DNA of 64,000 nucleotides from Ruminococcus flavefaciens MA2007 (GTDB lineage: Bacteria; Bacillota; Clostridia; Oscillospirales; Ruminococcaceae), in NCBI RefSeq assembly GCF_000621845.1, contig NZ_JHXF01000007.1, forward strand, positions 124,001 through 188,000. The letters are read 5' to 3'. A program made the position numbers and the translations under genes. Every line of letters starts with the position of its first letter. Position 1 is the stretch's first letter. The notes under the pieces were generated by a model. It saw nothing but the letters and a program-made list of their open reading frames with translations. It was not told the origin of the DNA and searched no databases. Shown piece after piece: positions 1 to 64,000 of this stretch.

Positions 1-1
1 A

Positions 2-664
2 TTCGGCGATATAAAAAGTATCGTCATGAATATAAACTCAAAAAAGACCAACGTCATTCTCGGCGATGAATGCTTGACTTTATGGGGCAGCGATACTATC
101 TCCGATACTATGTGCGGAAACACAGTGGAGATATCTCCCCTGTCATTTTATCAGGTCAATACCGTGCAGGCTGAAAGGCTCTACGGAAAGGCGCTCGAAT
201 ACGCATCTCCCGACAGCAGCGAGGTCATCGCTGACCTGTACTGCGGTGCAGGTACGATAGGTCTCTCCATGGCTAAGCAGGCGGCAAAGATAGTAGGCGT
301 GGAGATAGTTCCACAAGCCGTTGAAAACGCAAAGAAAAACGCCCTCCGCAATAATATCGCCAATGCCGAGTTCCACTGCGGAGACGCAGGGGAGGTTTTC
401 GGAAAGCTCCGCAAACAGGGCTGCAAGCCCGATATAATCGTTGTGGATCCGCCGCGAAAGGGCTGCTCTCCCGAAACTATCGACGTCATGGCGGAGGCTG
501 CTCCGAGGAAGATAGTGATGATATCCTGCAACCCTGCTACTGCCGCAAGAGACGCAAAGCTGCTCTCGGAGCGCGGCTACAGCGCAGATAAGGTCTGCGG
601 AGTGGACCTCTTCCCGAAAACAGGTCATGTGGAATGCGTGGTTATGCTGTCAAGAACTAAATAA
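2..664 (+). CDS. rlmD: 23S rRNA (uracil-5-)-methyltransferase, C-terminal part
   Basis: C-terminal part of a RumA/RlmD-type SAM-dependent enzyme that methylates a uridine in 23S rRNA. The frame is open to the left edge, so the start lies outside the window and the N-terminal TRAM/Fe-S part is missing. Visible are the SAM-binding motif DLYCGAGTIGLSMA, the acidic loop VGVEIVPQAVENAKKNA, the VVDPPRKGC motif and the catalytic-cysteine motif MISCNPATAARD. This motif set is diagnostic of the TrmA/RlmD/RlmCD family; which uridine is modified cannot be told from this part. The next gene begins 2 bp after its stop, so the two are probably cotranscribed. Confidence 0.9.
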   Translation, partial: FGDIKSIVMNINSKKTNVILGDECLTLWGSDTISDTMCGNTVEISPLSFYQVNTVQAERLYGKALEYASPDSSEVIADLYCGAGTIGLSMAKQAAKIVGVEIVPQAVENAKKNALRNNIANAEFHCGDAGEVFGKLRKQGCKPDIIVVDPPRKGCSPETIDVMAEAAPRKIVMISCNPATAARDAKLLSERGYSADKVCGVDLFPKTGHVECVVMLSRTK

Positions 665-665
665 A

Positions 666-1154
666 ATGGCAAATGTGATAACAGGTTTTAGGATAATTTT
701 CTCTTTTGCATTATTGCTATGCCCGACTTTCTCGATACCTTTTTATGCACTGTATATTTCAGCAGGCTTTTCCGATATGATCGACGGTGCTGTAGCAAGA
801 AAAACAGGTACCGACAGCGAATTCGGGGCGAAGCTTGATACCATTGCAGATATTGTATTCACAGCAGTTTGCATGATAAAAATTCTTCCTGTGATAGAAA
901 TGCCGATCTGGATATATCTATGGATAATTGGCATTGCATTAATCAAGCTTGCCAACGTATTTATCAGCTATATCAGGCTAAAAAAGCTCACCTCTGTCCA
1001 TTCTGTTATAAACAAGGTCGCAGGAGCTGCATTATTCCTTTTTCCGCTTGGTTTCAGCCTTATCGATACCACTCTGTTCGCAGCAGTTCTGTGCGTTATC
1101 ACAACTGTGGCAGCACTGCACGAAAGCAATTCCGTTCTGCGCCATACCTCTTAA
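666..1154 (+). CDS. CDP-alcohol phosphatidyltransferase family protein
   Basis: Small integral membrane enzyme (162 residues) that joins a CDP-activated lipid to an alcohol in phospholipid synthesis. It carries the complete family signature D-x2-DG-x2-AR-x8-G-x3-D-x3-D (D-MI-DG-AV-AR, then G-AKL-D-TIA-D) within the first 60 residues, followed by about four hydrophobic segments. I chose the ATG at 666, which gives MANVITGFRI, a typical N-terminus; the upstream in-frame ATG at 627 lies inside the rlmD coding region. It is shorter than PgsA or PssA (about 180-240 aa), so the alcohol substrate (glycerol phosphate, serine or inositol phosphate) is undetermined. Confidence 0.85.
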   Translation: MANVITGFRIIFSFALLLCPTFSIPFYALYISAGFSDMIDGAVARKTGTDSEFGAKLDTIADIVFTAVCMIKILPVIEMPIWIYLWIIGIALIKLANVFISYIRLKKLTSVHSVINKVAGAALFLFPLGFSLIDTTLFAAVLCVITTVAALHESNSVLRHTS

Positions 1155-1204
1155 TATGCTCACGCACTACCGATCACCATTGATGTCACACAGGAGAAAA
1201 AAAC

Positions 1205-1822
1205 ATGGATTTCTATGAAGCAGTAAACAAAAGAAGCAGCATTCGGGATTTCGCCGAAGAAGCTATCCCCGAGGAAACTATAAAAAGAATAATCGAAGCG
1301 GCATATAAGGCTCCCACAAACGACCATTTCCGCGACTGGCACTTTATTGTCGTGACGGACAAATCCCTAATGGCTGAGGTTCTCAGCGGAGTTCCGAAAG
1401 ACCTCACCGTAAAGGACGTTGACAAAATGACCTTCATATCCGATCCTGTTCAGAAGGAGTCCTATCAGGTCGCCGTTCCGAAGCAGTACAGTATGCTTAT
1501 AAACGCGGCTGCTGTCATTATTCCGCTTATGAAGAAGAAAGTCGATATCCTGCACCCTGCCGACCTTTCTCATCTGAACTGCTTTGCTTCGGTGTGGTGC
1601 AGTATCGAGAACCTGTGGCTTGCTGCAACGGCAGAGGGCTACGGCTGCAATCTCAGGATACCGTGGGGCAATGAGGAAGAAGCCGCAAGGAAAGCAACAG
1701 GCTTCCCCGAAGAATATATGATACCCTGCTTTATCGGTATCGGCAGACCTGCTGAAAACGCAAAGCGCACAAAGCAGCTCGTTCCCGATATGGGAAAGCA
1801 GCTTCACTGGCAGAAATTCTGA
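1205..1822 (+). CDS. nitroreductase family protein
   Basis: FMN-dependent oxidoreductase of the nitroreductase fold, 205 residues. The N-terminal MDFYEAVNKRSSIRDF matches the family hallmark (xxRRSxRxF) that contacts the flavin phosphate, APTNDHFRDWHF matches the A-P-S-x-x-N-x-Q-P-W region, and the C-terminal half has the GYGCNLRIPWG and IGIGRPAE segments of the NAD(P)H-oxidising members. An AGGAGA ribosome site sits just upstream of the ATG. The natural substrate cannot be inferred; members reduce quinones, nitro compounds or flavins. Confidence 0.85.
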   Translation: MDFYEAVNKRSSIRDFAEEAIPEETIKRIIEAAYKAPTNDHFRDWHFIVVTDKSLMAEVLSGVPKDLTVKDVDKMTFISDPVQKESYQVAVPKQYSMLINAAAVIIPLMKKKVDILHPADLSHLNCFASVWCSIENLWLAATAEGYGCNLRIPWGNEEEAARKATGFPEEYMIPCFIGIGRPAENAKRTKQLVPDMGKQLHWQKF

Positions 1823-1862
1823 AAAGCATATTTTATTCTGATATTATTTAGGAGTGATTTTT

Positions 1863-2993
1863 TTGGCAAAGTCAAACAAAAAGTTCATGATACTGTCCGC
1901 TATCGGAATTATCATGGTAGTAGATTCCCACACATGGGGAACATTCAATATTTTCGCAAACTTCTTCCCTTTCAATTCATTTTTCATGCCCATGTTCGTG
2001 CTTATATCGGGCTATTTCAACAAAGTAGACACAAAGACCAATATGTGGAAGTACACGGTGCGCAAATTCCAGACACTTCTGCTGCCGTACATAGTAGTTT
2101 CCATACTGGCGCTTATTGCAGAATGGCTGATGCTGTGCATAAAAACCGAAGCCATGCAGCCTTTTATGCTGGAATACAAAGCAAAGGCGATGCTGAACAT
2201 CTTTACCAGCGGTGAGATAACCACTATCGCACTGCCCATGTGGTTCGCACCTATGTTATTTGCTGTTCAGATAGTTTACGGCTTTATGAAGAAGCTGTTT
2301 GCCAACCACTGGAACAGCAAGATAATGGTCATTCCGTTTATTATCCTCAACATTGCAGTAGTATGGTACGCAAAGGATCATGAGGTACCTGATTATCTGC
2401 TTCTGCCGCTGAAGGTGCTGTTCTTCCTGCCGTTCATGGAAATGGGCGTTCTCTACCGCGAAGGTCTGGAGGAAAAGATACAGAAGATCAATCCCCTGCT
2501 GCTGCTTTTTTCAATGCTCACTATCAACATGATAAGAGTATTCTTCATGCCGCAGGAATACGATCTTGCTTTCGACAGCATGGCAACTCTTACAGGCTTT
2601 ACAAGCCCTTATGCTGTAACTCCTATGATTTCGGCAATCGTTGGTATGCTGTTCTGGCTGGAGGTAGTCGACCTCATCGGCAAGCCTTTCTACAACAGCA
2701 AAATAGTCAATGCCATTTCTGAAAACACTTTCTATATAATGAGTCTCCATGTTGTATGCTTCAATATCCTCAACTGCATACTCTTTGGTATCAACAAGGT
2801 AGCAGGGCTCCCCTATTTTGATGTTGAGGCATTTCAGGACTCAAACTGGTACCGCTGGGAGTACGTTTCGCAGTTCAAACTGGTTTACTTCCTTGCAGGA
2901 ACATTAGGTCCCGTTGGTCTTGTAATGCTGTATAACAAATTCATAAAAAAGCCTGTATGCGGTCTTTTCAAAAAGCCTGCTGAGCAGAAATAA
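1863..2993 (+). CDS. acyltransferase family 3 membrane protein
   Basis: Polytopic membrane protein of about 376 residues resembling the acyltransferase-3 (OafA/fucose O-acetyltransferase-like) family, which moves acetyl or other acyl groups onto exported sugars or lipids. About ten hydrophobic segments are visible. The opening IGIIMVVDSHTWGTFNIF keeps the membrane His close to the N-terminus as expected (family motif R-x10-H in helix 1), and a second conserved His is in YIMSLHVVCFN. The TTG at 1863 is preferred because TAGGAG lies at 1849-1854 with good spacing; the in-frame GTG at 1854 overlaps that site. The acceptor is unknown. Confidence 0.75.
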   Translation: MAKSNKKFMILSAIGIIMVVDSHTWGTFNIFANFFPFNSFFMPMFVLISGYFNKVDTKTNMWKYTVRKFQTLLLPYIVVSILALIAEWLMLCIKTEAMQPFMLEYKAKAMLNIFTSGEITTIALPMWFAPMLFAVQIVYGFMKKLFANHWNSKIMVIPFIILNIAVVWYAKDHEVPDYLLLPLKVLFFLPFMEMGVLYREGLEEKIQKINPLLLLFSMLTINMIRVFFMPQEYDLAFDSMATLTGFTSPYAVTPMISAIVGMLFWLEVVDLIGKPFYNSKIVNAISENTFYIMSLHVVCFNILNCILFGINKVAGLPYFDVEAFQDSNWYRWEYVSQFKLVYFLAGTLGPVGLVMLYNKFIKKPVCGLFKKPAEQK

Positions 2994-3011
2994 TGTAAAA
3001 GGAGCAATACC

Positions 3012-3293
3012 ATGAAAAGAAAGCTTTTATCAAAAAAATCATCTGAAACCGCTTTCAGCGAGCAGATAAAGCGTATCACCTATTATGAAAAGCTCATGGA
3101 TACTGCGGAAAAGCTGAAAAACGGCACATCTCAGAAGAAAAAGGCTCTTACAGAGCTTGAAAAGTACTACACCAGCGACACATGGAAACAGGACTTTGCA
3201 GCCGACGAAGCAGGACTTCTTCCCAAGGAGCTGAAACGGGGCGTTCTCTCTGAGGACGGCTTGTATGACCTGCTCAGCGAGGCTGACGAGTAA
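3012..3293 (+). CDS. DUF4298 small protein
   Basis: A 93-residue cytoplasmic protein matching the DUF4298 pattern as I know it: a helical N-terminus (RITYYEKLMDTAEKL), a LEKYYTSDTWKQDFAADE segment and the conserved C-terminal LPKELKRGVLSEDGLYDLL. No catalytic motif is apparent and the function is unknown. It follows the acyltransferase by 18 bp with an AAAGGAG site in the gap, so the two are likely cotranscribed. Confidence 0.75.
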   Translation: MKRKLLSKKSSETAFSEQIKRITYYEKLMDTAEKLKNGTSQKKKALTELEKYYTSDTWKQDFAADEAGLLPKELKRGVLSEDGLYDLLSEADE

Positions 3294-3332
3294 GCTTATC
3301 TATTACAAATCATAAAGAAAAGAGGAATCACT

Positions 3333-3986
3333 ATGTCAAAAAATCACAATGAGATCATAAAGTGCCCCGAGTGCCAGACCGAGGGCGATTTCAAGGTCTG
3401 GGAGAACATAAATACCTCAGACGATCCCGAGCTCAAAGAGCTTATCAGAAGCGGTCAGCTTTTTATGTGGAAGTGCCCGAAGTGCGGCAATGACTGCATA
3501 GTTTTCTACCCTACATACTATCATCAGCCCGAGGATAAGATGCTTATCCACTATATCCCCGACGCTCCGCTCATGGCAATAAACTTCATGAAAACTCTCA
3601 CCCACGATCCTTACGACGAGGGCATAAAGCTTGAAAAGGGCTGCCGCAAGCGTGTTGTTACGGATATGAACAGCTTCCGCGAGAAGCTCCTTATCCTTGA
3701 CCACGGCTACGACGACAAGGTGATAGAGCTCCAGAAGCTGTTTCTTCTGGCGGAGCTCCAGAAAGCCGATCCAAGCAAGAAGATAGAGCAGATCTTCCTT
3801 AACAGAGAAAAGGACGGCACAACCAACTTCGCTATCAAGATAGAGGGAGACCAGTGGGGACGTGCTGAGTTCAGCAGCGGAAACTATGAGCATATCGCCA
3901 AGACCTTCAAGGCGGCTCTTGCTGATGACAAAGAGGTGCTCATAAATTCTGACTGGGCTCTGGCAACTATCGAAAAGCAGATGTAA
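3333..3986 (+). CDS. CpXC-motif zinc-binding protein
   Basis: A 217-residue protein with the N-terminal CpXC domain: CPECQTEGDFKVW and CPKCGNDCIVFYP give two CxxC pairs that should form a zinc knuckle, followed by the PTYYHQPEDKMLIHYIPD stretch typical of this family. The C-terminal half is an alpha/beta region without motifs I recognise. The biochemical role of the family is not established. It has an AAGAGGAATC ribosome site and follows the DUF4298 gene by 39 bp. Confidence 0.75.
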   Translation: MSKNHNEIIKCPECQTEGDFKVWENINTSDDPELKELIRSGQLFMWKCPKCGNDCIVFYPTYYHQPEDKMLIHYIPDAPLMAINFMKTLTHDPYDEGIKLEKGCRKRVVTDMNSFREKLLILDHGYDDKVIELQKLFLLAELQKADPSKKIEQIFLNREKDGTTNFAIKIEGDQWGRAEFSSGNYEHIAKTFKAALADDKEVLINSDWALATIEKQM

Positions 3987-4109
3987 GCCGTTAATTGTGC
4001 ATTTGCACAAAATTATATTATGATAATTCGGATTTTTGTTAAAAGCTCTTGATTTTATATAATTTATATGTTACAATAATTATAACTTATCATTATATGA
4101 AGGAGCGTG

Positions 4110-4190
4110 ATGCCTATGATCAAAGAGATTATCCAGAACAGCTATCTTATTGTGGTCGCAGGCATTACGCTCCTTATTTTTCTGTTTTAA
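4110..4190 (+). pseudogene. N-terminal segment of the following diguanylate cyclase, ended by in-frame TAA
   Basis: ATG at 4110 (or 4116) follows a good AAGGAG site at 4100-4105 and encodes one transmembrane helix (IIQNSYLIVVAGITLLIFLF) before a TAA at 4188-4190. The frame is exactly that of the GGDEF gene starting at 4218, and the 9 codons between the stop and that ATG are open. The hydrophobic helix plus the basic AKRK linker looks like the original first membrane segment of the cyclase. Either a nonsense mutation truncated the gene, or this is a translated leader peptide coupled to a start at 4218. Confidence 0.6.
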
Positions 4191-4217
4191 AACTCAGCGC
4201 TGACTGCAAAGCGCAAA

Positions 4218-5207
4218 ATGGCTTTTCTTATAGGCGTTATCATCGCAATGGTTATGATAATCTGCAATATCATGGTATATCTTTTCATGGGAACAGGCAA
4301 AAATATCATGCTTATGAAGATTTTCTCAGCCATAGGTTACTCTATCAGCGGACCTGTAATGCTGCCGTTTATCTTCCTGACCAACGTCATCAAGAAAAAA
4401 GCCCGTACAGCAGTGCTATGTTTAGCGATATTCAATGTTCTGCTTTGTATTATCAGTATATTCAACGGCTGTATATTCGCCTTTGACGAAACAGGCAACA
4501 GGTATATGGGAAAATTCGCCCTTGTTCCCTATCTGCTGAGCTTTATCTATATCGCACTGCTTCTTGTGGCTTCGATAAACAAGTTCAGACTTGGCTTCAA
4601 GAATGAGAGCTATTTTATATTCCTCCTTTCGGTGGCGATCGTAATAGCTACCATAATGAATGCAGTGTTCCATTTCAAGTTCCTCATAAGCGGCATGGCG
4701 GTTCTCTCCTGCCTGTTTTACTACATTTTCTTTACTACGGAGACTCTCACCCGTGACGCTCTTACGGGAGCCTTCAACCGACACTCCTTCTACAAGGACG
4801 TAGAGAATATGAAAAAGCACCAGATGTTCGTGATATCCATGGACCTCAACGGTCTGAAAAGGATAAACGACACTGAGGGACACGACGCAGGCGACAGGGC
4901 TATACTTTCGGTATCCGACAGTGCATTTGAAGTTCTTCCAATGAAGTGCCGATTCTACCGAATGGGAGGCGACGAGTTCGAGATACTCTACCCGCACGCT
5001 ACCTATTCAGATGTGGAGCTCACCACAAATAAGCTGAAAGAGGCTGTACACAAAAAAGGCTACAGTATCGCCATAGGCTTCGGCGAGTACAAGAAGGGCA
5101 TGGATTTCGACAATGTTTTCCGCGAAGTAGACGCTATGATGTACGAGGACAAGGCTCGCATGAAAGCGGCTGATCCCAGGCTTATGAATATCGAACCGCA
5201 CATATAA
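4218..5207 (+). CDS. membrane diguanylate cyclase (GGDEF)
   Basis: Makes cyclic di-GMP from two GTP. From the ATG at 4218 it has about five or six membrane segments (residues 1-175), then a GGDEF domain with the TRDALTGAFNRHSF opening, the metal-binding SMDLNGLKRINDTEGHDAGD region and an intact MGGDEF at residues 250-254. No I-site RxxD lies immediately before the GGDEF motif (the preceding stretch is CRFYRM), so product inhibition is uncertain. There is no clear ribosome site before 4218. The strong one lies before 4110, in the same frame but separated by a TAA, so expression of this gene may be impaired or coupled. A terminator follows. Confidence 0.8.
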   Translation: MAFLIGVIIAMVMIICNIMVYLFMGTGKNIMLMKIFSAIGYSISGPVMLPFIFLTNVIKKKARTAVLCLAIFNVLLCIISIFNGCIFAFDETGNRYMGKFALVPYLLSFIYIALLLVASINKFRLGFKNESYFIFLLSVAIVIATIMNAVFHFKFLISGMAVLSCLFYYIFFTTETLTRDALTGAFNRHSFYKDVENMKKHQMFVISMDLNGLKRINDTEGHDAGDRAILSVSDSAFEVLPMKCRFYRMGGDEFEILYPHATYSDVELTTNKLKEAVHKKGYSIAIGFGEYKKGMDFDNVFREVDAMMYEDKARMKAADPRLMNIEPHI

Positions 5208-5212
5208 CAAAA

Positions 5213-5241
5213 CGCCCGAGAATGATCTCGGGCGCTGTTTT
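5213..5241. terminator. bidirectional terminator between convergent genes
   Basis: Perfect 8-bp stem CGCCCGAG / CTCGGGCG with a 6-nt loop, followed by CTGTTTTTA. It ends the GGDEF gene on + and abuts the 3' end of the anti-sigma gene on -. Confidence 0.85.
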
Positions 5242-6056
5242 TATTTAAGGTAGTCTCCCCATTTATTCTGAGCGGCTTTTTTCATATCATTGAGCTCGTC
5301 TCTGTGTTTTTCGATAAAATCTCTAAGCTTTGCGGTATCCTCGGGATCAAGATACTGCGCTTCTTTAAGTGCTTTGAAGTCATAATCAGTAAAGAATATA
5401 AACATTCCCTTTGTTTTCTGTCCGTCATATGTCTCATCAAACGAAGCAGTGACCTCGACACGGTCAGAAGGCGAAAGATTATGGCAGAAAGACATACAAA
5501 GGATCGGTTCTTCCGACCTGCTGTCTATGCCGCGCATTCCGTTACTGTCTACCGATACAGCACCCTTTGGAGCAACAAGCATATATCCCATACTAAAATT
5601 CAGATAATGGGGCATACCCACTAAATACCGGTATTTATCGTCCTCAGATGAATATACTGTCACCTTATTTACTCTTGGCAAGTCCTTGCTGCCGTCATCA
5701 TAAGGTGCTATCTTTTCCATGCCCTCGCACAGCTTCTTCATGGGGCGGTATTTAAGAATATACCACGCGGCGTTGACTCCGGCAAACAGAACTATGCATA
5801 TACACATAAGCACTGACAAAAACTTGGTAAAGCGGCTATTTTTCAGCTTCTTCCCTACTTTTTTAAAGGTCTCGGTCTCAGTGGGAGCTTCTTTTTTCCC
5901 GACTTCGGGAATAGTCACCTGCTCGCTGAGTCGGCGGCAGTCCGCGCACTCCGCAAGGTGCTCCTCGACAAGTATTTTTGTCTCCTCGCTGCAAATTTCC
6001 TCTTTGTACAGCGGCAAAAGATCGACTATGACATTGCAGTCTATGGTGTTTTTCAT
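5241..6056 (-). CDS. zinc-finger anti-sigma factor (membrane)
   Basis: Probable anti-sigma factor for the ECF sigma encoded just upstream, 271 residues. It opens with a zf-HC2 (ZAS) domain: IDCNVIVDLLPLYKEEICSEET then HLAECADCR, giving the H-x3-C-x2-C zinc site that holds the sigma factor at the membrane. A single membrane helix (FLSVLMCICIVLFAGVNAAW, around residues 80-105) precedes an extracytoplasmic domain of about 160 residues that I do not recognise and that presumably senses the signal. Its start overlaps the sigma stop by 4 bp (ATGA), indicating translational coupling. Confidence 0.85.
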   Translation of the reverse strand: MKNTIDCNVIVDLLPLYKEEICSEETKILVEEHLAECADCRRLSEQVTIPEVGKKEAPTETETFKKVGKKLKNSRFTKFLSVLMCICIVLFAGVNAAWYILKYRPMKKLCEGMEKIAPYDDGSKDLPRVNKVTVYSSEDDKYRYLVGMPHYLNFSMGYMLVAPKGAVSVDSNGMRGIDSRSEEPILCMSFCHNLSPSDRVEVTASFDETYDGQKTKGMFIFFTDYDFKALKEAQYLDPEDTAKLRDFIEKHRDELNDMKKAAQNKWGDYLK

Positions 6057-6553
6057 AAAAGTCCCTCCCTTTTCAACAGTTCAATGAGCTTCTGCTTTGC
6101 CCGATAATAGGTCACTCCTGCCCAGTTCTCAGTCCTGCCGAAAACCTTGGCTATATCGGCGAATCTGAGCTCCGCAAAAACGCGCAGGGTAAAGACCTCA
6201 CGATAGGGCTCGTCAAGCTCGTGAAGAAGATGATGTATGCGTATGGCTGTATCCTTGTCCGCAAAGCAGGCTTCGATACTCTCCTGTGCCGCAGGCTCGG
6301 GAATACTGTCCAGCGGCTGATTGCGGTTCTCAGCCTTTTTCAGCTGGTCGTACCAGATATTTCTTGCAATAGTGTACAGCCACGTCTTTACGGAGCAGTC
6401 CCCCTTGAAGCTGTCGGCGCTTGTCATGGCTTTCAGCATGGTGTCCTGCAAAATGTCCTTGGCAAGCTGCTCGCTGCGGCACATTCGCAGGATAAAGGCA
6501 TAAAGGTCTGAGCTGTATTTTTCGTATATCTCATGCAGTTCCTGCTTCATCAT
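6053..6553 (-). CDS. ECF-type RNA polymerase sigma factor
   Basis: Sigma-70 family ECF factor of 166 residues. Region 2 is visible as DLYAFILRMCRSEQLAKDILQDTML with the WLYTIARNIWYDQLKK core-binding and -10-recognition segment; region 4 is LDEPYREVFTLRVFAELRFADIAKVF followed by a helix-turn-helix. A GGAGGTGAG site lies immediately upstream; the second ATG (6550) has the better spacing and may be the true start. It is coupled to the anti-sigma gene behind it. Target genes are unknown. Confidence 0.9.
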   Translation of the reverse strand: MMKQELHEIYEKYSSDLYAFILRMCRSEQLAKDILQDTMLKAMTSADSFKGDCSVKTWLYTIARNIWYDQLKKAENRNQPLDSIPEPAAQESIEACFADKDTAIRIHHLLHELDEPYREVFTLRVFAELRFADIAKVFGRTENWAGVTYYRAKQKLIELLKREGLL

Positions 6554-6572
6554 CTCACCTCCTTCACTTATA

Positions 6573-6600
6573 TAGACGAATGAATTTTGATTTTATTACA
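6573..6600 (-). promoter_or_regulatory. candidate ECF-type autoregulatory promoter
   Basis: On the minus strand TGTAAT (6600-6595), a 16-bp spacer rich in A, and CGTCTA (6578-6573) precede the sigma gene. The CGTC-type -10 with 16-bp spacing fits promoters read by ECF sigma factors, so the operon may drive itself. The -35 match is weak. Confidence 0.4.
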
Positions 6601-6816
6601 GGAATTTCAAAAAAAGCGGACATTTTTTCCGAGTTTCAACTCATAATTCGTAATGCATAACTGTGGTGTCCGTTTTCGGAGCTCCCGTCAGAATATACGC
6701 CGTCCCCTACAATCCAAGGTGACATATTATGTCATGAAATATTAAATTTTACTGCATTATTTTACACAGCTGTCGCAAATATAGACAAAAAAGTAGTAAA
6801 AAGATACAATAAATCA

Positions 6817-6845
6817 TTGCCAAATTATGAATAATCATGTATAAT
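6817..6845 (+). promoter_or_regulatory. sigma-A promoter of the PL11 gene
   Basis: TTGCCA (6817-6822), 17-bp spacer, TATAAT (6840-6845), about 60 bp before the PL11 start. The 6601-6816 stretch holds no gene that I can see; it contains a short GTCCCCTAC end fragment (near 6696-6704) resembling the edge of the large mosaic repeats. Confidence 0.75.
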
Positions 6846-6904
6846 AATATGGATAGGGGACTTCTGTCCCAAAATCGTGAAAAAATACACAGGGGGAATT
6901 AATA

Positions 6905-9691
6905 ATGAACCTAAAGCTTAAAAAAATCGCGGCAACTGCTGCCTCTCTCGCAGTTGCTGCAAGCTCAAGCCTCAGCATGAGCACCTCTCTCATAGCTGAC
7001 GCCGCTTACGGAAACGGCGGCAACGGTACGGCTATCATGGAGTACCTCGACCGCGGAATCTACGCTGTCAAGTCGGGCAACGGTATGTTCATCAGCTGGC
7101 GCTTCAATGCCAATGACAAGGACGATGCGGAGTTCCAGCTCTTCCGCGATGACCAGCTCATATATACGAGCAAGGCGGGCGAAGCTACCAACTACTGGGA
7201 CGCAAGCGGCAATTCAAGCTCAAAGTACCGTGTTGACACTCTCGTGAACGGCAATGTGGTCAATTCCGAGGACTGCCGCTTCACATCGGGCAGCAATTAC
7301 TTCGATATACCTCTTGATGTTCCGAGAGGCGGAACTATCAACGGTGAAGCCTACACCTATTCGCCCAATGACTGCTGTGCAGGCGACGTTGACGGTGACG
7401 GTCAGTATGAGATATTTGTAAAGTGGGATCCTTCAAACTCAAAGGATAACTCCCAGACGCACAATCCCGATAAGGGTATTCAGGGCTTTACAGGCAACGT
7501 CTATATCGACTGCTACACCCTCACCGGAAAGAAGCTCTGGCGTATAGACATGGGCAAGAATATCCGTGCAGGTCAGCATTATACACAAATGGCTGTTGCA
7601 GACTTTGACTGTGACGGCAAGGCAGAGCTCATCACCAAGACCTGCGACGGTACTGTTGACGGCAAGGGCAAGGTAATAGGCAATGCAAATGCCAATTATG
7701 TAAACAGCTCAGGTACTATCCTTACAGGTCCTGAGTATATGACGCTTTTTGAGGGCGCAACAGGTGCAGCTCTCGATACTATCGATTTTCCTGTACCGAG
7801 AGGTGATGCTACAAGCAATACTGCCAAGTCTACATGGGGCGATAACTACGGAAACCGCTGCGAGCGCTACAACTGCGCTATAGCTTATCTTGACGGAGTT
7901 CACCCATCGGCTATTTACGGCAGAGGATATTATACAAGACTTTCACTTTCGGCAGTTGATGTTAAGAACGGCAAGCTCGTAAAGAAGTGGGTATTCGATA
8001 CGGGATTCAATAAGAATGACCCTGCTTACGGCTGCGGAAACCACAACGTAATGGTTGCTGACTTCGACAACGACGGCAGACAGGAGGTCTGCATGGGCGC
8101 TTGCTGTATCGATGACAACGGAAAGCTTCTCTGGTCAACAAGACAGATGCACGGCGATGCTATGCATATCGGTGACCTCGACCCCAACCATGAGGGACAG
8201 GAAGTATTTATCTGTCACGAGGACGGAAAGTACGGCATTTCTCTCGTTGACGGCAGAAACGGAAATATCATCTGGCACTATGACGGTGATAAGGATACAG
8301 GACGCTGCTGCGCGGACAATATCGTTGCTGGCAACAGCGGTGCAGAGTTCTGGGGTTCAAGACCTGCCAATGCAGTATTTGACGTTTCAGGCAAGCAGAT
8401 AGGCAACAAATGGCCTTCCACAAACTTCCTCATCTACTGGGACGGCGATCTGGAGCGTGAGCTTCTTGACAATATCACTATTACAGACGGTGCGGCAATA
8501 AACAACTATCCTGCAATATTTACAGCTACAGGCTGTGCTTCAAACAACAGCACAAAGGCTGTACCGTGTCTCACAGCTGACCTTTTCGGTGACTGGCGCG
8601 AGGAGCTTGTTCTCAGGACTGAGGATAACTCAAAGCTCCGCGTATGGTGCACAAATACTGAGACTAAGTACAGACTTACAACTCTCATGCACGATATGCA
8701 GTACCGTATGCAGTGCGGCTGTCAGCAGTCCTCATACAATCAGCCTCCTCACCCCAGCTTCTATCTGGGCACAGAGGCGCAGCTTCCTGCAAGACCTAAC
8801 GTTAAGCTGAACAATACTCCTCCCGAGCCTGTAAACGGCAAGCTGGTGAAGAACTTCCTTGTTAAGGACAACGCTAACTCGGGTTCATGGAAGCTTATGG
8901 AGTCCAACAAGACAGGCGGTCCTATCTACGGCGACAGAGACTTTACATATACATCTCTGCCTTCCGAGCTTGAAAACTGCGAGTACATCATGACAGCCTG
9001 CAACTCCAAGAATACAGACGCTGACCTTGCTGAGTTCACAACAGCGGACAAGTGCGAGGTATACGTTCTCGTCGATACCCGTGAGGAGGAGGCTAACCTC
9101 GTTCCCTCATGGCTCAGCAGCTACACAAAGACAGCTCTTACAGCTAAATCAAGCAATGAAGTGATCTTCTCGGTATACAAGAAGGAATTCGAGGCTGGTC
9201 AGAAGGTAGTTCTCGGAACCAACGGCATGACAGGAAACGTTATCAATTACACTGCTTTTGTCAAGGCTCCCGAGGTAGTTACAACTACTACCACAACTAC
9301 AACCACTACAACGACTACTACGACCACAACAACTACAACAGAGAGCACGACTACAACAACTGAGACTACTACAACTACCACAACAACATCAACTACAACT
9401 GTTACAGAGCCGATAACCACAACTACCACAAACGGCGATGTTACAGTAAAGAAATACGGCGACGCCAACTGCGACGACGAAGTTGATATGTCCGACGTAG
9501 TTCTCATAATGCAGAGCCTTGCAAATCCTAATAAGTACGCTTTAGGCGGCTCTGACGAGAAGGCTATAACCGCTCAGGGACTTGCAAACGCAGACGTTGC
9601 CGACCACGGCAACGGCGTAACAGCAGGCGACGCGCTCCGCATACAGGAGTATCTCCTGAAAAAGATAGCAAGCCTTGAACCGAATAACTGA
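6905..9691 (+). CDS. PL11 rhamnogalacturonan lyase with Thr-rich linker and dockerin
   Basis: Secreted pectinase that cleaves the rhamnogalacturonan-I backbone by beta-elimination, 928 residues. Order: signal peptide (about 1-34, ending near LIADA), PL11 catalytic region (about 35-640) with calcium-loop motifs DVDGDGQYEIFVKWDPSN, ADFDCDGKAELITKTCDG and ADFDNDGRQEVCMG of the beta-propeller, a further domain, a linker that is almost pure threonine (about 791-843, ACA/ACT/ACC codons), and a dockerin from about 852 ([19 protein letters not shown], second half GNGVTAGDALRIQEYLL). The dockerin should plug it into a cellulosome scaffoldin. AGGGGG ribosome site 8 bp before the ATG. Size and motifs match Ruminococcus PL11 enzymes. 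Confidence 0.9.
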   Translation: MNLKLKKIAATAASLAVAASSSLSMSTSLIADAAYGNGGNGTAIMEYLDRGIYAVKSGNGMFISWRFNANDKDDAEFQLFRDDQLIYTSKAGEATNYWDASGNSSSKYRVDTLVNGNVVNSEDCRFTSGSNYFDIPLDVPRGGTINGEAYTYSPNDCCAGDVDGDGQYEIFVKWDPSNSKDNSQTHNPDKGIQGFTGNVYIDCYTLTGKKLWRIDMGKNIRAGQHYTQMAVADFDCDGKAELITKTCDGTVDGKGKVIGNANANYVNSSGTILTGPEYMTLFEGATGAALDTIDFPVPRGDATSNTAKSTWGDNYGNRCERYNCAIAYLDGVHPSAIYGRGYYTRLSLSAVDVKNGKLVKKWVFDTGFNKNDPAYGCGNHNVMVADFDNDGRQEVCMGACCIDDNGKLLWSTRQMHGDAMHIGDLDPNHEGQEVFICHEDGKYGISLVDGRNGNIIWHYDGDKDTGRCCADNIVAGNSGAEFWGSRPANAVFDVSGKQIGNKWPSTNFLIYWDGDLERELLDNITITDGAAINNYPAIFTATGCASNNSTKAVPCLTADLFGDWREELVLRTEDNSKLRVWCTNTETKYRLTTLMHDMQYRMQCGCQQSSYNQPPHPSFYLGTEAQLPARPNVKLNNTPPEPVNGKLVKNFLVKDNANSGSWKLMESNKTGGPIYGDRDFTYTSLPSELENCEYIMTACNSKNTDADLAEFTTADKCEVYVLVDTREEEANLVPSWLSSYTKTALTAKSSNEVIFSVYKKEFEAGQKVVLGTNGMTGNVINYTAFVKAPEVVTTTTTTTTTTTTTTTTTTTTESTTTTTETTTTTTTTSTTTVTEPITTTTTNGDVTVKKYGDANCDDEVDMSDVVLIMQSLANPNKYALGGSDEKAITAQGLANADVADHGNGVTAGDALRIQEYLLKKIASLEPNN

Positions 9692-9751
9692 GTAATAAAA
9701 AAGCTCGGAATTCTTAACCGCAATACTTATATAGAAACTTATAGTTAATTA

Positions 9752-9947
9752 TGGGGGAAACCTTTCTGAGGAAAGCGTTTCCCCCATCCCCCTTTCCAAA
9801 GACTTTTATCTGGTTTTTTCACAGATAGGGCGCTTCGTAAATAAAAAAATCCTGCAAAATACAGGAGCGCCCTATCTGCGAAAAAACAAAACGAAAGTTT
9901 TAGGGAGAGAGTTTGAGAGAAGCCCCTTTTTCAAAAGGGGTTCTCTC
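9752..9947. repeat. three successive hairpins in the gap after the PL11 gene
   Basis: The 9692-10002 gap holds no gene. Hairpin 1: TGGGGGAAAC / GTTTCCCCCA, 10-bp perfect arms (9752-9786). Hairpin 2: 21-nt arms with one mismatch around AGATAGGGCGCT (9814-9834) and AGCGCCCTATCT (9866-9886), enclosing a small TCCTG/CAGGA stem. Hairpin 3: GAGAGAA-CCCCTTTT pairing with AAAAGGGG-TTCTCTC (9915-9947). The last could end transcription of either convergent gene; the set as a whole looks like a repeat element. Confidence 0.65.
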
Positions 9948-10002
9948 AATAATAAGCATAAAATTTCTGTATAAGTATCATGGTTAGGATTTCGGGCTTG
10001 TT

Positions 10003-10983
10003 TTATTCATTGGGGAATTTCATTCCCCACTGTTTTCTGCATTCGTCCATTATCTTCATGACCTCAATAGTATCGCTGTTTGGGACAAGCGTACTTTCAA
10101 GAATCCCTGCTTCAAGACAGCGATGTACCTCGTCAACCTCGTACTCATAGCCATTTATCTCGTCCTTGTACACGAAGCGCTCGACCTCGTTTCCGCGGCG
10201 GTCATAGAGAACTCCCTCATCGGTGCAGTGGAACCAGTTGCCGAGAGTGATGAAGCCCTTGCTTCCCGATATAATTGCGTTGTTGCGGAGCTGTATCTCA
10301 AAGCCGTTGTCTGCGGATACGAAAGCGCCGCTTTTGTAGCGTAGCATGATAGAATTACTCATATCAAAGCCGTTCATCATGTGGGCGGAGCTTATTATCT
10401 CGTCGGGCATACCCAGCAGGTCATGTGCAAGAGTGAGCGGATATATGCCGAGGTCAAGGAGACAGCCTCCGCCGCAGTCTGCGCGGAAAAGCCTGTCGTT
10501 CTCGTCATAGGGGATAAAGTTGCTGAAATCAGCCTTTATGTACTCTATGTCTCCGATAAGTCCCGAAGCTATCCATTCTTTCATCTTGCGGTAAACGGGA
10601 CGGCATTTCATCCACATAGCCTCCATGAAGAAAACGCCCTTTGCCTTAGCAAGCGCAAGAAGCTCCCCGGTCTGTGCCGCATTGATAGTAAGGGATTTTT
10701 CACAGAGTACGTTCTTGCCGCTCTCTATGCAGAGCTTAGCGTCTGCAAAGTGTGAAGCCATTGGAGTTGCGATGTAGACTATCTCAGCGTCGCTGTTTGC
10801 GGCGAAATCAGCATAGCTCCCGTAGTATTTCTCAAAGCCGAACTCCTCGGCGAATTTTTTTGCCTTGTCCTCAGTTCTTGAAGCCACGCCGCAGAGTTGT
10901 GCCTTTTCGCAGTGTTTAAGGGCTATTGCGAATGTGTGAGCTATCTTGCCTGTGCCGATGACTCCCCATTTGAATTTTTCCAT
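10003..10983 (-). CDS. Gfo/Idh/MocA family oxidoreductase
   Basis: NAD(P)-dependent dehydrogenase of sugars or related alcohols, 326 residues. The N-terminal Rossmann motif is GVIGTGKIAHTFA, followed by VASRTEDKAKKFAEEFG, YIATPMASHFADA and the EK-S-LT segment (usually EKPLT) that carries the catalytic lysine. The C-terminal half has ADCGGGCLLDLGIYPLTLAHDLLG, the G-G-G-x-L-x-D-x-G-x-Y/H motif of the substrate domain, which is close to the dimeric dihydrodiol dehydrogenase-like branch. The substrate is not predictable. Gene order suggests cotranscription with the LURP-one gene 13 bp upstream. Confidence 0.85.
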   Translation of the reverse strand: MEKFKWGVIGTGKIAHTFAIALKHCEKAQLCGVASRTEDKAKKFAEEFGFEKYYGSYADFAANSDAEIVYIATPMASHFADAKLCIESGKNVLCEKSLTINAAQTGELLALAKAKGVFFMEAMWMKCRPVYRKMKEWIASGLIGDIEYIKADFSNFIPYDENDRLFRADCGGGCLLDLGIYPLTLAHDLLGMPDEIISSAHMMNGFDMSNSIMLRYKSGAFVSADNGFEIQLRNNAIISGSKGFITLGNWFHCTDEGVLYDRRGNEVERFVYKDEINGYEYEVDEVHRCLEAGILESTLVPNSDTIEVMKIMDECRKQWGMKFPNE

Positions 10984-10996
10984 GATAGAGCTCCTT

Positions 10997-11470
10997 TCAG
11001 TTTTGTGATTGGTCGATAACGCAGTCGATAGCGATTATTACTCCCAGCGCCATGACTGTATCCTGTTCGTATGCTATGTCTATTTCAAAGCTGTCGCCCC
11101 ATGTCATCCAGTGCTTGTGGATAGAAACAATGTACTTTCCGCCGCAGGTTATCCTGTAGTCGTGAGCGAAGATGTCTCCGTCTATATGCCAGCCCAGTCC
11201 CTCGACGCGGTAATTCTGACTGAACAGAGTGAACTCCTTTACTACGTCAGCCATGTACTGACCGTTGATGTAAACCGAGAAACGCGGCATAAGATGCAGA
11301 AGTCTCTGCTGTACGAAGCCTACTTCACAGCGATTCATATCGTAGATGTGCATTCTGCGTCCGAGAGAGAATATCTCGCCCTCAGCAACGAAAATCACGT
11401 TTCCGAATTCGTCGAAAATATCCGTGCGCTGTTTGAATGAGAATACCCTTTGCTTAAAATACAGTTTCAT
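10997..11470 (-). CDS. LURP-one-related (DUF567) family protein
   Basis: A 157-residue protein resembling the LURP-one/Tubby-like beta-barrel family. Visible marks are the opening LYFKQRVFSFKQRTDIFDEFGN, the paired strand pattern FVAEGEIFSLGRRMHIYD, and later WHIDGDIFAHDYRI and VSIHKHWMTWGDSFEIDI. The C-terminus is a hydrophobic helix (VMALGVIIAIDCVI), as in this family. Bacterial members have no known role; by analogy to scramblase-like folds it could bind lipid, which is speculation. Confidence 0.7.
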   Translation of the reverse strand: MKLYFKQRVFSFKQRTDIFDEFGNVIFVAEGEIFSLGRRMHIYDMNRCEVGFVQQRLLHLMPRFSVYINGQYMADVVKEFTLFSQNYRVEGLGWHIDGDIFAHDYRITCGGKYIVSIHKHWMTWGDSFEIDIAYEQDTVMALGVIIAIDCVIDQSQN

Positions 11471-11499
11471 ATAAAAACCCCCATATCATTATATATCTG

Positions 11500-12312
11500 T
11501 TACTGTCTGCCCAGCTGCCAGAATGCAACTGCGCTTGCGGCGGCGACGTTCAGGGAATCCACTCCATGAGTCATGGGTATCTTCACTGTATAGTCGCAGT
11601 CCGCAATGGTCTTGTCAGCAAGTCCCTCGCCCTCAGTACCGAGAACTATCGCCAGCTTGTCTATGCTTGTGAGCTCGGGTGCGTCAATGCTTACCGAGTT
11701 GTCGCTGAGAGCCATAGCAGCCGTGGTGAACCCCATTTCACGGAGCTGCTGTGGGTAGTCGTCATTGCTTGAAAGATAACCCCACGGTATCTGGAAAACC
11801 GTTCCCATACTAACGCGGGAAGAACGCCTGTACAGCGGATCAGAGCAGGCAGGCGTCAGCAGTACGGCGTCCATATTGAGAGCCGCCGCGGAGCGGAAGA
11901 TAGCTCCGATATTGGTGGGATTTACAACGTTTTCCAGAACTGCGATACGCCGAGCGTTTTTGCAGAGCTCTGCAATATCCGCAGGTCGTTTTCGCCTGAA
12001 AGCACAGAGGGCTCCGCGGATAAGCTTGAAGCCTGTGACTTTGGTTATCTCGTCGTAATCTGCGATATATACGGGAGCTTCGCCGCAGCGCGGTATAAGC
12101 TCTTTCATCTGTCCGTCAACGTCGCGGCGCTCCATAAGAAGCGCATATGGCTCATAGCCTGAATTGAGAGCCCGTTCAATTACCTTGGGACTTTCCGCTA
12201 TGAACAGTCCGGGCTCGGGCTCGAAATAGTGGAGCAGCTGGGGCTCGGAAAGCAGCGCGAATATTTGCAGCACATCGGTGCTGTTATTGTTTATTTCGAT
12301 GATATCTGACAT
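11500..12312 (-). CDS. TrmH/SpoU-family RNA methyltransferase
   Basis: SPOUT-fold SAM-dependent 2'-O-ribose methyltransferase, about 270 residues. The three family motifs are present: ENVVNPTNIGAIFRSAAALN (motif 1), IVLGTEGEGLAD (motif 2) and IPMTHGVDSLNVAAASAVAFWQL (motif 3, knot). The N-terminal about 110 residues form an RNA-binding region. I chose the ATG at 12312 (MSDIIEIN) with an AAAGG site 6 bp upstream. An in-frame extension to 12507 lies inside a palindromic repeat element and is not coding. Target RNA unknown. Confidence 0.85.
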   Translation of the reverse strand: MSDIIEINNNSTDVLQIFALLSEPQLLHYFEPEPGLFIAESPKVIERALNSGYEPYALLMERRDVDGQMKELIPRCGEAPVYIADYDEITKVTGFKLIRGALCAFRRKRPADIAELCKNARRIAVLENVVNPTNIGAIFRSAAALNMDAVLLTPACSDPLYRRSSRVSMGTVFQIPWGYLSSNDDYPQQLREMGFTTAAMALSDNSVSIDAPELTSIDKLAIVLGTEGEGLADKTIADCDYTVKIPMTHGVDSLNVAAASAVAFWQLGRQ

Positions 12313-12337
12313 ATTATGCCTTTCTTTTAATAATTTG

Positions 12338-12643
12338 ATGAACCCATGAAAGAGATTCCAAAGGGACTGTGTTCCTTTGGTCAGGTCAAGGGTGACTCCC
12401 CACAGGGTGGGGAGATGTCGCAACGCGACAGAGGGGACGGACCCGATTAGGGGGACAGCCCTTGCAGGGTTCGGGGCAGCGCCCCGAGATACGAAGGCGC
12501 CTCGCAAGGGGTGAATTTAAAAACAGTCCGGTGGACTGTTTTTCAAGAGGGTGACTCCCTGCTGTGCAGGGAGATGTCAGCAAAGCTGACAGAGGGTGCC
12601 GGACACGATTAGTGTCGCCTTGTAAGAGAAGGCGTCCCCTACT
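12338..12643 (-). repeat. mosaic intergenic repeat, copy A
   Basis: Reverse-oriented copy of the modular element also found at 32911, 40259 and 51341. It fills the gap between the divergent methyltransferase and ligA genes. Modules recognisable on the minus strand: GTAGGGGACG start, CACTAATCGTGTCC, a TGTCAGC-TTTGC-TGACA hairpin, AAAACAGTCCACCGGACTG palindrome, GGGGCGCTGCCCC hairpin, TGTCGCGTTGCGACA palindrome and the closing AAAGGAACACAGTCCCTTT. Short open frames inside it are spurious. Confidence 0.85.
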
Positions 12644-12736
12644 AATTACTATAATTATATCAGTTTCCCCTGATTTCGTCAATATCCGCAGTCATAACTC
12701 TTTTTATCTTTTTCTATGGCTTTTTTAATTGATATG

Positions 12737-12745
12737 TGGTATAAT
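12737..12745 (+). promoter_or_regulatory. extended -10 promoter of ligA
   Basis: TGGTATAAT is a consensus extended -10 (TGn-TATAAT) 31 bp before the ligA start codon. No good -35 is visible. Confidence 0.6.
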
Positions 12746-12775
12746 AAGATTACATTTTATCAAGGAGTTTTTACC

Positions 12776-14734
12776 ATGGCTACAAATGATATAAACAGAA
12801 TGAAAGAGCTCAATGAGCTTCTTGCAAAGGCAGCGGACGCCTACTATAACACAGGCGTGGAGATAATGTCCGATAAGCAGTACGATGACCTCTACGACGA
12901 GCTGGCCGCTCTGGAAAAAAAGACGGGCGTTATCCTCAGCGGCAGCCGTACTCAGCAGGTGGGCTTCGAGGTCTCATCGGGACTGAAAAAGATAAAACAC
13001 CCCTCAAAAATGCTCTCCCTTGACAAGACAAAGAGCGTTGAGGAGCTTAAAAGCTGGCTTGGCGAGCACAAGGGATTTCTAAGCTGGAAACTGGACGGAC
13101 TCACCCTTGTCCTGACCTATGAGGGCGGCGAGCTGGTTCAGGCTGTAACACGCGGAAACGGTGAAATAGGCGAGGATATCACTCAGAATGCCCGTCACAT
13201 AAAGGGCATACCTGCACGTATCCCGTTCACGGGACGTCTTGTTGTCCGCGGCGAATCACTGATGAAATACAAGGATTTCGAGCGCGTAAATGCGGAGATC
13301 GACGACGGCTCAAAGTACAAGAATCCCCGAAATCTCTGCGTTGGAACTGTCCGCAATCTGGACTCACGGGTTACTGCCGAGAGAAATATCAACTTCTTTG
13401 CTTTCAATCTGGTCTCCGCCGAGGGCTATGAGGAGAACTCATTCTCTGCCCGTCTTGACTGGCTGGAGCAGCAGGGCTTTCAGCGGGTTTACGGCATAAC
13501 TGTCACCTCTGATACCGTTGAGGGAGCTGTTGCTGACTTCGAGAAAGCTATCGCCGATAACGAATTCCCCTCGGACGGACTGGTGCTCATGTACGACGAC
13601 GTGGCATACGGTATCAGTCTCGGCGAGACCTCTCACGCACCGCGAAACGGTATCGCGTTCAAGTGGCGCGACGAGACAGCCGACACTACTCTCCGCGAGG
13701 TAGAGTGGTCCGCAAGCCGCACGGGACTTCTCAATCCTGTTGCCATTTTTGATCCCGTGGAGCTGGAGGGAACGACTGTTTCAAGAGCTTCTGTCCACAA
13801 TCTCAGCATAGTGAAGCAGCTTCGTCTCGGCATTGGCGATACGCTGACAATTTTCAAGGCGAATATGATAATCCCACAGGTTCTGGAGAACAAGACAGCT
13901 TCGGGAAATCTTGAAATACCTGCGGTCTGTCCTGTATGCGGTGAGCCCACTGAGATACGCACCTCCGACGAGGACGTTGAAACTCTTGTCTGCACGAATA
14001 AAGCTTGTGCAGCCAAGCATATCGGCAAATTCGAGCATTTCGTACAGCGTGATGCCATGAACATAGTCGGAATGTCAACGGCTACCATAGAAACTCTTGT
14101 TTCCGAGGGCTTTGTCCGCGAGTTCCGCGATTTCTACCACCTTGACGACCACAAGTTCAAAATTGTCGTGCTTGAGGGCTTCGGCGAGAAGTCCTACCAG
14201 AAGCTTGCCGACGCAGTTGAAGCTTCACGTAATACCGAGCTGAGCCGCGTGCTCTACGCAATGGGCATACCCAATATCGGCAGACAGGCTTCACGTCTTA
14301 TCTGCGCTCAGTATCCCACAGCCGATGAGCTTGAACATCTGACTGTTCCTGAGCTCACAGCTATCGACGGCATAGGTGAAATCCTCGCCAATGATTATGT
14401 GAAATTCTTTGCCGACGAGAAGAATCTTGCGGAGTATCATGCACTGCTTGCAGAGCTCCACATTGAAGAAGCCGCCGCAGTAAACAGCGAGTCCGCAATT
14501 GCAGGCAAGACCTTTGTTATCACGGGTTCTGTGCATATCTGGAAGAACCGCAACGAGCTTAAAGCCTTTATCGAGCAGAACGGCGGAAAGGCGGCAGGCT
14601 CTGTGTCTTCAAAGACAGATTACCTTATCAATAACGATAATACCTCCAATTCCGCAAAAAACAAGACTGCCAAGGAGCTCGGTATTCCGATTATTACCGA
14701 GGAAGAATTTCAGGCAATGGTTGGAAATATATAA
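12776..14734 (+). CDS. ligA: NAD-dependent DNA ligase
   Basis: Seals nicks during replication and repair using NAD, 652 residues. Domain Ia (YYNTGVEIMSDKQYDDLYDEL) binds NMN. The adenylation site is WKLDGLTL (K of KxDG) with RGES and later motifs. Next come an OB fold, a zinc finger CPVCGEPTEIRT plus CTNKACAAKH, HhH repeats (MGIPNIGRQASRLI, IDGIGEILANDYVKFF) and a C-terminal BRCT domain (IAGKTFVITGSVHIWKNRNEL). The start at 12776 has AAGGAG 8 bp upstream. It is a somewhat divergent, compact LigA; whether a second ligase exists elsewhere cannot be seen here. Confidence 0.93.
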   Translation: MATNDINRMKELNELLAKAADAYYNTGVEIMSDKQYDDLYDELAALEKKTGVILSGSRTQQVGFEVSSGLKKIKHPSKMLSLDKTKSVEELKSWLGEHKGFLSWKLDGLTLVLTYEGGELVQAVTRGNGEIGEDITQNARHIKGIPARIPFTGRLVVRGESLMKYKDFERVNAEIDDGSKYKNPRNLCVGTVRNLDSRVTAERNINFFAFNLVSAEGYEENSFSARLDWLEQQGFQRVYGITVTSDTVEGAVADFEKAIADNEFPSDGLVLMYDDVAYGISLGETSHAPRNGIAFKWRDETADTTLREVEWSASRTGLLNPVAIFDPVELEGTTVSRASVHNLSIVKQLRLGIGDTLTIFKANMIIPQVLENKTASGNLEIPAVCPVCGEPTEIRTSDEDVETLVCTNKACAAKHIGKFEHFVQRDAMNIVGMSTATIETLVSEGFVREFRDFYHLDDHKFKIVVLEGFGEKSYQKLADAVEASRNTELSRVLYAMGIPNIGRQASRLICAQYPTADELEHLTVPELTAIDGIGEILANDYVKFFADEKNLAEYHALLAELHIEEAAAVNSESAIAGKTFVITGSVHIWKNRNELKAFIEQNGGKAAGSVSSKTDYLINNDNTSNSAKNKTAKELGIPIITEEEFQAMVGNI

Positions 14735-14797
14735 TTCAGGGACGAGTTCCGCTCGCCCGAATTAAAACGGCAAAACGCCGCACTTACACATGAAAAA

Positions 14798-14824
14798 ACG
14801 GAGCAATTATGCTCCGTTTTTTAT
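14798..14824 (+). terminator. ligA terminator
   Basis: Perfect 8-bp stem ACGGAGCA / TGCTCCGT with a 4-nt loop, preceded by A6 and followed by T-rich sequence, so it can work on both strands. Confidence 0.8.
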
Positions 14825-14835
14825 TTGTTTATCAC

Positions 14836-14858
14836 GGGCGGATAATATCCGCCCCTGC
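14836..14858. repeat. GGGCGGATA palindrome, copy 1
   Basis: GGGCGGATA-A-TATCCGCCC followed by CTGC, sitting directly after the stop codon of the MerR gene (minus strand). A near-identical copy is at 52679-52701, also directly after a minus-strand stop codon. It could act as a transcription terminator or mRNA 3' stabiliser. Confidence 0.7.
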
Positions 14859-15587
14859 TTATTTACCGCAGTATACTTCGATAGCCGCCGCTGCGAAATC
14901 CGCAGTTCCCCTGCCGCCGACCTTGTCGATATTCTCGGATATCTCTCCGCCGCCTGCGTACATCTTCCCAAGTCCTGCAAGTATCTTATCCGTGCAGTTA
15001 TAAAGGTGCTCGGTTATGAAGCTCTGAAGCTTCTTCACCATAGCCTGCGCCTCTTCGCTTTCGGGACTGCCACCCTTTAGCTCTCCGAACTCCGCAAACA
15101 GCGACATAAAGCGCTCCATGAGCTGCTGCTCCTCCTCGGGAGTCCGCTTGCTCTCCTTTTCCTTGAGCTCTTTGTATTCGGGAGTATTCCCCCACTGTTC
15201 CTTTGCTCTTTTTGCGTATTCATCAAGCTTTGATGTGTCAAATGCTGAAAAATTCACTGCTCTCACTCCTAATAATTTTATTCCGCGAGCGAAGCTGATG
15301 AGGTTCTCAAGGTGCTGTTTTTTCAGTTCAAGGAGCTCTATCTGCTGCTCCAGAGCCTTTTTGCGGTCGAAATCGGGACTGCTCACTATGCGCACTATAT
15401 CTTTGAGCGGAAACTCCAGTTCGCGAAAAAGCAATATCTGCTGGAGCCGTTCCAGCGCCGTATCGTCATACAGCCTGTAGCCGCCCTCGGTATGTGACGC
15501 AGGGGGCAGAAGCCCTATCTCATCGTAATATCGGAGAGTGCGTATACTCACTCCCGTAAGCTCGCTGACCTGCTTGACCGTCATCAT
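14859..15587 (-). CDS. MerR-family regulator with TipAS-like ligand domain
   Basis: Transcription regulator of about 242 residues. The N-terminal MerR winged helix is clear (MTVKQVSELTGVSIRTLRYYDEIGLLPPA, EGGYRLYDD), followed by a coiled coil (KKALEQQIELLELKKQHLENL). The C-terminal about 120 residues (AKEQWGNTPEYKELKEKES onward) match the TipAS antibiotic-recognition domain, which in TipA binds thiopeptides. ATG at 15587 is chosen, 8 bp after AGGAG; an upstream GTG overlaps that site. A 19-bp-spacer promoter lies immediately upstream, so it probably controls itself. The ligand is unknown. Confidence 0.9.
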   Translation of the reverse strand: MMTVKQVSELTGVSIRTLRYYDEIGLLPPASHTEGGYRLYDDTALERLQQILLFRELEFPLKDIVRIVSSPDFDRKKALEQQIELLELKKQHLENLISFARGIKLLGVRAVNFSAFDTSKLDEYAKRAKEQWGNTPEYKELKEKESKRTPEEEQQLMERFMSLFAEFGELKGGSPESEEAQAMVKKLQSFITEHLYNCTDKILAGLGKMYAGGGEISENIDKVGGRGTADFAAAAIEVYCGK

Positions 15588-15613
15588 GTTTACCACTCCT
15601 CTCGTGTGATTTC

Positions 15614-15644
15614 AGTATAGACCATGACGTAACGTGAGAGTCAA
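15614..15644 (-). promoter_or_regulatory. MerR-type promoter with 19-bp spacer
   Basis: On the minus strand TTGACT (15644-15639), exactly 19 bp, TATACT (15619-15614), with a partial dyad CACGT-T-ACGT in the spacer. Over-long 19-bp spacers with an operator between -35 and -10 are the hallmark of promoters activated by MerR proteins through DNA untwisting. The MerR gene starts 27 bp downstream. Confidence 0.8.
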
Positions 15645-15712
15645 TAGCATTTTTCATCTTTGTAGGAAGTTACAAAAATCGCAGAAACGATTTGTGCATC
15701 ATTACATTATTA

Positions 15713-16342
15713 TCATTTTTTAACAGGGTGCCGTATAACCGTTTTCAGCTTTTCGGGAGCTGTTTTTCTCGGGTCTGAAAGGTATATCTCATGGTGCTGA
15801 CGCTGATGAGTTATGTCAATATCATAACCCATGGACTCCGCGTAGCTGTCCATAAGGGCAACAGTTGCAGGCTCGTCGTCGTATGAGCCCATGTGCATAC
15901 ACTGAACGCAGAGCCCCTCCTCCACGGTAATGAACTCCACCTTTGAGAAGTCAAGTTTTTTCTTCTCCGCCGCCTGTGCCACAGCCCAGTCAAAGTCGGC
16001 TTTTGTAACAAAATCGGGCACTCTTATCATAGCTGTCCATTTCAGGTCGCTCTTGCGGCTATAGTCGATACCGACTTTGCCTTCCTGCTCCCAGAAGCCC
16101 TCCAGCGGCGGCACAACATAGTCAAAATAGCCCTCGATACGGTAGTCGGTCTTTTTGCTCATCTTGATAGTATAGGCAATGCCGTAGAGAAGCTCCAGAG
16201 CCTGCTTATACTCGCCGCCCTCCTCGTTGGGATCGCCCTTTCCGCGGACGGCAATGAAGTTCATAATCGGAATGTCCACTATCTGTGGTTTGTTCTTTGG
16301 TAAGTAGTATTCCTTGTACTCTTTTTTGTAATCAAATGCCAT
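15713..16342 (-). CDS. GyrI-like small-molecule-binding domain protein
   Basis: A 209-residue cytoplasmic protein with the GyrI-like/SOUL-type ligand-binding fold that also occurs in AraC and MerR regulators, here without a DNA-binding domain. Visible marks: the IPIMNFIAVRGKGDPNE opening, a middle GYFDYVVPPLEGFWE, and the C-terminal HMGSYDDEPATVALMDSYAE plus HQRQHHEIYLSDPRK, which is characteristic of the stand-alone family. It may bind or hydrolyse a hydrophobic compound. Lying just upstream of a TipAS regulator makes a shared drug-response role possible (inference). Confidence 0.8.
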   Translation of the reverse strand: MAFDYKKEYKEYYLPKNKPQIVDIPIMNFIAVRGKGDPNEEGGEYKQALELLYGIAYTIKMSKKTDYRIEGYFDYVVPPLEGFWEQEGKVGIDYSRKSDLKWTAMIRVPDFVTKADFDWAVAQAAEKKKLDFSKVEFITVEEGLCVQCMHMGSYDDEPATVALMDSYAESMGYDIDITHQRQHHEIYLSDPRKTAPEKLKTVIRHPVKK

Positions 16343-16424
16343 GACCGTGCTCCTTTCATAAATATGATATCAGTATATCACAGTACCAATTCTGTGTCAA
16401 ACAAATGAAACTTCGTGAAAGCGA

Positions 16425-16453
16425 TTGACCTTTCGTGATATAAATGCTATAAT
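16425..16453 (+). promoter_or_regulatory. promoter of the small alarmone synthetase
   Basis: TTGACC (16425-16430), 17-bp spacer, TATAAT (16448-16453). A TTCGTGA heptamer occurs on each side of the -35 (near 16412 and 16432), which could be a binding site. Confidence 0.75.
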
Positions 16454-16483
16454 ACAAGTAATATTGAAAAACAGGAGATTTCC

Positions 16484-17179
16484 ATGAACATAAACAATAA
16501 CGCCGCACTGTCCCTGCGCAAGCTTGCGGACAGCGATATGACAGAGTCGGAGTTCCTCCGCTCGGTAGAAAACAACCTTATCCCCATGCAGCAGTTCTTC
16601 ACGTATTACAAGTGCGCAATAATGGAGATAGAGACCAAGTTCCGCGTACTCAACGAGCAGTTCTCAATAAACGGCGAGAGCAACCCCATAGAGTTCATAC
16701 AGTCACGTATAAAGAGCTACGGCAGTATCTACCGCAAGATAATATCACACAACATACCGCGCAACCTTGAAGCTATTGAGAGCACCATTTCCGATATCGC
16801 AGGCATACGTGTAGTCTGTTCATTCGTGCAGGACATCTACCGCCTTGCAGACTGCTTTTTGCAGCAGGACGACATCTTCCTCATCAAGAAAAAGGACTAC
16901 ATAGAGAACCCCAAGCCCAACGGCTACAGAAGTCTTCACCTTATCGTTGAGGTGCCTATCTTCCTCGAAAACGAGAAGCGCCTCGTGAAAGCCGAGGTAC
17001 AGCTCCGAACTATCGCAATGGACTTCTGGGCAAGTCTGGAGCACAAGCTCCGCTATAAGAAAGACCTGCCCCAGTATAAGCTGGATATGCTGACGGACGA
17101 CCTGAAAAAATGTGCTGACCAGAGCGCACAGTGGGATATCCGTATGCAGGCTATCAAGAATATAATCGAACATGACTGA
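16484..17179 (+). CDS. small alarmone synthetase (RelQ/YjbM-like)
   Basis: Transfers pyrophosphate from ATP to GDP/GTP to make (p)ppGpp, 231 residues, with only the synthetase domain and no hydrolase, TGS or ACT. Visible motifs: FIQSRIKSYGSIYRKI (ATP side), DIAGIRVVCSFVQDIYRLADCF, the G-loop KPNGYRSLHLIVEVP (with the nucleotide-stacking Tyr) and VEVQLRT-type sequence VKAEVQLRTIAMDFWASLEHKLRYK. This is the SAS1/RelQ organisation. It has its own promoter and an intrinsic terminator and is therefore a single-gene unit. Confidence 0.9.
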   Translation: MNINNNAALSLRKLADSDMTESEFLRSVENNLIPMQQFFTYYKCAIMEIETKFRVLNEQFSINGESNPIEFIQSRIKSYGSIYRKIISHNIPRNLEAIESTISDIAGIRVVCSFVQDIYRLADCFLQQDDIFLIKKKDYIENPKPNGYRSLHLIVEVPIFLENEKRLVKAEVQLRTIAMDFWASLEHKLRYKKDLPQYKLDMLTDDLKKCADQSAQWDIRMQAIKNIIEHD

Positions 17180-17216
17180 AAAAAGCCTCTTCTCTTGCAC
17201 TGAGAAGGGGCTTTTT
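17180..17216 (+). terminator. terminator after the alarmone synthetase
   Basis: AAAAAGCC-CTTCTC pairs with GAGAAG-GGGCTTTTT (14 of 15 paired), loop TTGCACT, ending in a T run. Confidence 0.85.
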
Positions 17217-17279
17217 GGTAATATTCTGCACAAAAAATCACAAACATATATTTTTTCGACATATTCCGTAAAAAAACAG

Positions 17280-17308
17280 TTGAAATTTGTTCACATTTGT
17301 GGTATATT
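17280..17308 (+). promoter_or_regulatory. promoter of the GH2 gene
   Basis: TTGAAA (17280-17285), 17-bp spacer, TATATT (17303-17308). The leader is about 80 nt and ends in AAGGAGG. Confidence 0.65.
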
Positions 17309-17346
17309 AAACATAATAAGTATGTATCAACAGTTGATAATTATAG

Positions 17347-21705
<4,359 letters not shown>

Positions 21706-21715
21706 TTAAACAGAC

Positions 21716-21749
21716 AGAGCCATGACGACTTGTCATGGCTCTTTTTTTA
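21716..21749 (+). terminator. GH2 terminator
   Basis: 11-bp stem AGAGCCATGAC / GTCATGGCTCT followed by T7. Confidence 0.9.
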
Positions 21750-21783
21750 TGATCGGTACTCATTTAAGCTTTAATGGGCTGAT

Positions 21784-21814
21784 AAAAAAATGGGGGCGAT
21801 GTAAAATCGCCCCC
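21784..21814 (-). terminator. GH97 terminator
   Basis: Stem GGGGGCGAT / ATCGCCCCC with a 5-nt loop; on the minus strand it is followed by a T7 run (21790-21784). Confidence 0.85.
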
Positions 21815-21841
21815 TAAATCTTAGTTCTTAGCTCTTATTTC

Positions 21842-24800
21842 TTATTTCTTAATTATCGCTTTACGGTAGCTTACAAGGTCAAACGGATCAATATTACCGT
21901 CGCCGTTCATATCAGCTATCTTAGCCTGCTCCTTGTTGAAAGTCTCAACACCGAGGATATACTTCTGCATGAGCACAAGGTCAGCCACGTTGAAAGCTCC
22001 GTCCTGATTCAGGTCGCCGATGACCTCCTCAAACGGGATAGCCACTGCGATACGGTCTATCGACGGACCGTTTCCGCTTGCGTTGTAAAGCTTGATAGTG
22101 TTATTGCCTGCTTTAAGCGTCACCTTTGTATCCGCCGCTGCAATGCCAGACCAGTCGTTCCTGTTGGCGTACAGACCGTCCAGTCTGCCTGCGTTTGTGC
22201 CGTTAACGTCCACGCTGAGACTTCTTCTCTCGCCTGATACATAGTAGATACGGAGAGTGTACTCCCCTGCCTTGTCAACATTGACATTCTCGAATGTAAC
22301 TGCATTATCAGCTCCGCCGCCGATATAGCCTACATAGGCGCTGCCTGAGCTGTACTTGCCCTGCTTGCCTGATGTAATGGAAGCCTTGCCTGTGATCTTA
22401 GCCTTTTCAGCCTCATAGAACTTGAAATTGCTGTAAGGTGTTGTAAGCTTCATGCCGCTCTTTGTTATCTTCATAGCAAAGCCGCCGTTTGCAAGGAGAT
22501 TCTCCTCTATAACATGGTCCTTGGTAAGGTCTTCGATTATCCTGAACTCTATCTCGCTTCCGTCCTTGTTGTCGCCGAAGATATAAGCTGTATATGTTCC
22601 GTCGTCGTCGATGAACTCGGAAAGCTTTACGCTGACCTTTCTTGCAGAGATAGTGGAAGCTCCCACATACCAACTGCTGCCGCTTCTTCTTGCGGTAACA
22701 TTAAACTGCATGGGATAGCCGTCCAGAACCTTCATGTCGTCCCAAGCAACGGGAACGTCATTGAGGAATGGCAGAGCCTTGTTGCCCTGATAGGTGTATA
22801 CGGAATGTGCGAAGTGCTGTATGCCCGACTCGATAGTTACAACGTCTGCAAGAGCAAAGCCTGCTGTTGCCTTTATGCCGTATATCGGTATGCCTGTAGG
22901 TGTGAAATCCGCCGAGCCCACAACGTTTCTTGTGAATGTATATGATACTCTGTTAGCCAGCGCGGGAGCCTCGAACCACTTGTAATACTCGGTTCCGTTT
23001 ACAGCCTCGAATGAAACTATATTGGGATAAGTTCTGCTCTCGCCGCGAGGTATTGTACAGCCGTGGAAAAGCACCATGAGGTGATTCTCGGCAGCTATCT
23101 TTGCGCAGAGGTTCATCTGCTTCATGGTCTCCTGAGTGTCGCTCTCGTAGTAGTCTACCTTTACGCCGCTGACGCCCAGACCTCTTATGCGCTTGAACTC
23201 GCGGACTATAGTAGCCTCGTCAAGCAGCGAGTAATAAGGATATGCAGGATTGCCCTTGCTGTCCTTGTAGCCTGAGTGTCCCTTATTGTTTACGCCGTAC
23301 CAGAGGTAAATGCCTATGCCTTTCTTTGAAGCATAGTCGCAAAGCTCCTTGACCTTTGCTTCGCTGTCGTCCCAGAGCGCCCAGCCGAAGTCGAGGCACA
23401 CGAAGTCCCAGCCGTTGTCTGCTGCGAAGTCGATGTAGTCCTTCTGAGTGTGGTATTCAACAGGCGAATCGCCGCCGCTGCTCCACCATGACCATGCTGT
23501 TTTGCCCGGTTTTATCCAGCTCGTATCCTCGATGACCGAGGGCGGATTAAGGTTGAGTACAAGGTCGCTTGATGACATCTGGTCAAGACTGTCACCGATG
23601 ACAACTGCTCTCCACGGAGTATGGAAAGCGCTGCCCATTGATATGCCGCTTACCTTGACGCCGCCCTTGAAGCGGAGACTGTGATAATTGCCGATAAACT
23701 GGAGAGAGCCTGCACAGTATGGATTGTCCTCGTTGAAAACGCTTGCCTCTGTTACAGTTACCCAGTACTTATCGTTGATAACGCCTGTATACGGACAGGA
23801 ATAAGTGGCATTGGTCTCGTTTGCACGGTCTCTCGGCAGCTCCACCATGTCCCACTCATAAGTGGCATTAGGCCAGTTGCCCCAGAACTTGCTTTTGCTT
23901 GGGAAGATGACCTGACTGGTCTCCTCCTTTATTGTTGCGCCGTGGTCGAGAGCATATCTGAAGCCCATACCGTCGTCATATACGCGGAAGTAGACTGTCA
24001 GCGTGGAATTGCCCTTTTTCAGTGGGAAGGATATCTCCTTGTAGTTGTCACGAATCTTTGTGTGCTTGCCGTATGGCATATTGTAGGTCTCGTCGTGTTC
24101 AACAGAAACAGCCGCAGGAGCTGTCTGCGAGAAGCCCGACGACAAGTCCTCGGTAGTGGTAACGATACCAAGCTTTGAGGGCTCGATAACATTGCCCCAT
24201 GTGCCGTGGCTCTGCTTTCTTACGGAGTAATAATAGCTGCCCCGAGCGTCCTTCCAGAACTTTGTGACGAGAGTACCGTCAGGTGATACAGTCTCGTACT
24301 CGGGTATGCTTGTGAGCGCCGTGCCGTCACGGGCTGTTGCAGTCTCCTCGTCGGGAACAGCCTCGCCCTCGGTAATGGTATCGGGCTCGAATGTGTAGCG
24401 ATACTGCGGATCATCGGGCAGCTTTGCCGCCTGAGCCGCTGTAAGCGCATAATCGTACATCATTACGTCGTCAACGCAGGCCATGATATCATCGTCCGAG
24501 TAGACTGAATGTCCTATGGAATTGTATGTATATGAGGGAAGTGCGCCCTCGCTGAACAGGCTGTTCATTGTAGCGGAAAGAGTGTCGCTCTCGCCCTTGC
24601 TGAGAAGCTTGCCGTCCATATAGAACTCTGCGCTTTCGGGCGAATACACCGCCGTAAGCTCATGCCACTTTCCACTGTCGGGAGCAGTCTCGATATCGAA
24701 GATAGCACGGTGCTTCTCGTCGTTCTCGGTAGTAGTTCCCTTGCCGACGAAAACGCTTGTTCTGTATGCCTTTTTATCCTTTAAGTCAACGGAGATATCA

Positions 24801-25210
24801 GGCGACGAATAGCTCGGAGCAGCTCCTGCGCCGAATGGCACGGGCGAGAACTGATACAGTCTTGTGTAGTTCCCTGCTCCGCTGTCCAGCTTGAATTTCA
24901 GCGAAAAGCTGAAGCCCTTGTCACAGCCCTTTTCAAACATGGCAGGCAGCTGTAACCAGCCGCTTCCGAAGCCGCTTCCGTGAAGGTCAAGCACATTTGA
25001 CCTGAGCTCACTGTCGTAAACTACCGATGCGTCAGAGCCCTTGATAACGGCTGTTCCCTCACCGCTGCCCTGATTTGCCACCTTGGCATTGTAGTAGCTT
25101 ACCGCTGCGTCCACAGTGAACTGCTTCGGAACTATCCCCGAAAAAGACTGCGCCATAACACAGAGCGCCGCCGCAGTACCAACTGCTCGTTTGATCAAGT
25201 TTTCCCTCAT
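21842..25210 (-). CDS. GH97 glycosidase with LamG, CBM35 and dockerin
   Basis: Secreted 1122-residue enzyme. Order: signal peptide (about 1-34), LamG-like domain (about 45-265), GH97 N-terminal beta domain, (beta/alpha)8 barrel with TAWSWWSSGGDSPV and GVSGVKVDYYESDTQ, GH97 C-terminal domain, a CBM35-type module (about 925-1060, YEAEKAKITGKA, SGSAYVGYIGG, SIDRIAVAIP) and a classical dockerin (GDLNQDGAFNVADLVLMQK, DMNGDGNIDPFDLVSYRK). Asp686 in VKVDYY aligns in context with the nucleophile of retaining GH97 alpha-galactosidases, so alpha-galactosidase activity is favoured over inverting alpha-glucosidase (inference). AGGAGG site before the ATG; own promoter upstream. Confidence 0.9.
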   Translation of the reverse strand: MRENLIKRAVGTAAALCVMAQSFSGIVPKQFTVDAAVSYYNAKVANQGSGEGTAVIKGSDASVVYDSELRSNVLDLHGSGFGSGWLQLPAMFEKGCDKGFSFSLKFKLDSGAGNYTRLYQFSPVPFGAGAAPSYSSPDISVDLKDKKAYRTSVFVGKGTTTENDEKHRAIFDIETAPDSGKWHELTAVYSPESAEFYMDGKLLSKGESDTLSATMNSLFSEGALPSYTYNSIGHSVYSDDDIMACVDDVMMYDYALTAAQAAKLPDDPQYRYTFEPDTITEGEAVPDEETATARDGTALTSIPEYETVSPDGTLVTKFWKDARGSYYYSVRKQSHGTWGNVIEPSKLGIVTTTEDLSSGFSQTAPAAVSVEHDETYNMPYGKHTKIRDNYKEISFPLKKGNSTLTVYFRVYDDGMGFRYALDHGATIKEETSQVIFPSKSKFWGNWPNATYEWDMVELPRDRANETNATYSCPYTGVINDKYWVTVTEASVFNEDNPYCAGSLQFIGNYHSLRFKGGVKVSGISMGSAFHTPWRAVVIGDSLDQMSSSDLVLNLNPPSVIEDTSWIKPGKTAWSWWSSGGDSPVEYHTQKDYIDFAADNGWDFVCLDFGWALWDDSEAKVKELCDYASKKGIGIYLWYGVNNKGHSGYKDSKGNPAYPYYSLLDEATIVREFKRIRGLGVSGVKVDYYESDTQETMKQMNLCAKIAAENHLMVLFHGCTIPRGESRTYPNIVSFEAVNGTEYYKWFEAPALANRVSYTFTRNVVGSADFTPTGIPIYGIKATAGFALADVVTIESGIQHFAHSVYTYQGNKALPFLNDVPVAWDDMKVLDGYPMQFNVTARRSGSSWYVGASTISARKVSVKLSEFIDDDGTYTAYIFGDNKDGSEIEFRIIEDLTKDHVIEENLLANGGFAMKITKSGMKLTTPYSNFKFYEAEKAKITGKASITSGKQGKYSSGSAYVGYIGGGADNAVTFENVNVDKAGEYTLRIYYVSGERRSLSVDVNGTNAGRLDGLYANRNDWSGIAAADTKVTLKAGNNTIKLYNASGNGPSIDRIAVAIPFEEVIGDLNQDGAFNVADLVLMQKYILGVETFNKEQAKIADMNGDGNIDPFDLVSYRKAIIKK

Positions 25211-25309
25211 AAGTATTCCTCCTTTACTTTGAAGCCCATATGCATATCCTTATGTGCATATTCCATATATTGTCGAGCTTCTTAGTGATAATTTTAGTCC
25301 CCTACGCAC

Positions 25310-25338
25310 ATTATAGCGCATTTTCAACAAAATATCAA
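25310..25338 (-). promoter_or_regulatory. promoter of the GH97 gene
   Basis: Minus strand TTGATA (25338-25333), 17 bp, TATAAT (25315-25310). The leader to the start codon is about 95 nt. Confidence 0.75.
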
Positions 25339-25429
25339 CCCTATATTTAAATAAAAGGTGGACATTTTACCATAAATAACATCTTTACATCATAATCCAT
25401 ATGTGATAAAATATCTGAGAGGTGATAAT

Positions 25430-25789
25430 GTGGAAATTACTTACATTCACGAGCCTACGGACTTACAGTGCGGACAGGCTGTTCTGGCTATGGTACTGGG
25501 AAAAACGCCCGAATATATATGCGAGTATCTCGGAAATGACCGCGAGACCGACCTTAAAGAAATGAAGCGCACATTCCGTGAACACGGTGTTAAGATATCC
25601 GACGTGCGAAAGCAGGCAGAGCGCAGGGAGGAGCTCCCTCCCCTGTGTCTGCTCAGTCTGGAAACTCCGCGGTGCTGGCACTGGTCGCTGTACTGCGGAG
25701 GCACATTCTACGATCCCGAGCACGGTGTACTCAGCGACTTTCCACAGTGCAAAAGGAAGTATTACTGGGAGCTCACTTTCCAGCCGTGA
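25430..25789 (+). CDS. C39-like cysteine peptidase-fold protein
   Basis: A 119-residue protein with a papain-like arrangement: TDLQCGQAVLAMVLG places a Cys at the start of a helix with a Gln before it, and WHWSLYCGGTFYDPEHG offers the His and Asp of a catalytic triad. It resembles the C39 double-glycine peptidase or butirosin-H-like fold, without a transporter partner next to it. GTG at 25430 is preferred because GAGAGGTGAT lies just before it. No signal peptide, so it is probably cytoplasmic. Substrate unknown; it may be a toxin-like or house-cleaning peptidase. Confidence 0.6.
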   Translation: MEITYIHEPTDLQCGQAVLAMVLGKTPEYICEYLGNDRETDLKEMKRTFREHGVKISDVRKQAERREELPPLCLLSLETPRCWHWSLYCGGTFYDPEHGVLSDFPQCKRKYYWELTFQP

Positions 25790-25853
25790 ATTTTTCAACG
25801 AAAAACAAAGCTTTTTGCAGGGAATTTTTTATTTTGGCGTATATTATAATTTA

Positions 25854-25882
25854 TTGACACATTTCGTCAAAAGTGATAGAAT
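25854..25882 (+). promoter_or_regulatory. promoter of the lipoprotein-radA unit
   Basis: TTGACA (25854-25859), 17 bp, TAGAAT (25877-25882) with an upstream TG. Leads to the lipoprotein at 25919 and probably on to radA. Confidence 0.7.
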
Positions 25883-25918
25883 AATATATGTATATGATTT
25901 TCAATGGAGGCAACAAAA

Positions 25919-26980
25919 GTGACAATAAATAAAAAGATAAGCATTATCATGGCTGGTGCTGTTTTAGCCGCCTGCGCAGGCTGTTCCGAGACAAAAAAGG
26001 TCGAAAGTCTCCCCCTCACACTGCTTGATACCAATATGAAGCCCGAGGAAGTAGAGATGAAATGGCAGAAGGACTACGAGACACTGCTCAACTCCTTCAA
26101 GAACTCAGAGCAGTATTCAAAAAGCTCTATGTTTGACCTTACCGACCTTACAGGCGACGGAACTCCCGAGCTTATAATCTCCCCCTCGGAGGACGTAAAC
26201 GCTCAGTGCATAATCTATACCATGACAGGCACTGTTGCTGATAAGATCGCAGATATAGGCTCCTACGGACAGTTCGACTATCTCCCCGAGGCAGGTGCTG
26301 TAGGCTATTCCTACAACGGCGAAGGCTTCGTTGTCGGAGAATACCAGACTTTACAGGAGGGCTCCTTCCAGACTGCTGTAAGCTTCTACAACAACACTGA
26401 AAGCGCTTCTTCGGGAGCTGTCATCAAGTATCAGATAAACGGCGACGACGTTACCCTTGCCAAATTTGAAGAGGCTCTCCAGCCCTACAAGGAGGCTACA
26501 GCCTTTAAAACAGGCAGAAAATATACTTTCGGCGACGACGCTATAAAATACGCGATATACTACAGCGAAACATGGAACACTGTCCTCAGAGACGAGCAGA
26601 AACAGGCTTACCGTGACAGACTTTCGGCTATATTTGAAAATGCCGACCTTAAAGACGCCGCATTTGAGCTTGTCGACCTCGATATGAACGGCAATCCGGA
26701 GCTTGTGGTATCAACAGGTATCCTCAACGATTCTCAGGAAAGGATATTCTATTTCGACACTAACGACGTCAAGGAGATAGACTGCACCTGCGATACCGAC
26801 GGCGGCATACACTACGATATGACATCAAAGGTATTCTACGCTACCGACTTTTACGGCGAGATGAAGTGCTGGTCTATGGCAGGCACTGATATAAACGGCT
26901 TTGCTCCTTCCGAGAGCAATATGAAATGCGGCAGAAAGAATCTGCTTACAAAGGACAGCGTTGCAAAAGCCTTTCTTTGA
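25919..26980 (+). CDS. putative lipoprotein with FG-GAP-like calcium loops
   Basis: A 353-residue surface protein of unknown function. The signal ends in a lipobox-like LAAC within MAGAVLAACAGCSE. Two loop motifs, LTDLTGDGTPELIIS and LVDLDMNGNPELVVS, are D-x-D/N-x-D/N-G repeats as in VCBS/FG-GAP calcium-binding beta-propeller proteins, each followed by about 100 residues, suggesting a tandem two-domain protein. GTG at 25919 is taken as the start, with GGAGG 8 bp upstream; an ATG at 25904 overlaps that site. It ends 11 bp before radA. Confidence 0.65.
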   Translation: MTINKKISIIMAGAVLAACAGCSETKKVESLPLTLLDTNMKPEEVEMKWQKDYETLLNSFKNSEQYSKSSMFDLTDLTGDGTPELIISPSEDVNAQCIIYTMTGTVADKIADIGSYGQFDYLPEAGAVGYSYNGEGFVVGEYQTLQEGSFQTAVSFYNNTESASSGAVIKYQINGDDVTLAKFEEALQPYKEATAFKTGRKYTFGDDAIKYAIYYSETWNTVLRDEQKQAYRDRLSAIFENADLKDAAFELVDLDMNGNPELVVSTGILNDSQERIFYFDTNDVKEIDCTCDTDGGIHYDMTSKVFYATDFYGEMKCWSMAGTDINGFAPSESNMKCGRKNLLTKDSVAKAFL

Positions 26981-26991
26981 TGAGGTAAAAA

Positions 26992-28365
26992 ATGGCTAAA
27001 TCAAAATATGTTTATACCTGTAATCAGTGCGGCTACGAAAGCACTAAATGGAACGGAAAATGCCCGTCCTGCGGCGCATGGAACAGCTTCGAGGAGGAGC
27101 TTGCTGAAGCTCCCGTCGGCGTCAGGAGCTCCGCTTCGTCAGGCTCTGCTCCCGACCTTTCGGACAATATCCTCGAGCTCGAGGACATCGGCGCAGACAG
27201 CGACGTCCGCTATGATACAGGTGTCGGAGAGCTGAACAGAGTCCTCGGCGGAGGTCTTGTGAAAGGCTCTCTTGTTCTTCTCGGCGGCGAACCCGGTATC
27301 GGAAAAAGTACTCTCCTGCTCCAGATATGCCAGTTTCTCGGCGAGGAGCACTCAGTCCTCTACGTTTCGGGAGAGGAATCCGCAAGGCAGATAAAGCTCC
27401 GCGCACAGCGCCTCGGCGTTGACACGGAAAACCTCTATATACTCACAGCTACCGACGCCGAAGCTGTCGCACAGACCATAGCTTCCAGCGCTCCCGATAT
27501 CGCTATTATCGACTCCATACAGACCATGACCATAAGCCGTATCGCTTCAAGCGCAGGCAGTATCACTCAGGTCCGCGAATGTACCAATCTGTTCATGCAT
27601 ACCGCGAAAAATCAGGAGATACCTATCATCATCGTCGGTCATGTCAACAAGGACGGCGCTATCGCAGGTCCTAAGGTAATGGAGCATATCGTGGACGCTG
27701 TGCTCTACTTTGAGGGCGAGCGCCACCAGAGCTACCGCATACTCCGCGCTGTAAAGAACCGTTTCGGCTCTACAAATGAGATAGGCGTATTCGAGATGAT
27801 AGACAAGGGACTCCGCGAGGTGGACAACCCGTCGCAGATGCTCCTTGAGGGACGTCCCCATAACGTATCGGGCACCTGTGTTGCCTGTGTTATGGAGGGC
27901 AGCAGACCGATACTTGCAGAGGTGCAGGCACTGGCGGCAAAGACCAGCTACTCCGCACCAAGACGTATGGTAACGGGCTTTGATTTCAACAGGCTCAATA
28001 TCATTATCGCAGTCCTCGAAAAGAGACTGGGGATATTCATGGGCAGCCTTGACGTGTACCTGAATATCGTCGGCGGATTCCGTCTTGACGAGCCCGCAGG
28101 CGACCTGCCTGTGGCTATGGCGCTGTATTCGGGAATCATGGACAAGCAGATAGACGAGCAGCTCGTGGCTTTCGGCGAGATAGGTCTGGGCGGCGAGATA
28201 CGCTCCGTATCCCATATCTCCCACCGTATCCGTGAGGCAGAGCGCATGGGCTTCAAGACCTGCGTTATACCCAAGCAGTGTATGTCCGCTATCAACGCAA
28301 AGGACTACGACATAGAAATAATCGCCGCAAGCACGTTAAAACAGGCATTTGCGGCTATAAAATAA
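26992..28365 (+). CDS. radA: DNA repair protein RadA
   Basis: RecA-like helicase that promotes branch migration in recombinational repair, 457 residues. N-terminal C4 zinc finger YTCNQCGYES and GKCPSCGAWNSF; Walker A GGEPGIGKSTLLLQ; Walker B around IAIIDSIQTM; the RadA-specific KNRFG motif in VKNRFGSTNEIGVFEM; and a C-terminal Lon-protease-like domain (LDVYLNIVGGFRLDEPAGDLPVAMALYSG). Length and all motifs are typical. It is followed by a strong terminator. Confidence 0.96.
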   Translation: MAKSKYVYTCNQCGYESTKWNGKCPSCGAWNSFEEELAEAPVGVRSSASSGSAPDLSDNILELEDIGADSDVRYDTGVGELNRVLGGGLVKGSLVLLGGEPGIGKSTLLLQICQFLGEEHSVLYVSGEESARQIKLRAQRLGVDTENLYILTATDAEAVAQTIASSAPDIAIIDSIQTMTISRIASSAGSITQVRECTNLFMHTAKNQEIPIIIVGHVNKDGAIAGPKVMEHIVDAVLYFEGERHQSYRILRAVKNRFGSTNEIGVFEMIDKGLREVDNPSQMLLEGRPHNVSGTCVACVMEGSRPILAEVQALAAKTSYSAPRRMVTGFDFNRLNIIIAVLEKRLGIFMGSLDVYLNIVGGFRLDEPAGDLPVAMALYSGIMDKQIDEQLVAFGEIGLGGEIRSVSHISHRIREAERMGFKTCVIPKQCMSAINAKDYDIEIIAASTLKQAFAAIK

Positions 28366-28373
28366 GGATTCCG

Positions 28374-28417
28374 GCTCATAAATCTCGGCAATACCGAGGT
28401 TTATGAGCTTTTTTTAC
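28374..28417 (+). terminator. radA terminator
   Basis: 15-bp stem GCTCATAAATCTCGG / CCGAGGTTTATGAGC (one G-T pair) with a 5-nt loop, then T8. Confidence 0.9.
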
Positions 28418-28426
28418 TCTTTTATA

Positions 28427-28455
28427 TTGACAAAACAATTAATATGTGATATTAT
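28427..28455 (+). promoter_or_regulatory. promoter of the nucleotidyltransferase gene
   Basis: TTGACA (28427-28432), 17 bp, TATTAT (28450-28455). Confidence 0.7.
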
Positions 28456-28515
28456 ATAAAGGTTTGAAGCTTTCAAACGGTGGCATGGGGCATATTTTAT
28501 TAAGGAGTGTTTTAT

Positions 28516-29148
28516 ATGCATAATTATGAGTATGTACCACAAAAAGTGGCAGAACCACTGAAAAAGGAAATCATTGAGCTACTCCACTTAGTTCAAGACG
28601 AAGTAAAACCGTATTTCACTTTCCGTTTTGATCCCGTCGGAAGTTCAAGCAGAAATATGATAACATGGGAACCTGACAGAAATATCGGCTTCGATTTTGA
28701 TTATAATATTGAACCAAACGTTCCCAATGAAAAATACAAACCTTATGAAATACATAATATCATATTTGAAGCAATTCGCAAACATATGGGTAAATTTGGT
28801 TATTCAAAAATTGAAGCTTCTACAAGTGCTATTACTATTAAGGCTATTGACAGAGACAATCGGAGGATTGAACATAGCTGCGATTTTGCAATAGTTCACC
28901 ATTTTAACGACGGTCAACAACAATATATAAAAATGGATAAATTCTATCGTACCACAATTAATTGGCAACTCCGAGATAATGATTATTACATAGATGAAAA
29001 GCTTAAATGGATAAAAAAGCACGGATTAAAGCCTAAGCTTCGTGAGATTTATTTAGATTATAAGAACCGTAATAATAATCCTCAAAAGAAATCCAGAACT
29101 ATTTTTGCAGAAGCGGTAAACGATTTACACAACCAATACAACGGTTAA
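28516..29148 (+). CDS. stand-alone nucleotidyltransferase-fold protein
   Basis: A 210-residue protein with the polymerase-beta/CD-NTase-like signature: a G-S-S helix start (DPVGSSSRNMITWE) followed by an acidic pair on the next strand (IGFDFDYNIEPN) and a later strand with HSCDFAIVHH that could carry the third acidic residue. The rest is helical. Start ATG at 28516 is set by AAGGAG at 28502-28507. Codon use is markedly A+T-rich compared with radA and the GH3 gene on each side, and it has its own promoter and terminator, so recent acquisition is likely. No effector gene sits beside it. It could be an antitoxin- or cyclase-type enzyme; function not assignable. Confidence 0.6.
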   Translation: MHNYEYVPQKVAEPLKKEIIELLHLVQDEVKPYFTFRFDPVGSSSRNMITWEPDRNIGFDFDYNIEPNVPNEKYKPYEIHNIIFEAIRKHMGKFGYSKIEASTSAITIKAIDRDNRRIEHSCDFAIVHHFNDGQQQYIKMDKFYRTTINWQLRDNDYYIDEKLKWIKKHGLKPKLREIYLDYKNRNNNPQKKSRTIFAEAVNDLHNQYNG

Positions 29149-29159
29149 ATAATGAAACT

Positions 29160-29194
29160 AAAGCTGTCAAGCTCGCACTTGACAGCTTTGTTTT
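29160..29194 (+). terminator. terminator after the nucleotidyltransferase
   Basis: 12-bp perfect stem AAAGCTGTCAAG / CTTGACAGCTTT, then GTTTT. Confidence 0.85.
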
Positions 29195-29197
29195 ATA

Positions 29198-29226
29198 TTG
29201 ACATTTTTTGTCGGATATGGTAAGAT
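29198..29226 (+). promoter_or_regulatory. promoter of the GH3 lipoprotein gene
   Basis: TTGACA (29198-29203), 17 bp, TAAGAT (29221-29226). Confidence 0.7.
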
Positions 29227-29259
29227 ATTAATATACAATATCCACAGGAGGACATTTCC

Positions 29260-30741
29260 TTGAAATACAGAAAAATAACCGCGGTGCTTCTCGGTCTGAG
29301 CCTTTTTCTCTCAGGCTGCGGCGGCACTGTCGAACAAAAGGACAGCAAAACAGACAACACAGACATCACTTCTTCTCAGGAGGTGGCTACCGAGCCACTG
29401 ACCGAGCTTACTGACGCTCCCAAGGCTCCCGAAACAGAGCCCGTAACGGTAACTGAGGCGGCTACAGCCGCTCCCACGACTGAGGAGCCTCAGACTGCGG
29501 CTCAGACTGTTAATAATACAGAAAACAGCAATAACAGCGGCGCAGATGAACAGCCGCAGGAAAACAACTCCGAATCAGGCAATGAGGACTATCAGCCCAC
29601 AGTTACAACTGCGGCTTATGTACATACTTCAAAGCGCACAACTGCCTGTACTACCACCACAAAGCATATCACAACAACGACGACTGCTAAGGCAACTCCA
29701 AAAGATGTGCTGAAAAATATGACGCTGAAACAGAAGGTCTGCCAGATGTTCATGGTCACTCCCGAGGCTATAACGGGAATTTCTCCCATGACAGAGGTTG
29801 GAAACGGCACTAAAAACGCCATGAACGACTATCCCGTTGGCGGTATCATTTACTTCTCTCAGAATCTCAGCTCCCGAAACCAGATAAAGACAATGATAAG
29901 CAATACTCAGGGCTTCTCCCGTGAAGCCTGCGGCGTCGGACTTTTCATCGGCGTTGACGAGGAGGGCGGAAAGGTGGCAAGATGCGCTCAGAATCTGGGC
30001 ACTACAGCCTTCAAGCCTATGGAGCAGTACGGCAAAGAAAACAACTACAAGACCGCCTATGATATCGGAGCAACTCTCGCCAAAGACCTGAGCAGTCTCG
30101 GCTTCAATGTGGACTTTGCTCCTGTTGCAGACGTTAATATCGACAGCGGCAACGAGCTTGGCGACCGCATTTTCAGCAGCGACGCCAATGTAGTTGCAAA
30201 TATGGTCAGCGGCATCTCAAAGGGCTTGCAGGATAACGGCGTAAGCGCTACCCTCAAGCATTTTCCCGGACTTGGCGCTGAAAACGGCAATACTCATACA
30301 AACTCCACGGTAATCATAGACAGGACACTTGAACAGCTCCGAAATACGGAGTTCGTCCCCTTTAAAAAGGGCATAGACAGCGGTACTGATTTTATCATGG
30401 TGGGACATCAGTCCGTTACCAGCTTCGGTGACGAGCTGCCCTGTGACCTTTCCTACAAGGCAGTAACGGAAATGCTCCGCGGCGAGCTGGGCTTTGACGG
30501 TATCGCCATAACAGACGCTCAGCAGATGAATACTATCTCAAAAGTCTACACCTCGGGAGAAGCCGCAAAGCTTTCCATAAAGGCAGGCATGGATATCATA
30601 CTCATGCCCGTTGACTACAGAGCTGCCATAGACGAGGTATGCAGAGCTGTTGAAAGCGGCGAGATACCCGAATCACGTATAGACGAGAGCGTTATGAGGA
30701 TACTCATGAGAAAGAACAGGCTCGGTCTGCTGAAAAAGTGA
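29260..30741 (+). CDS. GH3 beta-N-acetylhexosaminidase-like lipoprotein
   Basis: Surface-anchored NagZ-type glycosidase, 493 residues. The lipobox is LFLSGC near residue 19. Residues about 25-145 are a Thr/Glu/Pro/Asn-rich linker. The GH3 barrel follows with DEEGGKVAR, KHFPGLGAENGNTHTNS (carrying the family His of the general-acid dyad) and the nucleophile Asp in GFDGIAITDAQQM. It probably trims GlcNAc from peptidoglycan or glycans outside the cell. Start is TTG at 29260 with AGGAGG 8 bp upstream. Lipoprotein NagZ forms are normal in Gram-positives; the long linker is unusual. Confidence 0.88.
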   Translation: MKYRKITAVLLGLSLFLSGCGGTVEQKDSKTDNTDITSSQEVATEPLTELTDAPKAPETEPVTVTEAATAAPTTEEPQTAAQTVNNTENSNNSGADEQPQENNSESGNEDYQPTVTTAAYVHTSKRTTACTTTTKHITTTTTAKATPKDVLKNMTLKQKVCQMFMVTPEAITGISPMTEVGNGTKNAMNDYPVGGIIYFSQNLSSRNQIKTMISNTQGFSREACGVGLFIGVDEEGGKVARCAQNLGTTAFKPMEQYGKENNYKTAYDIGATLAKDLSSLGFNVDFAPVADVNIDSGNELGDRIFSSDANVVANMVSGISKGLQDNGVSATLKHFPGLGAENGNTHTNSTVIIDRTLEQLRNTEFVPFKKGIDSGTDFIMVGHQSVTSFGDELPCDLSYKAVTEMLRGELGFDGIAITDAQQMNTISKVYTSGEAAKLSIKAGMDIILMPVDYRAAIDEVCRAVESGEIPESRIDESVMRILMRKNRLGLLKK

Positions 30742-30831
30742 CGTATCTGTAATATAAAAGTCACTGTGCTGTCATTCTGCTGTGCTATACTTTATTCAAA
30801 GCTAAAGCTTTACGCAGAAAGGAGCACAACT

Positions 30832-31290
30832 ATGAAAAAACGCAGTATCATCATCACATCAGCAGGAGTTTTAACACTTTCAGCCGCATTATTCGTCGGA
30901 TTCTGGGCACGGCAGTACAATAAGCCCTATCCCGCAGGCACTGTGGACAAGGCTGTCGTAAAGCCTATATCCTCGGAGATGTTCACCGAACAGGACTACA
31001 GTGACGCGGTTGAATGCGTCAAGGACTTCTTCCCCGAATTTGAGACCTGCGACCTGTTGGAGCTGCGCTATGCAGGAGACGCGGAAACAAAGCTGGAATC
31101 CCGTGACTCACAGAACGAAAACGAAGAATACATCGTGCTTATGTCGGATTTCTATGTAAATAAGCTGGAAATATTCCAGAATGAAAAGTCAGCATGGCAG
31201 CGCGACTACACCTATACAGACTGGAGCTGGATGCTTGCCCGCACAAAGGGCACTTCCGACTGGATAATATGTAATTACGGCTTCGGCTGA
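30832..31290 (+). CDS. membrane-anchored hypothetical protein
   Basis: A 152-residue protein with an N-terminal basic stretch and one hydrophobic helix (IIITSAGVLTLSAALFVGFWA), either a signal anchor or an uncleaved signal. The rest is an extracytoplasmic domain ending in YTYTDWSWMLARTKG-type sequence. I do not recognise a family. ATG at 30832 has AAAGGAG 7 bp upstream. Secretion with neighbours GH3 and GH16 suggests a cell-surface role only in a general sense. Confidence 0.6.
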   Translation: MKKRSIIITSAGVLTLSAALFVGFWARQYNKPYPAGTVDKAVVKPISSEMFTEQDYSDAVECVKDFFPEFETCDLLELRYAGDAETKLESRDSQNENEEYIVLMSDFYVNKLEIFQNEKSAWQRDYTYTDWSWMLARTKGTSDWIICNYGFG

Positions 31291-31432
31291 TAAATCATAC
31301 CATGTCCTTCTAAAGCTGTGGTTACATCATAAGTTTACTATAAATCAGTCCATTTTGCTATAATTTTTCCATATAAAAAGTTATAATAATACCACAAGAA
31401 AGAGAAATCCTATTTTCAAGGAGGACATGAAA

Positions 31433-32842
31433 ATGAAAATAAACAAGTATTTATCCTTCGCTGCTGCACTTGCAATGCTTGGCTGCGCTGTAAGCTGCGG
31501 CGACAAGAACAGCTCAGGTTCGGACACAGCTCCCGAGACCGCAAAGCCAACCGAGGCAGCTACAGAAGCTGTTGACGTTCCCGAGATAGAGGGCTACAAC
31601 CTGCTTTGGAACGACGAGTTCAGCGGCAGTGCTCTTGACGAGAGCAAGTGGAACTACGAGCCCCACGAACCGGGCTGGACTAACGAGGAATTACAGGAGT
31701 ACACAACATCTACAGATAACGTATTCCTCCGCGACGGCAAGCTGGTCATCAAGGCTATCAAGTCCGAAAAGAACGGCAAGGACTACTATACATCAGGTAA
31801 GGTAACAGGTCAGAACAAGACTGATTTCTCCTACGGCAAGGTAGTCGTAAGCGCTAAGGTGCCAGAGGGACAGGGCTTATGGCCTGCTATCTGGATGATG
31901 CCCAAGGAGGAGAGCTACTACGGTCAGTGGCCTAAGTGCGGCGAGATTGACATCATGGAGGTACTCGGCAACGATGTAAGCACAGCCTACGGTACTCTCC
32001 ATTTCGGCGAGCCCCACGGCGAGATACAGGGCACATGGGGACTTACAGGTCAGACCTACGCTGACAGCTTCCATGAGTATTCTGTAGAGTGGGAGCCGGG
32101 CGAGATACGCTGGTATATCGACGGCAATCTCTACAATACAGCAAACGACTGGTTCACAGCCGTTCAGGGCGAGGACGAGAAGCCATACCCAGCTCCGTTC
32201 GATCAGCCTTTCTTCGTTCAGATGAACCTTGCAGTCGGCGGCACATGGCCCGGCAATCCCGACGCTACAACAGATTTCGACAAGGCAGAGTTCGAGATCG
32301 ACTACGTAAGAGTTTACCAGAAGCCTGAGTACAATATGAACGTTAAGAAGCCCGAGAAGAAGTTCCGCGAGGCTCTCGAAGACGGAAACTTCATCTTCAA
32401 CGGTGACTTCTCCGAGGCTGAGGACCTTACAGACGACGTAAACTGGAAGTTCCTGCTGTTCAACGGCGGCGAGGGCTCAGCTGAGATAAAGGACAACATG
32501 ATAGTGATAACCTCTCAGGCAGAGGGTACAGAGGAATACTCCGTACAGCTTGTACAGCCGGATCTCCCAATGATAAAGGGCAAGAAGTATCGCGTGACAT
32601 TCGACGCTTACGCTGACGAGGAGCGCGACATCGTAGTATGCGTTTCTGCTCCGTCAGCAGGCTGGATACGCTACTTACAGGATACAAAGCTGACACTTAC
32701 CACAGAAAAGCAGAGCTTCACCTATGATTTCGAGATGAAGGAAAAGGACGACAATAACGGACGTCTTGAGTTCAATATGGGTAAGCGCGGCTCAACAGCT
32801 ACAGTTTACATCAGCAATGTAAGAGTAGAAGAAATTGCATAA
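31433..32842 (+). CDS. GH16 beta-glucanase lipoprotein with C-terminal CBM
   Basis: Surface-anchored endo-beta-glucanase (laminarinase or lichenase type), 469 residues. A lipoprotein signal (AALAMLGCAVSC), a short acidic Thr/Ala linker, then a GH16 jelly roll: NLLWNDEFSGSALDESKW, GLWPAIWMMP, and the catalytic E-I-D-I-M-E (Glu171 nucleophile, Asp173, Glu176 acid/base), VEWEPGEIRWYIDG. The C-terminal about 150 residues (FIFNGDFSEAEDLTDDVNW onward) form a CBM4/9-like jelly roll. The E-x-D-x-x-E spacing with Met suits beta-1,3-glucanases. ATG at 31433 has AAGGAGG with 8-nt spacing; the ATG at 31427 is too close to it. Confidence 0.9.
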   Translation: MKINKYLSFAAALAMLGCAVSCGDKNSSGSDTAPETAKPTEAATEAVDVPEIEGYNLLWNDEFSGSALDESKWNYEPHEPGWTNEELQEYTTSTDNVFLRDGKLVIKAIKSEKNGKDYYTSGKVTGQNKTDFSYGKVVVSAKVPEGQGLWPAIWMMPKEESYYGQWPKCGEIDIMEVLGNDVSTAYGTLHFGEPHGEIQGTWGLTGQTYADSFHEYSVEWEPGEIRWYIDGNLYNTANDWFTAVQGEDEKPYPAPFDQPFFVQMNLAVGGTWPGNPDATTDFDKAEFEIDYVRVYQKPEYNMNVKKPEKKFREALEDGNFIFNGDFSEAEDLTDDVNWKFLLFNGGEGSAEIKDNMIVITSQAEGTEEYSVQLVQPDLPMIKGKKYRVTFDAYADEERDIVVCVSAPSAGWIRYLQDTKLTLTTEKQSFTYDFEMKEKDDNNGRLEFNMGKRGSTATVYISNVRVEEIA

Positions 32843-32847
32843 TAAAC

Positions 32848-32877
32848 AGCCCCGAAGCGATTCGGGGCTTGTTTTTA
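32848..32877 (+). terminator. GH16 terminator
   Basis: 9-bp stem AGCCCCGAA / TTCGGGGCT, loop GCGA, then TGTTTTTA. Confidence 0.9.
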
Positions 32878-32910
32878 TACGGTCAATGCTATAAATCATC
32901 ATTTATGTTT

Positions 32911-33236
32911 GTAGGGGACGGCGTCCTCGACGTCCCATTTAGGGAACGCCCTCTCTTGCAGGGCGACACTAATCGTGTCCGGCACCCTCTGTCCTTTGGA
33001 CATCTCCCTACACTGTAGGGAGTCACCCTCTCAAAAAACAGTCCACCGGACTGTTTTTTGATTCACCCTTTGCGGTTACTCCCTGTGGTACAGGAGATGT
33101 CAGCGTAGCTGACAGAGGGTACTCGCTCCTGTTAGGAGCGTCTTCGTAACTGCGGGGCTTTGCCCCACACCCCACAAGGGCTGTCAGCCCTTGACCTGAC
33201 CAAAGGAACAAAGTCCCTTTGGAATCCCGTTCATGG
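32911..33236 (+). repeat. mosaic intergenic repeat, copy B
   Basis: Plus-oriented copy: GTAGGGGACG start, CACTAATCGTGTCC, CTCCCTACACTGTAGGGAG hairpin, AACAGTCCACCGGACTGTT palindrome, GTCAGCGTAGCTGAC palindrome, GGGGCTTTGCCCC, AAGGGCTGTCAGCCCTT, closing GGAACAAAGTCCCTTTGGAAT. It shares the first module variant with copy A. The gap 32878-33414 otherwise contains only the promoter of the next gene. Confidence 0.85.
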
Positions 33237-33333
33237 GCTCGGCAAGTTGTTACGTTAAAATTGGTTTTTAATAATTTTAATATCTTATGAATTGCTCTCA
33301 CCTAAAAATTGACAGCTTTTTCCACAAATTGAC

Positions 33334-33362
33334 TTGTATTTCATTCCAAAATATGTTATAAT
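33334..33362 (+). promoter_or_regulatory. promoter of the sensor-GGDEF gene
   Basis: TTGTAT (33334-33339), 17 bp, TATAAT (33357-33362). Confidence 0.6.
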
Positions 33363-33414
33363 AATATATATATTTAATGCCACATACATCTAAGCTAAAG
33401 CAAAGGAGTTTCAT

Positions 33415-35388
33415 ATGGATAAACCGATTGAAATTGCCGTTATCGTCGCTGGTATCGACGAGGAATACCAGAACGGAGTCATCGACGGCATAAGACACTG
33501 CGCAAAAATGAATAATGCAAATATTTCATGCTTCTGCGCATTTGGCGGAGTCCTTGCCAACAGCAAATTCGATGTGGGCGAATACAACATCTACTCACTT
33601 ATAAATTACAGCAAATTTGACGGCGTTATACTTATGACAAATACCATAAGCTCCCCTGTCGATAAGGAAAAGATAATCGCAAAGGTCAAGAGCACTGGTC
33701 TGCCTGTTACTATCCTTGACTGCGATGAACACCCCGAATTCTATAACATCAGCATAGATAACTACTCTGCTATGCAGGCTATAGTAAGACACGTTATCGA
33801 AAAGCACAACGTCAAGCGTATCAACTATATCTCAGGTCCTATGGAAAACCCCGAGGCTGCCGAGAGAATGAGAGCATTCCGTGAGACTATCGCCGAGTAT
33901 TCCATTCCCTATGAATACGAGCGCGTTTTCGTGGGAGAATTCAGAGCTGCCGACGGAAAAAATGCTGTTGTCTCCTTCATGAGCTCGGGCTTGCAGCGTC
34001 CGCAGGCTATAATCTGCGCCAACGACGCTATGGCTCTTGCTGCTGTTGAGGAGCTTGGCAACTTCGGCTACAAGATACCCGATGATATCATCGTTACGGG
34101 CTTTGACAACACCTACAACGCCCGTCATCACCTCCCTGCCCTGACCACTGTATCCCGTCCTCTTGACGACGCAGGCTTCAAAGCCTGTGAGATACTCATA
34201 GGTCTTATAATCGGCAGAGAATACCCCAAGAATACCGTGCTCAACGCTTCTCCCGTATTCTCGGAGAGCTGCGGCTGCGTATCCGTTGAGGAGACAGATA
34301 TCTCGGAATACAGAGTTTCCGCATACAAGCTGCTGAACAGCTGCCGCAGGGACGTTTCCCTGCTCAACCGCATGACTACGGAGCTTGCTGATACTCAGGA
34401 TTCTGCTTCGACTATACATACCGTGTCAAAGATAATCAACGAGATAAAATTCGACAGATTCTGCCTGTGTCTGTGCTCAAACTGGGATCAGGTGGTGTCA
34501 AACGGACTCAATATCGATCCAACCGATACCTCGTCCTATCAGATACACGGCTATACTCCGAAAATGCTGGCTCCTCTGGTACTGGAGAACAACATCAACG
34601 ATCCCGTAAGTATGTTTGACAGTGCCGATATGTACCCTGCACCACTGAAAAACGGCGGCAACGTAAGCTTCTTCGTACCGCTTCATTTCGGCGAGCGCTG
34701 TCTGGGATACTATATCTTCACAAACAGCAAGTTCCCCACAAAGAGCCTGCTGTGTCACGCACTCATGCTCACTATCAGCAATTCTATCGAGAATATCCGC
34801 AAGCTGGTACACCTGAAGAGCATGGTCAAGGAACTGGACAAGCTCTATGTCATTGATCCGCTCTGCAATGTCTACAACAGAAACGGCTTTATCAGAAACG
34901 CCGATCCTATGTTCAACCGCACAAAGGCGTCAAAGCAGAAGCTTCTTATCTCATTTATAGATATGGACGGTCTTAAACACATCAACGACTGCTACGGTCA
35001 TAACGAGGGCGACTTCGCACTTCAGCGCCTTTCAAGCGTTATATCCGACTGCTGCAAGGGCGGCAGGATATGCGCACGATTCGGCGGCGATGAGTTCATT
35101 ATCCTTGGCGAGAACGCCTGCGAAGAGGACATTATGGCTCTGGAGACCGTTTTTGAGGCTCAGCTGAAAAACATAAACACCATTGTGAAAAAGCCATACA
35201 CCATAGCGGCAAGTATAGGTACTATCGTCAGCGAAATACAGGATAATGTAACGCTTTTCAACCTTATCACTCAGGCTGATGAGATAATGTACGCAAACAA
35301 GAAGCGCAAGCGCACTTCACGCTACCTCAGACACGAAGAAAGTGAAGAGGAGATACAATATGAATCATCTGGGAACGATCAGGCTTGA
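33415..35388 (+). CDS. cytoplasmic LacI-type sugar-sensor / GGDEF fusion
   Basis: A 657-residue soluble protein. Residues 1 to about 275 are a periplasmic-binding-protein-like sensor of the LacI/GalR effector type (AVIVAGIDEEYQNGVIDGIRH, INYISGPMENPEAAERMRAF, AIICANDAMALAAVEELG, VTGFDNTYNARHHLPALTTV) but with neither a helix-turn-helix nor a signal peptide. A middle GAF-like region (about 300-470) follows, then a GGDEF domain with intact GGDEF at 557-561. It should convert binding of an intracellular sugar or similar ligand into c-di-GMP synthesis. It overlaps the GNAT gene by 29 bp. The preceding R-F and surrounding sequence show no obvious inhibitory I-site. Confidence 0.85.
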   Translation: MDKPIEIAVIVAGIDEEYQNGVIDGIRHCAKMNNANISCFCAFGGVLANSKFDVGEYNIYSLINYSKFDGVILMTNTISSPVDKEKIIAKVKSTGLPVTILDCDEHPEFYNISIDNYSAMQAIVRHVIEKHNVKRINYISGPMENPEAAERMRAFRETIAEYSIPYEYERVFVGEFRAADGKNAVVSFMSSGLQRPQAIICANDAMALAAVEELGNFGYKIPDDIIVTGFDNTYNARHHLPALTTVSRPLDDAGFKACEILIGLIIGREYPKNTVLNASPVFSESCGCVSVEETDISEYRVSAYKLLNSCRRDVSLLNRMTTELADTQDSASTIHTVSKIINEIKFDRFCLCLCSNWDQVVSNGLNIDPTDTSSYQIHGYTPKMLAPLVLENNINDPVSMFDSADMYPAPLKNGGNVSFFVPLHFGERCLGYYIFTNSKFPTKSLLCHALMLTISNSIENIRKLVHLKSMVKELDKLYVIDPLCNVYNRNGFIRNADPMFNRTKASKQKLLISFIDMDGLKHINDCYGHNEGDFALQRLSSVISDCCKGGRICARFGGDEFIILGENACEEDIMALETVFEAQLKNINTIVKKPYTIAASIGTIVSEIQDNVTLFNLITQADEIMYANKKRKRTSRYLRHEESEEEIQYESSGNDQA

Positions 35389-35911
35389 GACCGAAAGACT
35401 TATCCTCAGGCGCTTTGAGGAAAGAGATACGGAGACTGCTTTCTCCGTCTGGACAAGCGATCCTAAAGTAACCCAGTATCTGCGCTGGAAGCATCATCGC
35501 TCCCTGACACAGATGAAGGAGCTGGGGCTTACATGGATAAACAAATACAACGATCCCCAATGGTATCACTGGGTGATCGAGCCCAAAGAAGTTGGCTTCC
35601 CTATCGGAACTGTCTCTGCCGCTGATGTAAACAACGACACCGATACCGTTGAGATAGGCTACTGTATCGGCTCAGGCTACTGGGGCATGGGCTATGTTAC
35701 GGAGGCTGTCGCCGCTGTGATACAGTTCTTCTTCGAGGAGGTCAAAGCCAACAGGATAGAAGCCAAATACGATACCAGAAACAAGGCTTCGGGACGTGTT
35801 CTCGAAAAATGCGGTCTCACCTATGAGGGAACCCTTAGAAGCTATGAGCGCATACAGTCGGGCATAACCGATGTATGCATATACAGTATCCTCGCCGAGG
35901 ATTACTTCTGA
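35360..35911 (+). CDS. RimJ/RimL-type GNAT acetyltransferase
   Basis: Acetyl-CoA-dependent N-acetyltransferase of about 183 residues. RLETERLILRRFEERDTETAF opens the family, IGYCIGSGYWGMGYVTEAVAAVIQFFFEE contains the acetyl-CoA loop, and RIEAKYDTRNKASGRVLEKCGLTYEGTLR is the conserved C-terminal motif of the RimJ/RimL branch (protein N-termini or aminoglycoside-like substrates). ATG at 35360 follows GAGGAG inside the end of the sensor-GGDEF gene, so it is translationally coupled. Confidence 0.88.
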   Translation: MNHLGTIRLETERLILRRFEERDTETAFSVWTSDPKVTQYLRWKHHRSLTQMKELGLTWINKYNDPQWYHWVIEPKEVGFPIGTVSAADVNNDTDTVEIGYCIGSGYWGMGYVTEAVAAVIQFFFEEVKANRIEAKYDTRNKASGRVLEKCGLTYEGTLRSYERIQSGITDVCIYSILAEDYF

Positions 35912-35918
35912 AATAACA

Positions 35919-35943
35919 AAAGGACAGCTTTAAGCTGTCCTTT
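35919..35943 (+). terminator. terminator after GNAT
   Basis: 12-bp arms AAAGGACAGCTT / AAGCTGTCCTTT with a one-base loop in the written form; A and T tracts on both sides suit both strands. Confidence 0.75.
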
Positions 35944-36001
35944 CAATGCTACTCTTTTATCTTACTACTATTCCGCACCATACTTCACACCAACATACAC
36001 A

Positions 36002-37534
36002 TCACAGCAAGGGAGCAAATATATTCAGTATTGCTCCCGCTATTTTTTTGTGTACGGGACGTTTTGTGCAGGCTTCTGCTGTTATCTGCTCGGAAACTGC
36101 CGCCGTGCGTTCAAAATCAGCTACAATATCTCCGATAACGGAGCTGTTGTAAAGCACCGAACCGCACTCGAAATGCAGGTAGAAGCTTCGGTAATCGAAG
36201 TTTATAGTTCCCACAACCGCCGATGTGCCGTCGGCTACACAGGTCTTGGCGTGGATAAAGCCGGGGGTGTATTCGTATATCTTTACGCCCGTATTCACAA
36301 GTCGGCTGTAATTGTTCCACGCTATCATGTGAACATACCACTTGTCGGGTATATGGGGCGTGATGATACGCACGTCAACTCCCTTTTTAGCCGCAAAGCC
36401 AAGTGCATTGGTCATTTCCTCGTCCAGTATCAGATAGGGCGTGGTTATGCAGACATAACTCCGCGCGTTGTTGATAAGCTCAAGGTAAACTCGCTTTCCT
36501 ACGGGCTCCTCGTCAAGGGGAGAATCGGAGAATGGCTGTATGAAGCCGTCGCCTATGTCAGAAGCAAGGTCTGCATTTATAACGGGCTCGAATCTGCGTA
36601 TCTCACTGCTTTCGGATTTCGACCAGAGCTGGAGAAACATCACCGTGTAATTCCAAACGGCTTGTCCGCGTATCATTATTGCGGTATCCTTCCAGTGTCC
36701 GAAGCGCTCCTTACGGTTGATATACTCGTCGGCAAGATTAGTACCGCCGTTAAACGCCGTATGTCCGTCGATTATGACAATCTTGCGGTGGTCGCGGTTG
36801 TTCTGTACCGAAGATATCATAGGGCGGAACGGATTGAAAACCTTGCATTTCACGCCGTTATCGGAAAGCTTTCGGAAAGGCTTTACGGAATTCAGCATAC
36901 CAGTGCCTATGCCGTCATACATCAGACGGACGTCAACTCCTGCCTTTGCTTTGCGTATCAGGAGCTCCGACATAACGTCGAACATATAGCCCTCGGTTAT
37001 GATGAAAAATTCAAGGAAAATGAATCGCTCAGCCTTTTCAAGCTCCTCAACCAGCTTTGAGAACTGCGCTTCGCCAAGGCTGAAATACTCCGCGCAGGTA
37101 CTTCGGTAAACGGGATACATACCGTAGTCCGCAACGTATCTTGCCAGATTCACGGAATCGGGACAGTTCGCTTCAAGCTCCGCCATGACGTTTTTATCCT
37201 GCACAAGAAGCTCACGAGTCTGCTTCTGATTGCGCATATCTATGGATTTCGGGAACTGCTGTGAAAGCTTGATGTAGATATAGGAAACTCCGCCAAGAAG
37301 CGGAAATACGCTTATGAGAACTACCCATGCCACACGGTAGGATATGGGCTCGTTCTTGTTGGTGATATATATGACAAGAAATATATCCAGTGCAATAAGC
37401 GCGATATAGAAGAATACAAAATGCTCTCCAAGGCTCGCTACGGCAAGCAAAAGGAAGCCTATCTGCAATAAAAGCAGTATCACGAATGCCGCATTTGAGC
37501 TGAGTATACTGCCGAGAAGTTTTTTAAGCTTCAT
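36002..37534 (-). CDS. cls: cardiolipin synthase
   Basis: Membrane phospholipase-D-family enzyme (510 residues) condensing two phosphatidylglycerols. Two N-terminal membrane helices (FVILLLLQIGFLLLAVASLG and FVFFYIALIALDIFLVIYIT), a third near VAWVVLISVFPLLGGVSYIY, then two HKD motifs: HRKIVIIDGHTAFNGGTN and HAKTCVADGTSAVVGTIN. Full length and typical. The minus-strand gene is transcribed away from the thioesterase, with an A+T-rich shared promoter region at 37535-37668. Confidence 0.93.
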   Translation of the reverse strand: MKLKKLLGSILSSNAAFVILLLLQIGFLLLAVASLGEHFVFFYIALIALDIFLVIYITNKNEPISYRVAWVVLISVFPLLGGVSYIYIKLSQQFPKSIDMRNQKQTRELLVQDKNVMAELEANCPDSVNLARYVADYGMYPVYRSTCAEYFSLGEAQFSKLVEELEKAERFIFLEFFIITEGYMFDVMSELLIRKAKAGVDVRLMYDGIGTGMLNSVKPFRKLSDNGVKCKVFNPFRPMISSVQNNRDHRKIVIIDGHTAFNGGTNLADEYINRKERFGHWKDTAIMIRGQAVWNYTVMFLQLWSKSESSEIRRFEPVINADLASDIGDGFIQPFSDSPLDEEPVGKRVYLELINNARSYVCITTPYLILDEEMTNALGFAAKKGVDVRIITPHIPDKWYVHMIAWNNYSRLVNTGVKIYEYTPGFIHAKTCVADGTSAVVGTINFDYRSFYLHFECGSVLYNSSVIGDIVADFERTAAVSEQITAEACTKRPVHKKIAGAILNIFAPLL

Positions 37535-37668
37535 GTTACACCTCAGAAAAATATTATAATATTATTATATCATAAATAAAATAAAATGCAATATTCGCGG
37601 CTGAAAACTTCCGCTTACGGTTATTTCAGCGCTTATATCATAGTTTCAACACGAAAGGAAGTCTTTTT

Positions 37669-38103
37669 TTGAACAAACTCAGACCATACGAAAGAAAAGT
37701 TTTTTACTACGAGACCGATAAAATGGCAATAGTACACCACTCAAACTATATCCGCATTTTCGAGGAGGCTCGTATGCACTATCTCACAGAAGCAGGTCTG
37801 CCTTTTGAAAAGATCGAAGGAATGGGCATACTCATGCCATGCCTTGCCCTTGATTCCAGCTTCAAGCGTCCTCTTGTCTTTGACGAGCCCTTTGCGGTGT
37901 ACATGAAAATGGATAAGTTCAACGGCGCTACCATACACCTTGTATACAAGGTAGTGAGCCGCAGAAGCGGCGAGATATGTGCAGAGGGAAGCTCCACACA
38001 CTGCTTCACTGATATGAACATGAAGCCCCTGCGTACAAAGCATTCTCACCCTGAGCTTTACGCAACTATCGCTCAGTATCTTAACTACGAATACGACTTC
38101 TGA
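37669..38103 (+). CDS. 4HBT-family acyl-CoA thioesterase
   Basis: Hot-dog-fold thioesterase of 144 residues resembling YbgC/FadM. The active-site region is FYYETDKMAIVHHSNYIRIFEEARMHYL, where Asp and the HHSNY segment match the 4HBT signature, and the rest follows the fold (LVYKVVSRRSGEICAEGSSTHCF). Start is TTG at 37669 with GAAAGGAAG upstream. Probably hydrolyses short or aromatic acyl-CoA; substrate unknown. Confidence 0.85.
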   Translation: MNKLRPYERKVFYYETDKMAIVHHSNYIRIFEEARMHYLTEAGLPFEKIEGMGILMPCLALDSSFKRPLVFDEPFAVYMKMDKFNGATIHLVYKVVSRRSGEICAEGSSTHCFTDMNMKPLRTKHSHPELYATIAQYLNYEYDF

Positions 38104-38144
38104 TCCTTTCAATATTATTGTCAGGGGATATTACGCTATTCACT

Positions 38145-38494
38145 AAAAACAGCCATAAAGCTTAAGCGAAACAGTCATAAAGAAGTAATACTTCTTTATG
38201 ACTGTTTCTAAAATAACAAAGAATAGAGAAGAAATAATAAATAAGAATAGATGTATTGCCTGTCGGCAATTGATTAAAATCTGTCCGCAAAGGGGAGCCC
38301 CCTTTGGCGGAATCGCAGGTTACCAAATATGAGCCGTTACTTTACGGCTCGGTAGCCCGCTTTTTCCGTTAAGGGGAGCAGCCTAAAGCGGACACTTTTA
38401 TTATTCTTTATTCATTATTCTTTCTTATTTATTATTTTAGGAGGTGTGATAAAGTTTCTTTATCACACCTCCTCTTAGCTTTATGGCTGTTTTT
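38145..38494. repeat. nested inverted-repeat element between convergent genes
   Basis: Outer 18-bp perfect arms AAAAACAGCCATAAAGCT (38145-38162) and AGCTTTATGGCTGTTTTT (38477-38494). Inside: an 18-bp-stem hairpin GAAACAGTCATAAAGAAG (38168-38208), a 16-bp-stem hairpin AGGAGGTGTGATAAAG (38439-38473), A+T-rich arms around AATAATAAATAAGAATA, then TGTCCGC/GCGGACA arms (38282-38288, 38388-38394) and a GAGCCGT/ACGGCTC hairpin (38331-38350). It looks like a terminator whose loop was invaded by palindromic elements. No gene is visible. Confidence 0.75.
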
Positions 38495-39810
38495 TATGCT
38501 GTTGCCTTGACTACTGCCTTTTTCAGTGCTGTAAGATCGAATATATCCACAGCACCGTCCTTATTCATATCAGAAGCAAGGTACTGTTCCTTGGTGAACT
38601 CCTTGTTCTTGCCAAGTATATAGCTCTGGAGAGCAACTATATCCGTCACATTCAACTTGCCGTCGGAATTGAGGTCTCCCAGAACTTCCTTTGGAGCACT
38701 GCTGCCGATAGTAAAGTCAGTCTTTACCAGCTCAACGCTTGCACCGCTCTTGTCCTCGGCAACTATCTTGTAGGTGTACTCGCCGTCATTAAGAGCGTTG
38801 AACGCAATGTTCTTATCAAAATATGAGGAAAGGTCATACTTTATCGTATTTGGAGCTGCCTCTGCACACTGGCTTGTAGCCTCGCCGCTTCGGAAATAAA
38901 CTCCGCCGTAAACCTTGGTGATTACCAGATTTGAAGTGATATTTCCCTTTATTGAAAATGTCTTGCCCTTATCGAGGTTTCCCTCGGGAGCTGTAACGTT
39001 TTCGATCTTTATCTCGGATTTGAGGTCAGCTTTTTTCTCCATGTAAGCCATTGAAGCAAAGCCGCTCTTGCCGTTGTACTCAACGTGAGCCCACTCGCCG
39101 TTGCCCCTTGTTACCCTGAACTCCGCACCGGCAGGTATCTCGCCTATAACAGCGGAAGATGTGTTATGGTCGGCTCTCATGTTGAGGTATGTAACTACGC
39201 CCTTTGTGGTGTACTCGCCTGCGTATTCCTCAGAGCAGCCGCAGTCGGTCTTAGGCGACTCAGCAGGAGTATTTCCGCTGCCGCTGTTGTCCGAATAAAC
39301 GAAATAGCTCATCGGATCGTAATATGTACGTGCAGGCCAGCCAGCCTGTAAGGAATCGCAGATACCGAAGTGGAGATGATTTCCCGAGGAATTTCCTGTA
39401 CTTCCGACCTTTCCGATAACGTCGCCCTGCTTTACCTGCGCGCCTGCACTGGTCAGCATCTGTGAAGCGTGAGCATAGAAGGTATACACACCGAGGTCGG
39501 GGTGCTGGATTATTACGGTGTAGCCGTAAGCGTCCATCCACTCCGCAGCAACTACCTTTCCGCCTACAGCCGCGTAAATATTGCTTCCGCCGTCTGCTTC
39601 GATGTCGATACCGTTATGATAGCCAGAAACGTCATTGGTGTTTCTTGCCGCGTCGAAGTATGTGGTTATGTTCTTGAACTTCGGCTCCGTGGGCCATACC
39701 GCATATGCGGCAGCGTGAGCCGAAAGTCCGAACGGATATATCATAAGTATAGTTAATATCATAAATAAAGCTGCAATTACCGCCGCAGCTCTCTTTGTTT
39801 TCGTTATCAT
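38494..39810 (-). CDS. secreted M23 peptidase with SH3 domain and dockerin
   Basis: A 438-residue exported protein. Signal peptide (AAAVIAALFMILTILMIYPFGLSAHA), LytM/M23 zinc endopeptidase domain with the metal ligands in GYHNGIDIEA (HxxxD) and GNHLHFG (HxH), a bacterial SH3 domain (GVVTYLNMRADHNTSSAVIGEIPAG), a beta domain, and a classical dockerin (GDLNSDGKLNVTDIVALQS, DMNKDGAVDIFDLTALKK). It should cleave peptidoglycan peptide bridges. The dockerin is unusual for a wall hydrolase and implies scaffoldin attachment. ATG 39810 follows GGAGGAG; an upstream TTG overlaps that site. Confidence 0.88.
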   Translation of the reverse strand: MITKTKRAAAVIAALFMILTILMIYPFGLSAHAAAYAVWPTEPKFKNITTYFDAARNTNDVSGYHNGIDIEADGGSNIYAAVGGKVVAAEWMDAYGYTVIIQHPDLGVYTFYAHASQMLTSAGAQVKQGDVIGKVGSTGNSSGNHLHFGICDSLQAGWPARTYYDPMSYFVYSDNSGSGNTPAESPKTDCGCSEEYAGEYTTKGVVTYLNMRADHNTSSAVIGEIPAGAEFRVTRGNGEWAHVEYNGKSGFASMAYMEKKADLKSEIKIENVTAPEGNLDKGKTFSIKGNITSNLVITKVYGGVYFRSGEATSQCAEAAPNTIKYDLSSYFDKNIAFNALNDGEYTYKIVAEDKSGASVELVKTDFTIGSSAPKEVLGDLNSDGKLNVTDIVALQSYILGKNKEFTKEQYLASDMNKDGAVDIFDLTALKKAVVKATA

Positions 39811-39936
39811 TGTTTTTTCTCCTCCCAAAGAAAGATCAAACTGACAAGAACTATTTTACCACATTTTTATAAAAAAGTCAATCCGCTGTGGTGCATAATC
39901 ACAAATCAGGTTGCACATACTTTTTGCGGATTTCTA

Positions 39937-39965
39937 TTGACATTGACTAAAAAATAGAGTAAAAT
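39937..39965 (+). promoter_or_regulatory. promoter of the HMA gene
   Basis: TTGACA (39937-39942), 17 bp, TAAAAT (39960-39965). Confidence 0.75.
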
Positions 39966-40005
39966 ATATACGTAAGACACTACTAACATAAAGGAGCATG
40001 ATACC

Positions 40006-40257
40006 ATGATAAAAACAATTATTAAGATAGACGGCATGATGTGCAATATGTGCGAATCACACGTAAACGACGCTATCCGCGGCGCAGTTTCGCCTAAAAA
40101 GGTCTCTTCCTCACACAGCAAGGGCATTACCGAGGTCATCTCGGAAAACGAGCTTGACAAAGCCGCACTGAAAGAAGTCATCGAAAAAGACGGCTACAAG
40201 GTGCTTGATATAACCTCCGAGCCCTATGTGAAAAAGAAGCTTTTCGGATTCAAATAA
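40006..40257 (+). CDS. heavy-metal-associated (HMA) domain protein
   Basis: An 83-residue ferredoxin-like metal-binding protein with the family Cys pair in IDGMMCNMCESHV (M-x-C-x-x-C), a copper-chaperone-type domain (CopZ-like). The second half is VISENELDKAALKEVIEKDGYKVLDI. No copper ATPase is adjacent; the P-type ATPase downstream is convergent and of another class, so a direct partnership is not indicated. Confidence 0.85.
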   Translation: MIKTIIKIDGMMCNMCESHVNDAIRGAVSPKKVSSSHSKGITEVISENELDKAALKEVIEKDGYKVLDITSEPYVKKKLFGFK

Positions 40258-40258
40258 T

Positions 40259-40502
40259 TATTGCAATTAAGGGACGCCCTCTCTTGCAGGTCCCCCTAAT
40301 CGGGTCCGTCCCCTCTGTCGCGTTGCGACATCTCCCCACCCTGTGGGGAGTCACCCTCTTTCAAAAACAGTCCACCGGACTGTTTTTGAAATTCACCCTT
40401 GCGGTGCGCCTTCGTTTTTTCGGGGCGCTGCCCCGCCCCCCGCAAGGGCTGTCAGCCCTTGACCTGACCAAAGGAACACAGTCCCTTTGGAATCCCTTTC
40501 AT
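40259..40502 (+). repeat. mosaic intergenic repeat, copy C
   Basis: Shortest copy. Begins ATTGCAA-TTAAGGGACGCCCT and has CCCTAATCGGGTCC, TGTCGCGTTGCGACA palindrome, CTCCCCACCCTGTGGGGAG hairpin, AACAGTCCACCGGACTGTT palindrome, GGGGCGCTGCCCC and AAGGGCTGTCAGCCCTT, closing GGAACACAGTCCCTTTGGAAT. It lies between two convergent genes. It lacks the GTCAGCGTAGCTGAC module seen in copies B and D. Confidence 0.85.
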
Positions 40503-40554
40503 ATTATCATGAAAAACCCCGAAAGCTATAAATTCACTTTCGGGGAGTTTTTAT

Positions 40555-42942
40555 TTATTCTTCGTCCTTGATAAAGAAATCCTGCACCTTTTTGGTTATG
40601 AGAGTTAGATATCTCAGACAGGGCTCTGCGATGATAGAAAAGTTCACGCAGAGAAGTATGCAGCGGTTTGACATTGATGTAATGGCAAACAGGTCGCTGA
40701 CGAAAATCATACAGCAGACAAGTCCCACCGCACAGCCTATCCACATCCACATCTTGTACATATCCATAGGCTTGCATATCTGGAATACTATCATCATGCC
40801 GACCATGCTCATGAGTATGGTCGAAGCCGTGGCTATATCCGTAGGCGCTACGTTGAAGATGTTTCCGAAGTATACCATAGCGCAGACCACAAGCACGTCT
40901 GTCAGAGCCGCAGGCAGAGCCTTCAGCAGGATATTCATGATGAATCTTCCGCGGATAATGTCGCGGTTTGGCATAAGTGAAAGCACAAACGCAGGAAGTC
41001 CGATAGTGAACATACTGATAAGGGATATCTGCGAGGGCTTCAGCGGATAAGCCAGTCCGAAGCATATGAACAGCACCGAGATTATCAGCGAGAAGATGTT
41101 CTTTACGATAAAGAGGCTTCCCGAGCGCTCAAGGTTGTTTACGACCTTGCGTCCCTCGGCAACTACGTCAGGCATTTTCGAGAAGTCGGATTCAAGGAGA
41201 ACAAGCTGTGCCGCCTGTGCCGCAACGTCGCTTCCCGAAGCCATAGCCACGGAGCAGTCTGCGTCTTTCAGTGCGAGGACGTCGTTTACGCCATCGCCTG
41301 TCATAGCGACTGTCTTGCCTGCCTTTTTCAGTGCGCGGACAAATTTGCGCTTCTGCTCGGGAGTAACTCGTCCGAATACAGTATAGCGCGTTACAGCGTT
41401 CTTGATAGCCGCGTCGGTTGTAAGAGTTGTGGCGTCAACGTATTCCCCTGCATTCTTAATGCCTGCCTGCTTTGCGACTTCAGATACGGTAACGGGATTG
41501 TCTCCCGAAATTACCTTTATCTCAACGCCCTGCTCGGCAAAGTATCTGAATGTCTCGGGAGCGTTCTTTCTGATAGGATTTGACATTACCACGAAGCACA
41601 CAGGCTCAACATCGGCTTTCAGCGCCTTTCCGTCGGGAATGCCCTTGTACTTAACAAAAGCAAGAACTCTGTAGCCCTTGCGGCTGTAGGATTCAAGAAG
41701 CTCTCTGTGCTCCCTTATCCTGTCCTTCATGACAAATTCGGGAGCGCCTATAACATAGGAATCGCGCTCGAATGTGACACTGCTGTATTTGAACTCAGAG
41801 GAGAAGCCTGTGGAAGAAACTGCATATCTTCCAGCAGGTCTGTGGAAATGGCTCTTTATAGCCGCCATGGTCTCGTTGTCGGAGTCCTGAGCCGCCGCAA
41901 AGTCGCTGATAAGTCCCTCGACAACGTCCTCGTCATACTGGTCGGATGCAGGAACAACAGCAGAAACGTTCATGGTGTTTTCGGTGATAGTACCTGTCTT
42001 GTCCACGCAGAGCACGTCAACTCGTGCAAGAGTCTCGATACATTTCATGTCGTGAACCAGTACTTTGCCCAATGCAAGGCGCATTGTACTGATTACAAGG
42101 GCAACGCTGGCAAGGAGGAAGAGTCCCTCAGGTATCATGCCTATAACAGCGGCAACCATTGACTGAACGCTCTCCTTGATAGAGTCGTGGTTTATATAAT
42201 ATGACTGGTAGAAAAGCAGACTTCCTATAGGGATAATCGCAAAGCCTGCAAACTTTACTATCCTGTTCAGGGAGCGTATCATCTCGGACTGCTCGCCCTT
42301 CTTGGACTTCTTAGCCTGTATGGTAAGCTTTGAGATATAGGAATCCCTGCCCACCTTTTCAAGTCTTGCGCGGCATGAACCCGATACGATATAGCTTCCC
42401 GACATGAGGGTGTCCCCTGCCTTTTTGCTTATCTCGTCGGATTCACCAGTAAGGAGCGACTCGTTGACCGATACGTTTCCGTCAACTATTATTGCGTCGG
42501 CGCTTATCTGATTTCCTGCCTTGAAGATAACGATATCGTCAAGAACAAGGTCTTTTGAGGGAACTGTCTTTACCTCGCCGTCACGGACTACCGTAGTTAC
42601 GGGAGCGTTCAGCACAGATATCTTGTCCAGTACAGACTTTGAACGAAGCTCCTGAATGATACCCGTCAGGGCATTTGCTATGATGATAGGCATGAACGTC
42701 AGGTCTCGGTATGAGCCTACGATTATCAGAAGCACGGATAATATCACGAAAATAAGGTTGAAGTATGTGAAGATATTGTCCGCAAGTATCTCCTTGACTG
42801 TTTTCGAGGGAGCTTCAACAGGCTTGTTGTCCATGCCCTCGGAAACTCTCTGCTGGACCTGCGCAGAGGTAAGTCCCGTATCATAGTCGGCTTTTATTCT
42901 TTTTATATCAATAACATCTCGGAATTCACTGGTTTTATTCAT
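40555..42942 (-). CDS. cation-translocating P-type ATPase (CtpE-like)
   Basis: A 795-residue P-type ATPase pumping a cation across the membrane. Motifs: actuator LLTGESDEISKK (TGES), phosphorylation site CVDKTGTITENTM, hinge MTGDGVNDVLALKDADCSVAMASGSD, and about eight to ten membrane helices including PEGLFLLASVALVIS. The PEGL motif and domain order fit the P2-type branch of bacterial CtpE/YloB-like pumps, known for calcium in mycobacterial CtpE; there is no N-terminal metal-binding domain, so it is not a CopA/CadA type. Ion assignment is inference. Confidence 0.9.
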   Translation of the reverse strand: MNKTSEFRDVIDIKRIKADYDTGLTSAQVQQRVSEGMDNKPVEAPSKTVKEILADNIFTYFNLIFVILSVLLIIVGSYRDLTFMPIIIANALTGIIQELRSKSVLDKISVLNAPVTTVVRDGEVKTVPSKDLVLDDIVIFKAGNQISADAIIVDGNVSVNESLLTGESDEISKKAGDTLMSGSYIVSGSCRARLEKVGRDSYISKLTIQAKKSKKGEQSEMIRSLNRIVKFAGFAIIPIGSLLFYQSYYINHDSIKESVQSMVAAVIGMIPEGLFLLASVALVISTMRLALGKVLVHDMKCIETLARVDVLCVDKTGTITENTMNVSAVVPASDQYDEDVVEGLISDFAAAQDSDNETMAAIKSHFHRPAGRYAVSSTGFSSEFKYSSVTFERDSYVIGAPEFVMKDRIREHRELLESYSRKGYRVLAFVKYKGIPDGKALKADVEPVCFVVMSNPIRKNAPETFRYFAEQGVEIKVISGDNPVTVSEVAKQAGIKNAGEYVDATTLTTDAAIKNAVTRYTVFGRVTPEQKRKFVRALKKAGKTVAMTGDGVNDVLALKDADCSVAMASGSDVAAQAAQLVLLESDFSKMPDVVAEGRKVVNNLERSGSLFIVKNIFSLIISVLFICFGLAYPLKPSQISLISMFTIGLPAFVLSLMPNRDIIRGRFIMNILLKALPAALTDVLVVCAMVYFGNIFNVAPTDIATASTILMSMVGMMIVFQICKPMDMYKMWMWIGCAVGLVCCMIFVSDLFAITSMSNRCILLCVNFSIIAEPCLRYLTLITKKVQDFFIKDEE

Positions 42943-43030
42943 TACGTCCTTTTAACTCCTCGCCAAAATACTATTATATTAAGTATATCACACTTCCATA
43001 ATAATTTCAATGGCTTAGAAGAAAAATAAA

Positions 43031-43084
43031 TGTCAACCAAATTAAGCTCAGAGGGTTGACAATTGAAATAAACTGTGCTATAAT
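43031..43084 (+). promoter_or_regulatory. bioY promoter with BirA-type operator
   Basis: A perfect consensus promoter, TTGACA (43056-43061), 17 bp, TATAAT (43079-43084). A perfect inverted repeat TGTCAACC-N15-GGTTGACA (43031-43061) overlaps the -35. The half-sites and 15-bp spacing fit the biotin repressor BirA operator of Firmicutes (GTTAACC-N14/15-GGTTAAC type). Confidence 0.8.
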
Positions 43085-43116
43085 GTACTCATATCAGACA
43101 AAAGGAGTTTTTCATC

Positions 43117-43689
43117 ATGGAAAATCAAGCTGTATTAAAGAAAAACACAAACAAATTCTCAACAAAGGACATTGTGCTCATCGCCATGTTTGCCGCTGTT
43201 ATGGCGGTCTGCTCGTGGATATCCATACCAATAGGTGCTATCCCCGTTACCTTGCAGACCTTCGGCGTTTTCTGCGCACTGAGCCTGCTGGGCGGACGAA
43301 ACGGCTCATTCTCTATCGCGGTGTATATCCTCCTCGGAGCTATCGGACTCCCCGTATTTACAGGCTTCAAGGGCGGTCTCGCAGCTCTTACGGGACCTAC
43401 AGGCGGCTATATACTGGGATTTATTCTCATGGCTCTGCTTTACTGGGCTGGCACCAAGCTTTTCGGCAGCAAGCTCCCCGTAAGCATCGGACTTCTTACA
43501 GCAGGACTTGCTGTATGTTATCTGTTCGGAACGATATGGTTCGTTTTCGGCTATTCAAAGGGCGAAAACACCATGAGCTTCTACAAGGCTCTGAAGCTCT
43601 GCGTAATACCATTCGTGCCATTCGACATTATCAAGCTTGTGCTTGCAGCGGTGATATCAAGCCGCGTGAAAAAACAGCTGAATCTGTAA
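43117..43689 (+). CDS. bioY: biotin transporter BioY
   Basis: Substrate-binding membrane component of a biotin ECF transporter, 190 residues and about six helices. KDIVLIAMFAAVMAVCSWISIPIGAIPVTLQTFGV is the conserved opening of the family, followed by GAIGLPVFTGFKGGLAALTGPTGGYILGF. Genes for the ATPase/EcfT module are not adjacent, as usual for group II ECF transporters. Expression is probably repressed by BirA when biotin is plentiful (operator upstream). Confidence 0.95.
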   Translation: MENQAVLKKNTNKFSTKDIVLIAMFAAVMAVCSWISIPIGAIPVTLQTFGVFCALSLLGGRNGSFSIAVYILLGAIGLPVFTGFKGGLAALTGPTGGYILGFILMALLYWAGTKLFGSKLPVSIGLLTAGLAVCYLFGTIWFVFGYSKGENTMSFYKALKLCVIPFVPFDIIKLVLAAVISSRVKKQLNL

Positions 43690-43727
43690 AAAAAGCCATA
43701 AGAAGCAATGCTTCTTATGGCTTTTTT
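43688..43727 (+). terminator. bioY terminator
   Basis: 19-nt arms AAAAAAGCCATAAGAAGCA / TGCTTCTTATGGCTTTTTT with a one-base loop, starting inside the bioY stop codon. Confidence 0.9.
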
Positions 43728-43732
43728 CAGTT

Positions 43733-43849
43733 AAGAGTTGAAAGTGGAGAGTTGAGAGTTTATGAGTTTGCTTCGTTCACATGATTTAAATAATGTCGCC
43801 GCAGGCGACACCGCAACTGTCAACTCTCAACTCTGAACTCTCAACTAAT
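43733..43849. repeat. GAGTTGA-rich inverted repeat
   Basis: Left arm about 43733-43761 (repeated AGAGTTGA/GAGTTGAGAG units) pairs with right arm 43815-43849 (CAACTCTCAACTCT units), enclosing a GTCGCC-GCA-GGCGAC hairpin (43795-43809). The right arm overlaps the last codons of the patatin gene. Confidence 0.6.
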
Positions 43850-44689
43850 AAGGAATTCTTTCACCGCTTCAAGATTTTCGTTGGCGATACGTCTGCCTAT
43901 GCGGTAGACCTCCAGCATTACCTCAGGATCGTGCTCGATATGTCCTATGGGAAGTGCCTCGGGCGGAGCTATGACAAATGCCCTGCCTGCTTCCTCGGCG
44001 GAGCGGATATATTTCAGCTCACCGTTGTACATCTTGTGGCGGTTCTGTATGGACTTAATAAGCTCGGGATACTTGCGGTATCTCAGCTTTATGAGCTTCT
44101 GAGCGCCTGCCGGCTTCTTGACATAGTCACGGGGCTGAGTAAGCACCACAACGTTACGCTCACAGCCGCGGCTCTCCATGAATTTCAGCGGTATAGAGTC
44201 GGCAATGCCGCCGTCAAGCATTCTGTAGCCGCCCACCTCAACTATACGGGCTGCCAGCGGCATTGAAGCCGAGGCGCGGAACCATTCAAGCTCGTCGTAG
44301 CTGATGTGTCCGCTCTTGTGATAGACTGCCTTGCCTGTGGTGATGTCGGTGCAAACCACCCAGAAGTCCATAGGCGAGTTGTTGAAGGTCTCAACGTCCA
44401 CTAAGTCCAGCTTGTCGGGAACAGTGTGGTAGCAGAACTCGCCGCCGAACATATCTCCCGTCTTTATGAGAGAGTTCACGCTGCAATAGCGCTTGTCCTT
44501 GCAGAATCGCGTATTATAGCGGATAGCACGGCGTATCTGTCCCGATTTATAGTTGCAGCCGAAAGCCGCTCCTGCGGAGACTCCCACAGCCGCGTCAAAT
44601 GTTATCCCGTTTTCCATGAAGACGTCAATAACGCCTGCGGTAAAAAGTCCGCGCATGGCGCCGCCCTCAAGTACAAGTCCGTATTTCAT
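43841..44689 (-). CDS. patatin-like phospholipase
   Basis: Serine lipid acyl hydrolase of 282 residues (RssA/YlbK-like). Oxyanion motif GLVLEGGAMRGLFTAGV, nucleophile elbow GVSAGAAFG (GxSxG), and the catalytic Asp in MLDGGIADSIP (DGG) form a Ser-Asp dyad. No signal peptide, so it is cytoplasmic. The extreme 5' end (ATG AAA TAC) and leader are duplicated in front of the next upstream gene. Confidence 0.92.
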   Translation of the reverse strand: MKYGLVLEGGAMRGLFTAGVIDVFMENGITFDAAVGVSAGAAFGCNYKSGQIRRAIRYNTRFCKDKRYCSVNSLIKTGDMFGGEFCYHTVPDKLDLVDVETFNNSPMDFWVVCTDITTGKAVYHKSGHISYDELEWFRASASMPLAARIVEVGGYRMLDGGIADSIPLKFMESRGCERNVVVLTQPRDYVKKPAGAQKLIKLRYRKYPELIKSIQNRHKMYNGELKYIRSAEEAGRAFVIAPPEALPIGHIEHDPEVMLEVYRIGRRIANENLEAVKEFLIS

Positions 44690-44780
44690 CTCTTTCTCCC
44701 TTTTTTTACAAGTTGTTAGCGATTAGTGCTTAGTGATCAGAAAAAACAGCCAAACTATAACACTAATCACTATTCACTAT
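44687..44780 (-). repeat. duplicated leader, copy 1 (patatin)
   Basis: Shares with 45237-45340 the sequence from the start codon through CTCTTTCTCCCTTTTTT, a GTGCTTAGTGAT segment, CAGCCAAACTATA, and an ACTAATCACTA arm that can pair with TTAGTGAT. Differences are a few bases and short indels. Confidence 0.75.
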
Positions 44781-45239
44781 CATGATATATTCTTCATCGT
44801 TTTCCGAAACTATTTTAAAACCCACTTTTTCGTATAGCTTCACGGCGTGATTCGCCTTTTGAACTGCCAAAGACAGCCTTTTATAGCCATTTTTTCTGTA
44901 TTCTTCGATAACAGCCCTCATAAGCGCCGTACCTATGCCATGTCCCCTGTAGTCCTTGTACAGAGATATGGCAAGCGACGGCGTTTCGTCGTCAATATGA
45001 CCGTAATCATTCATTATCCTGCCCCATACAGCTCCGACTATTTTTTCGCCCGAAACTGCGCAAAGAGCTAAATCTCCCTGCTTTTTGCCGAAATTCTCAA
45101 CATAGACCTGTAACTCGGGCTGCTTTATTATCTCACGGGACGGCGGAGCTGCTCCCTCTGGAATGAATATCGCCTCAAAGAGGAAATCTTCAAGGAGAGG
45201 ATATTCGCTTTCACGAACAGGTCTGATGCTGTATTTCAT
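44763..45239 (-). CDS. GNAT-family acetyltransferase
   Basis: Acetyl-CoA-dependent acetyltransferase of 158 residues. SIRPVRESEYPLLEDFLFEAIF opening, IVGAVWGRIMNDYGHID beta strands, the acetyl-CoA pyrophosphate loop DYRGHGIGTALMRAVIEEYRKNG (R-x-x-G-x-G/A) and the YEKVGFKIV C-terminal signature. Its stop codon falls inside the leader of the patatin gene, and its own leader is the second copy of the same sequence. Confidence 0.88.
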   Translation of the reverse strand: MKYSIRPVRESEYPLLEDFLFEAIFIPEGAAPPSREIIKQPELQVYVENFGKKQGDLALCAVSGEKIVGAVWGRIMNDYGHIDDETPSLAISLYKDYRGHGIGTALMRAVIEEYRKNGYKRLSLAVQKANHAVKLYEKVGFKIVSENDEEYIMIVNSD

Positions 45240-45340
45240 CTCTTTCTCCCTTTTTTACCAGTTATTAGTAATCAGTGCTTAGTGATTAGAAAAATAGCAG
45301 CCAAACTATACACTAATAACTAATCACTAAAAACTAATTA
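45237..45340 (-). repeat. duplicated leader, copy 2 (GNAT)
   Basis: Second copy of the patatin leader, with an additional TAATAACTAATCACTAAAAACTAA tail-type repeat split here as TAATAAC and TAATCACTAAA units. It includes the ribosome site (GGGAGAAAGAG on the minus strand) and the ATG-AAA-TAC start. Confidence 0.7.
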
Positions 45341-45373
45341 GAAAGGAGCTGCGGAAAACAGCTCCTTATGTTG

Positions 45374-45967
45374 TCAATTGTCGCTGAGGTCGTAGGGCTG
45401 CTCCTCATTTGAAAGAGCCACCTCGATGACCTTTCCGTAAAAGCCCGCAGGATTGAGAAGTATCTTCTCGCCTATGAGCTTCGCCTGTGTCATATCGGGA
45501 GCATACAGTCTCAGGTCCATAAGGTCAAAGGTATTGTCGATACACCTTACACGGACGTAGTAGCCGTTGCCTACAGGCTCGTACTCTATCTTCAGCTCCT
45601 TTTCGTACTTGATACGGGCAAAATAGCGAAGCGCCGCAAGCACCAGCTTGTCCCTGTAGGACTTTGGAGCGTAGTTTTTCAGCTGCTTTGCGCACTCCCT
45701 GCCCTTGGGCTGGAGAACGTACTTCTCAGTATCATTTTCGTCCTTTTCAAGAACTATGAGCCCGTTTTTCAGCAGATAGCCGATAGAGTCCTGATAGTAG
45801 AAATAATTGATTATCCCCGTTCCGATAGCTATGTCATAGAGCTGGTCGGGACTGACGGGACGGTCTATTTTATATAGCAGATAGCACAGCAGTATATTCA
45901 GCGTGGGGATATCCTTTATCTCGGTATCGGCACGCTCTGCCATTTTCATGATGTTTTCGTCCTGCAT
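45374..45967 (-). CDS. DUF4364 family protein
   Basis: A 197-residue protein of the Firmicute family DUF4364. The N-terminal third (IPTLNILLCYLLYKIDRPVSPDQLYDIAIGTGIINYFYYQDSIGYLLKNGLI) looks like a winged helix similar to PadR/MarR regulators, so a DNA-binding role is plausible; the C-terminal half is of unknown function. ATG at 45967 follows the aroC stop by 10 bp with a TAAGGTGA site overlapping the stop, so it is the last gene of the aro operon. Confidence 0.8.
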   Translation of the reverse strand: MQDENIMKMAERADTEIKDIPTLNILLCYLLYKIDRPVSPDQLYDIAIGTGIINYFYYQDSIGYLLKNGLIVLEKDENDTEKYVLQPKGRECAKQLKNYAPKSYRDKLVLAALRYFARIKYEKELKIEYEPVGNGYYVRVRCIDNTFDLMDLRLYAPDMTQAKLIGEKILLNPAGFYGKVIEVALSNEEQPYDLSDN

Positions 45968-45977
45968 AAACGTCACC

Positions 45978-47057
45978 TTAACAGAAATTTGGATAGTCCA
46001 GCATATGCGAGAGAAGCGCTATATTCACTGCCGCTTCTACGCAGGGTACTGCCGAGGGCACATTGCACGGGATATGCTTTACGCTCTCAACGGTCTCGCT
46101 GGCCATATTGCGGTAATTCACAGCCGCCTGCTGACCTGCAACGTACTCCGAAGGCTTGAAGGCGACTCTGAGAGTTATAGGCATTCCCGAGGATATACCG
46201 CCAAGTATGCCGCCGTGGTTGTTGGTCTTTGTGAGAACGTGACCGTGGTCGTTGACATAGAATTCGTCGTTGTTCTGGCTGCCCACCATTTTTGCGGAAA
46301 GGAAGCCTGCTCCGAACTCAAGTCCGCGGACATTGGGTATACCGAATACCAGCTGAGCGATGTTGTTTTCAAGTCCGTCGAATATAGGAGAACCTATACC
46401 CGCAGGAACATTGACAGCCGCACACTCGATGACGCCGCCGAGGGACTCTCCGCCCTCGTGAGCCTTGTTGATATCCTCTATCATAGCCCAGCCCTTGCGG
46501 TCATTGATAACGGGAAACTCCTTTTCTCTGACGCTGAGAACGCCGTCACGTGTGATATTCACGGGGTCAAAGGGGTTGTCCTTGATATTGTGTATCTGGA
46601 GTATATGAGCTCCTGTGTATATTCCGCGCCTTTCAAGTATCTGGGCGCAGACAGCTCCCGCAAAGCACAGCGGAGCTGTAAGTCTGTCGGAAAAATGTCC
46701 GCCGTCACGGACGTCGTTGAAGCCTCTGTAGCGCATAGTGCCCGTATAGTCGGCGTGTCCCGGACGGGCAAGGCTGTCGAGGTTATCGTGCTGAGGCGCA
46801 GATGTATCGGGATTCTGGAGAAAAGCGCACAGCGGAGTACCTGTAGTACGGTCCTTGAATATGCCCGACATGATGTGGGGCATGGAATTTACAGCAGGTA
46901 CGCTGCCGCCAAGATATCTTCTTGCCATGAAACGAGCGAGCTCCTCGGCGTCGATATACTCTCCCGAGGGGAGATTATCCACAGTAACGCCTATAGCAGG
47001 TCCGTGAGCTTCGCCGAACATGGACACAGATATCCTATTATTCCAGAATGATGACAT
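45978..47057 (-). CDS. aroC: chorismate synthase
   Basis: Last step of the shikimate pathway: anti-elimination of phosphate from EPSP to chorismate, FMN-dependent, 359 residues. MFGEAHGPAIGVTVDNLPSG, the DNLDSLARPGHADYTGTMRYRGFNDVRDGGHFSDRLTA block and KTNNHGGILGGISSGMPI are the three classical signatures. The ATG at 47057 (MSSFWNNRISVSMFGE) follows GGAGG with 11-nt spacing and overlaps the aroA end by 20 bp. Confidence 0.96.
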   Translation of the reverse strand: MSSFWNNRISVSMFGEAHGPAIGVTVDNLPSGEYIDAEELARFMARRYLGGSVPAVNSMPHIMSGIFKDRTTGTPLCAFLQNPDTSAPQHDNLDSLARPGHADYTGTMRYRGFNDVRDGGHFSDRLTAPLCFAGAVCAQILERRGIYTGAHILQIHNIKDNPFDPVNITRDGVLSVREKEFPVINDRKGWAMIEDINKAHEGGESLGGVIECAAVNVPAGIGSPIFDGLENNIAQLVFGIPNVRGLEFGAGFLSAKMVGSQNNDEFYVNDHGHVLTKTNNHGGILGGISSGMPITLRVAFKPSEYVAGQQAAVNYRNMASETVESVKHIPCNVPSAVPCVEAAVNIALLSHMLDYPNFC

Positions 47058-48270
47058 TTGCCTTACCTCCGAGTTTTCTGTAGTCGTCAAAGAAAGCAGG
47101 ATAGGACTTTTCCGCCGCCTCAGCGCCCTTTATTACTACCTCGCCGTCAATAGCGGTAGCCGCGATTGCAGCTGCCATGACTATCCTGTGGTCGCCGAAG
47201 CTGTCAACAGTACCGCCGTGCATAGCTCCTGTGGGATGGATAATAAGTCCGTCGTCTGTTATATCAACACTGCCGCCGAGGTTATTCAGCAGAGCAGCTG
47301 TTGTTTGCAGACGGTCACTTTCCTTAATTTTAAGTCGTTTTGCATTATATATTACCGAATCGCCGCTGCCGAAGGCTCCCAGAACTGCCAGAATTGGTAC
47401 AAGGTCGGGAATATCCGAGCAGTCGGCTCTGTAGTGTCCGATATTGCCATTATAACACATATCGCTGATAATTTCAAGGATTTTCTTGTCGCCCTGAACG
47501 CTGTTTTCCACAAGATTATGGAGCTCTACCTCAGAGCCGAGAGCATTTGCCACACAGAAGAACGCCGCCTGAGAATAATCGCCCTCGATATGCTCGTCTC
47601 TTGCGATGTATCTCTGACCGCCCTTTACGCGGAAGCCCTCATCTGTCTCGGTAACGGAAACGCCGAATCTTCGCAGAGTATCAATGGTTATATCAACGTA
47701 TGGACGGGATTCAAGGTGAGATGTGAGAACTATGTCCGAATCTCCGTCAAGAAGCGGAAGTGCAAAGAGAAGTCCCGTGATGAACTGTGAGGAAACATCT
47801 CCCTCTATCTCGAACCTGCCGCTTTTAAGTCCGCCCGAAACGGTAAAGGGCATAGTATTCTGATAACCGAAGCTAACACCGTTTTTGCCCAGCTCACGGA
47901 TAAATATGTCGATAGGTCGCTGTGGCAGTCTTCCTCTGCCGCGAAACTCCGTATTGGTGCCAAGAGCCGCAGCTATGGGGATTATGAAGCGCAGAGTAGA
48001 GCCGCTCTCGTTGCAGTCGATAACGCAGTCATTAGCCTTTCTGCCGCCTGCTCCCTTTACGGTGATATCGCCGCCGTTCACGGTAAATTCAGCTCCGAGA
48101 GCCGTCATTGCGCCTATTGTAGCCTCGATGTCCTTTGACATTGTAACGCCGCTGAGGTGTGAAACTCCCTCAGCTAAAGCGGCGCAGATAATGGAGCGGT
48201 GAGCGCAGCTTTTTGAGGCAGGCACGCTGAGGTCGCCGCGAAGCTTTGACGGGCTTATCCTTATATCCAT
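47038..48270 (-). CDS. aroA: 3-phosphoshikimate 1-carboxyvinyltransferase (EPSP synthase)
   Basis: Transfers enolpyruvyl from PEP to shikimate-3-phosphate, 410 residues. VPASKSCAHRSIICAALAEG at the N-terminus, the ESGSTLRFIIPIAAALG signature (family L-x-N-S/C-G-T-x-x-R; here NESGSTLRF, with Glu-Ser in place of the more common residues), a VKESDRL-type motif KIKESDRLQTTAALLNNLGG and the FGDHRIVMAAAIAA end. Its ATG is 2 bp after the aroB stop, with GGAGGG inside the aroB end. It looks like a class II-like or divergent EPSPS rather than the E. coli type; I cannot settle that here. Confidence 0.95.
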   Translation of the reverse strand: MDIRISPSKLRGDLSVPASKSCAHRSIICAALAEGVSHLSGVTMSKDIEATIGAMTALGAEFTVNGGDITVKGAGGRKANDCVIDCNESGSTLRFIIPIAAALGTNTEFRGRGRLPQRPIDIFIRELGKNGVSFGYQNTMPFTVSGGLKSGRFEIEGDVSSQFITGLLFALPLLDGDSDIVLTSHLESRPYVDITIDTLRRFGVSVTETDEGFRVKGGQRYIARDEHIEGDYSQAAFFCVANALGSEVELHNLVENSVQGDKKILEIISDMCYNGNIGHYRADCSDIPDLVPILAVLGAFGSGDSVIYNAKRLKIKESDRLQTTAALLNNLGGSVDITDDGLIIHPTGAMHGGTVDSFGDHRIVMAAAIAATAIDGEVVIKGAEAAEKSYPAFFDDYRKLGGKANVIILE

Positions 48271-48272
48271 GC

Positions 48273-49313
48273 TCAGCCCTCCATAAGTCGGCAGAATTCG
48301 GTGAAAGGCACCTTAACTATCTCGCACTTGCCGATCTCCTTGCAGATTATGTAATTTATGTCCTTTTTCTCGTTTTTCTTGTCCTTTGAGCAGAATGGCA
48401 GAAGCTCGCTCATAGGGATATCGCTGCCTGTGGGGAGCTTATATGCAGCACAGCACTTCTTGAGCCTGTCAGAAAGCTGAGGTGCAAGCTTGTCCGTTAT
48501 CATGCACATACCTGCGGCAACTCCTGCGCCGTGAGATATCCCCGTATATTTATGCCAGCCCTCCAATGCGTGACCGAGAGTATGACCGAAGTTGAGGATC
48601 ATGCGCTCTCCCCTGTCAAACTCGTCGTTTTCAACTACCTGACGCTTGATATCCACGCACTTGTATACCATTTCGTCCATGATATCGTCAACTGTGGCAA
48701 TATCATGGGACTCCATGAGCTCAAAGAGCTTCTCGTCGCGTATCATGCCATACTTTATGCACTCGCCCATGCCCTCGGAAAGGACCTCCTCGGGGAGAGT
48801 TTTCAGGGTGTCGCTGTCGCAGATGACCAGAGCAGGCTGCTTGAAAGCCCCCACAAGGTTCTTGCCGCCCTTTATATCAATAGCTGTCTTGCCGCCAACA
48901 GACGAATCCACCTGTGCAAGGAGAGTAGTGGGTATCTGTACGAAATCGACTCCGCGGAGATAAGAAGCAGCCGCAAAGCCTGTGATATCGCCTACAACTC
49001 CGCCGCCGAGAGCAACTACGATGTCGCTCCTTGTAATGCCGCTGTCGCAGAGAAAATCGAAGATATTGCCTAAATTTTCGAGGCATTTCGACTGCTCGCC
49101 GTGAGGAAAAGCGTAAACCGAGCACTCAAAGCCTGCCTTTTTCATAGAATCCAGAACTGTGGGGAGATGATACTTCTCCACATTGTCATCGGTTATAACA
49201 GCAGCCTTTCTTGAGCCTGTCACCTGTGCGATATATTCTCCGCTCTTTGCCAGAGAACCGCGCTCGATGAGAACCTCATAGGGGCGGCTGGTTTTTACGC
49301 TTATTTTCTTCAT
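48273..49313 (-). CDS. aroB: 3-dehydroquinate synthase
   Basis: Second step of the shikimate pathway: NAD- and metal-dependent cyclisation of DAHP, 346 residues. VALGGGVVGDITGFAAASYLRGVDFVQIPTTLLAQVDSSVGGKTAID is the nucleotide/substrate block, with metal ligands later in NFGHTLGHALEGW and the ISHGAGVAAGM His. First gene of the aroB-aroA-aroC-DUF4364 operon. Confidence 0.96.
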   Translation of the reverse strand: MKKISVKTSRPYEVLIERGSLAKSGEYIAQVTGSRKAAVITDDNVEKYHLPTVLDSMKKAGFECSVYAFPHGEQSKCLENLGNIFDFLCDSGITRSDIVVALGGGVVGDITGFAAASYLRGVDFVQIPTTLLAQVDSSVGGKTAIDIKGGKNLVGAFKQPALVICDSDTLKTLPEEVLSEGMGECIKYGMIRDEKLFELMESHDIATVDDIMDEMVYKCVDIKRQVVENDEFDRGERMILNFGHTLGHALEGWHKYTGISHGAGVAAGMCMITDKLAPQLSDRLKKCCAAYKLPTGSDIPMSELLPFCSKDKKNEKKDINYIICKEIGKCEIVKVPFTEFCRLMEG

Positions 49314-49339
49314 ATCAACGCCTCCGTTAGTTTATGCAG

Positions 49340-49402
49340 CGCCGCATTTACGCGGCGTTATGCTTCAGAAAAAATTATACCATATACTATTATAACTGTC
49401 AA
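49340..49402 (-). promoter_or_regulatory. aro operon promoter and leader hairpin
   Basis: Minus strand TTGACA (49402-49397), 17 bp, TATAAT (49379-49374): a perfect consensus promoter. The leader contains a 6-bp GC stem CGCCGC / GCGGCG (49340-49357) before the ribosome site. The gap 49314-49649 contains this promoter and that of the EAL gene on the other strand and no other gene. Confidence 0.8.
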
Positions 49403-49583
49403 CACTTTTCTGCTTTAAAGATTTTACCCGATGAAATTTAATATGTCACCTTATTAACGGTTCTCAGCAGACGATTCTAAGTGTTTATTGTGCATTAACA
49501 CTAAATTTATTCTTAAAATTTAGGCGCTCGCCGCAAATTTAACAATGAGTTCACAGAATGTCTATCACTGAAAGTTCCGCCTG

Positions 49584-49592
49584 TGCTATAAT
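49584..49592 (+). promoter_or_regulatory. extended -10 promoter of the EAL gene
   Basis: TGCTATAAT, an extended -10, 57 bp before the start codon; the -35 is poor. Confidence 0.55.
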
Positions 49593-49649
49593 GTTGATGT
49601 AAATTTATATAATTCTGACAGATATTTTATCTGATCGGAGGGGATATGT

Positions 49650-51341
49650 ATGAAAAAACTTGATTATATGACTGCTCTGGAAAATCTAATATCAGATCTG
49701 CCAAAATATCCCGACACGCTCAACTCCGACATCACTCCTGCCTTAAAGGGCATCTGCTCCGTCCTGAATATTACCAAGATAGAGATGTACGCCTACGACA
49801 ACGAGGCTGCCGAGCACCTGAACATCTACAAATACTACTGCTTTTACGGCAGAGGACACAAGGTGCGCGAGAACGATGTCTGTTTAAACAAACGCTTTAC
49901 TACAGGTGACGAAAATATTGCCGTATACAGGATATGGTCTGCCGATGACTATTCATGGGACACAACTGAGGAACACAGGATAAATGTCCTGCTGGATATA
50001 CTCACATTCAGCCATGCAAAAAGCCGACTTATCGGCATTGCACATCACCTGACCTTCTTTGATACAGAACTGGATATGTTCAATCTGCGCCAGTTCATGA
50101 AATGTATCAAGATACTCTATAAAGCTGAACGAGTGGACGAATATACCGCCGTTTACTTCAATTTAAAGCGCTTTTCCCTTGTCAATCAGCAGATAGGCAG
50201 AGAAAAGGGCACTATGGTAATGAAGAAGTTCATCGCTCTTATCGCCGACCAGCTCGACGATGAGTACGAAAACGTCTGTCGTATCGGCGGAGATAACTTC
50301 ATTACCCTCATAAAACAGGAAAAGCTCCCCACTATACTGCGGCTTCTCAACGGCACGGGAATAGTCTATGACGAGGCAAAGGGCGAAAGAATACTGCTGT
50401 CTGCCACTGCGGGAGTCTACGTTATCCCCGATATGGACAGCTTTATCCTGCCCACGGATATCATGGACAGAGTAAGCATGGCTTTTCACCTTGCCAAGGG
50501 CTCGTCAAAGCAGGACGTGGTGTACTTCGATGACGCTCTACTTGCACGTACCAAGCGCAATAACGAGATAACCGCCTGTTTCCCGAGAGCTCTTGAGGAC
50601 AGAGAGTTCCTCGTATACTACCAGCCCAAGGTGGATATCGACCAGCGACGCGTTGTAGGCGCAGAAGCGCTGTGCCGCTGGCTCCATAACGGCAGGCTCG
50701 TTCCGCCGATAGACTTTATCCCCGTTCTTGAACAGGGACGCGATATCTGCAAGCTGGACTTCTATATGCTCGACTCGGTGTGCCGCGATATACGCAGGTG
50801 GCTGGACAGCGGACAAAACGTTGTCAGGGTATCGGTAAATCTCTCGCGCCGTCATCTTTCGGATATGGACCTGCTCCAGCATATAACCGAGATAATCGAC
50901 AGGCATAGCGTTCCACACGAATATATCGAGATAGAGCTCACCGAGACCACTACAGATGTGGAATTCAAGGACTTAAAGCGCATAATCAGCGGCTTGCAGG
51001 AGCTTGGGCTCTCCACAGCAGTCGATGACTTCGGAACTGGCTATTCCTCGCTGAATCTCCTTAAAGAGATACCGTGGGACGTTGTAAAGCTTGACAAGAG
51101 CCTGCTCCCCGACCACAAGACCGAGAATTATATGCAAAAGACCATAATGTTCAAGTATATTGTCGCTATGACGCAGGAGATAGGTCTTGAGTGTATATCC
51201 GAGGGCGTTGAGACTATTGAGCAGGTCAATCTGCTGAGCTCCAACGGCTGTAATCTGGCGCAGGGCTTCTACTTTGACAGACCTCTGCCCGTTGCGGAGT
51301 TCGAGACACGTATCAATGACAGTTTCATCTATAATAAATAA
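49650..51341 (+). CDS. degenerate GGDEF + EAL c-di-GMP phosphodiesterase
   Basis: A 563-residue soluble protein. Residues 1 to about 155 are an uncharacterised sensory region; then a GGDEF domain with a changed signature, RIGGDNFI (GGDNF), probably inactive as a cyclase and perhaps GTP-binding; then a full EAL domain. The phosphodiesterase catalytic set is present: EAL at 339-341 (GAEALCRW), Asn in VNLSRR, Glu in IEIELTET, Asp459-Asp460 in VDDFGTGYSSL, Lys in VKLDKSLL and Glu in SEGVET. It should degrade c-di-GMP to pGpG. GGAGGGG ribosome site 10 bp upstream. Confidence 0.92.
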   Translation: MKKLDYMTALENLISDLPKYPDTLNSDITPALKGICSVLNITKIEMYAYDNEAAEHLNIYKYYCFYGRGHKVRENDVCLNKRFTTGDENIAVYRIWSADDYSWDTTEEHRINVLLDILTFSHAKSRLIGIAHHLTFFDTELDMFNLRQFMKCIKILYKAERVDEYTAVYFNLKRFSLVNQQIGREKGTMVMKKFIALIADQLDDEYENVCRIGGDNFITLIKQEKLPTILRLLNGTGIVYDEAKGERILLSATAGVYVIPDMDSFILPTDIMDRVSMAFHLAKGSSKQDVVYFDDALLARTKRNNEITACFPRALEDREFLVYYQPKVDIDQRRVVGAEALCRWLHNGRLVPPIDFIPVLEQGRDICKLDFYMLDSVCRDIRRWLDSGQNVVRVSVNLSRRHLSDMDLLQHITEIIDRHSVPHEYIEIELTETTTDVEFKDLKRIISGLQELGLSTAVDDFGTGYSSLNLLKEIPWDVVKLDKSLLPDHKTENYMQKTIMFKYIVAMTQEIGLECISEGVETIEQVNLLSSNGCNLAQGFYFDRPLPVAEFETRINDSFIYNK

Positions 51342-51698
51342 TTGCAAACAAGGGACGCCCTCACTTGCAGGGCCCCCTAATCGGGTCCGTCCCCTCTGTC
51401 GCGTTGCGACATCTCCCCACCCCGTGGGGAGTCACCCTCTTAAAAAAACAGTCCGCCGGACTGTTTTTTTAATTCACCCTTGCGGTGACTCCCTGTAGTA
51501 CAGGGAGATGTCAGCGTAGCTGACAGAGGGTACTCGTTACCGTTAGGAGCGCATAACGATATCGGGGCTCTGCCCCGAACCCTGCCAGAGGCGCCGCCTC
51601 TGACCTTACCGGTACGTCCCCTCTGTCCTTCGGACATCTCCCCATCTTATGGGGAGTCACTCTGCCAAAGGAACACAGTCCCTTTGGAATCCCCTTCA
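51341..51698 (+). repeat. mosaic intergenic repeat, copy D
   Basis: Longest copy. Begins ATTGCAA-ACAAGGGACGCCCT and has CCCTAATCGGGTCC, TGTCGCGTTGCGACA, CTCCCCACCCCGTGGGGAG, AACAGTCCGCCGGACTGTT, CTCCCTGTAGTACAGGGAG, GTCAGCGTAGCTGAC, GGGGCTCTGCCCC, a private AGAGGCGCCGCCTCT palindrome, a second TGTCCTTCGGACA/CTCCCC unit, and the GGAACACAGTCCCTTTGGAAT end. It lies between convergent genes. Confidence 0.85.
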
Positions 51699-51750
51699 GA
51701 GGGACATCAAATTATTATAAAAAGGGAGTGATATCATCACTCCCTCTTTG

Positions 51751-52542
51751 TTATTTCATTTCCGCCTGTCTGTACTGCAACGGAGTAAGTCCGTAGAAAT
51801 TGCCGAATGCCTTTACAAAATACGATGTATTGCCATAGCCCACGTTAATTCCCACGTCCTTTACGGACAGGTCTGTAGTTTTCAGAAGCTCCGCCGCCTT
51901 GTTCAGTCGGCTGGTGATGACGTCCCTGTTTACACTGACGCCGAAGGTCTCTGTGTACAGATGCTGAAAACGGGAGCGGCTCAGCGAGAGCTCCTTTGCC
52001 ATATCTTCAATGGAATAATCGCGGCTCGGCCAGCGATAGATAGACTTGCGTATCCACAGAAGCTTTTCTGAGTATATTCCCTCGGACCTGTTGGGGAAAG
52101 CCTCCTTTTTTTTCAGCTTTTCCGAGATCTTGAACATGAGCAGTCTGAAATACAGGTCTATGCTGTTTGTTCTGAACTGATTTCCCGAATAGTGCTCGAA
52201 GCACATACTGCGTATCATAGACGACATCTCGGTAATATCGCCTATCTCCACAGGCTTGTCAAGGGGGATATTCAGCTCATTCAGCATTTTCTGCTCGTCC
52301 TCGTCGGGATAAAAATGCATCCAGTCATCGAAGTATTCATTGCTGGCAGGATAGTAATACTGTGGGGTGTTCGGACGGTAAATGATAAACGAATGGGACG
52401 TCGTGCGTGTCTCCCTGCCGTCTATCCTGAAGTGTACGGGTGTTTTTACGATGAGCATGAGCCAGCTGTCTGTGCCGTTGGGACGGTCTATGCAGAAGCT
52501 CCTGCCGTGTCTGTGATTGTATCCTATTTCGACCATTCTCAA
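51751..52542 (-). CDS. AraC-family transcriptional regulator
   Basis: A 263-residue regulator. The N-terminal half is a cupin-like sensing domain (FRIDGRETRTTSHSFIIYRPNTPQYYYP, including the conserved P-x-x-x-Y segment); the C-terminal about 100 residues are two AraC helix-turn-helices (YSIEDMAKELSLSRSRFQHLYTETFG and LSVKDVGINVGYGNTSYFVKAFGNFYGLTPLQYR). It resembles regulators of sugar-utilisation genes. TTG at 52542 follows GAGGAG by 9 nt. No obvious target neighbour. Confidence 0.9.
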   Translation of the reverse strand: MRMVEIGYNHRHGRSFCIDRPNGTDSWLMLIVKTPVHFRIDGRETRTTSHSFIIYRPNTPQYYYPASNEYFDDWMHFYPDEDEQKMLNELNIPLDKPVEIGDITEMSSMIRSMCFEHYSGNQFRTNSIDLYFRLLMFKISEKLKKKEAFPNRSEGIYSEKLLWIRKSIYRWPSRDYSIEDMAKELSLSRSRFQHLYTETFGVSVNRDVITSRLNKAAELLKTTDLSVKDVGINVGYGNTSYFVKAFGNFYGLTPLQYRQAEMK

Positions 52543-52678
52543 AGTGATGCACTCCTCTTTATCTTTCTTTAAAACCTATTATAACATATTGTGCGAAGCA
52601 GTGTCAAGAATTTCCAGCACAAAAGTGATATATTTATTTTCTCGTGGCGGATATGTTTTTAAAATGCACAAAAAGAAA

Positions 52679-52701
52679 GGGCGGATACTATCCGCCCCTG
52701 C
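52679..52701. repeat. GGGCGGATA palindrome, copy 2
   Basis: GGGCGGATA-C-TATCCGCCC followed by CTGC, just downstream of the GH25 stop codon on the minus strand, where it is followed by TTTCTTTTT, so it can terminate transcription. Same sequence as 14836-14858. Confidence 0.75.
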
Positions 52702-52702
52702 G

Positions 52703-54004
52703 TCAGTCTAATTTTTTATCAAGATACTGGATATCCATATCCACATCGCCGTTTATGCCGGGGATATGACCGTAGGCACTCGCCTGCCAGATAGCGTACT
52801 CGCCGTCGTAATCGGTCTCGTCAATGAAATGCGCCAGCCATACAGGGTGAGAAGCCTTAGTCTCCTCGTTCCATATATTGCCGAGGAAGTTCTTGCTGCT
52901 GTAGAGCATAGCCTTATATCCGCACTTCTCGACCTCGTCAGCAAACGCCATGTAAACGTCGTTGATGTCCTTTATGCTCATGTGATACTTCTGGAAGTTA
53001 GCAAACTCCTCCCAGTCGAATGCTACAGGCATTTGCAGGTCGTAGCCCTTGACCTGCTCCGCTATCCAGCGGGCGTGTTCACGGACGCCATCCTGGGTAT
53101 TATCGGTGGTGTAGAAATAAACTCCCACATCGAGACCTGCTTCGGTAGCGTTCTTGATATTCTCGCGGAAGTAATCGTCCATTTTTATCTCGCTGTAGAA
53201 GTAACCCACGCGGATTATAACGAAGCTGCACCCAGCCGCCTTGACAGCGTTGTAGTCCACATCGGTCTGCCATGCAGAAACGTCTATTCCGAAGCGAACT
53301 CCGTCCCTGTTATACTGAGCGATAAAGTCGCTGTAGTTCACTCTCGGATTATCATCAACAGGACGTGGAACTTCATTCAGAACACATATCTTAAGGTCCC
53401 ATGTCGTGAAGTTTCCCGAGCTGTCAGTAACAGTTGCAGTCAGCGGATAAAGTCCAACCTTGTCGGGATCAATATCGCCTGTGAATGTAAGAACGGGGTT
53501 ACTGTCGAAGTTATCCGCAAAGCCCACGTAATCATTGAGGTCGAATGGCGTTCCTACCTTGTGATTTGGCTCCCAGCCTGCATTGAGTACCACAGGCGGA
53601 GTCGTATCCATTACGGAATATTGCAGCTTCTGGGTGAACTCGCAGCCGTTGTAGATATATGGTATCTCCACCTCGAAAACTCCCGTATCGGAGGTATTGA
53701 GCTTCACCGAGCCGTCCTTGAGGTCAACATTTTTCTCGGTGATAAAGCTTTCAAGGGAGATATCCTCATAGACCTCCACGGAATCAAGTCCCTTGAGCAC
53801 AAGGTCTTTGGGCGGATCGCATTTTGGCTTTGTAGTGGTGACAGAAGTCGTTGTCGATACAGCAGTTGTTGTGGTCGAAACAGTTGTTGTGACCGTACTT
53901 GAAGAAGCTTTGGCGCTTTCGGAAGATGTTGAGACCTTTTTTCCGCCGCAGCCTGTAAGCAGGCACAGCGCTGCTGAAAGAATTACTATATATTTTAGTT
54001 TCAT
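52703..54004 (-). CDS. GH25 lysozyme-like lipoprotein with Ig-like domains
   Basis: Surface lipoprotein of 433 residues that probably cuts peptidoglycan. Lipobox LCLLTGC, a Ser/Thr linker (about 25-60), two beta-sandwich domains (the second, DTTPPVVLNAGWEPN to WDLKICVLN, is of the DUF5011/Ig-like type), then a GH25 barrel: FGIDVSAWQTDVDY (DVSxWQ), VGVYFYT and the catalytic acidic pair in MPVAFDWEEF, ending AIWQASAYGHIPGINGDVDMD. The family retains the DWE motif. AAAGG before the ATG. Confidence 0.92.
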   Translation of the reverse strand: MKLKYIVILSAALCLLTGCGGKKVSTSSESAKASSSTVTTTVSTTTTAVSTTTSVTTTKPKCDPPKDLVLKGLDSVEVYEDISLESFITEKNVDLKDGSVKLNTSDTGVFEVEIPYIYNGCEFTQKLQYSVMDTTPPVVLNAGWEPNHKVGTPFDLNDYVGFADNFDSNPVLTFTGDIDPDKVGLYPLTATVTDSSGNFTTWDLKICVLNEVPRPVDDNPRVNYSDFIAQYNRDGVRFGIDVSAWQTDVDYNAVKAAGCSFVIIRVGYFYSEIKMDDYFRENIKNATEAGLDVGVYFYTTDNTQDGVREHARWIAEQVKGYDLQMPVAFDWEEFANFQKYHMSIKDINDVYMAFADEVEKCGYKAMLYSSKNFLGNIWNEETKASHPVWLAHFIDETDYDGEYAIWQASAYGHIPGINGDVDMDIQYLDKKLD

Positions 54005-54105
54005 GTTATACCTTTCATTCCCGAGCTATCAGCTTTCAGGAAGTTAATATTTTAAAATCATAAATTATATTATAACACAAATCGACAAAAATGTAAAGGA
54101 AAAGC

Positions 54106-54134
54106 TTGACTTAAACTCCAAAACGTGCTATATT
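54106..54134 (+). promoter_or_regulatory. promoter of the amidohydrolase gene
   Basis: TTGACT (54106-54111), 17 bp, TATATT (54129-54134). Confidence 0.7.
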
Positions 54135-54174
54135 TTACGCAGAACTTATGATTTATGCCGAAAGGATATTATTT

Positions 54175-54927
54175 ATGGTAATTGATTCACATTTGCACCT
54201 CCCCGTTGACTATCCCGACTTCAACACAAAAAAAGAAGCCCTTGTAGCGGAGCTCCGCAGAAACGGAGTTGACAAGAGCATAGTTATCGCTGATTCCGAG
54301 CTTGAAAGCGTTATCGGTTCGGTGCGTGACTGCGCGGAGCTTTTCAGAGGCAGCGATATGATAAAGGTCATCGCAGGTATAAGTCCGTTTATCAGCTATG
54401 AACAGCAGCTCCGCCTGTGCAGGGAGCTCCTTGAAAGGGGGGATATCATCGGTCTGAAGCTTTACACGGGACACGAGAGCTTTTACTGCACCGATCATGT
54501 GCTCTCCCCTGTCTACGACCTTGCCGCGGAATTCGATGTACCTGTGCTTTTCCACACGGGCTGGGATAATACGCAGTATTCGGCTCCCGATAAGATGAAG
54601 GAGCTCGCACAGAAACGCCCTCAGAACAGGTTCGTTTACTGCCACTGCTTCTATCCCGAACTTGAACAGTGCTTCGGAACTCTTAAAGACTGCGGAAATG
54701 TCTGGTTCGATACTTCCTCAGTGGCAGATGACTCCCGTATCTGTCCCCAGATAAAGACAGCTCTTGAAGCTGCCATAGCAGCCATGCCCGAGCATTTCAT
54801 ATTCGGCTCCGATTTCGGGAGCTGCTCAGAAAAAGTTCACCTTGACTTTGCCGCAAGTCTCGATATTACGCCGAAACAAAGGGAGCTTTTCATGTACGAA
54901 AACGCCCTAAGAGTATATAAAATCTGA
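54175..54927 (+). CDS. amidohydrolase-2 family metal-dependent hydrolase
   Basis: TIM-barrel hydrolase of about 250 residues. Metal-binding HxH in VIDSHLHLP, further ligands in VLFHTGWDN and VYCHCFYP, and the terminal Asp in FIFGSDFGSC. The pattern fits the amidohydrolase-2 (decarboxylase-like) family. ATG 54175 is chosen for the GAAAGGA site; an upstream ATG at 54148 overlaps the leader. Substrate unknown. Confidence 0.85.
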   Translation: MVIDSHLHLPVDYPDFNTKKEALVAELRRNGVDKSIVIADSELESVIGSVRDCAELFRGSDMIKVIAGISPFISYEQQLRLCRELLERGDIIGLKLYTGHESFYCTDHVLSPVYDLAAEFDVPVLFHTGWDNTQYSAPDKMKELAQKRPQNRFVYCHCFYPELEQCFGTLKDCGNVWFDTSSVADDSRICPQIKTALEAAIAAMPEHFIFGSDFGSCSEKVHLDFAASLDITPKQRELFMYENALRVYKI

Positions 54928-54954
54928 ATAAAAATAAAAATTGCCGTTCCACTC

Positions 54955-54983
54955 TTGACTTTTTGCCGCCGATTTGATATAAT
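54955..54983 (+). promoter_or_regulatory. consensus promoter in front of the truncated tRNA-Leu
   Basis: TTGACT (54955-54960), 17 bp, TATAAT (54978-54983), 17 bp before the tRNA half. This looks like the original promoter of a tRNA-Leu gene. Confidence 0.75.
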
Positions 54984-55000
54984 TGATATGTTATATTTAA

Positions 55001-55045
55001 GCCGATGTGATGGAATTGGCAGACGTGACGGACTCAAAATCCTAT
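55001..55045 (+). pseudogene. truncated tRNA-Leu (5' half through the anticodon stem)
   Basis: Begins GCCGATGTGATGGAATTGGC, the acceptor and D-arm of tRNA-Leu, and runs to GGA-CTCAAAA-TCC, a CAA anticodon loop with a 3-bp stem remnant. The variable arm, T-arm and 3' acceptor strand are absent. It is not a simple copy of the intact gene at 55403 because the anticodon stem differs (GGA/TCC against TTGA/TCAA). Confidence 0.75.
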
Positions 55046-55360
55046 CAGCATTTTTTCAGGATTTGAGTACCGATTGTTTTTCAGCATCGCTCAAACGGCT
55101 TATCTACGAGGTTATCTGATAGCTTTGGTAGAACGGACTTGTTCGTGTTTCCGTTTTTTCTACCATTTTTCTACCGATTTTTCGTGGTTCGTTTACAAAT
55201 TGACGTTTGATTCAAAATCCTCTTGCCATTTTTGACGGTTTTGAATTTCAACTGATTTTAACATCGCTCTAACGGCTTAACCACGAAGAAATTTGGAGAT
55301 TGTGGTAGAAAGAACTTGTTCGGTTCTTTTTTATTCTACCTTATTTCTACCGAAATATCA
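55031..55360 (+). repeat. two tandem attachment-site-like units
   Basis: Unit 1 starts at GACTCAAAATCC (55031) and unit 2 at GATTCAAAATCC (55209). Both contain an inverted repeat of the core (unit 1 ACTCAAAATCCT with AGGATTTGAGT; unit 2 ATTCAAAA with TTTTGAAT), then CATCGCTC-AACGGCTTA-CCACGA-like sequence, then GGTAGAA...ACTTGTTCG...TTCTACC. A third core, GACTCAAAATC, is in the intact tRNA at 55433. The units look like decayed tyrosine-recombinase attachment regions. Confidence 0.6.
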
Positions 55361-55402
55361 GTTTCCTTGAAAACTGTCTTTCTGATAAAAAAATCAATAT
55401 GT

Positions 55403-55485
55403 GCCGATGTGGTGGAATTGGCAGACACGCTTGACTCAAAATCAAGTACGAAAGTGTGCGGGTTCGAGTCCCGCCATCGGCACCA
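55403..55485 (+). tRNA. tRNA-Leu (anticodon CAA)
   Basis: Complete: acceptor GCCGATG / CATCGGC, D-arm with GGTGGAATTGGCAGAC, anticodon stem CTTGA / TCAAG with loop CTCAAAA (anticodon CAA), long variable arm, T-arm GCGGGTTCGAGTCCCGC, and encoded A-CCA at the end (55482-55485). No good promoter lies directly upstream; transcription may come from the one at 54955. Confidence 0.95.
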
Positions 55486-55531
55486 CTAAATTCAGCGTAG
55501 AATCGGGCTTTTCGTAAGCTCGGTTCTTTTT

Positions 55532-58288
55532 TTATGCGTTCTCATCATTGCTTGTCGGCGTGTTACTCTTTGCTTTACCGCTTGCTTCTTCCGTATCGGG
55601 ATTGCAGGCACCGAGAGCCTGAGCGATAGCATCAGCCGAGGACAGCTTTGAATTGAACTCTAGATGACTGTAAAAATCAGCAGTTACCTGGAATGTGGAA
55701 TGACCTAACCACTCCTGAATTGCTTTCATAACTTCGTTATCTTTGTTAGTATGTGCTTCAGGGACAATTTCGTTGATAAATGCGGTTCTATATTCGTTTA
55801 CGCTAAGAAGATACAATTCGTTTTTGGCTCTTGTGATTGCAACGTAAAACAAACGACGTTCTTCCTCATAGTTATCAATCCGTTCCTGTTCTTTTGCGGT
55901 TTCTCTGTCTGAGTGAGGTAAACTACCGTCATAGGCATCAACTATATAGACAATATCGAATTCTAAACCCTTCGCAGAATGAATAGTGGAAAGAATGACC
56001 GGATTTTCTGCTGAACAGTGATAGTTCTCAATAAGTTTCGGCAATAGCTCCAAGTGTTCAAGAAAACCTGTAATTGTTTTTTCCTGTACAGCTAAAGAGT
56101 ATAGGATATCGCATTTACCTATGTCGAGCTCTTTTTCTCTTGCATAGTCACGATACCAATAATTACAGATCATATCAATTGCATCTTGTGGAGCGGAAGC
56201 AGCAATCCTCTTCATTTTTTCCTTAAAATCCAATGCTTTTTGCTCTAATGACCGCCACTTTGACAGTTGATTAATCAGTTCATCGGAAATGGAAATGCCT
56301 TTTTGGAGCGATTTTGTACAGCTCCAATTTGCAGCTCGCTGGTTGAAACCATAGCCGCACTTATAGTAGATCTGCTTAAAAGCATCTGCGTCATTAGGAT
56401 TGATAGCGAATCTTAGAAAATATACAATATCCTGAACAACTTTGCAGGTAAAAAAGTTTTCACCTGCATCTTTCAGGCGTTGAAATGGGATATTTTTTCG
56501 TAAAAAGAGATCCATAAGAGGAATGGCATTTGCATTGTTCCGGTAGAGTATTGCCATTTGACCATGATCTTGCATGGATGCTTCTGCAACAGTAGAATAC
56601 TGCTCATGTTTCTTCATGACATTAATACGTTTTATCGGCTTACCGTCTCCTCGGCTTGATCTCATATATTTCTCAGAATGACGGTTAATATTATGACTAA
56701 TAAAACTCTGAGCAGCTGAAACTATTTGCTTTGTTGAACGGTAATTTGTTTCAAGAAACAGAACATACGGATTAATATATATATCCGCAAAACTCAAAAG
56801 TGCCTGTGGATAAGCTGCACGGAAACGATAAATGCTTTGATCTTCATCACCAACCATAAAAACATTATTCCGCTTTGAAGCTAACAATCTGACTATTTCA
56901 TGTTGAATTTTAGATGTATCCTGTGCTTCATCAACACAAATGTACTGGTATTTATCCTGAAATTCACAAAGAAGGTCAGTTTTTTTTTCAAGGAAAATCT
57001 TAGCGAAGCGTAGTTGATCGTCATAATCCATACGTTGATTTGATTTCAAAGCATCTTCATATTTGTTATAGAAATTCTCATAGATGGAGTCTTCGGGCAG
57101 ATACTCCTCTCTTAATTCAGGAGTTGTCAGCATCATGTTTTTTATATAACTGATTTTGGTTTGTGCTTCGATAATATCAGCTTCGTGTGGAAATTTATCG
57201 CCAGTTATGCTTGTGTAGATTGATTTGATAATTGCACATTGTTCATTTTCATTAAGCAGTTTATAGCGATTTGGTCTATTATACTTTTGAACATATCTTG
57301 TGATGATCTGTTCGCATAAAGAGTTGATAGTGCGTATATTAAGACGATCGGCTATGTTTTTATCGAACTTTTGAGCAAAGCGCTGTTTAATATCATTTGT
57401 TGCGCTTTTAGTATAAGTTATAGCAAGAATATTCTCGGGAGCAATACCTTTACAATAAATCATATATCCCATTCTTGCAACCATAACAGTAGTTTTTCCA
57501 CTACCTGGTACTGCAATCATAAGATTTGCTCCACTCACAGCCTGGACAGCTCGTTGTTGCTGAAGATTAAGAACAATATTATACTTTTCAGAAAAACGTT
57601 GATATTCCTCATCTATATTAGTGTCTATGTGCAGCGGTGGAAGACATCTTCCGTCAGTCAGACCGATATAAGATAAGAAGGCTTCTTTTGTAAATCTTTG
57701 TTTGATTTGAAAGAAGCCTTCATAGAATTCATGTATTTGCAATATACATTCATTATCATCAGATATTTGAAAGAAAAGGTCTATTGCTCCGGCACGAAGG
57801 TTGTATTTTCTGAAAGTAGATCTTGGTTTGCTCCAAGAAAAGATATTATTGTTCTTTTCCTTTAATTGTCCGCTTTCATAGTCTTCGCGCATATCATAAA
57901 GCCAGACAACTTTGTATCCAATATTATTATGATAGAAGACATTTCTGTCATTAAACTTTCCGGCGGATAAGGGACTATGCTGAAACTCAGCGACTGTTCT
58001 GTCCACAAGCACGTCTGCTCTGTGCCGAATATCGTCCCATTGAACAACTACTTCCTGGTTATCAGCCGGAAATCTATTCTGCCATTCATAGTGCCATTCA
58101 GACATATCATATTGACCATTCCAGCCATCATTGCATTCACACTTAGGATAGTGAGAAAAATGACGTGCTCTTTCAGTTCCGGCTTTTACAAACAGTCTCT
58201 CAAGACAAATTGGGCAGAAGAATGTATCGCCCTGAACAGCGTCATTGATAGATATTCTCTTTTGTTCTTTATCAAATGCAATATACAT
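55532..58288 (-). CDS. CoiA-like nuclease + UvrD helicase fused to an integrase C-terminal tail
   Basis: A 918-residue three-part protein. Residues 1 to about 165 resemble CoiA competence proteins: CPICLE (zinc cysteines), RHFSHYPKCEC, EWHYEWQNRFP, and a nuclease-like core HRADV (Asp92) with EFQ (Glu101-x-Gln103). Residues about 235-850 are a superfamily-1 UvrD/PcrA helicase: PGSGKTT (261-267), VDEAQDTSKIQ, VGDEDQSIYRFR, ETNYRSTKQI, STIHSAKGLEFD, FYVAITRAKNELYLL. Residues about 853-918 match the end of a tyrosine recombinase: EWLGHSTFQVTADFYSHLE with the catalytic Tyr at 873. The CoiA-helicase pairing may be functional; the tail looks like a deletion junction. GGAGGG ribosome site; 18 bp after the AraC-like gene. 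Confidence 0.8.
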   Translation of the reverse strand: MYIAFDKEQKRISINDAVQGDTFFCPICLERLFVKAGTERARHFSHYPKCECNDGWNGQYDMSEWHYEWQNRFPADNQEVVVQWDDIRHRADVLVDRTVAEFQHSPLSAGKFNDRNVFYHNNIGYKVVWLYDMREDYESGQLKEKNNNIFSWSKPRSTFRKYNLRAGAIDLFFQISDDNECILQIHEFYEGFFQIKQRFTKEAFLSYIGLTDGRCLPPLHIDTNIDEEYQRFSEKYNIVLNLQQQRAVQAVSGANLMIAVPGSGKTTVMVARMGYMIYCKGIAPENILAITYTKSATNDIKQRFAQKFDKNIADRLNIRTINSLCEQIITRYVQKYNRPNRYKLLNENEQCAIIKSIYTSITGDKFPHEADIIEAQTKISYIKNMMLTTPELREEYLPEDSIYENFYNKYEDALKSNQRMDYDDQLRFAKIFLEKKTDLLCEFQDKYQYICVDEAQDTSKIQHEIVRLLASKRNNVFMVGDEDQSIYRFRAAYPQALLSFADIYINPYVLFLETNYRSTKQIVSAAQSFISHNINRHSEKYMRSSRGDGKPIKRINVMKKHEQYSTVAEASMQDHGQMAILYRNNANAIPLMDLFLRKNIPFQRLKDAGENFFTCKVVQDIVYFLRFAINPNDADAFKQIYYKCGYGFNQRAANWSCTKSLQKGISISDELINQLSKWRSLEQKALDFKEKMKRIAASAPQDAIDMICNYWYRDYAREKELDIGKCDILYSLAVQEKTITGFLEHLELLPKLIENYHCSAENPVILSTIHSAKGLEFDIVYIVDAYDGSLPHSDRETAKEQERIDNYEEERRLFYVAITRAKNELYLLSVNEYRTAFINEIVPEAHTNKDNEVMKAIQEWLGHSTFQVTADFYSHLEFNSKLSSADAIAQALGACNPDTEEASGKAKSNTPTSNDENA

Positions 58289-58306
58289 TCTTCCTGCCCT
58301 CCGTTA

Positions 58307-59167
58307 TTATTTTGTTTTTTTACGATAATCCTGTACCATTTGCTTTGTAATAGGATAGGGTTCGCCCATTATCCATTTACAGTTATAATAGTTCCATATT
58401 TTAGTTAGTTCTTCTGGTGAATCAATACCTAAACGATACATCTGAACTTTACCAAAGCTCAGCTCATACCATTTACAGTCATAATGATGACACAGCTTTT
58501 TTAATTCATCTTCACTTTCGATACCCGCTTCTTCCATAAAATCGAGTTTTTCCGTCATGTAATCTTCAGAATACTGATTGTAATCAATCATCATATCGAA
58601 ACAACGTTCTAAAAGATGAGCAAATGGAACTGATAGTCTCTCTGATAGTTCAGATATCAGGCAACAGGTTGAAGTATCGAACCCATATTCATCTGTTGCA
58701 TGGATAAATGTCTCAAAGTAGTCCCAGTCGGTATTACTTAGATTATCAGATTCAAATCTATCGAGAATAGAATCGAGTCTGCTCTTATTTGCAAGATGAT
58801 TCTCCAGTATTTTTCTGACATCGGGAACTGGCTTTTGGTTCTTGCGGATTTCTGTTGGTGTTTTGTTAAATTCTCTTTTTATAGCTCTTGTAAATGCTGT
58901 TTGCTCGGAATAACCGAATTCTGACGAGATATCGACTATTGACTTATCAGGGTTATTGATCAGTTCATCAGCAGCTAAATACAGTCTTCTTTTTCGGATA
59001 TAATCCTTTAAAGTAAGATCACCTGAAGAAATCACCGCAAGAAATTTGTTGTAATCCTGATCACAATAATTTGTTTCTGCGTAAATTTTCCTTGTTATTT
59101 CCTTATGATCAAGGCGAATATTCTTATCAATGATAGATAAGGCGTTTTCAAGAATGTTATCTTTCAT
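58307..59167 (-). CDS. AraC-like regulator with tandem-repeat C-terminus
   Basis: A 286-residue protein. Residues about 20-110 are an AraC helix-turn-helix (LYLAADELINNPDKSIVDISSEFGYSEQTAFTRAIKREFNKTPTEIRKNQ), placed at the N-terminus rather than the usual C-terminal position. The C-terminal half, probably regulatory, is of unknown family and contains two similar 19-residue repeats, 215-233 (GIESEDELKKLCHHYDCKW) and 247-265 (GIDSPEELTKIWNYYNCKW). It is cotranscribed with the CoiA-UvrD gene. A 12-bp inverted repeat upstream is a likely binding site. AAGGAGG before the ATG. Confidence 0.8.
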   Translation of the reverse strand: MKDNILENALSIIDKNIRLDHKEITRKIYAETNYCDQDYNKFLAVISSGDLTLKDYIRKRRLYLAADELINNPDKSIVDISSEFGYSEQTAFTRAIKREFNKTPTEIRKNQKPVPDVRKILENHLANKSRLDSILDRFESDNLSNTDWDYFETFIHATDEYGFDTSTCCLISELSERLSVPFAHLLERCFDMMIDYNQYSEDYMTEKLDFMEEAGIESEDELKKLCHHYDCKWYELSFGKVQMYRLGIDSPEELTKIWNYYNCKWIMGEPYPITKQMVQDYRKKTK

Positions 59168-59223
59168 AGTACTGAGTACCTCCTTTATTTGATGTCTTTA
59201 TTGTATCAAAAATTATCATATTA

Positions 59224-59257
59224 GTCTTGACATCTGAGTTGCAATAGATGTCAAGAC
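59224..59257. promoter_or_regulatory. 12-bp inverted repeat, candidate AraC-like operator
   Basis: GTCTTGACATCT - 10 nt - AGATGTCAAGAC, perfect arms, 57 bp upstream of the AraC-like start codon. There is no U-run, so it is not a terminator on either strand. The minus-strand arm contains TTGACA. Confidence 0.6.
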
Positions 59258-59291
59258 CGGAGGATTGTCCTCAATAGTAAGATATTTTCTT

Positions 59292-59318
59292 CATAGGTGT
59301 TGAAAAAGAGCACCTATG
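59292..59318. repeat. 8-bp inverted repeat
   Basis: CATAGGTG - 11 nt - CACCTATG in the 254-bp gap between the AraC-like gene and the small protein gene. Role unknown; possibly a second operator. Confidence 0.45.
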
Positions 59319-59340
59319 TTATAAGTATCAATTTGAAAAA

Positions 59341-59366
59341 AGTCGGCATCAGAACCGACCTTTTTC
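59341..59366 (-). terminator. terminator of the drm operon
   Basis: GTCGG / CCGAC stem with an 8-nt loop, read on the minus strand with a T6 run after it (59340-59335). It separates the drm genes from the AraC-helicase unit. Confidence 0.65.
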
Positions 59367-59421
59367 TTTCATGATTAAATCGTTATATTATAAACTGCAA
59401 CCATATTCATTTATTGTTTGT

Positions 59422-59763
59422 TCAGCAGATTTCTTTAAGTCGTGTAAGGACTATTTTGAACCAGTCGATGTAATCATCAAGATTATATATCATAATCCAG
59501 TGTGTTAGGGAGCGCCATTGTGAGAAAAGCATAGAACCAAGTATGGCAGGATTATTTATATTATTAATAACCCTTTCAAGTTCTTCAGTTTTCCATGTTG
59601 CATCTGTTGCGTCAGGAAAGGCATCACGGAAACTATTAAATAGATCCATCTTGAAAGACATTTTTTCACAGTCATCGCCAAAGTCATTTTCAAAATCAAA
59701 TACTTTGTCGCTATCAAATAGAAAAAGCCATTTGTCACAGAATGAAATAATATCGTTATGCAT
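59422..59763 (-). CDS. small hypothetical protein of the island
   Basis: A 113-residue acidic protein without membrane segments or motifs I recognise. It has an acidic N-terminus (FLFDSDKVFDFENDFGDDCEK) and a Trp-rich C-terminus (SQWRSLTHWIMIYNLDDYIDWFKIVL). AGGAG lies 6 bp before the ATG. It lies 62 bp downstream of drmC and 5' of the terminator, so it is probably the last gene of the drm operon. Possibly an accessory or immunity protein (speculation). Confidence 0.55.
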   Translation of the reverse strand: MHNDIISFCDKWLFLFDSDKVFDFENDFGDDCEKMSFKMDLFNSFRDAFPDATDATWKTEELERVINNINNPAILGSMLFSQWRSLTHWIMIYNLDDYIDWFKIVLTRLKEIC

Positions 59764-59825
59764 TGAAAACTCCTGATAATTAAATGTAGTGTTTCTGTTG
59801 TTTTAGTTTGAGGATAGCTATCAAA

Positions 59826-60488
59826 TCAGAGCTGAACAAATACTTTTGAAAAAATAAGCTTTGTAAAAATATCATCTATCTGCTTAGCAACGCTCTTGGA
59901 TTCGATTTTTGTACCAAGCTCTATATTGCCTTGCTGACCATGATAAGACAGATTTGCTGAAGTAATTAATGTAGATTGACCGTCAACAGATAATACCTTA
60001 GCGTGTAATGCTGACATCTTATCATCATCAACAGGTTTATAATTGTAAATATTTAAGAATCGACTCTTATAACGCAAAATCTTATCGAATTCTTGCTGAC
60101 TTTCAATATCATTGACGAAGAACTTAACAAAAATACCGCGCTGGCTTTTATTTATTATCACATCAACTAAATCGGAAAAATAGGAGGAGAGTGAATATCC
60201 TGTAATAAGAATATTTCTTTCTGCACTATTGATCATTGAATTAACAACGCTCATGGTTGTTCTTGCGTTAATTGCAAAAGAAGGCGGTGCAGTAGCGACG
60301 ATTGACACTTTATCTGTGTCATTAGAAGCAATAGCTTCAGTTATCAACTCTGCTATATCCTCACATTTTTGATGAGATAGCTCAGGGTAATTCCTTTTTA
60401 GTAATTCCACAGAATTTGATGTACCGTTTGAATAATCGCTTTTTATCGTATTGATTAGGATCTCTTTATTTATATCTCTACCTGGCAT
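59826..60488 (-). CDS. drmC: DrmC, PLD-family nuclease of DISARM
   Basis: A 220-residue phospholipase-D-fold protein with one HKD-like motif: ALHAKVLSVDG (His162, Lys164, Asp169) continuing TLITSANLSYHGQQGNIELG. PLD nucleases dimerise to build an active site. It overlaps the drmB end by 19 bp. The size and the A-B-C order behind a helicase and a DUF1998 protein match DrmC of DISARM. Confidence 0.8.
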   Translation of the reverse strand: MPGRDINKEILINTIKSDYSNGTSNSVELLKRNYPELSHQKCEDIAELITEAIASNDTDKVSIVATAPPSFAINARTTMSVVNSMINSAERNILITGYSLSSYFSDLVDVIINKSQRGIFVKFFVNDIESQQEFDKILRYKSRFLNIYNYKPVDDDKMSALHAKVLSVDGQSTLITSANLSYHGQQGNIELGTKIESKSVAKQIDDIFTKLIFSKVFVQL

Positions 60489-62233
60489 AGTTCATTCACC
60501 AATTCTTTAAAGTATGAGGTTTCTTCTCGTCCCGGAACGGGTACAACGAGTCCTCTGTCAAGCATCCTATTTCCGTTTTCACAGGCAGTTTCAGATATCA
60601 TACAGCAAGAATGACAAGCAGCACCGTTAGAATTCTTTCCAGCAGGAAGTGTATTCATACATTCAGGATCATTGGTACAAACAAGAGCTTCCTGGAAAGC
60701 ATCTTTCATGAGTCTTGTCATCTGATCGATAGTACCTAATTCAACTAAACCGCCAAGCGAACCTTCTTTGTCAGCACTGCCTGTATACAGCAATACTCCC
60801 GACATCTTTTCGCTAAAATATATTCGTTCTCTTATAGCTGAAGATGAATAACCTGATGACATGGACATTTGCTTTATCAAAAGATGAGCAAATGTATGCA
60901 TGAGAACATAGACAGCATTACGCATAACTGAAATTGTCCAGCCCTTTGATTCGCAGAAATCTCTGTACGAATCTGAATACTTCTTTGATATAGATTTTAC
61001 AGCTTCAGAACTCATCCATTTTTCAATCTGCTCTTTCTTAAACTCAATGAAGATGCCTTCGCCATTAACTTCTGCAGCGGGAAGCCAGCGCTCTGGACCG
61101 CTTCCTTTGCTAAGTGCAACGATATTAGGCTGATTATCAGCATCCGGATCAGGCGCATCTACTCTTGTAAAACCGAGAAGAACTCTTACTTCTCTAAGCC
61201 TTGTTACTCGTATTATTCTTTCAAAGTATTTTTTTAGATATTGAGGCAATGGATCTTCCTCAGCTTTAAAATGCTTTTTATTAGATTCATAGGCAGGATC
61301 ATCATGGTGAGTAATGGCGTTATACTCCATCTGCTTGATTTCAGTGAATTCTTTAATGTTATTAAGACGGTTATGCAATGCTTCTTTGTATTCATCAAAT
61401 GAATATGCAGAAAAATATTTTTTGTATGCTGTTAAAATCCCAAGTTCTTCACCTAACACGGTTTCATCCATTAACAGTTCAATATCATGAAGATGATCAT
61501 CGATTAAATTGTATAGTGGATTGATCCATGGAGGAATTGATATTGCACTTTTGGTAACAGCAAAATACACGTTTGATGCACCACGCTGCGAAGGGATAAC
61601 CTGTTTATTACAGTGATCTCCTTTATGCAAAGGACGAAATGGATGCCGTCCCTGACAACTCAATTCTTCAAAATTATCACGCTGTGTAGCTCCGCTCATA
61701 TTACGTTTATCTCCGCAGGAGCACTCAACCCACATATCCGCAAGTGTAGATGTATTTCCTATGGAATACATCTTTAATTCGCCATTACATTGTTTATTTC
61801 CATGATGAACCCACCATTTCCACGGGAAATCATGCATATGTCCATTTTCGCATATGGTAATAAATCGTGATGGGTAAGCTGGACGATGACATTTAGGGCA
61901 ACTGACTCCATATATTAAGTATTTATCTAAATCGAAATTCTTCCTTGCATCAAAAAGATGACCACACATAATGTTGGAGCAAACATGATAATACGGAAAA
62001 GTTACTACAGGTATATCACATTTACCACTTGTTCGTGGCATATAAAAACAATTGACACGTAAATATGAAGCCAGTCTTCCATCAATTATTCTTTGTCCTT
62101 TTTCTTTCCAGTATGGAAGATCAAGTATAGTGACTGAATCTTTAACTGCATCGACAATAGCGCCTGGACCGAAAGTTGTTATAATTTGATTGGGACGCAG
62201 TTCGCCAAGTTTGTTATTATTATACTCAGACAT
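60470..62233 (-). CDS. drmB: DrmB, DUF1998 protein of DISARM
   Basis: A 587-residue protein. LRPNQIITTFGPGAIVDAVKDSVTILD is the conserved DrmB opening; cysteine pairs in SNIMCGHLFD, SCPKCHRPAYP, ICENGHMHDFPW and ECSCGDKRN form zinc sites; the C-terminal DUF1998 domain has VLMHTFAHLLIKQMSMSSGYSSSAIRERIY, GLVELG and CHSCCMISETACENGNRMLDRG. ATG 62233 (MSEYNNN) follows GGAGGAATAAA and starts 1 bp after the drmA stop. DrmB forms the DISARM complex with DrmA. Confidence 0.9.
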   Translation of the reverse strand: MSEYNNNKLGELRPNQIITTFGPGAIVDAVKDSVTILDLPYWKEKGQRIIDGRLASYLRVNCFYMPRTSGKCDIPVVTFPYYHVCSNIMCGHLFDARKNFDLDKYLIYGVSCPKCHRPAYPSRFITICENGHMHDFPWKWWVHHGNKQCNGELKMYSIGNTSTLADMWVECSCGDKRNMSGATQRDNFEELSCQGRHPFRPLHKGDHCNKQVIPSQRGASNVYFAVTKSAISIPPWINPLYNLIDDHLHDIELLMDETVLGEELGILTAYKKYFSAYSFDEYKEALHNRLNNIKEFTEIKQMEYNAITHHDDPAYESNKKHFKAEEDPLPQYLKKYFERIIRVTRLREVRVLLGFTRVDAPDPDADNQPNIVALSKGSGPERWLPAAEVNGEGIFIEFKKEQIEKWMSSEAVKSISKKYSDSYRDFCESKGWTISVMRNAVYVLMHTFAHLLIKQMSMSSGYSSSAIRERIYFSEKMSGVLLYTGSADKEGSLGGLVELGTIDQMTRLMKDAFQEALVCTNDPECMNTLPAGKNSNGAACHSCCMISETACENGNRMLDRGLVVPVPGREETSYFKELVNELCQVEI

Positions 62234-62234
62234 T

Positions 62235-64000
62235 TTATTCCTCCGTGTAATAGTACATATTCGCTGTACTTTCAACTTCACGCATAGACCTTAGTGTAGG
62301 CTTTTCGGTTTCGATATGTGGCTGATCATAGGAATTCATTAACCTATTATAGTGTTTAGTATCAACGACAAAGTATCGCACCTTCTTAATCTGAGAAGCC
62401 TGTAGCTTCCACCAATCAATGAACTGATCAATTTCATTTTCGGCATCTATTTTAGCTGATGGTTTAATGATATTAAGTCGATCAATAATAAGTTTTTTCA
62501 CTGATACAAGTTGATCGTCAGTCATTGAAGTGATTAAAGAAGCAGCTGCGTTTTCAGCCATTTCAGGATAGTTCAACCTAATAGCTGATATTATAAGTGC
62601 GTGCATAACTCTGTCTCTTGCTCTTGCAGAGAATGGAGTTGCTGTAGTTCCTTCTACGAACCTGTAAAGTTGTGAATGATACCCAGTGAAATTTTCATAA
62701 TGAGATAAGTCACGAGGACGGTAAGCATTATAAAGAGTAACCACTAAACCAGGAAAAGCTCTTCCTATTCGGCTCGTTGCCTGAATATATTCAGAATTCT
62801 GTTTAGGCTGACCAGTTACAACCATTAATCCGAGTCTGTCAACATCCATACCTACAGCTATCATATTAGTAGCAATAGCTGTATCAAGGCAATCTCTTGA
62901 TTGATAGTTTATTTCGAGCTGATTTAGTTTCTCAGGAATCTTATAAGAAGCCATACGAGATGTAATTTCAACGTTATGGAAAAGGTTGCGATAGCTGTCG
63001 AAATCATACTTCTTTTTTATTCTTTTTATTCTCTTCGGAATGTCGTCTTGAAGCAATCTAACAGCACCGCCAAGCTCACGTATACTGTTAAAATAGCCCA
63101 CTAACGTATAATAAGGATCAATTACATCTTTAAATTCATCTTGACAAGAGTAATTATGTGCTGCCTGAAGAATGATAGAATAAACTCTCAGTAATGCAGT
63201 TTTTACAGATTGTCCTGGAGCACATATGCCAACATATTTACGGAACGGATCTTTTTCGACAGGTATTTCTTTTATAAAGAAGCTATCGCCAATTTCAAAA
63301 CCACTTGGAGGAAACTGCGTTGTATGTTGTCTTGCATACAAGCATTTAGCCTGGGCTTCAGCGTTTTTGATTGTCGCCGTAGAAACCACATATTTAGGTT
63401 TTATTCCGTCATATGTACACATATCTTCAATTATAGTCTCATAAGCTCCATAAACTGTGCCAAGAGGTCCAGTGATTAAGTGAAGCTCATCCTGAATGAT
63501 TAATTCAGGCGGCAAAAACTGTTTAACCGGAGATAAAGTAGAAGCTGCTAATGAATCAGTTTTATTATGTCTCTGAGGATGGTCTTCACCTATAGCAACA
63601 TATCCATCTCTGCTGCATTTACGGTCAACACGTCCAAAAAGAGCATTTGTTCTTACTTCCCATGGTAAATTTGCAAATTTATCAACTGTTGATAGAATTA
63701 TGGTAGGGCATTTAGCGTATATTTCTTCGTCAACTAAATATACAGGTAATGCAATTCTATCATCTTTATACCTATAGAATTGACAATTCATATTTGAACA
63801 GTGAATCTCTATAGATTTTTTTTCAATATCTATATTGAAGTTTTCTTCGTTTAAAGGTTTTCCACAGAAAGGACAATTGAGAAGCTGCTTATAAACAAGA
63901 TTTCTTGCTTTCTTTGCGTTATATGGCTTATCTGGATTATCTTTGAATTCTTCAAATTTGTTAGGAGTTACGCCTCCTCCAACCCAAAAACCGATACTAA
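62235..64000 (-). CDS. drmA: DrmA, helicase of DISARM (partial)
   Basis: Superfamily-2-like helicase; the frame is open to the right edge, so the N-terminal part is missing and about 588 residues are visible. A zinc ribbon, CPFCGKPL ... HCSNMNCQF, is followed by TIILSTVDKFANLPWE, the Walker-B-like LIIQDELHLITGPLG, YVVSTATIKNAEAQ, and motifs V-VI in AVGMDVDRLGLMVVTGQP and IQATSRIGRAFPGLVVT. DrmA recognises phage DNA with DrmB. It has a tight 1-bp junction with drmB. A methyltransferase and drmD or drmE, if present, would lie beyond 64000. Confidence 0.88.
   Translation of the reverse strand, partial: SIGFWVGGGVTPNKFEEFKDNPDKPYNAKKARNLVYKQLLNCPFCGKPLNEENFNIDIEKKSIEIHCSNMNCQFYRYKDDRIALPVYLVDEEIYAKCPTIILSTVDKFANLPWEVRTNALFGRVDRKCSRDGYVAIGEDHPQRHNKTDSLAASTLSPVKQFLPPELIIQDELHLITGPLGTVYGAYETIIEDMCTYDGIKPKYVVSTATIKNAEAQAKCLYARQHTTQFPPSGFEIGDSFFIKEIPVEKDPFRKYVGICAPGQSVKTALLRVYSIILQAAHNYSCQDEFKDVIDPYYTLVGYFNSIRELGGAVRLLQDDIPKRIKRIKKKYDFDSYRNLFHNVEITSRMASYKIPEKLNQLEINYQSRDCLDTAIATNMIAVGMDVDRLGLMVVTGQPKQNSEYIQATSRIGRAFPGLVVTLYNAYRPRDLSHYENFTGYHSQLYRFVEGTTATPFSARARDRVMHALIISAIRLNYPEMAENAAASLITSMTDDQLVSVKKLIIDRLNIIKPSAKIDAENEIDQFIDWWKLQASQIKKVRYFVVDTKHYNRLMNSYDQPHIETEKPTLRSMREVESTANMYYYTEE

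Follow-up and report, generated by a model that had tools for sequence, protein, structure and literature searches.

What is encoded by a long open reading frame that begins as a CoiA-type nuclease, continues as a UvrD helicase and lies next to DISARM genes? The frame in question (55532-58288, minus strand, 918 aa) is present in the open-reading-frame call of the 64,000-nucleotide stretch analyzed here (the window), and an earlier note had described it as a CoiA-UvrD fusion in a defense island that could be either an accessory module of DISARM or a separate anti-phage or anti-plasmid system. We asked how much of this frame is a genuine fusion, whether it belongs to DISARM or to another known system, and which function its relatives and neighbors best support. 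The features referred to below are collected in Table 1.

Table 1. Features of the CoiA-UvrD locus, in window coordinates.
Feature	Position	Strand	Basis
Second copy of tRNA-Leu 5' half	55001..55041	+	85% over 41 nt
tRNA-Leu(CAA), attachment site, island start	55403..55485	+	tRNA call
Tyrosine integrase C-terminus remnant, in-frame fusion	55532..55728	-	aa 854-918; identity to integrases
CoiA-UvrD nuclease-helicase, C-terminally truncated	55729..58288	-	aa 1-853; 007c gene match and Pfam
UvrD/PcrA-type SF1 helicase	55802..57571	-	aa 240-829; Pfam, motifs, PDB sequence search
CoiA_nuc domain, predicted PD-EXQ nuclease	57722..58039	-	aa 84-189; Pfam, alignment, AlphaFold2 model
CoiA_N zinc-ribbon-like domain	58130..58261	-	aa 10-53; Pfam and alignment
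AraC/SoxS-like HTH regulator, 286 aa	58307..59167	-	ORF and domain matches; 18 nt upstream of CoiA-UvrD
Promoter/operator footprint of AraC/CoiA-UvrD operon	59179..59255	-	conservation in window, L052, L053
RBS AAAGGAGG	59179-59186	-	cross-locus conservation
-10-like GATACAAT	59200-59207	-	cross-locus conservation
Inverted repeat of footprint	59226-59235 / 59246-59255	-	cross-locus conservation
113-aa ORF without family, between drmC and AraC gene	59422..59763	-	ORF call, no family match
drmC, PLD-like nuclease of DISARM	59826..60488	-	PADLOC DrmC E 1.7e-100
drmB	60470..62281	-	NCBIfam DrmB_fam 595.9 bits, cut-off 240
drmA 3' part, 1106 aa in all	62235..63998	-	runs past window end

The nuclease-helicase fusion is real, as CoiA_N, CoiA_nuc and a UvrD/PcrA-type helicase follow one another in a single chain. 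In Pfam searches CoiA_N (PF25164) scored 42.4 bits against a gathering cut-off of 26.3 and CoiA_nuc (PF06054) scored 32.0 bits against 20.3, and the helicase was matched by UvrD-helicase at 213.5 bits (aa 240-502) and by UvrD_C at 154.1 bits. All of the CoiA core motifs that had been named beforehand, the zinc cysteines, RHFSH and HRADV...EFQ, were found, with motif starts at residues 25 (CPIC), 42 (RHFSH), 89 (HRADV) and 101 (EFQHS), and the helicase motifs GSGKT and VDEAQD start at residues 262 and 452. The Walker A and Walker B motifs occupy residues 262-266 and 452-457, motifs III-VI are also present, and a PDB sequence search placed the helicase nearest to PcrA, Rep and UvrD, so that with motifs I-VI and both UvrD domains the protein belongs to the UvrD/PcrA type of SF1 helicases. 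C25, C28, H43, H46 and C52 of CoiA_N, which are putative zinc ligands, are invariant in all 14 aligned sequences, as are E79 (located just N-terminal of the CoiA_nuc Pfam match), D92, E101 and Q103, the predicted PD-EXQ catalytic residues. The fusion is not a product of chance, since the same architecture stays open over 668-985 codons in other genomes, the 668-codon frame being cut by a contig end.

CoiA has been assigned to the PD-EXQ nucleases, and the competence proteins of this family (PF06054) share both CoiA_N and the PD-EXQ domain with CoiA-UvrD (PMC1189080). Standalone CoiA rows that lack a helicase (n=26) range from 215 to 549 aa, with one of 152 aa cut by a contig end. An AlphaFold2 model of the CoiA domain reached a pLDDT of 83.4 and a pTM of 0.82. 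When this model was searched with Foldseek there was no match at E <= 0.001; with a second structure aligner the best 13 rows gave Z 5.0-5.9, all below the Z of 8 advised for the tool, and we take these rows, which include BglII, McrC, SfsA and Bax1, to be PD-(D/E)XK nucleases. The expectation that the N-terminal domain would model as a PD-(D/E)XK nuclease thus came out weakly positive, and the predicted resemblance to this fold is consistent but weak. The CoiA profile, searched against PDB sequences, matched four rows with a best E of 2.1, which we took as chance, and a full-length AlphaFold2 model of a 942-aa relative was set aside (pLDDT 49.2, pTM 0.35).

The C-terminal end of the frame requires a different reading. 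Only aa 1-853 are CoiA-UvrD proper; aa 854-918 are the C-terminus of a tyrosine integrase, which the earlier note had not recognised. The window frame departs from the CoiA-UvrD gene of R. flavefaciens 007c (L031:14548-17505) at coding nt 2560 (window 55728/55729), and up to this point a single base differs between the two. The tail is 73% identical over 40 aa to a 454-aa integrase (L036:7924-9288, Pfam Phage_integrase) and 58% identical over 40 aa to another integrase in its own genome; a Pfam search alone leaves it unrecognised. We rejected the tail as a third domain of the protein because of this 73% identity, because it starts where the genes part and because it lies beside the tRNA attachment site. 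The tail keeps the FYSH tyrosine and is without the HDLRH part, whose position in the integrase of R. flavefaciens is ahead of the junction. We take FYSH and HDLRH to be the tyrosine recombinase catalytic motifs (R-H-R plus Y), and a C-terminal part with FYSH alone would not be an active recombinase.

In R. flavefaciens 007c this island also occupies the tRNA-Leu, and its CoiA-UvrD is intact at 985 aa. The element there extends over about 22 kb that the window copy is missing, and it has a complete integrase, which the window copy is missing too. As judged by this comparison, the window copy is a truncated chimera, carried on an element without its integrase, that has lost 132 of its own C-terminal residues and gained 65 integrase residues. 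A simple deletion in an R. flavefaciens-like element does not fully explain this, since the tail has only 73% identity to the integrase of that element, against 99.7% for the remainder; another element that used this tRNA is the probable source of the integrase end. A 52-bp copy of the tRNA-Leu 3' half marks the distal end of the island (C5, about 219743-219794), and the second copy of the 5' half listed in Table 1 is likely the scar of an earlier integration; similar tRNA fragments lie alongside the tRNA-Leu of R. flavefaciens. CoiA-UvrD is carried on a tRNA-Leu integrative element of low-GC DNA.

These losses raise the possibility that the window frame is a decaying, functionless fragment made of a truncated gene and integrase scraps, a reading compatible with the other explanations considered here and supported by the exchange of C-terminal residues and by the absence of the integrase and the intervening R. 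flavefaciens stretch. Any such decay must be recent, as the 853 codons match the 007c gene but for one base and the helicase and nuclease motifs are all intact. The lost part is moreover the most variable among relatives, as read by eye: R. flavefaciens has a zinc-ribbon-like end, four other relatives have a different domain there, and a copy in a goat metagenome-assembled genome (MAG) has none. We consider decay less likely than not. The window copy may be inactive or altered even though its catalytic core is intact, and because it is truncated it is not well suited to an initial experiment.

The names of both domains invite the view that CoiA-UvrD serves the host in DNA repair or competence, as CoiA was named for competence in Streptococcus pneumoniae, and UvrD and PcrA are repair helicases. 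The equivalog scores are nevertheless far below the NCBIfam cut-offs (PcrA 338.7 vs 911.2 bits, UvrD 247 vs 1144.45, Rep 294.9 vs 951.45), which indicates that the protein is not an orthologue of PcrA, UvrD or Rep. Its occurrence is also sporadic: the N-terminal domain was matched in 7 of 297 family genomes and 5 of 100 genus genomes, some of these matches not being fusions, and its location is the low-GC DNA of an integrated element. A housekeeping role of this kind is highly improbable.

We also compared CoiA-UvrD with known helicase-nuclease systems. Like AddA and RecB it would combine an SF1 motor and a PD-(D/E)XK nuclease in one chain, but the AddA model scored 127.9 bits (cut-off 707.65) and the RecB model 110.1 bits (cut-off 696.05), and AddA/RecB have their nuclease at the C-terminus and depend on a partner, AddB or RecC. 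GajB models were the best PADLOC matches, and GajB has a UvrD-type helicase core as well. GajB works together with GajA and is not known to carry a fused nuclease, and no GajA (OLD nuclease) was among the PADLOC and NCBIfam matches listed for proteins beside the window gene; by these comparisons CoiA-UvrD does not appear to belong to Gabija. NERD-UvrD proteins have a similar layout, an N-terminal restriction-endonuclease-like domain on a UvrD helicase, but that domain is of the NERD family, not CoiA. A further parallel is ArmD of ARMADA, a UvrD helicase resembling GajB that has a nuclease-type domain at its N-terminus and is encoded with a YprA-family helicase system; mutation of its Walker A motif abolishes protection (PMC12458937). 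The ArmD N-terminal domain is RelE-like, and the four-gene system cannot do without ArmD (PMC12458937). CoiA-UvrD differs in having a CoiA domain at this end and in being found beside several different systems. With a CoiA N-terminus, and with DISARM genes as neighbors in place of ArmA, ArmB and ArmC, CoiA-UvrD does not appear to be an ArmD.

The fusion is rare: we located it at 7 loci, distributed over Ruminococcus and other Clostridia. Flanks could be read at 6 loci, a small number, and at 4 of these it lies among defense genes: DISARM in the one island common to the window and R. flavefaciens 007c; McrBC, Schlafen, TIR, KptA and a macrodomain beside a paralogue in the genome of the window; BsuBI/PstI restriction-modification with Schlafen; and type III-like mod/res with a UvrD-PD-(D/E)XK protein. 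The same genome carries McrBC twice, one copy being about 3 kb from the paralogue, and DrmB twice, both in the window island. The predicted association with defense genes elsewhere extends to some other genomes; at the R. callidus and goat loci none was recognised among the neighbors examined.

The same neighborhoods bear on a second function, in which CoiA-UvrD would serve the mobile element by processing or protecting its DNA in transfer, replication or repair, with the defense genes merely co-carried. Signs of mobility were seen in three of the readable contexts, namely the tRNA-Leu island with its att site and, in R. flavefaciens, a relaxase, the goat MAG, and R. callidus, whose contig has transposase-like ORFs as read by eye. 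At the goat locus an integrase lies upstream and RecD2 lies 27 nt downstream of the fusion, an arrangement that would suit a role in maintaining the DNA of a mobile element as well. However, the gene adjoins restriction-modification, DISARM or McrBC rather than relaxase or replication genes, about 12 kb separate it from the relaxase in R. flavefaciens, and it has its own regulator and promoter, which together leave us rather doubtful of this explanation. In viral_contigs the full-length query had no match, and none of the phage and plasmid records covered 80% of it at a single location; H1, the best phage record at 39%, carries the helicase without a recognised CoiA domain. With the N-terminal profile 5 viral loci were found, all standalone CoiA-like proteins. 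In a CoiA-domain tree, for which 10 of 44 rows had been dropped as duplicates or fragments and some copy loci left out beforehand, 8 fused rows lie on one side of a branch and 26 standalone rows on the other with a support of 79/61, by which a single origin of the fusion is neither shown nor rejected.

Within the tree an AraC-linked subclade of 5 rows has a support of 100/100. In this subfamily (about 70% identity) an AraC-like gene ends 18-25 nt upstream of CoiA-UvrD; the partner is kept at two other loci (L052 and L053) and as a C-terminal remnant at a third (L051). A search with the AraC C-terminal domain matched 6 of 297 genomes, and the 3 strong matches are all beside CoiA-UvrD. The operon is intact in R. 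flavefaciens 007c (NZ_ATAX01000022.1) and in the rabbit MAG. The gene is absent beside two more distant fusions with readable flanks, the paralogue on contig C11 of the same genome and the goat copy. The pairing is also not absolute, since another genome (G304) has a truncated regulator copy, 98% identical, without the helicase and with an ARMADA-like set present.

The operon has its own promoter, which is kept in three lineages and in which the repeats overlap a poor -35. The inverted repeat is perfect in the window, whereas its counterparts at the loci from rabbit and roe deer are imperfect. With at most one mismatch the operator core occurs in 4 of 125 genus genomes and only once in its own genome, ahead of the AraC gene, while half-sites with one mismatch occur elsewhere too, for example at 60711-60723 inside drmB; searching viral_contigs for the promoter pattern gave no hit. 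We dropped a consensus promoter scan as evidence (18 found vs 19.4 expected), and the footprint rests on conservation.

The AraC-type regulator and drmABC do lie beside the fusion as the earlier note had reported, and the neighboring set, with drmA, drmB, drmC and a DNA methyltransferase, is DISARM by its matches to the PADLOC DrmMII, DrmD, DrmA, DrmB and DrmC models, with the NCBIfam DrmC score of 114.6 bits falling under the cut-off of 133. CoiA-UvrD could then be a DISARM component that supplies a nuclease to DrmAB, as it follows drmC on the same strand in two genomes, and as ARMADA, which is also YprA-helicase-based, needs the UvrD helicase ArmD with its N-terminal nuclease-like domain (PMC12458937). 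Against this, drmABC is found at only 1 of 6 readable loci, the neighbors at the others having been partly scanned or read by eye, and a 254-nt gap with the conserved promoter separates the AraC/CoiA-UvrD pair from the upstream genes, with the operator core found nowhere else in the genome. We consider a DISARM component improbable: CoiA-UvrD adjoins DISARM and is probably not a core subunit of it. Of the two alternatives first put forward, accessory module or separate system, the separate one is favored, since a self-regulated two-gene module would account for the operon's own conserved promoter and for DISARM at one island only.

Taken together, we give a probability of roughly 55% to the reading that CoiA-UvrD is a helicase-nuclease whose best-represented subfamily forms a small defense module with the AraC-like gene. 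The enzyme would consist of a PcrA/UvrD-type translocase and an N-terminal zinc-ribbon/PD-EXQ DNase. We propose that the AraC-like regulator senses infection or DNA stress and switches on its own operon, that the motor would load on single-stranded or end-exposed foreign DNA such as a replicating phage or incoming plasmid, and that the CoiA domain would cut this DNA during unwinding. More tentatively, and at somewhat less than even odds, the pair may be an undescribed inducible two-gene defense system that uses a competence-type CoiA nuclease fused to a PcrA-like motor to destroy incoming phage or plasmid DNA and travels in defense islands with YprA-helicase systems (DISARM here, ARMADA-like in G304).

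In the literature searched, no paper contained both 'CoiA' and 'UvrD' as whole words. To our knowledge the biochemical role of CoiA is unsettled, and its fusion to a PcrA-like motor among defense genes suggests a DNase acting on DNA that is being unwound, which the fusion offers as a testable single-chain enzyme. For 21 E. coli defense systems confirmed by experiment, the features listed include a CoiA domain (PMC9519451). The chimeric window gene serves as a warning that a defense-island frame can be a recombination product, here with an integrase as its last 65 residues. The AraC/CoiA-UvrD pair would amount to a nuclease-helicase under its own regulation that rides as cargo with DISARM.

The earlier note had proposed a CoiA nuclease fused to a UvrD helicase, and the domain analysis bears this out. 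Pfam recognizes CoiA_N (aa 10–53), CoiA_nuc (84–189), UvrD-helicase (240–502) and UvrD_C in the ORF, each above its cut-off. Walker A, Walker B and motifs III–VI are all found in the helicase part, whose closest PDB entries by sequence are PcrA, Rep and UvrD, and catalytic-type residues are in place. An alignment of 14 CoiA-type domains has C25, C28, H43, H46, C52, E79, D92, E101 and Q103 invariant, and E101-X-Q103 fits the PD-EXQ site that PMC1189080 assigns to CoiA in a comparison with BglII. An AlphaFold2 model of aa 1–238 (pLDDT 83.4, pTM 0.82) gave no Foldseek match in the PDB at E ≤ 0.001. A second-look aligner returned 13 rows, including BglII, BamHI, McrC, SfsA and Bax1, all known PD-(D/E)XK nucleases, at Z 5.0–5.9 and thus under the advised Z of 8; these alignments span mainly aa 55–216 and hardly probe the zinc ribbon. 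The model is consistent with, but not proof of, a PD-(D/E)XK nuclease fold.

The same island is present in Ruminococcus flavefaciens 007c (G364, NZ_ATAX01000022.1) at 99.7% identity over 8.3 kb and encodes a 985-aa CoiA-UvrD there. Up to coding nt 2560 the window gene differs from that of 007c at a single base; beyond this point it reads 'MKAIQEWLGHSTFQVTADFYSHL...'. This tail shares 73% identity over 40 aa with the C-terminal end of a 454-aa 007c integrase (Phage_integrase in Pfam) that adjoins tRNA-Leu(CAA), and 58%, also over 40 aa, with a different integrase in the MA2007 genome; alone against Pfam, it was assigned no family. Given this departure followed by resemblance to an integrase, the tail was ruled out as part of the CoiA-UvrD protein. 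The junction may reflect a chimeric assembly, but it sits within a 284-kb contig and adjoins the tRNA, where an integrase end would be expected. The window protein has exchanged 132 of its own residues for 65 integrase residues, and this copy may be impaired. Because identity to the 007c integrase is only 73%, the tail probably came from another element at this tRNA.

The chromosomal flank common to the window and 007c genomes carries, by eye, an EAL-type gene, aroB, aroA and aroC. In 007c, ∼22 kb separate the breakpoint from the corresponding integrase position and include a relaxase, ParA/ParB-like genes (by eye) and a non-specific endonuclease. We searched the MA2007 island with 25 queries (E ≤ 0.001) comprising the integrase and 24 ORFs of this stretch, with the 007c integrase-side locus L036 omitted from 3 kb to the integrase. 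None of the 24 ORFs matched, and the integrase, the sole matching query, hit the fused CoiA-UvrD ORF itself. Phage_integrase matches seven times in the MA2007 genome and never on the window's contig. Since neither island nor contig holds a further integrase match, we infer an element without any remaining integrase of its own. At its far end, 40.3 kb distant, stands a 52-bp copy with 98% identity to the 007c tRNA-Leu 3' half, and G+C is ∼0.35–0.40 within the island, 0.42–0.46 in the final ∼6 kb and 0.48 outside. Because the 007c tRNA-Leu is likewise flanked by half copies similar to that in the Table, this tRNA seems to have served more than once as an integration site, with the crossover close to the anticodon loop.

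Table. Features of the MA2007 island and genes neighboring CoiA-UvrD.
Feature or locus	Position	Strand	Content	Basis
CoiA-UvrD ORF	55532-58288	-	918 aa	Pfam domains
tRNA-Leu 5'-half copy	55001-55402		with two related 31-nt repeats, preceding intact tRNA-Leu
Inverted repeat	59226-59235 / 59246-59255		10 bp, perfect
DISARM locus	62235-63998 + L007:8236-19827		mixed set: DrmMII, DrmD, type III-like mod + res together
Window/007c neighbors			DrmMII, DrmD, type III-like mod + res, DrmA, DrmB, DrmC; second DrmA/DrmB pair further on
MA2007 paralogue (C11) neighbors			macrodomain, KptA, Schlafen-AlbA, AAA, McrBC, DUF1883-TIR	6 scanned
Rabbit MAG neighbors			Eco57I-type methylase, BsuBI/PstI endonuclease, Schlafen, NYN, AraC	6 scanned, 1 without family
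Roe deer MAG neighbors			N6/N4 methylase, ResIII, UvrD with PD-(D/E)XK, DUF4238, AraC	5 scanned
Goat MAG neighbors	L054:10001-14740		Tn916-type integrase upstream, RecD2-type helicase 27 nt downstream	2 scanned; rest by eye

The N-terminal domain of CoiA-UvrD matched in 7/297 family and 5/100 genus genomes (some not fusions), CoiA_nuc in 9/391 class genomes, and the N-terminal profile in 14/398 phylum genomes. A profile search of genome contigs yielded 10 loci: five fusions, four standalone proteins and one truncated by its contig end. The fusion was found at seven loci, namely the window/007c island (counted as one), C11, R. callidus ATCC 27760 (L051, counted once with G208), the rabbit (Ruminococcus; L052, with G206), roe deer and goat (L054, with G170) MAGs, and genome G1021. 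All 8 fused rows group to one side of a branch (support 79/61) in a tree built from 34 CoiA domains, and the fusions may have a single origin. The C-terminus varies among subfamilies beyond ∼aa 850: the R. flavefaciens protein (L050:10001-12958) ends in a zinc-ribbon-like CxxC...CxxC, whereas those of L051, L052, L053 (roe deer) and L009 end in another domain that by eye resembles the Tudor-like end of PcrA, and the goat protein has no C-terminal domain there.

The 3.1-kb G1021 contig is too short for neighbor reading, leaving six loci with readable flanks. The predicted association with defence genes elsewhere holds in part: defence families were recognized at four of the six (window/007c, C11, rabbit and roe deer), and none among the neighbors examined at the goat locus or at R. 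callidus, where the two downstream proteins scanned gave no family. Since McrBC and DrmB each occur only twice in the 3.39-Mb MA2007 genome, two adjacencies of this kind seem unlikely to be coincidental; this is a rough check rather than a formal test. The two near-identical islands have different DISARM-locus mod genes (565 vs 507 aa). Past the window on the same contig (L008:108-10308), the second DrmA/DrmB pair precedes a UvrD-type helicase, an Hsp70-like protein and an unknown protein; this group, also in 007c, may be a further YprA-type defence system that includes a chaperone.

The gap between a 286-aa AraC-like gene and CoiA-UvrD is 18 nt in the window and 007c, 20 nt in rabbit, 25 nt in roe deer and 21 nt in R. 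callidus, where the gene is reduced to its C-terminal part; the gene is absent beside CoiA-UvrD at the C11 and goat loci. Its C-terminal domain matches in 6/297 family genomes, with three strong matches, all beside CoiA-UvrD, and three weak ones (E 2e-5 to 7e-4). Upstream, TTGACWTCT-N-TGTCAAGACT-N-TGATAYAATARAGACATCAAATAAAGGAGGTACTCARYACT is kept in the window, rabbit and roe deer loci, and the 30 nt adjoining the ATG are 93–100% conserved while the regulators themselves are 59–68% identical. The inverted repeat is imperfect in rabbit and roe deer. A good -10 and a poor -35 overlapped by this repeat suggest that the promoter would be activated and autoregulated.

The promoter core (≤1 mismatch) occurs in 4/125 genus genomes (MA2007, 007c, the rabbit MAG and G304), once in each. 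G304 keeps the promoter and 219 regulator residues (98% identical) without CoiA-UvrD. This copy runs to residue 219, at which point it is overlapped by a MobL relaxase gene region (L105, L106; G304 C11:98000-125999), and is divergent from the adjoining genes, which encode a DrmD/BrxH-like SNF2 helicase, a type IIG-like methylase, a GmrSD-N protein, a 2102-aa protein matching DruE helicases over its first 345 residues, and a UvrD-type protein with a RelE-like start seen by eye only, Pfam making no such call. The set resembles ARMADA as set out in PMC12458937.

The earlier note had wavered between an accessory module beside drmABC and a separate system. That the pair belongs to DISARM is not supported, because the pair is also found at loci that lack DISARM and has a promoter of its own, yet the idea retains some appeal since DrmC is reported to be apparently non-essential (PMC9142583). 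No paper naming both 'CoiA' and 'UvrD' turned up in the open-access library searched, which does not show that none exists. Precedents may be seen in ArmD, a UvrD with an N-terminal RelE-like domain that is inactive as a Walker A mutant (PMC12458937), and in the CoiA domain listed in PMC9519451 among features of 21 confirmed E. coli defence systems. Our best reading is a separate module in which CoiA-UvrD and its regulator would act against phages or plasmids as a self-regulated helicase-nuclease: the AraC-like regulator would sense infection or damage, the UvrD-type motor would unwind foreign DNA and the CoiA domain would cut it.
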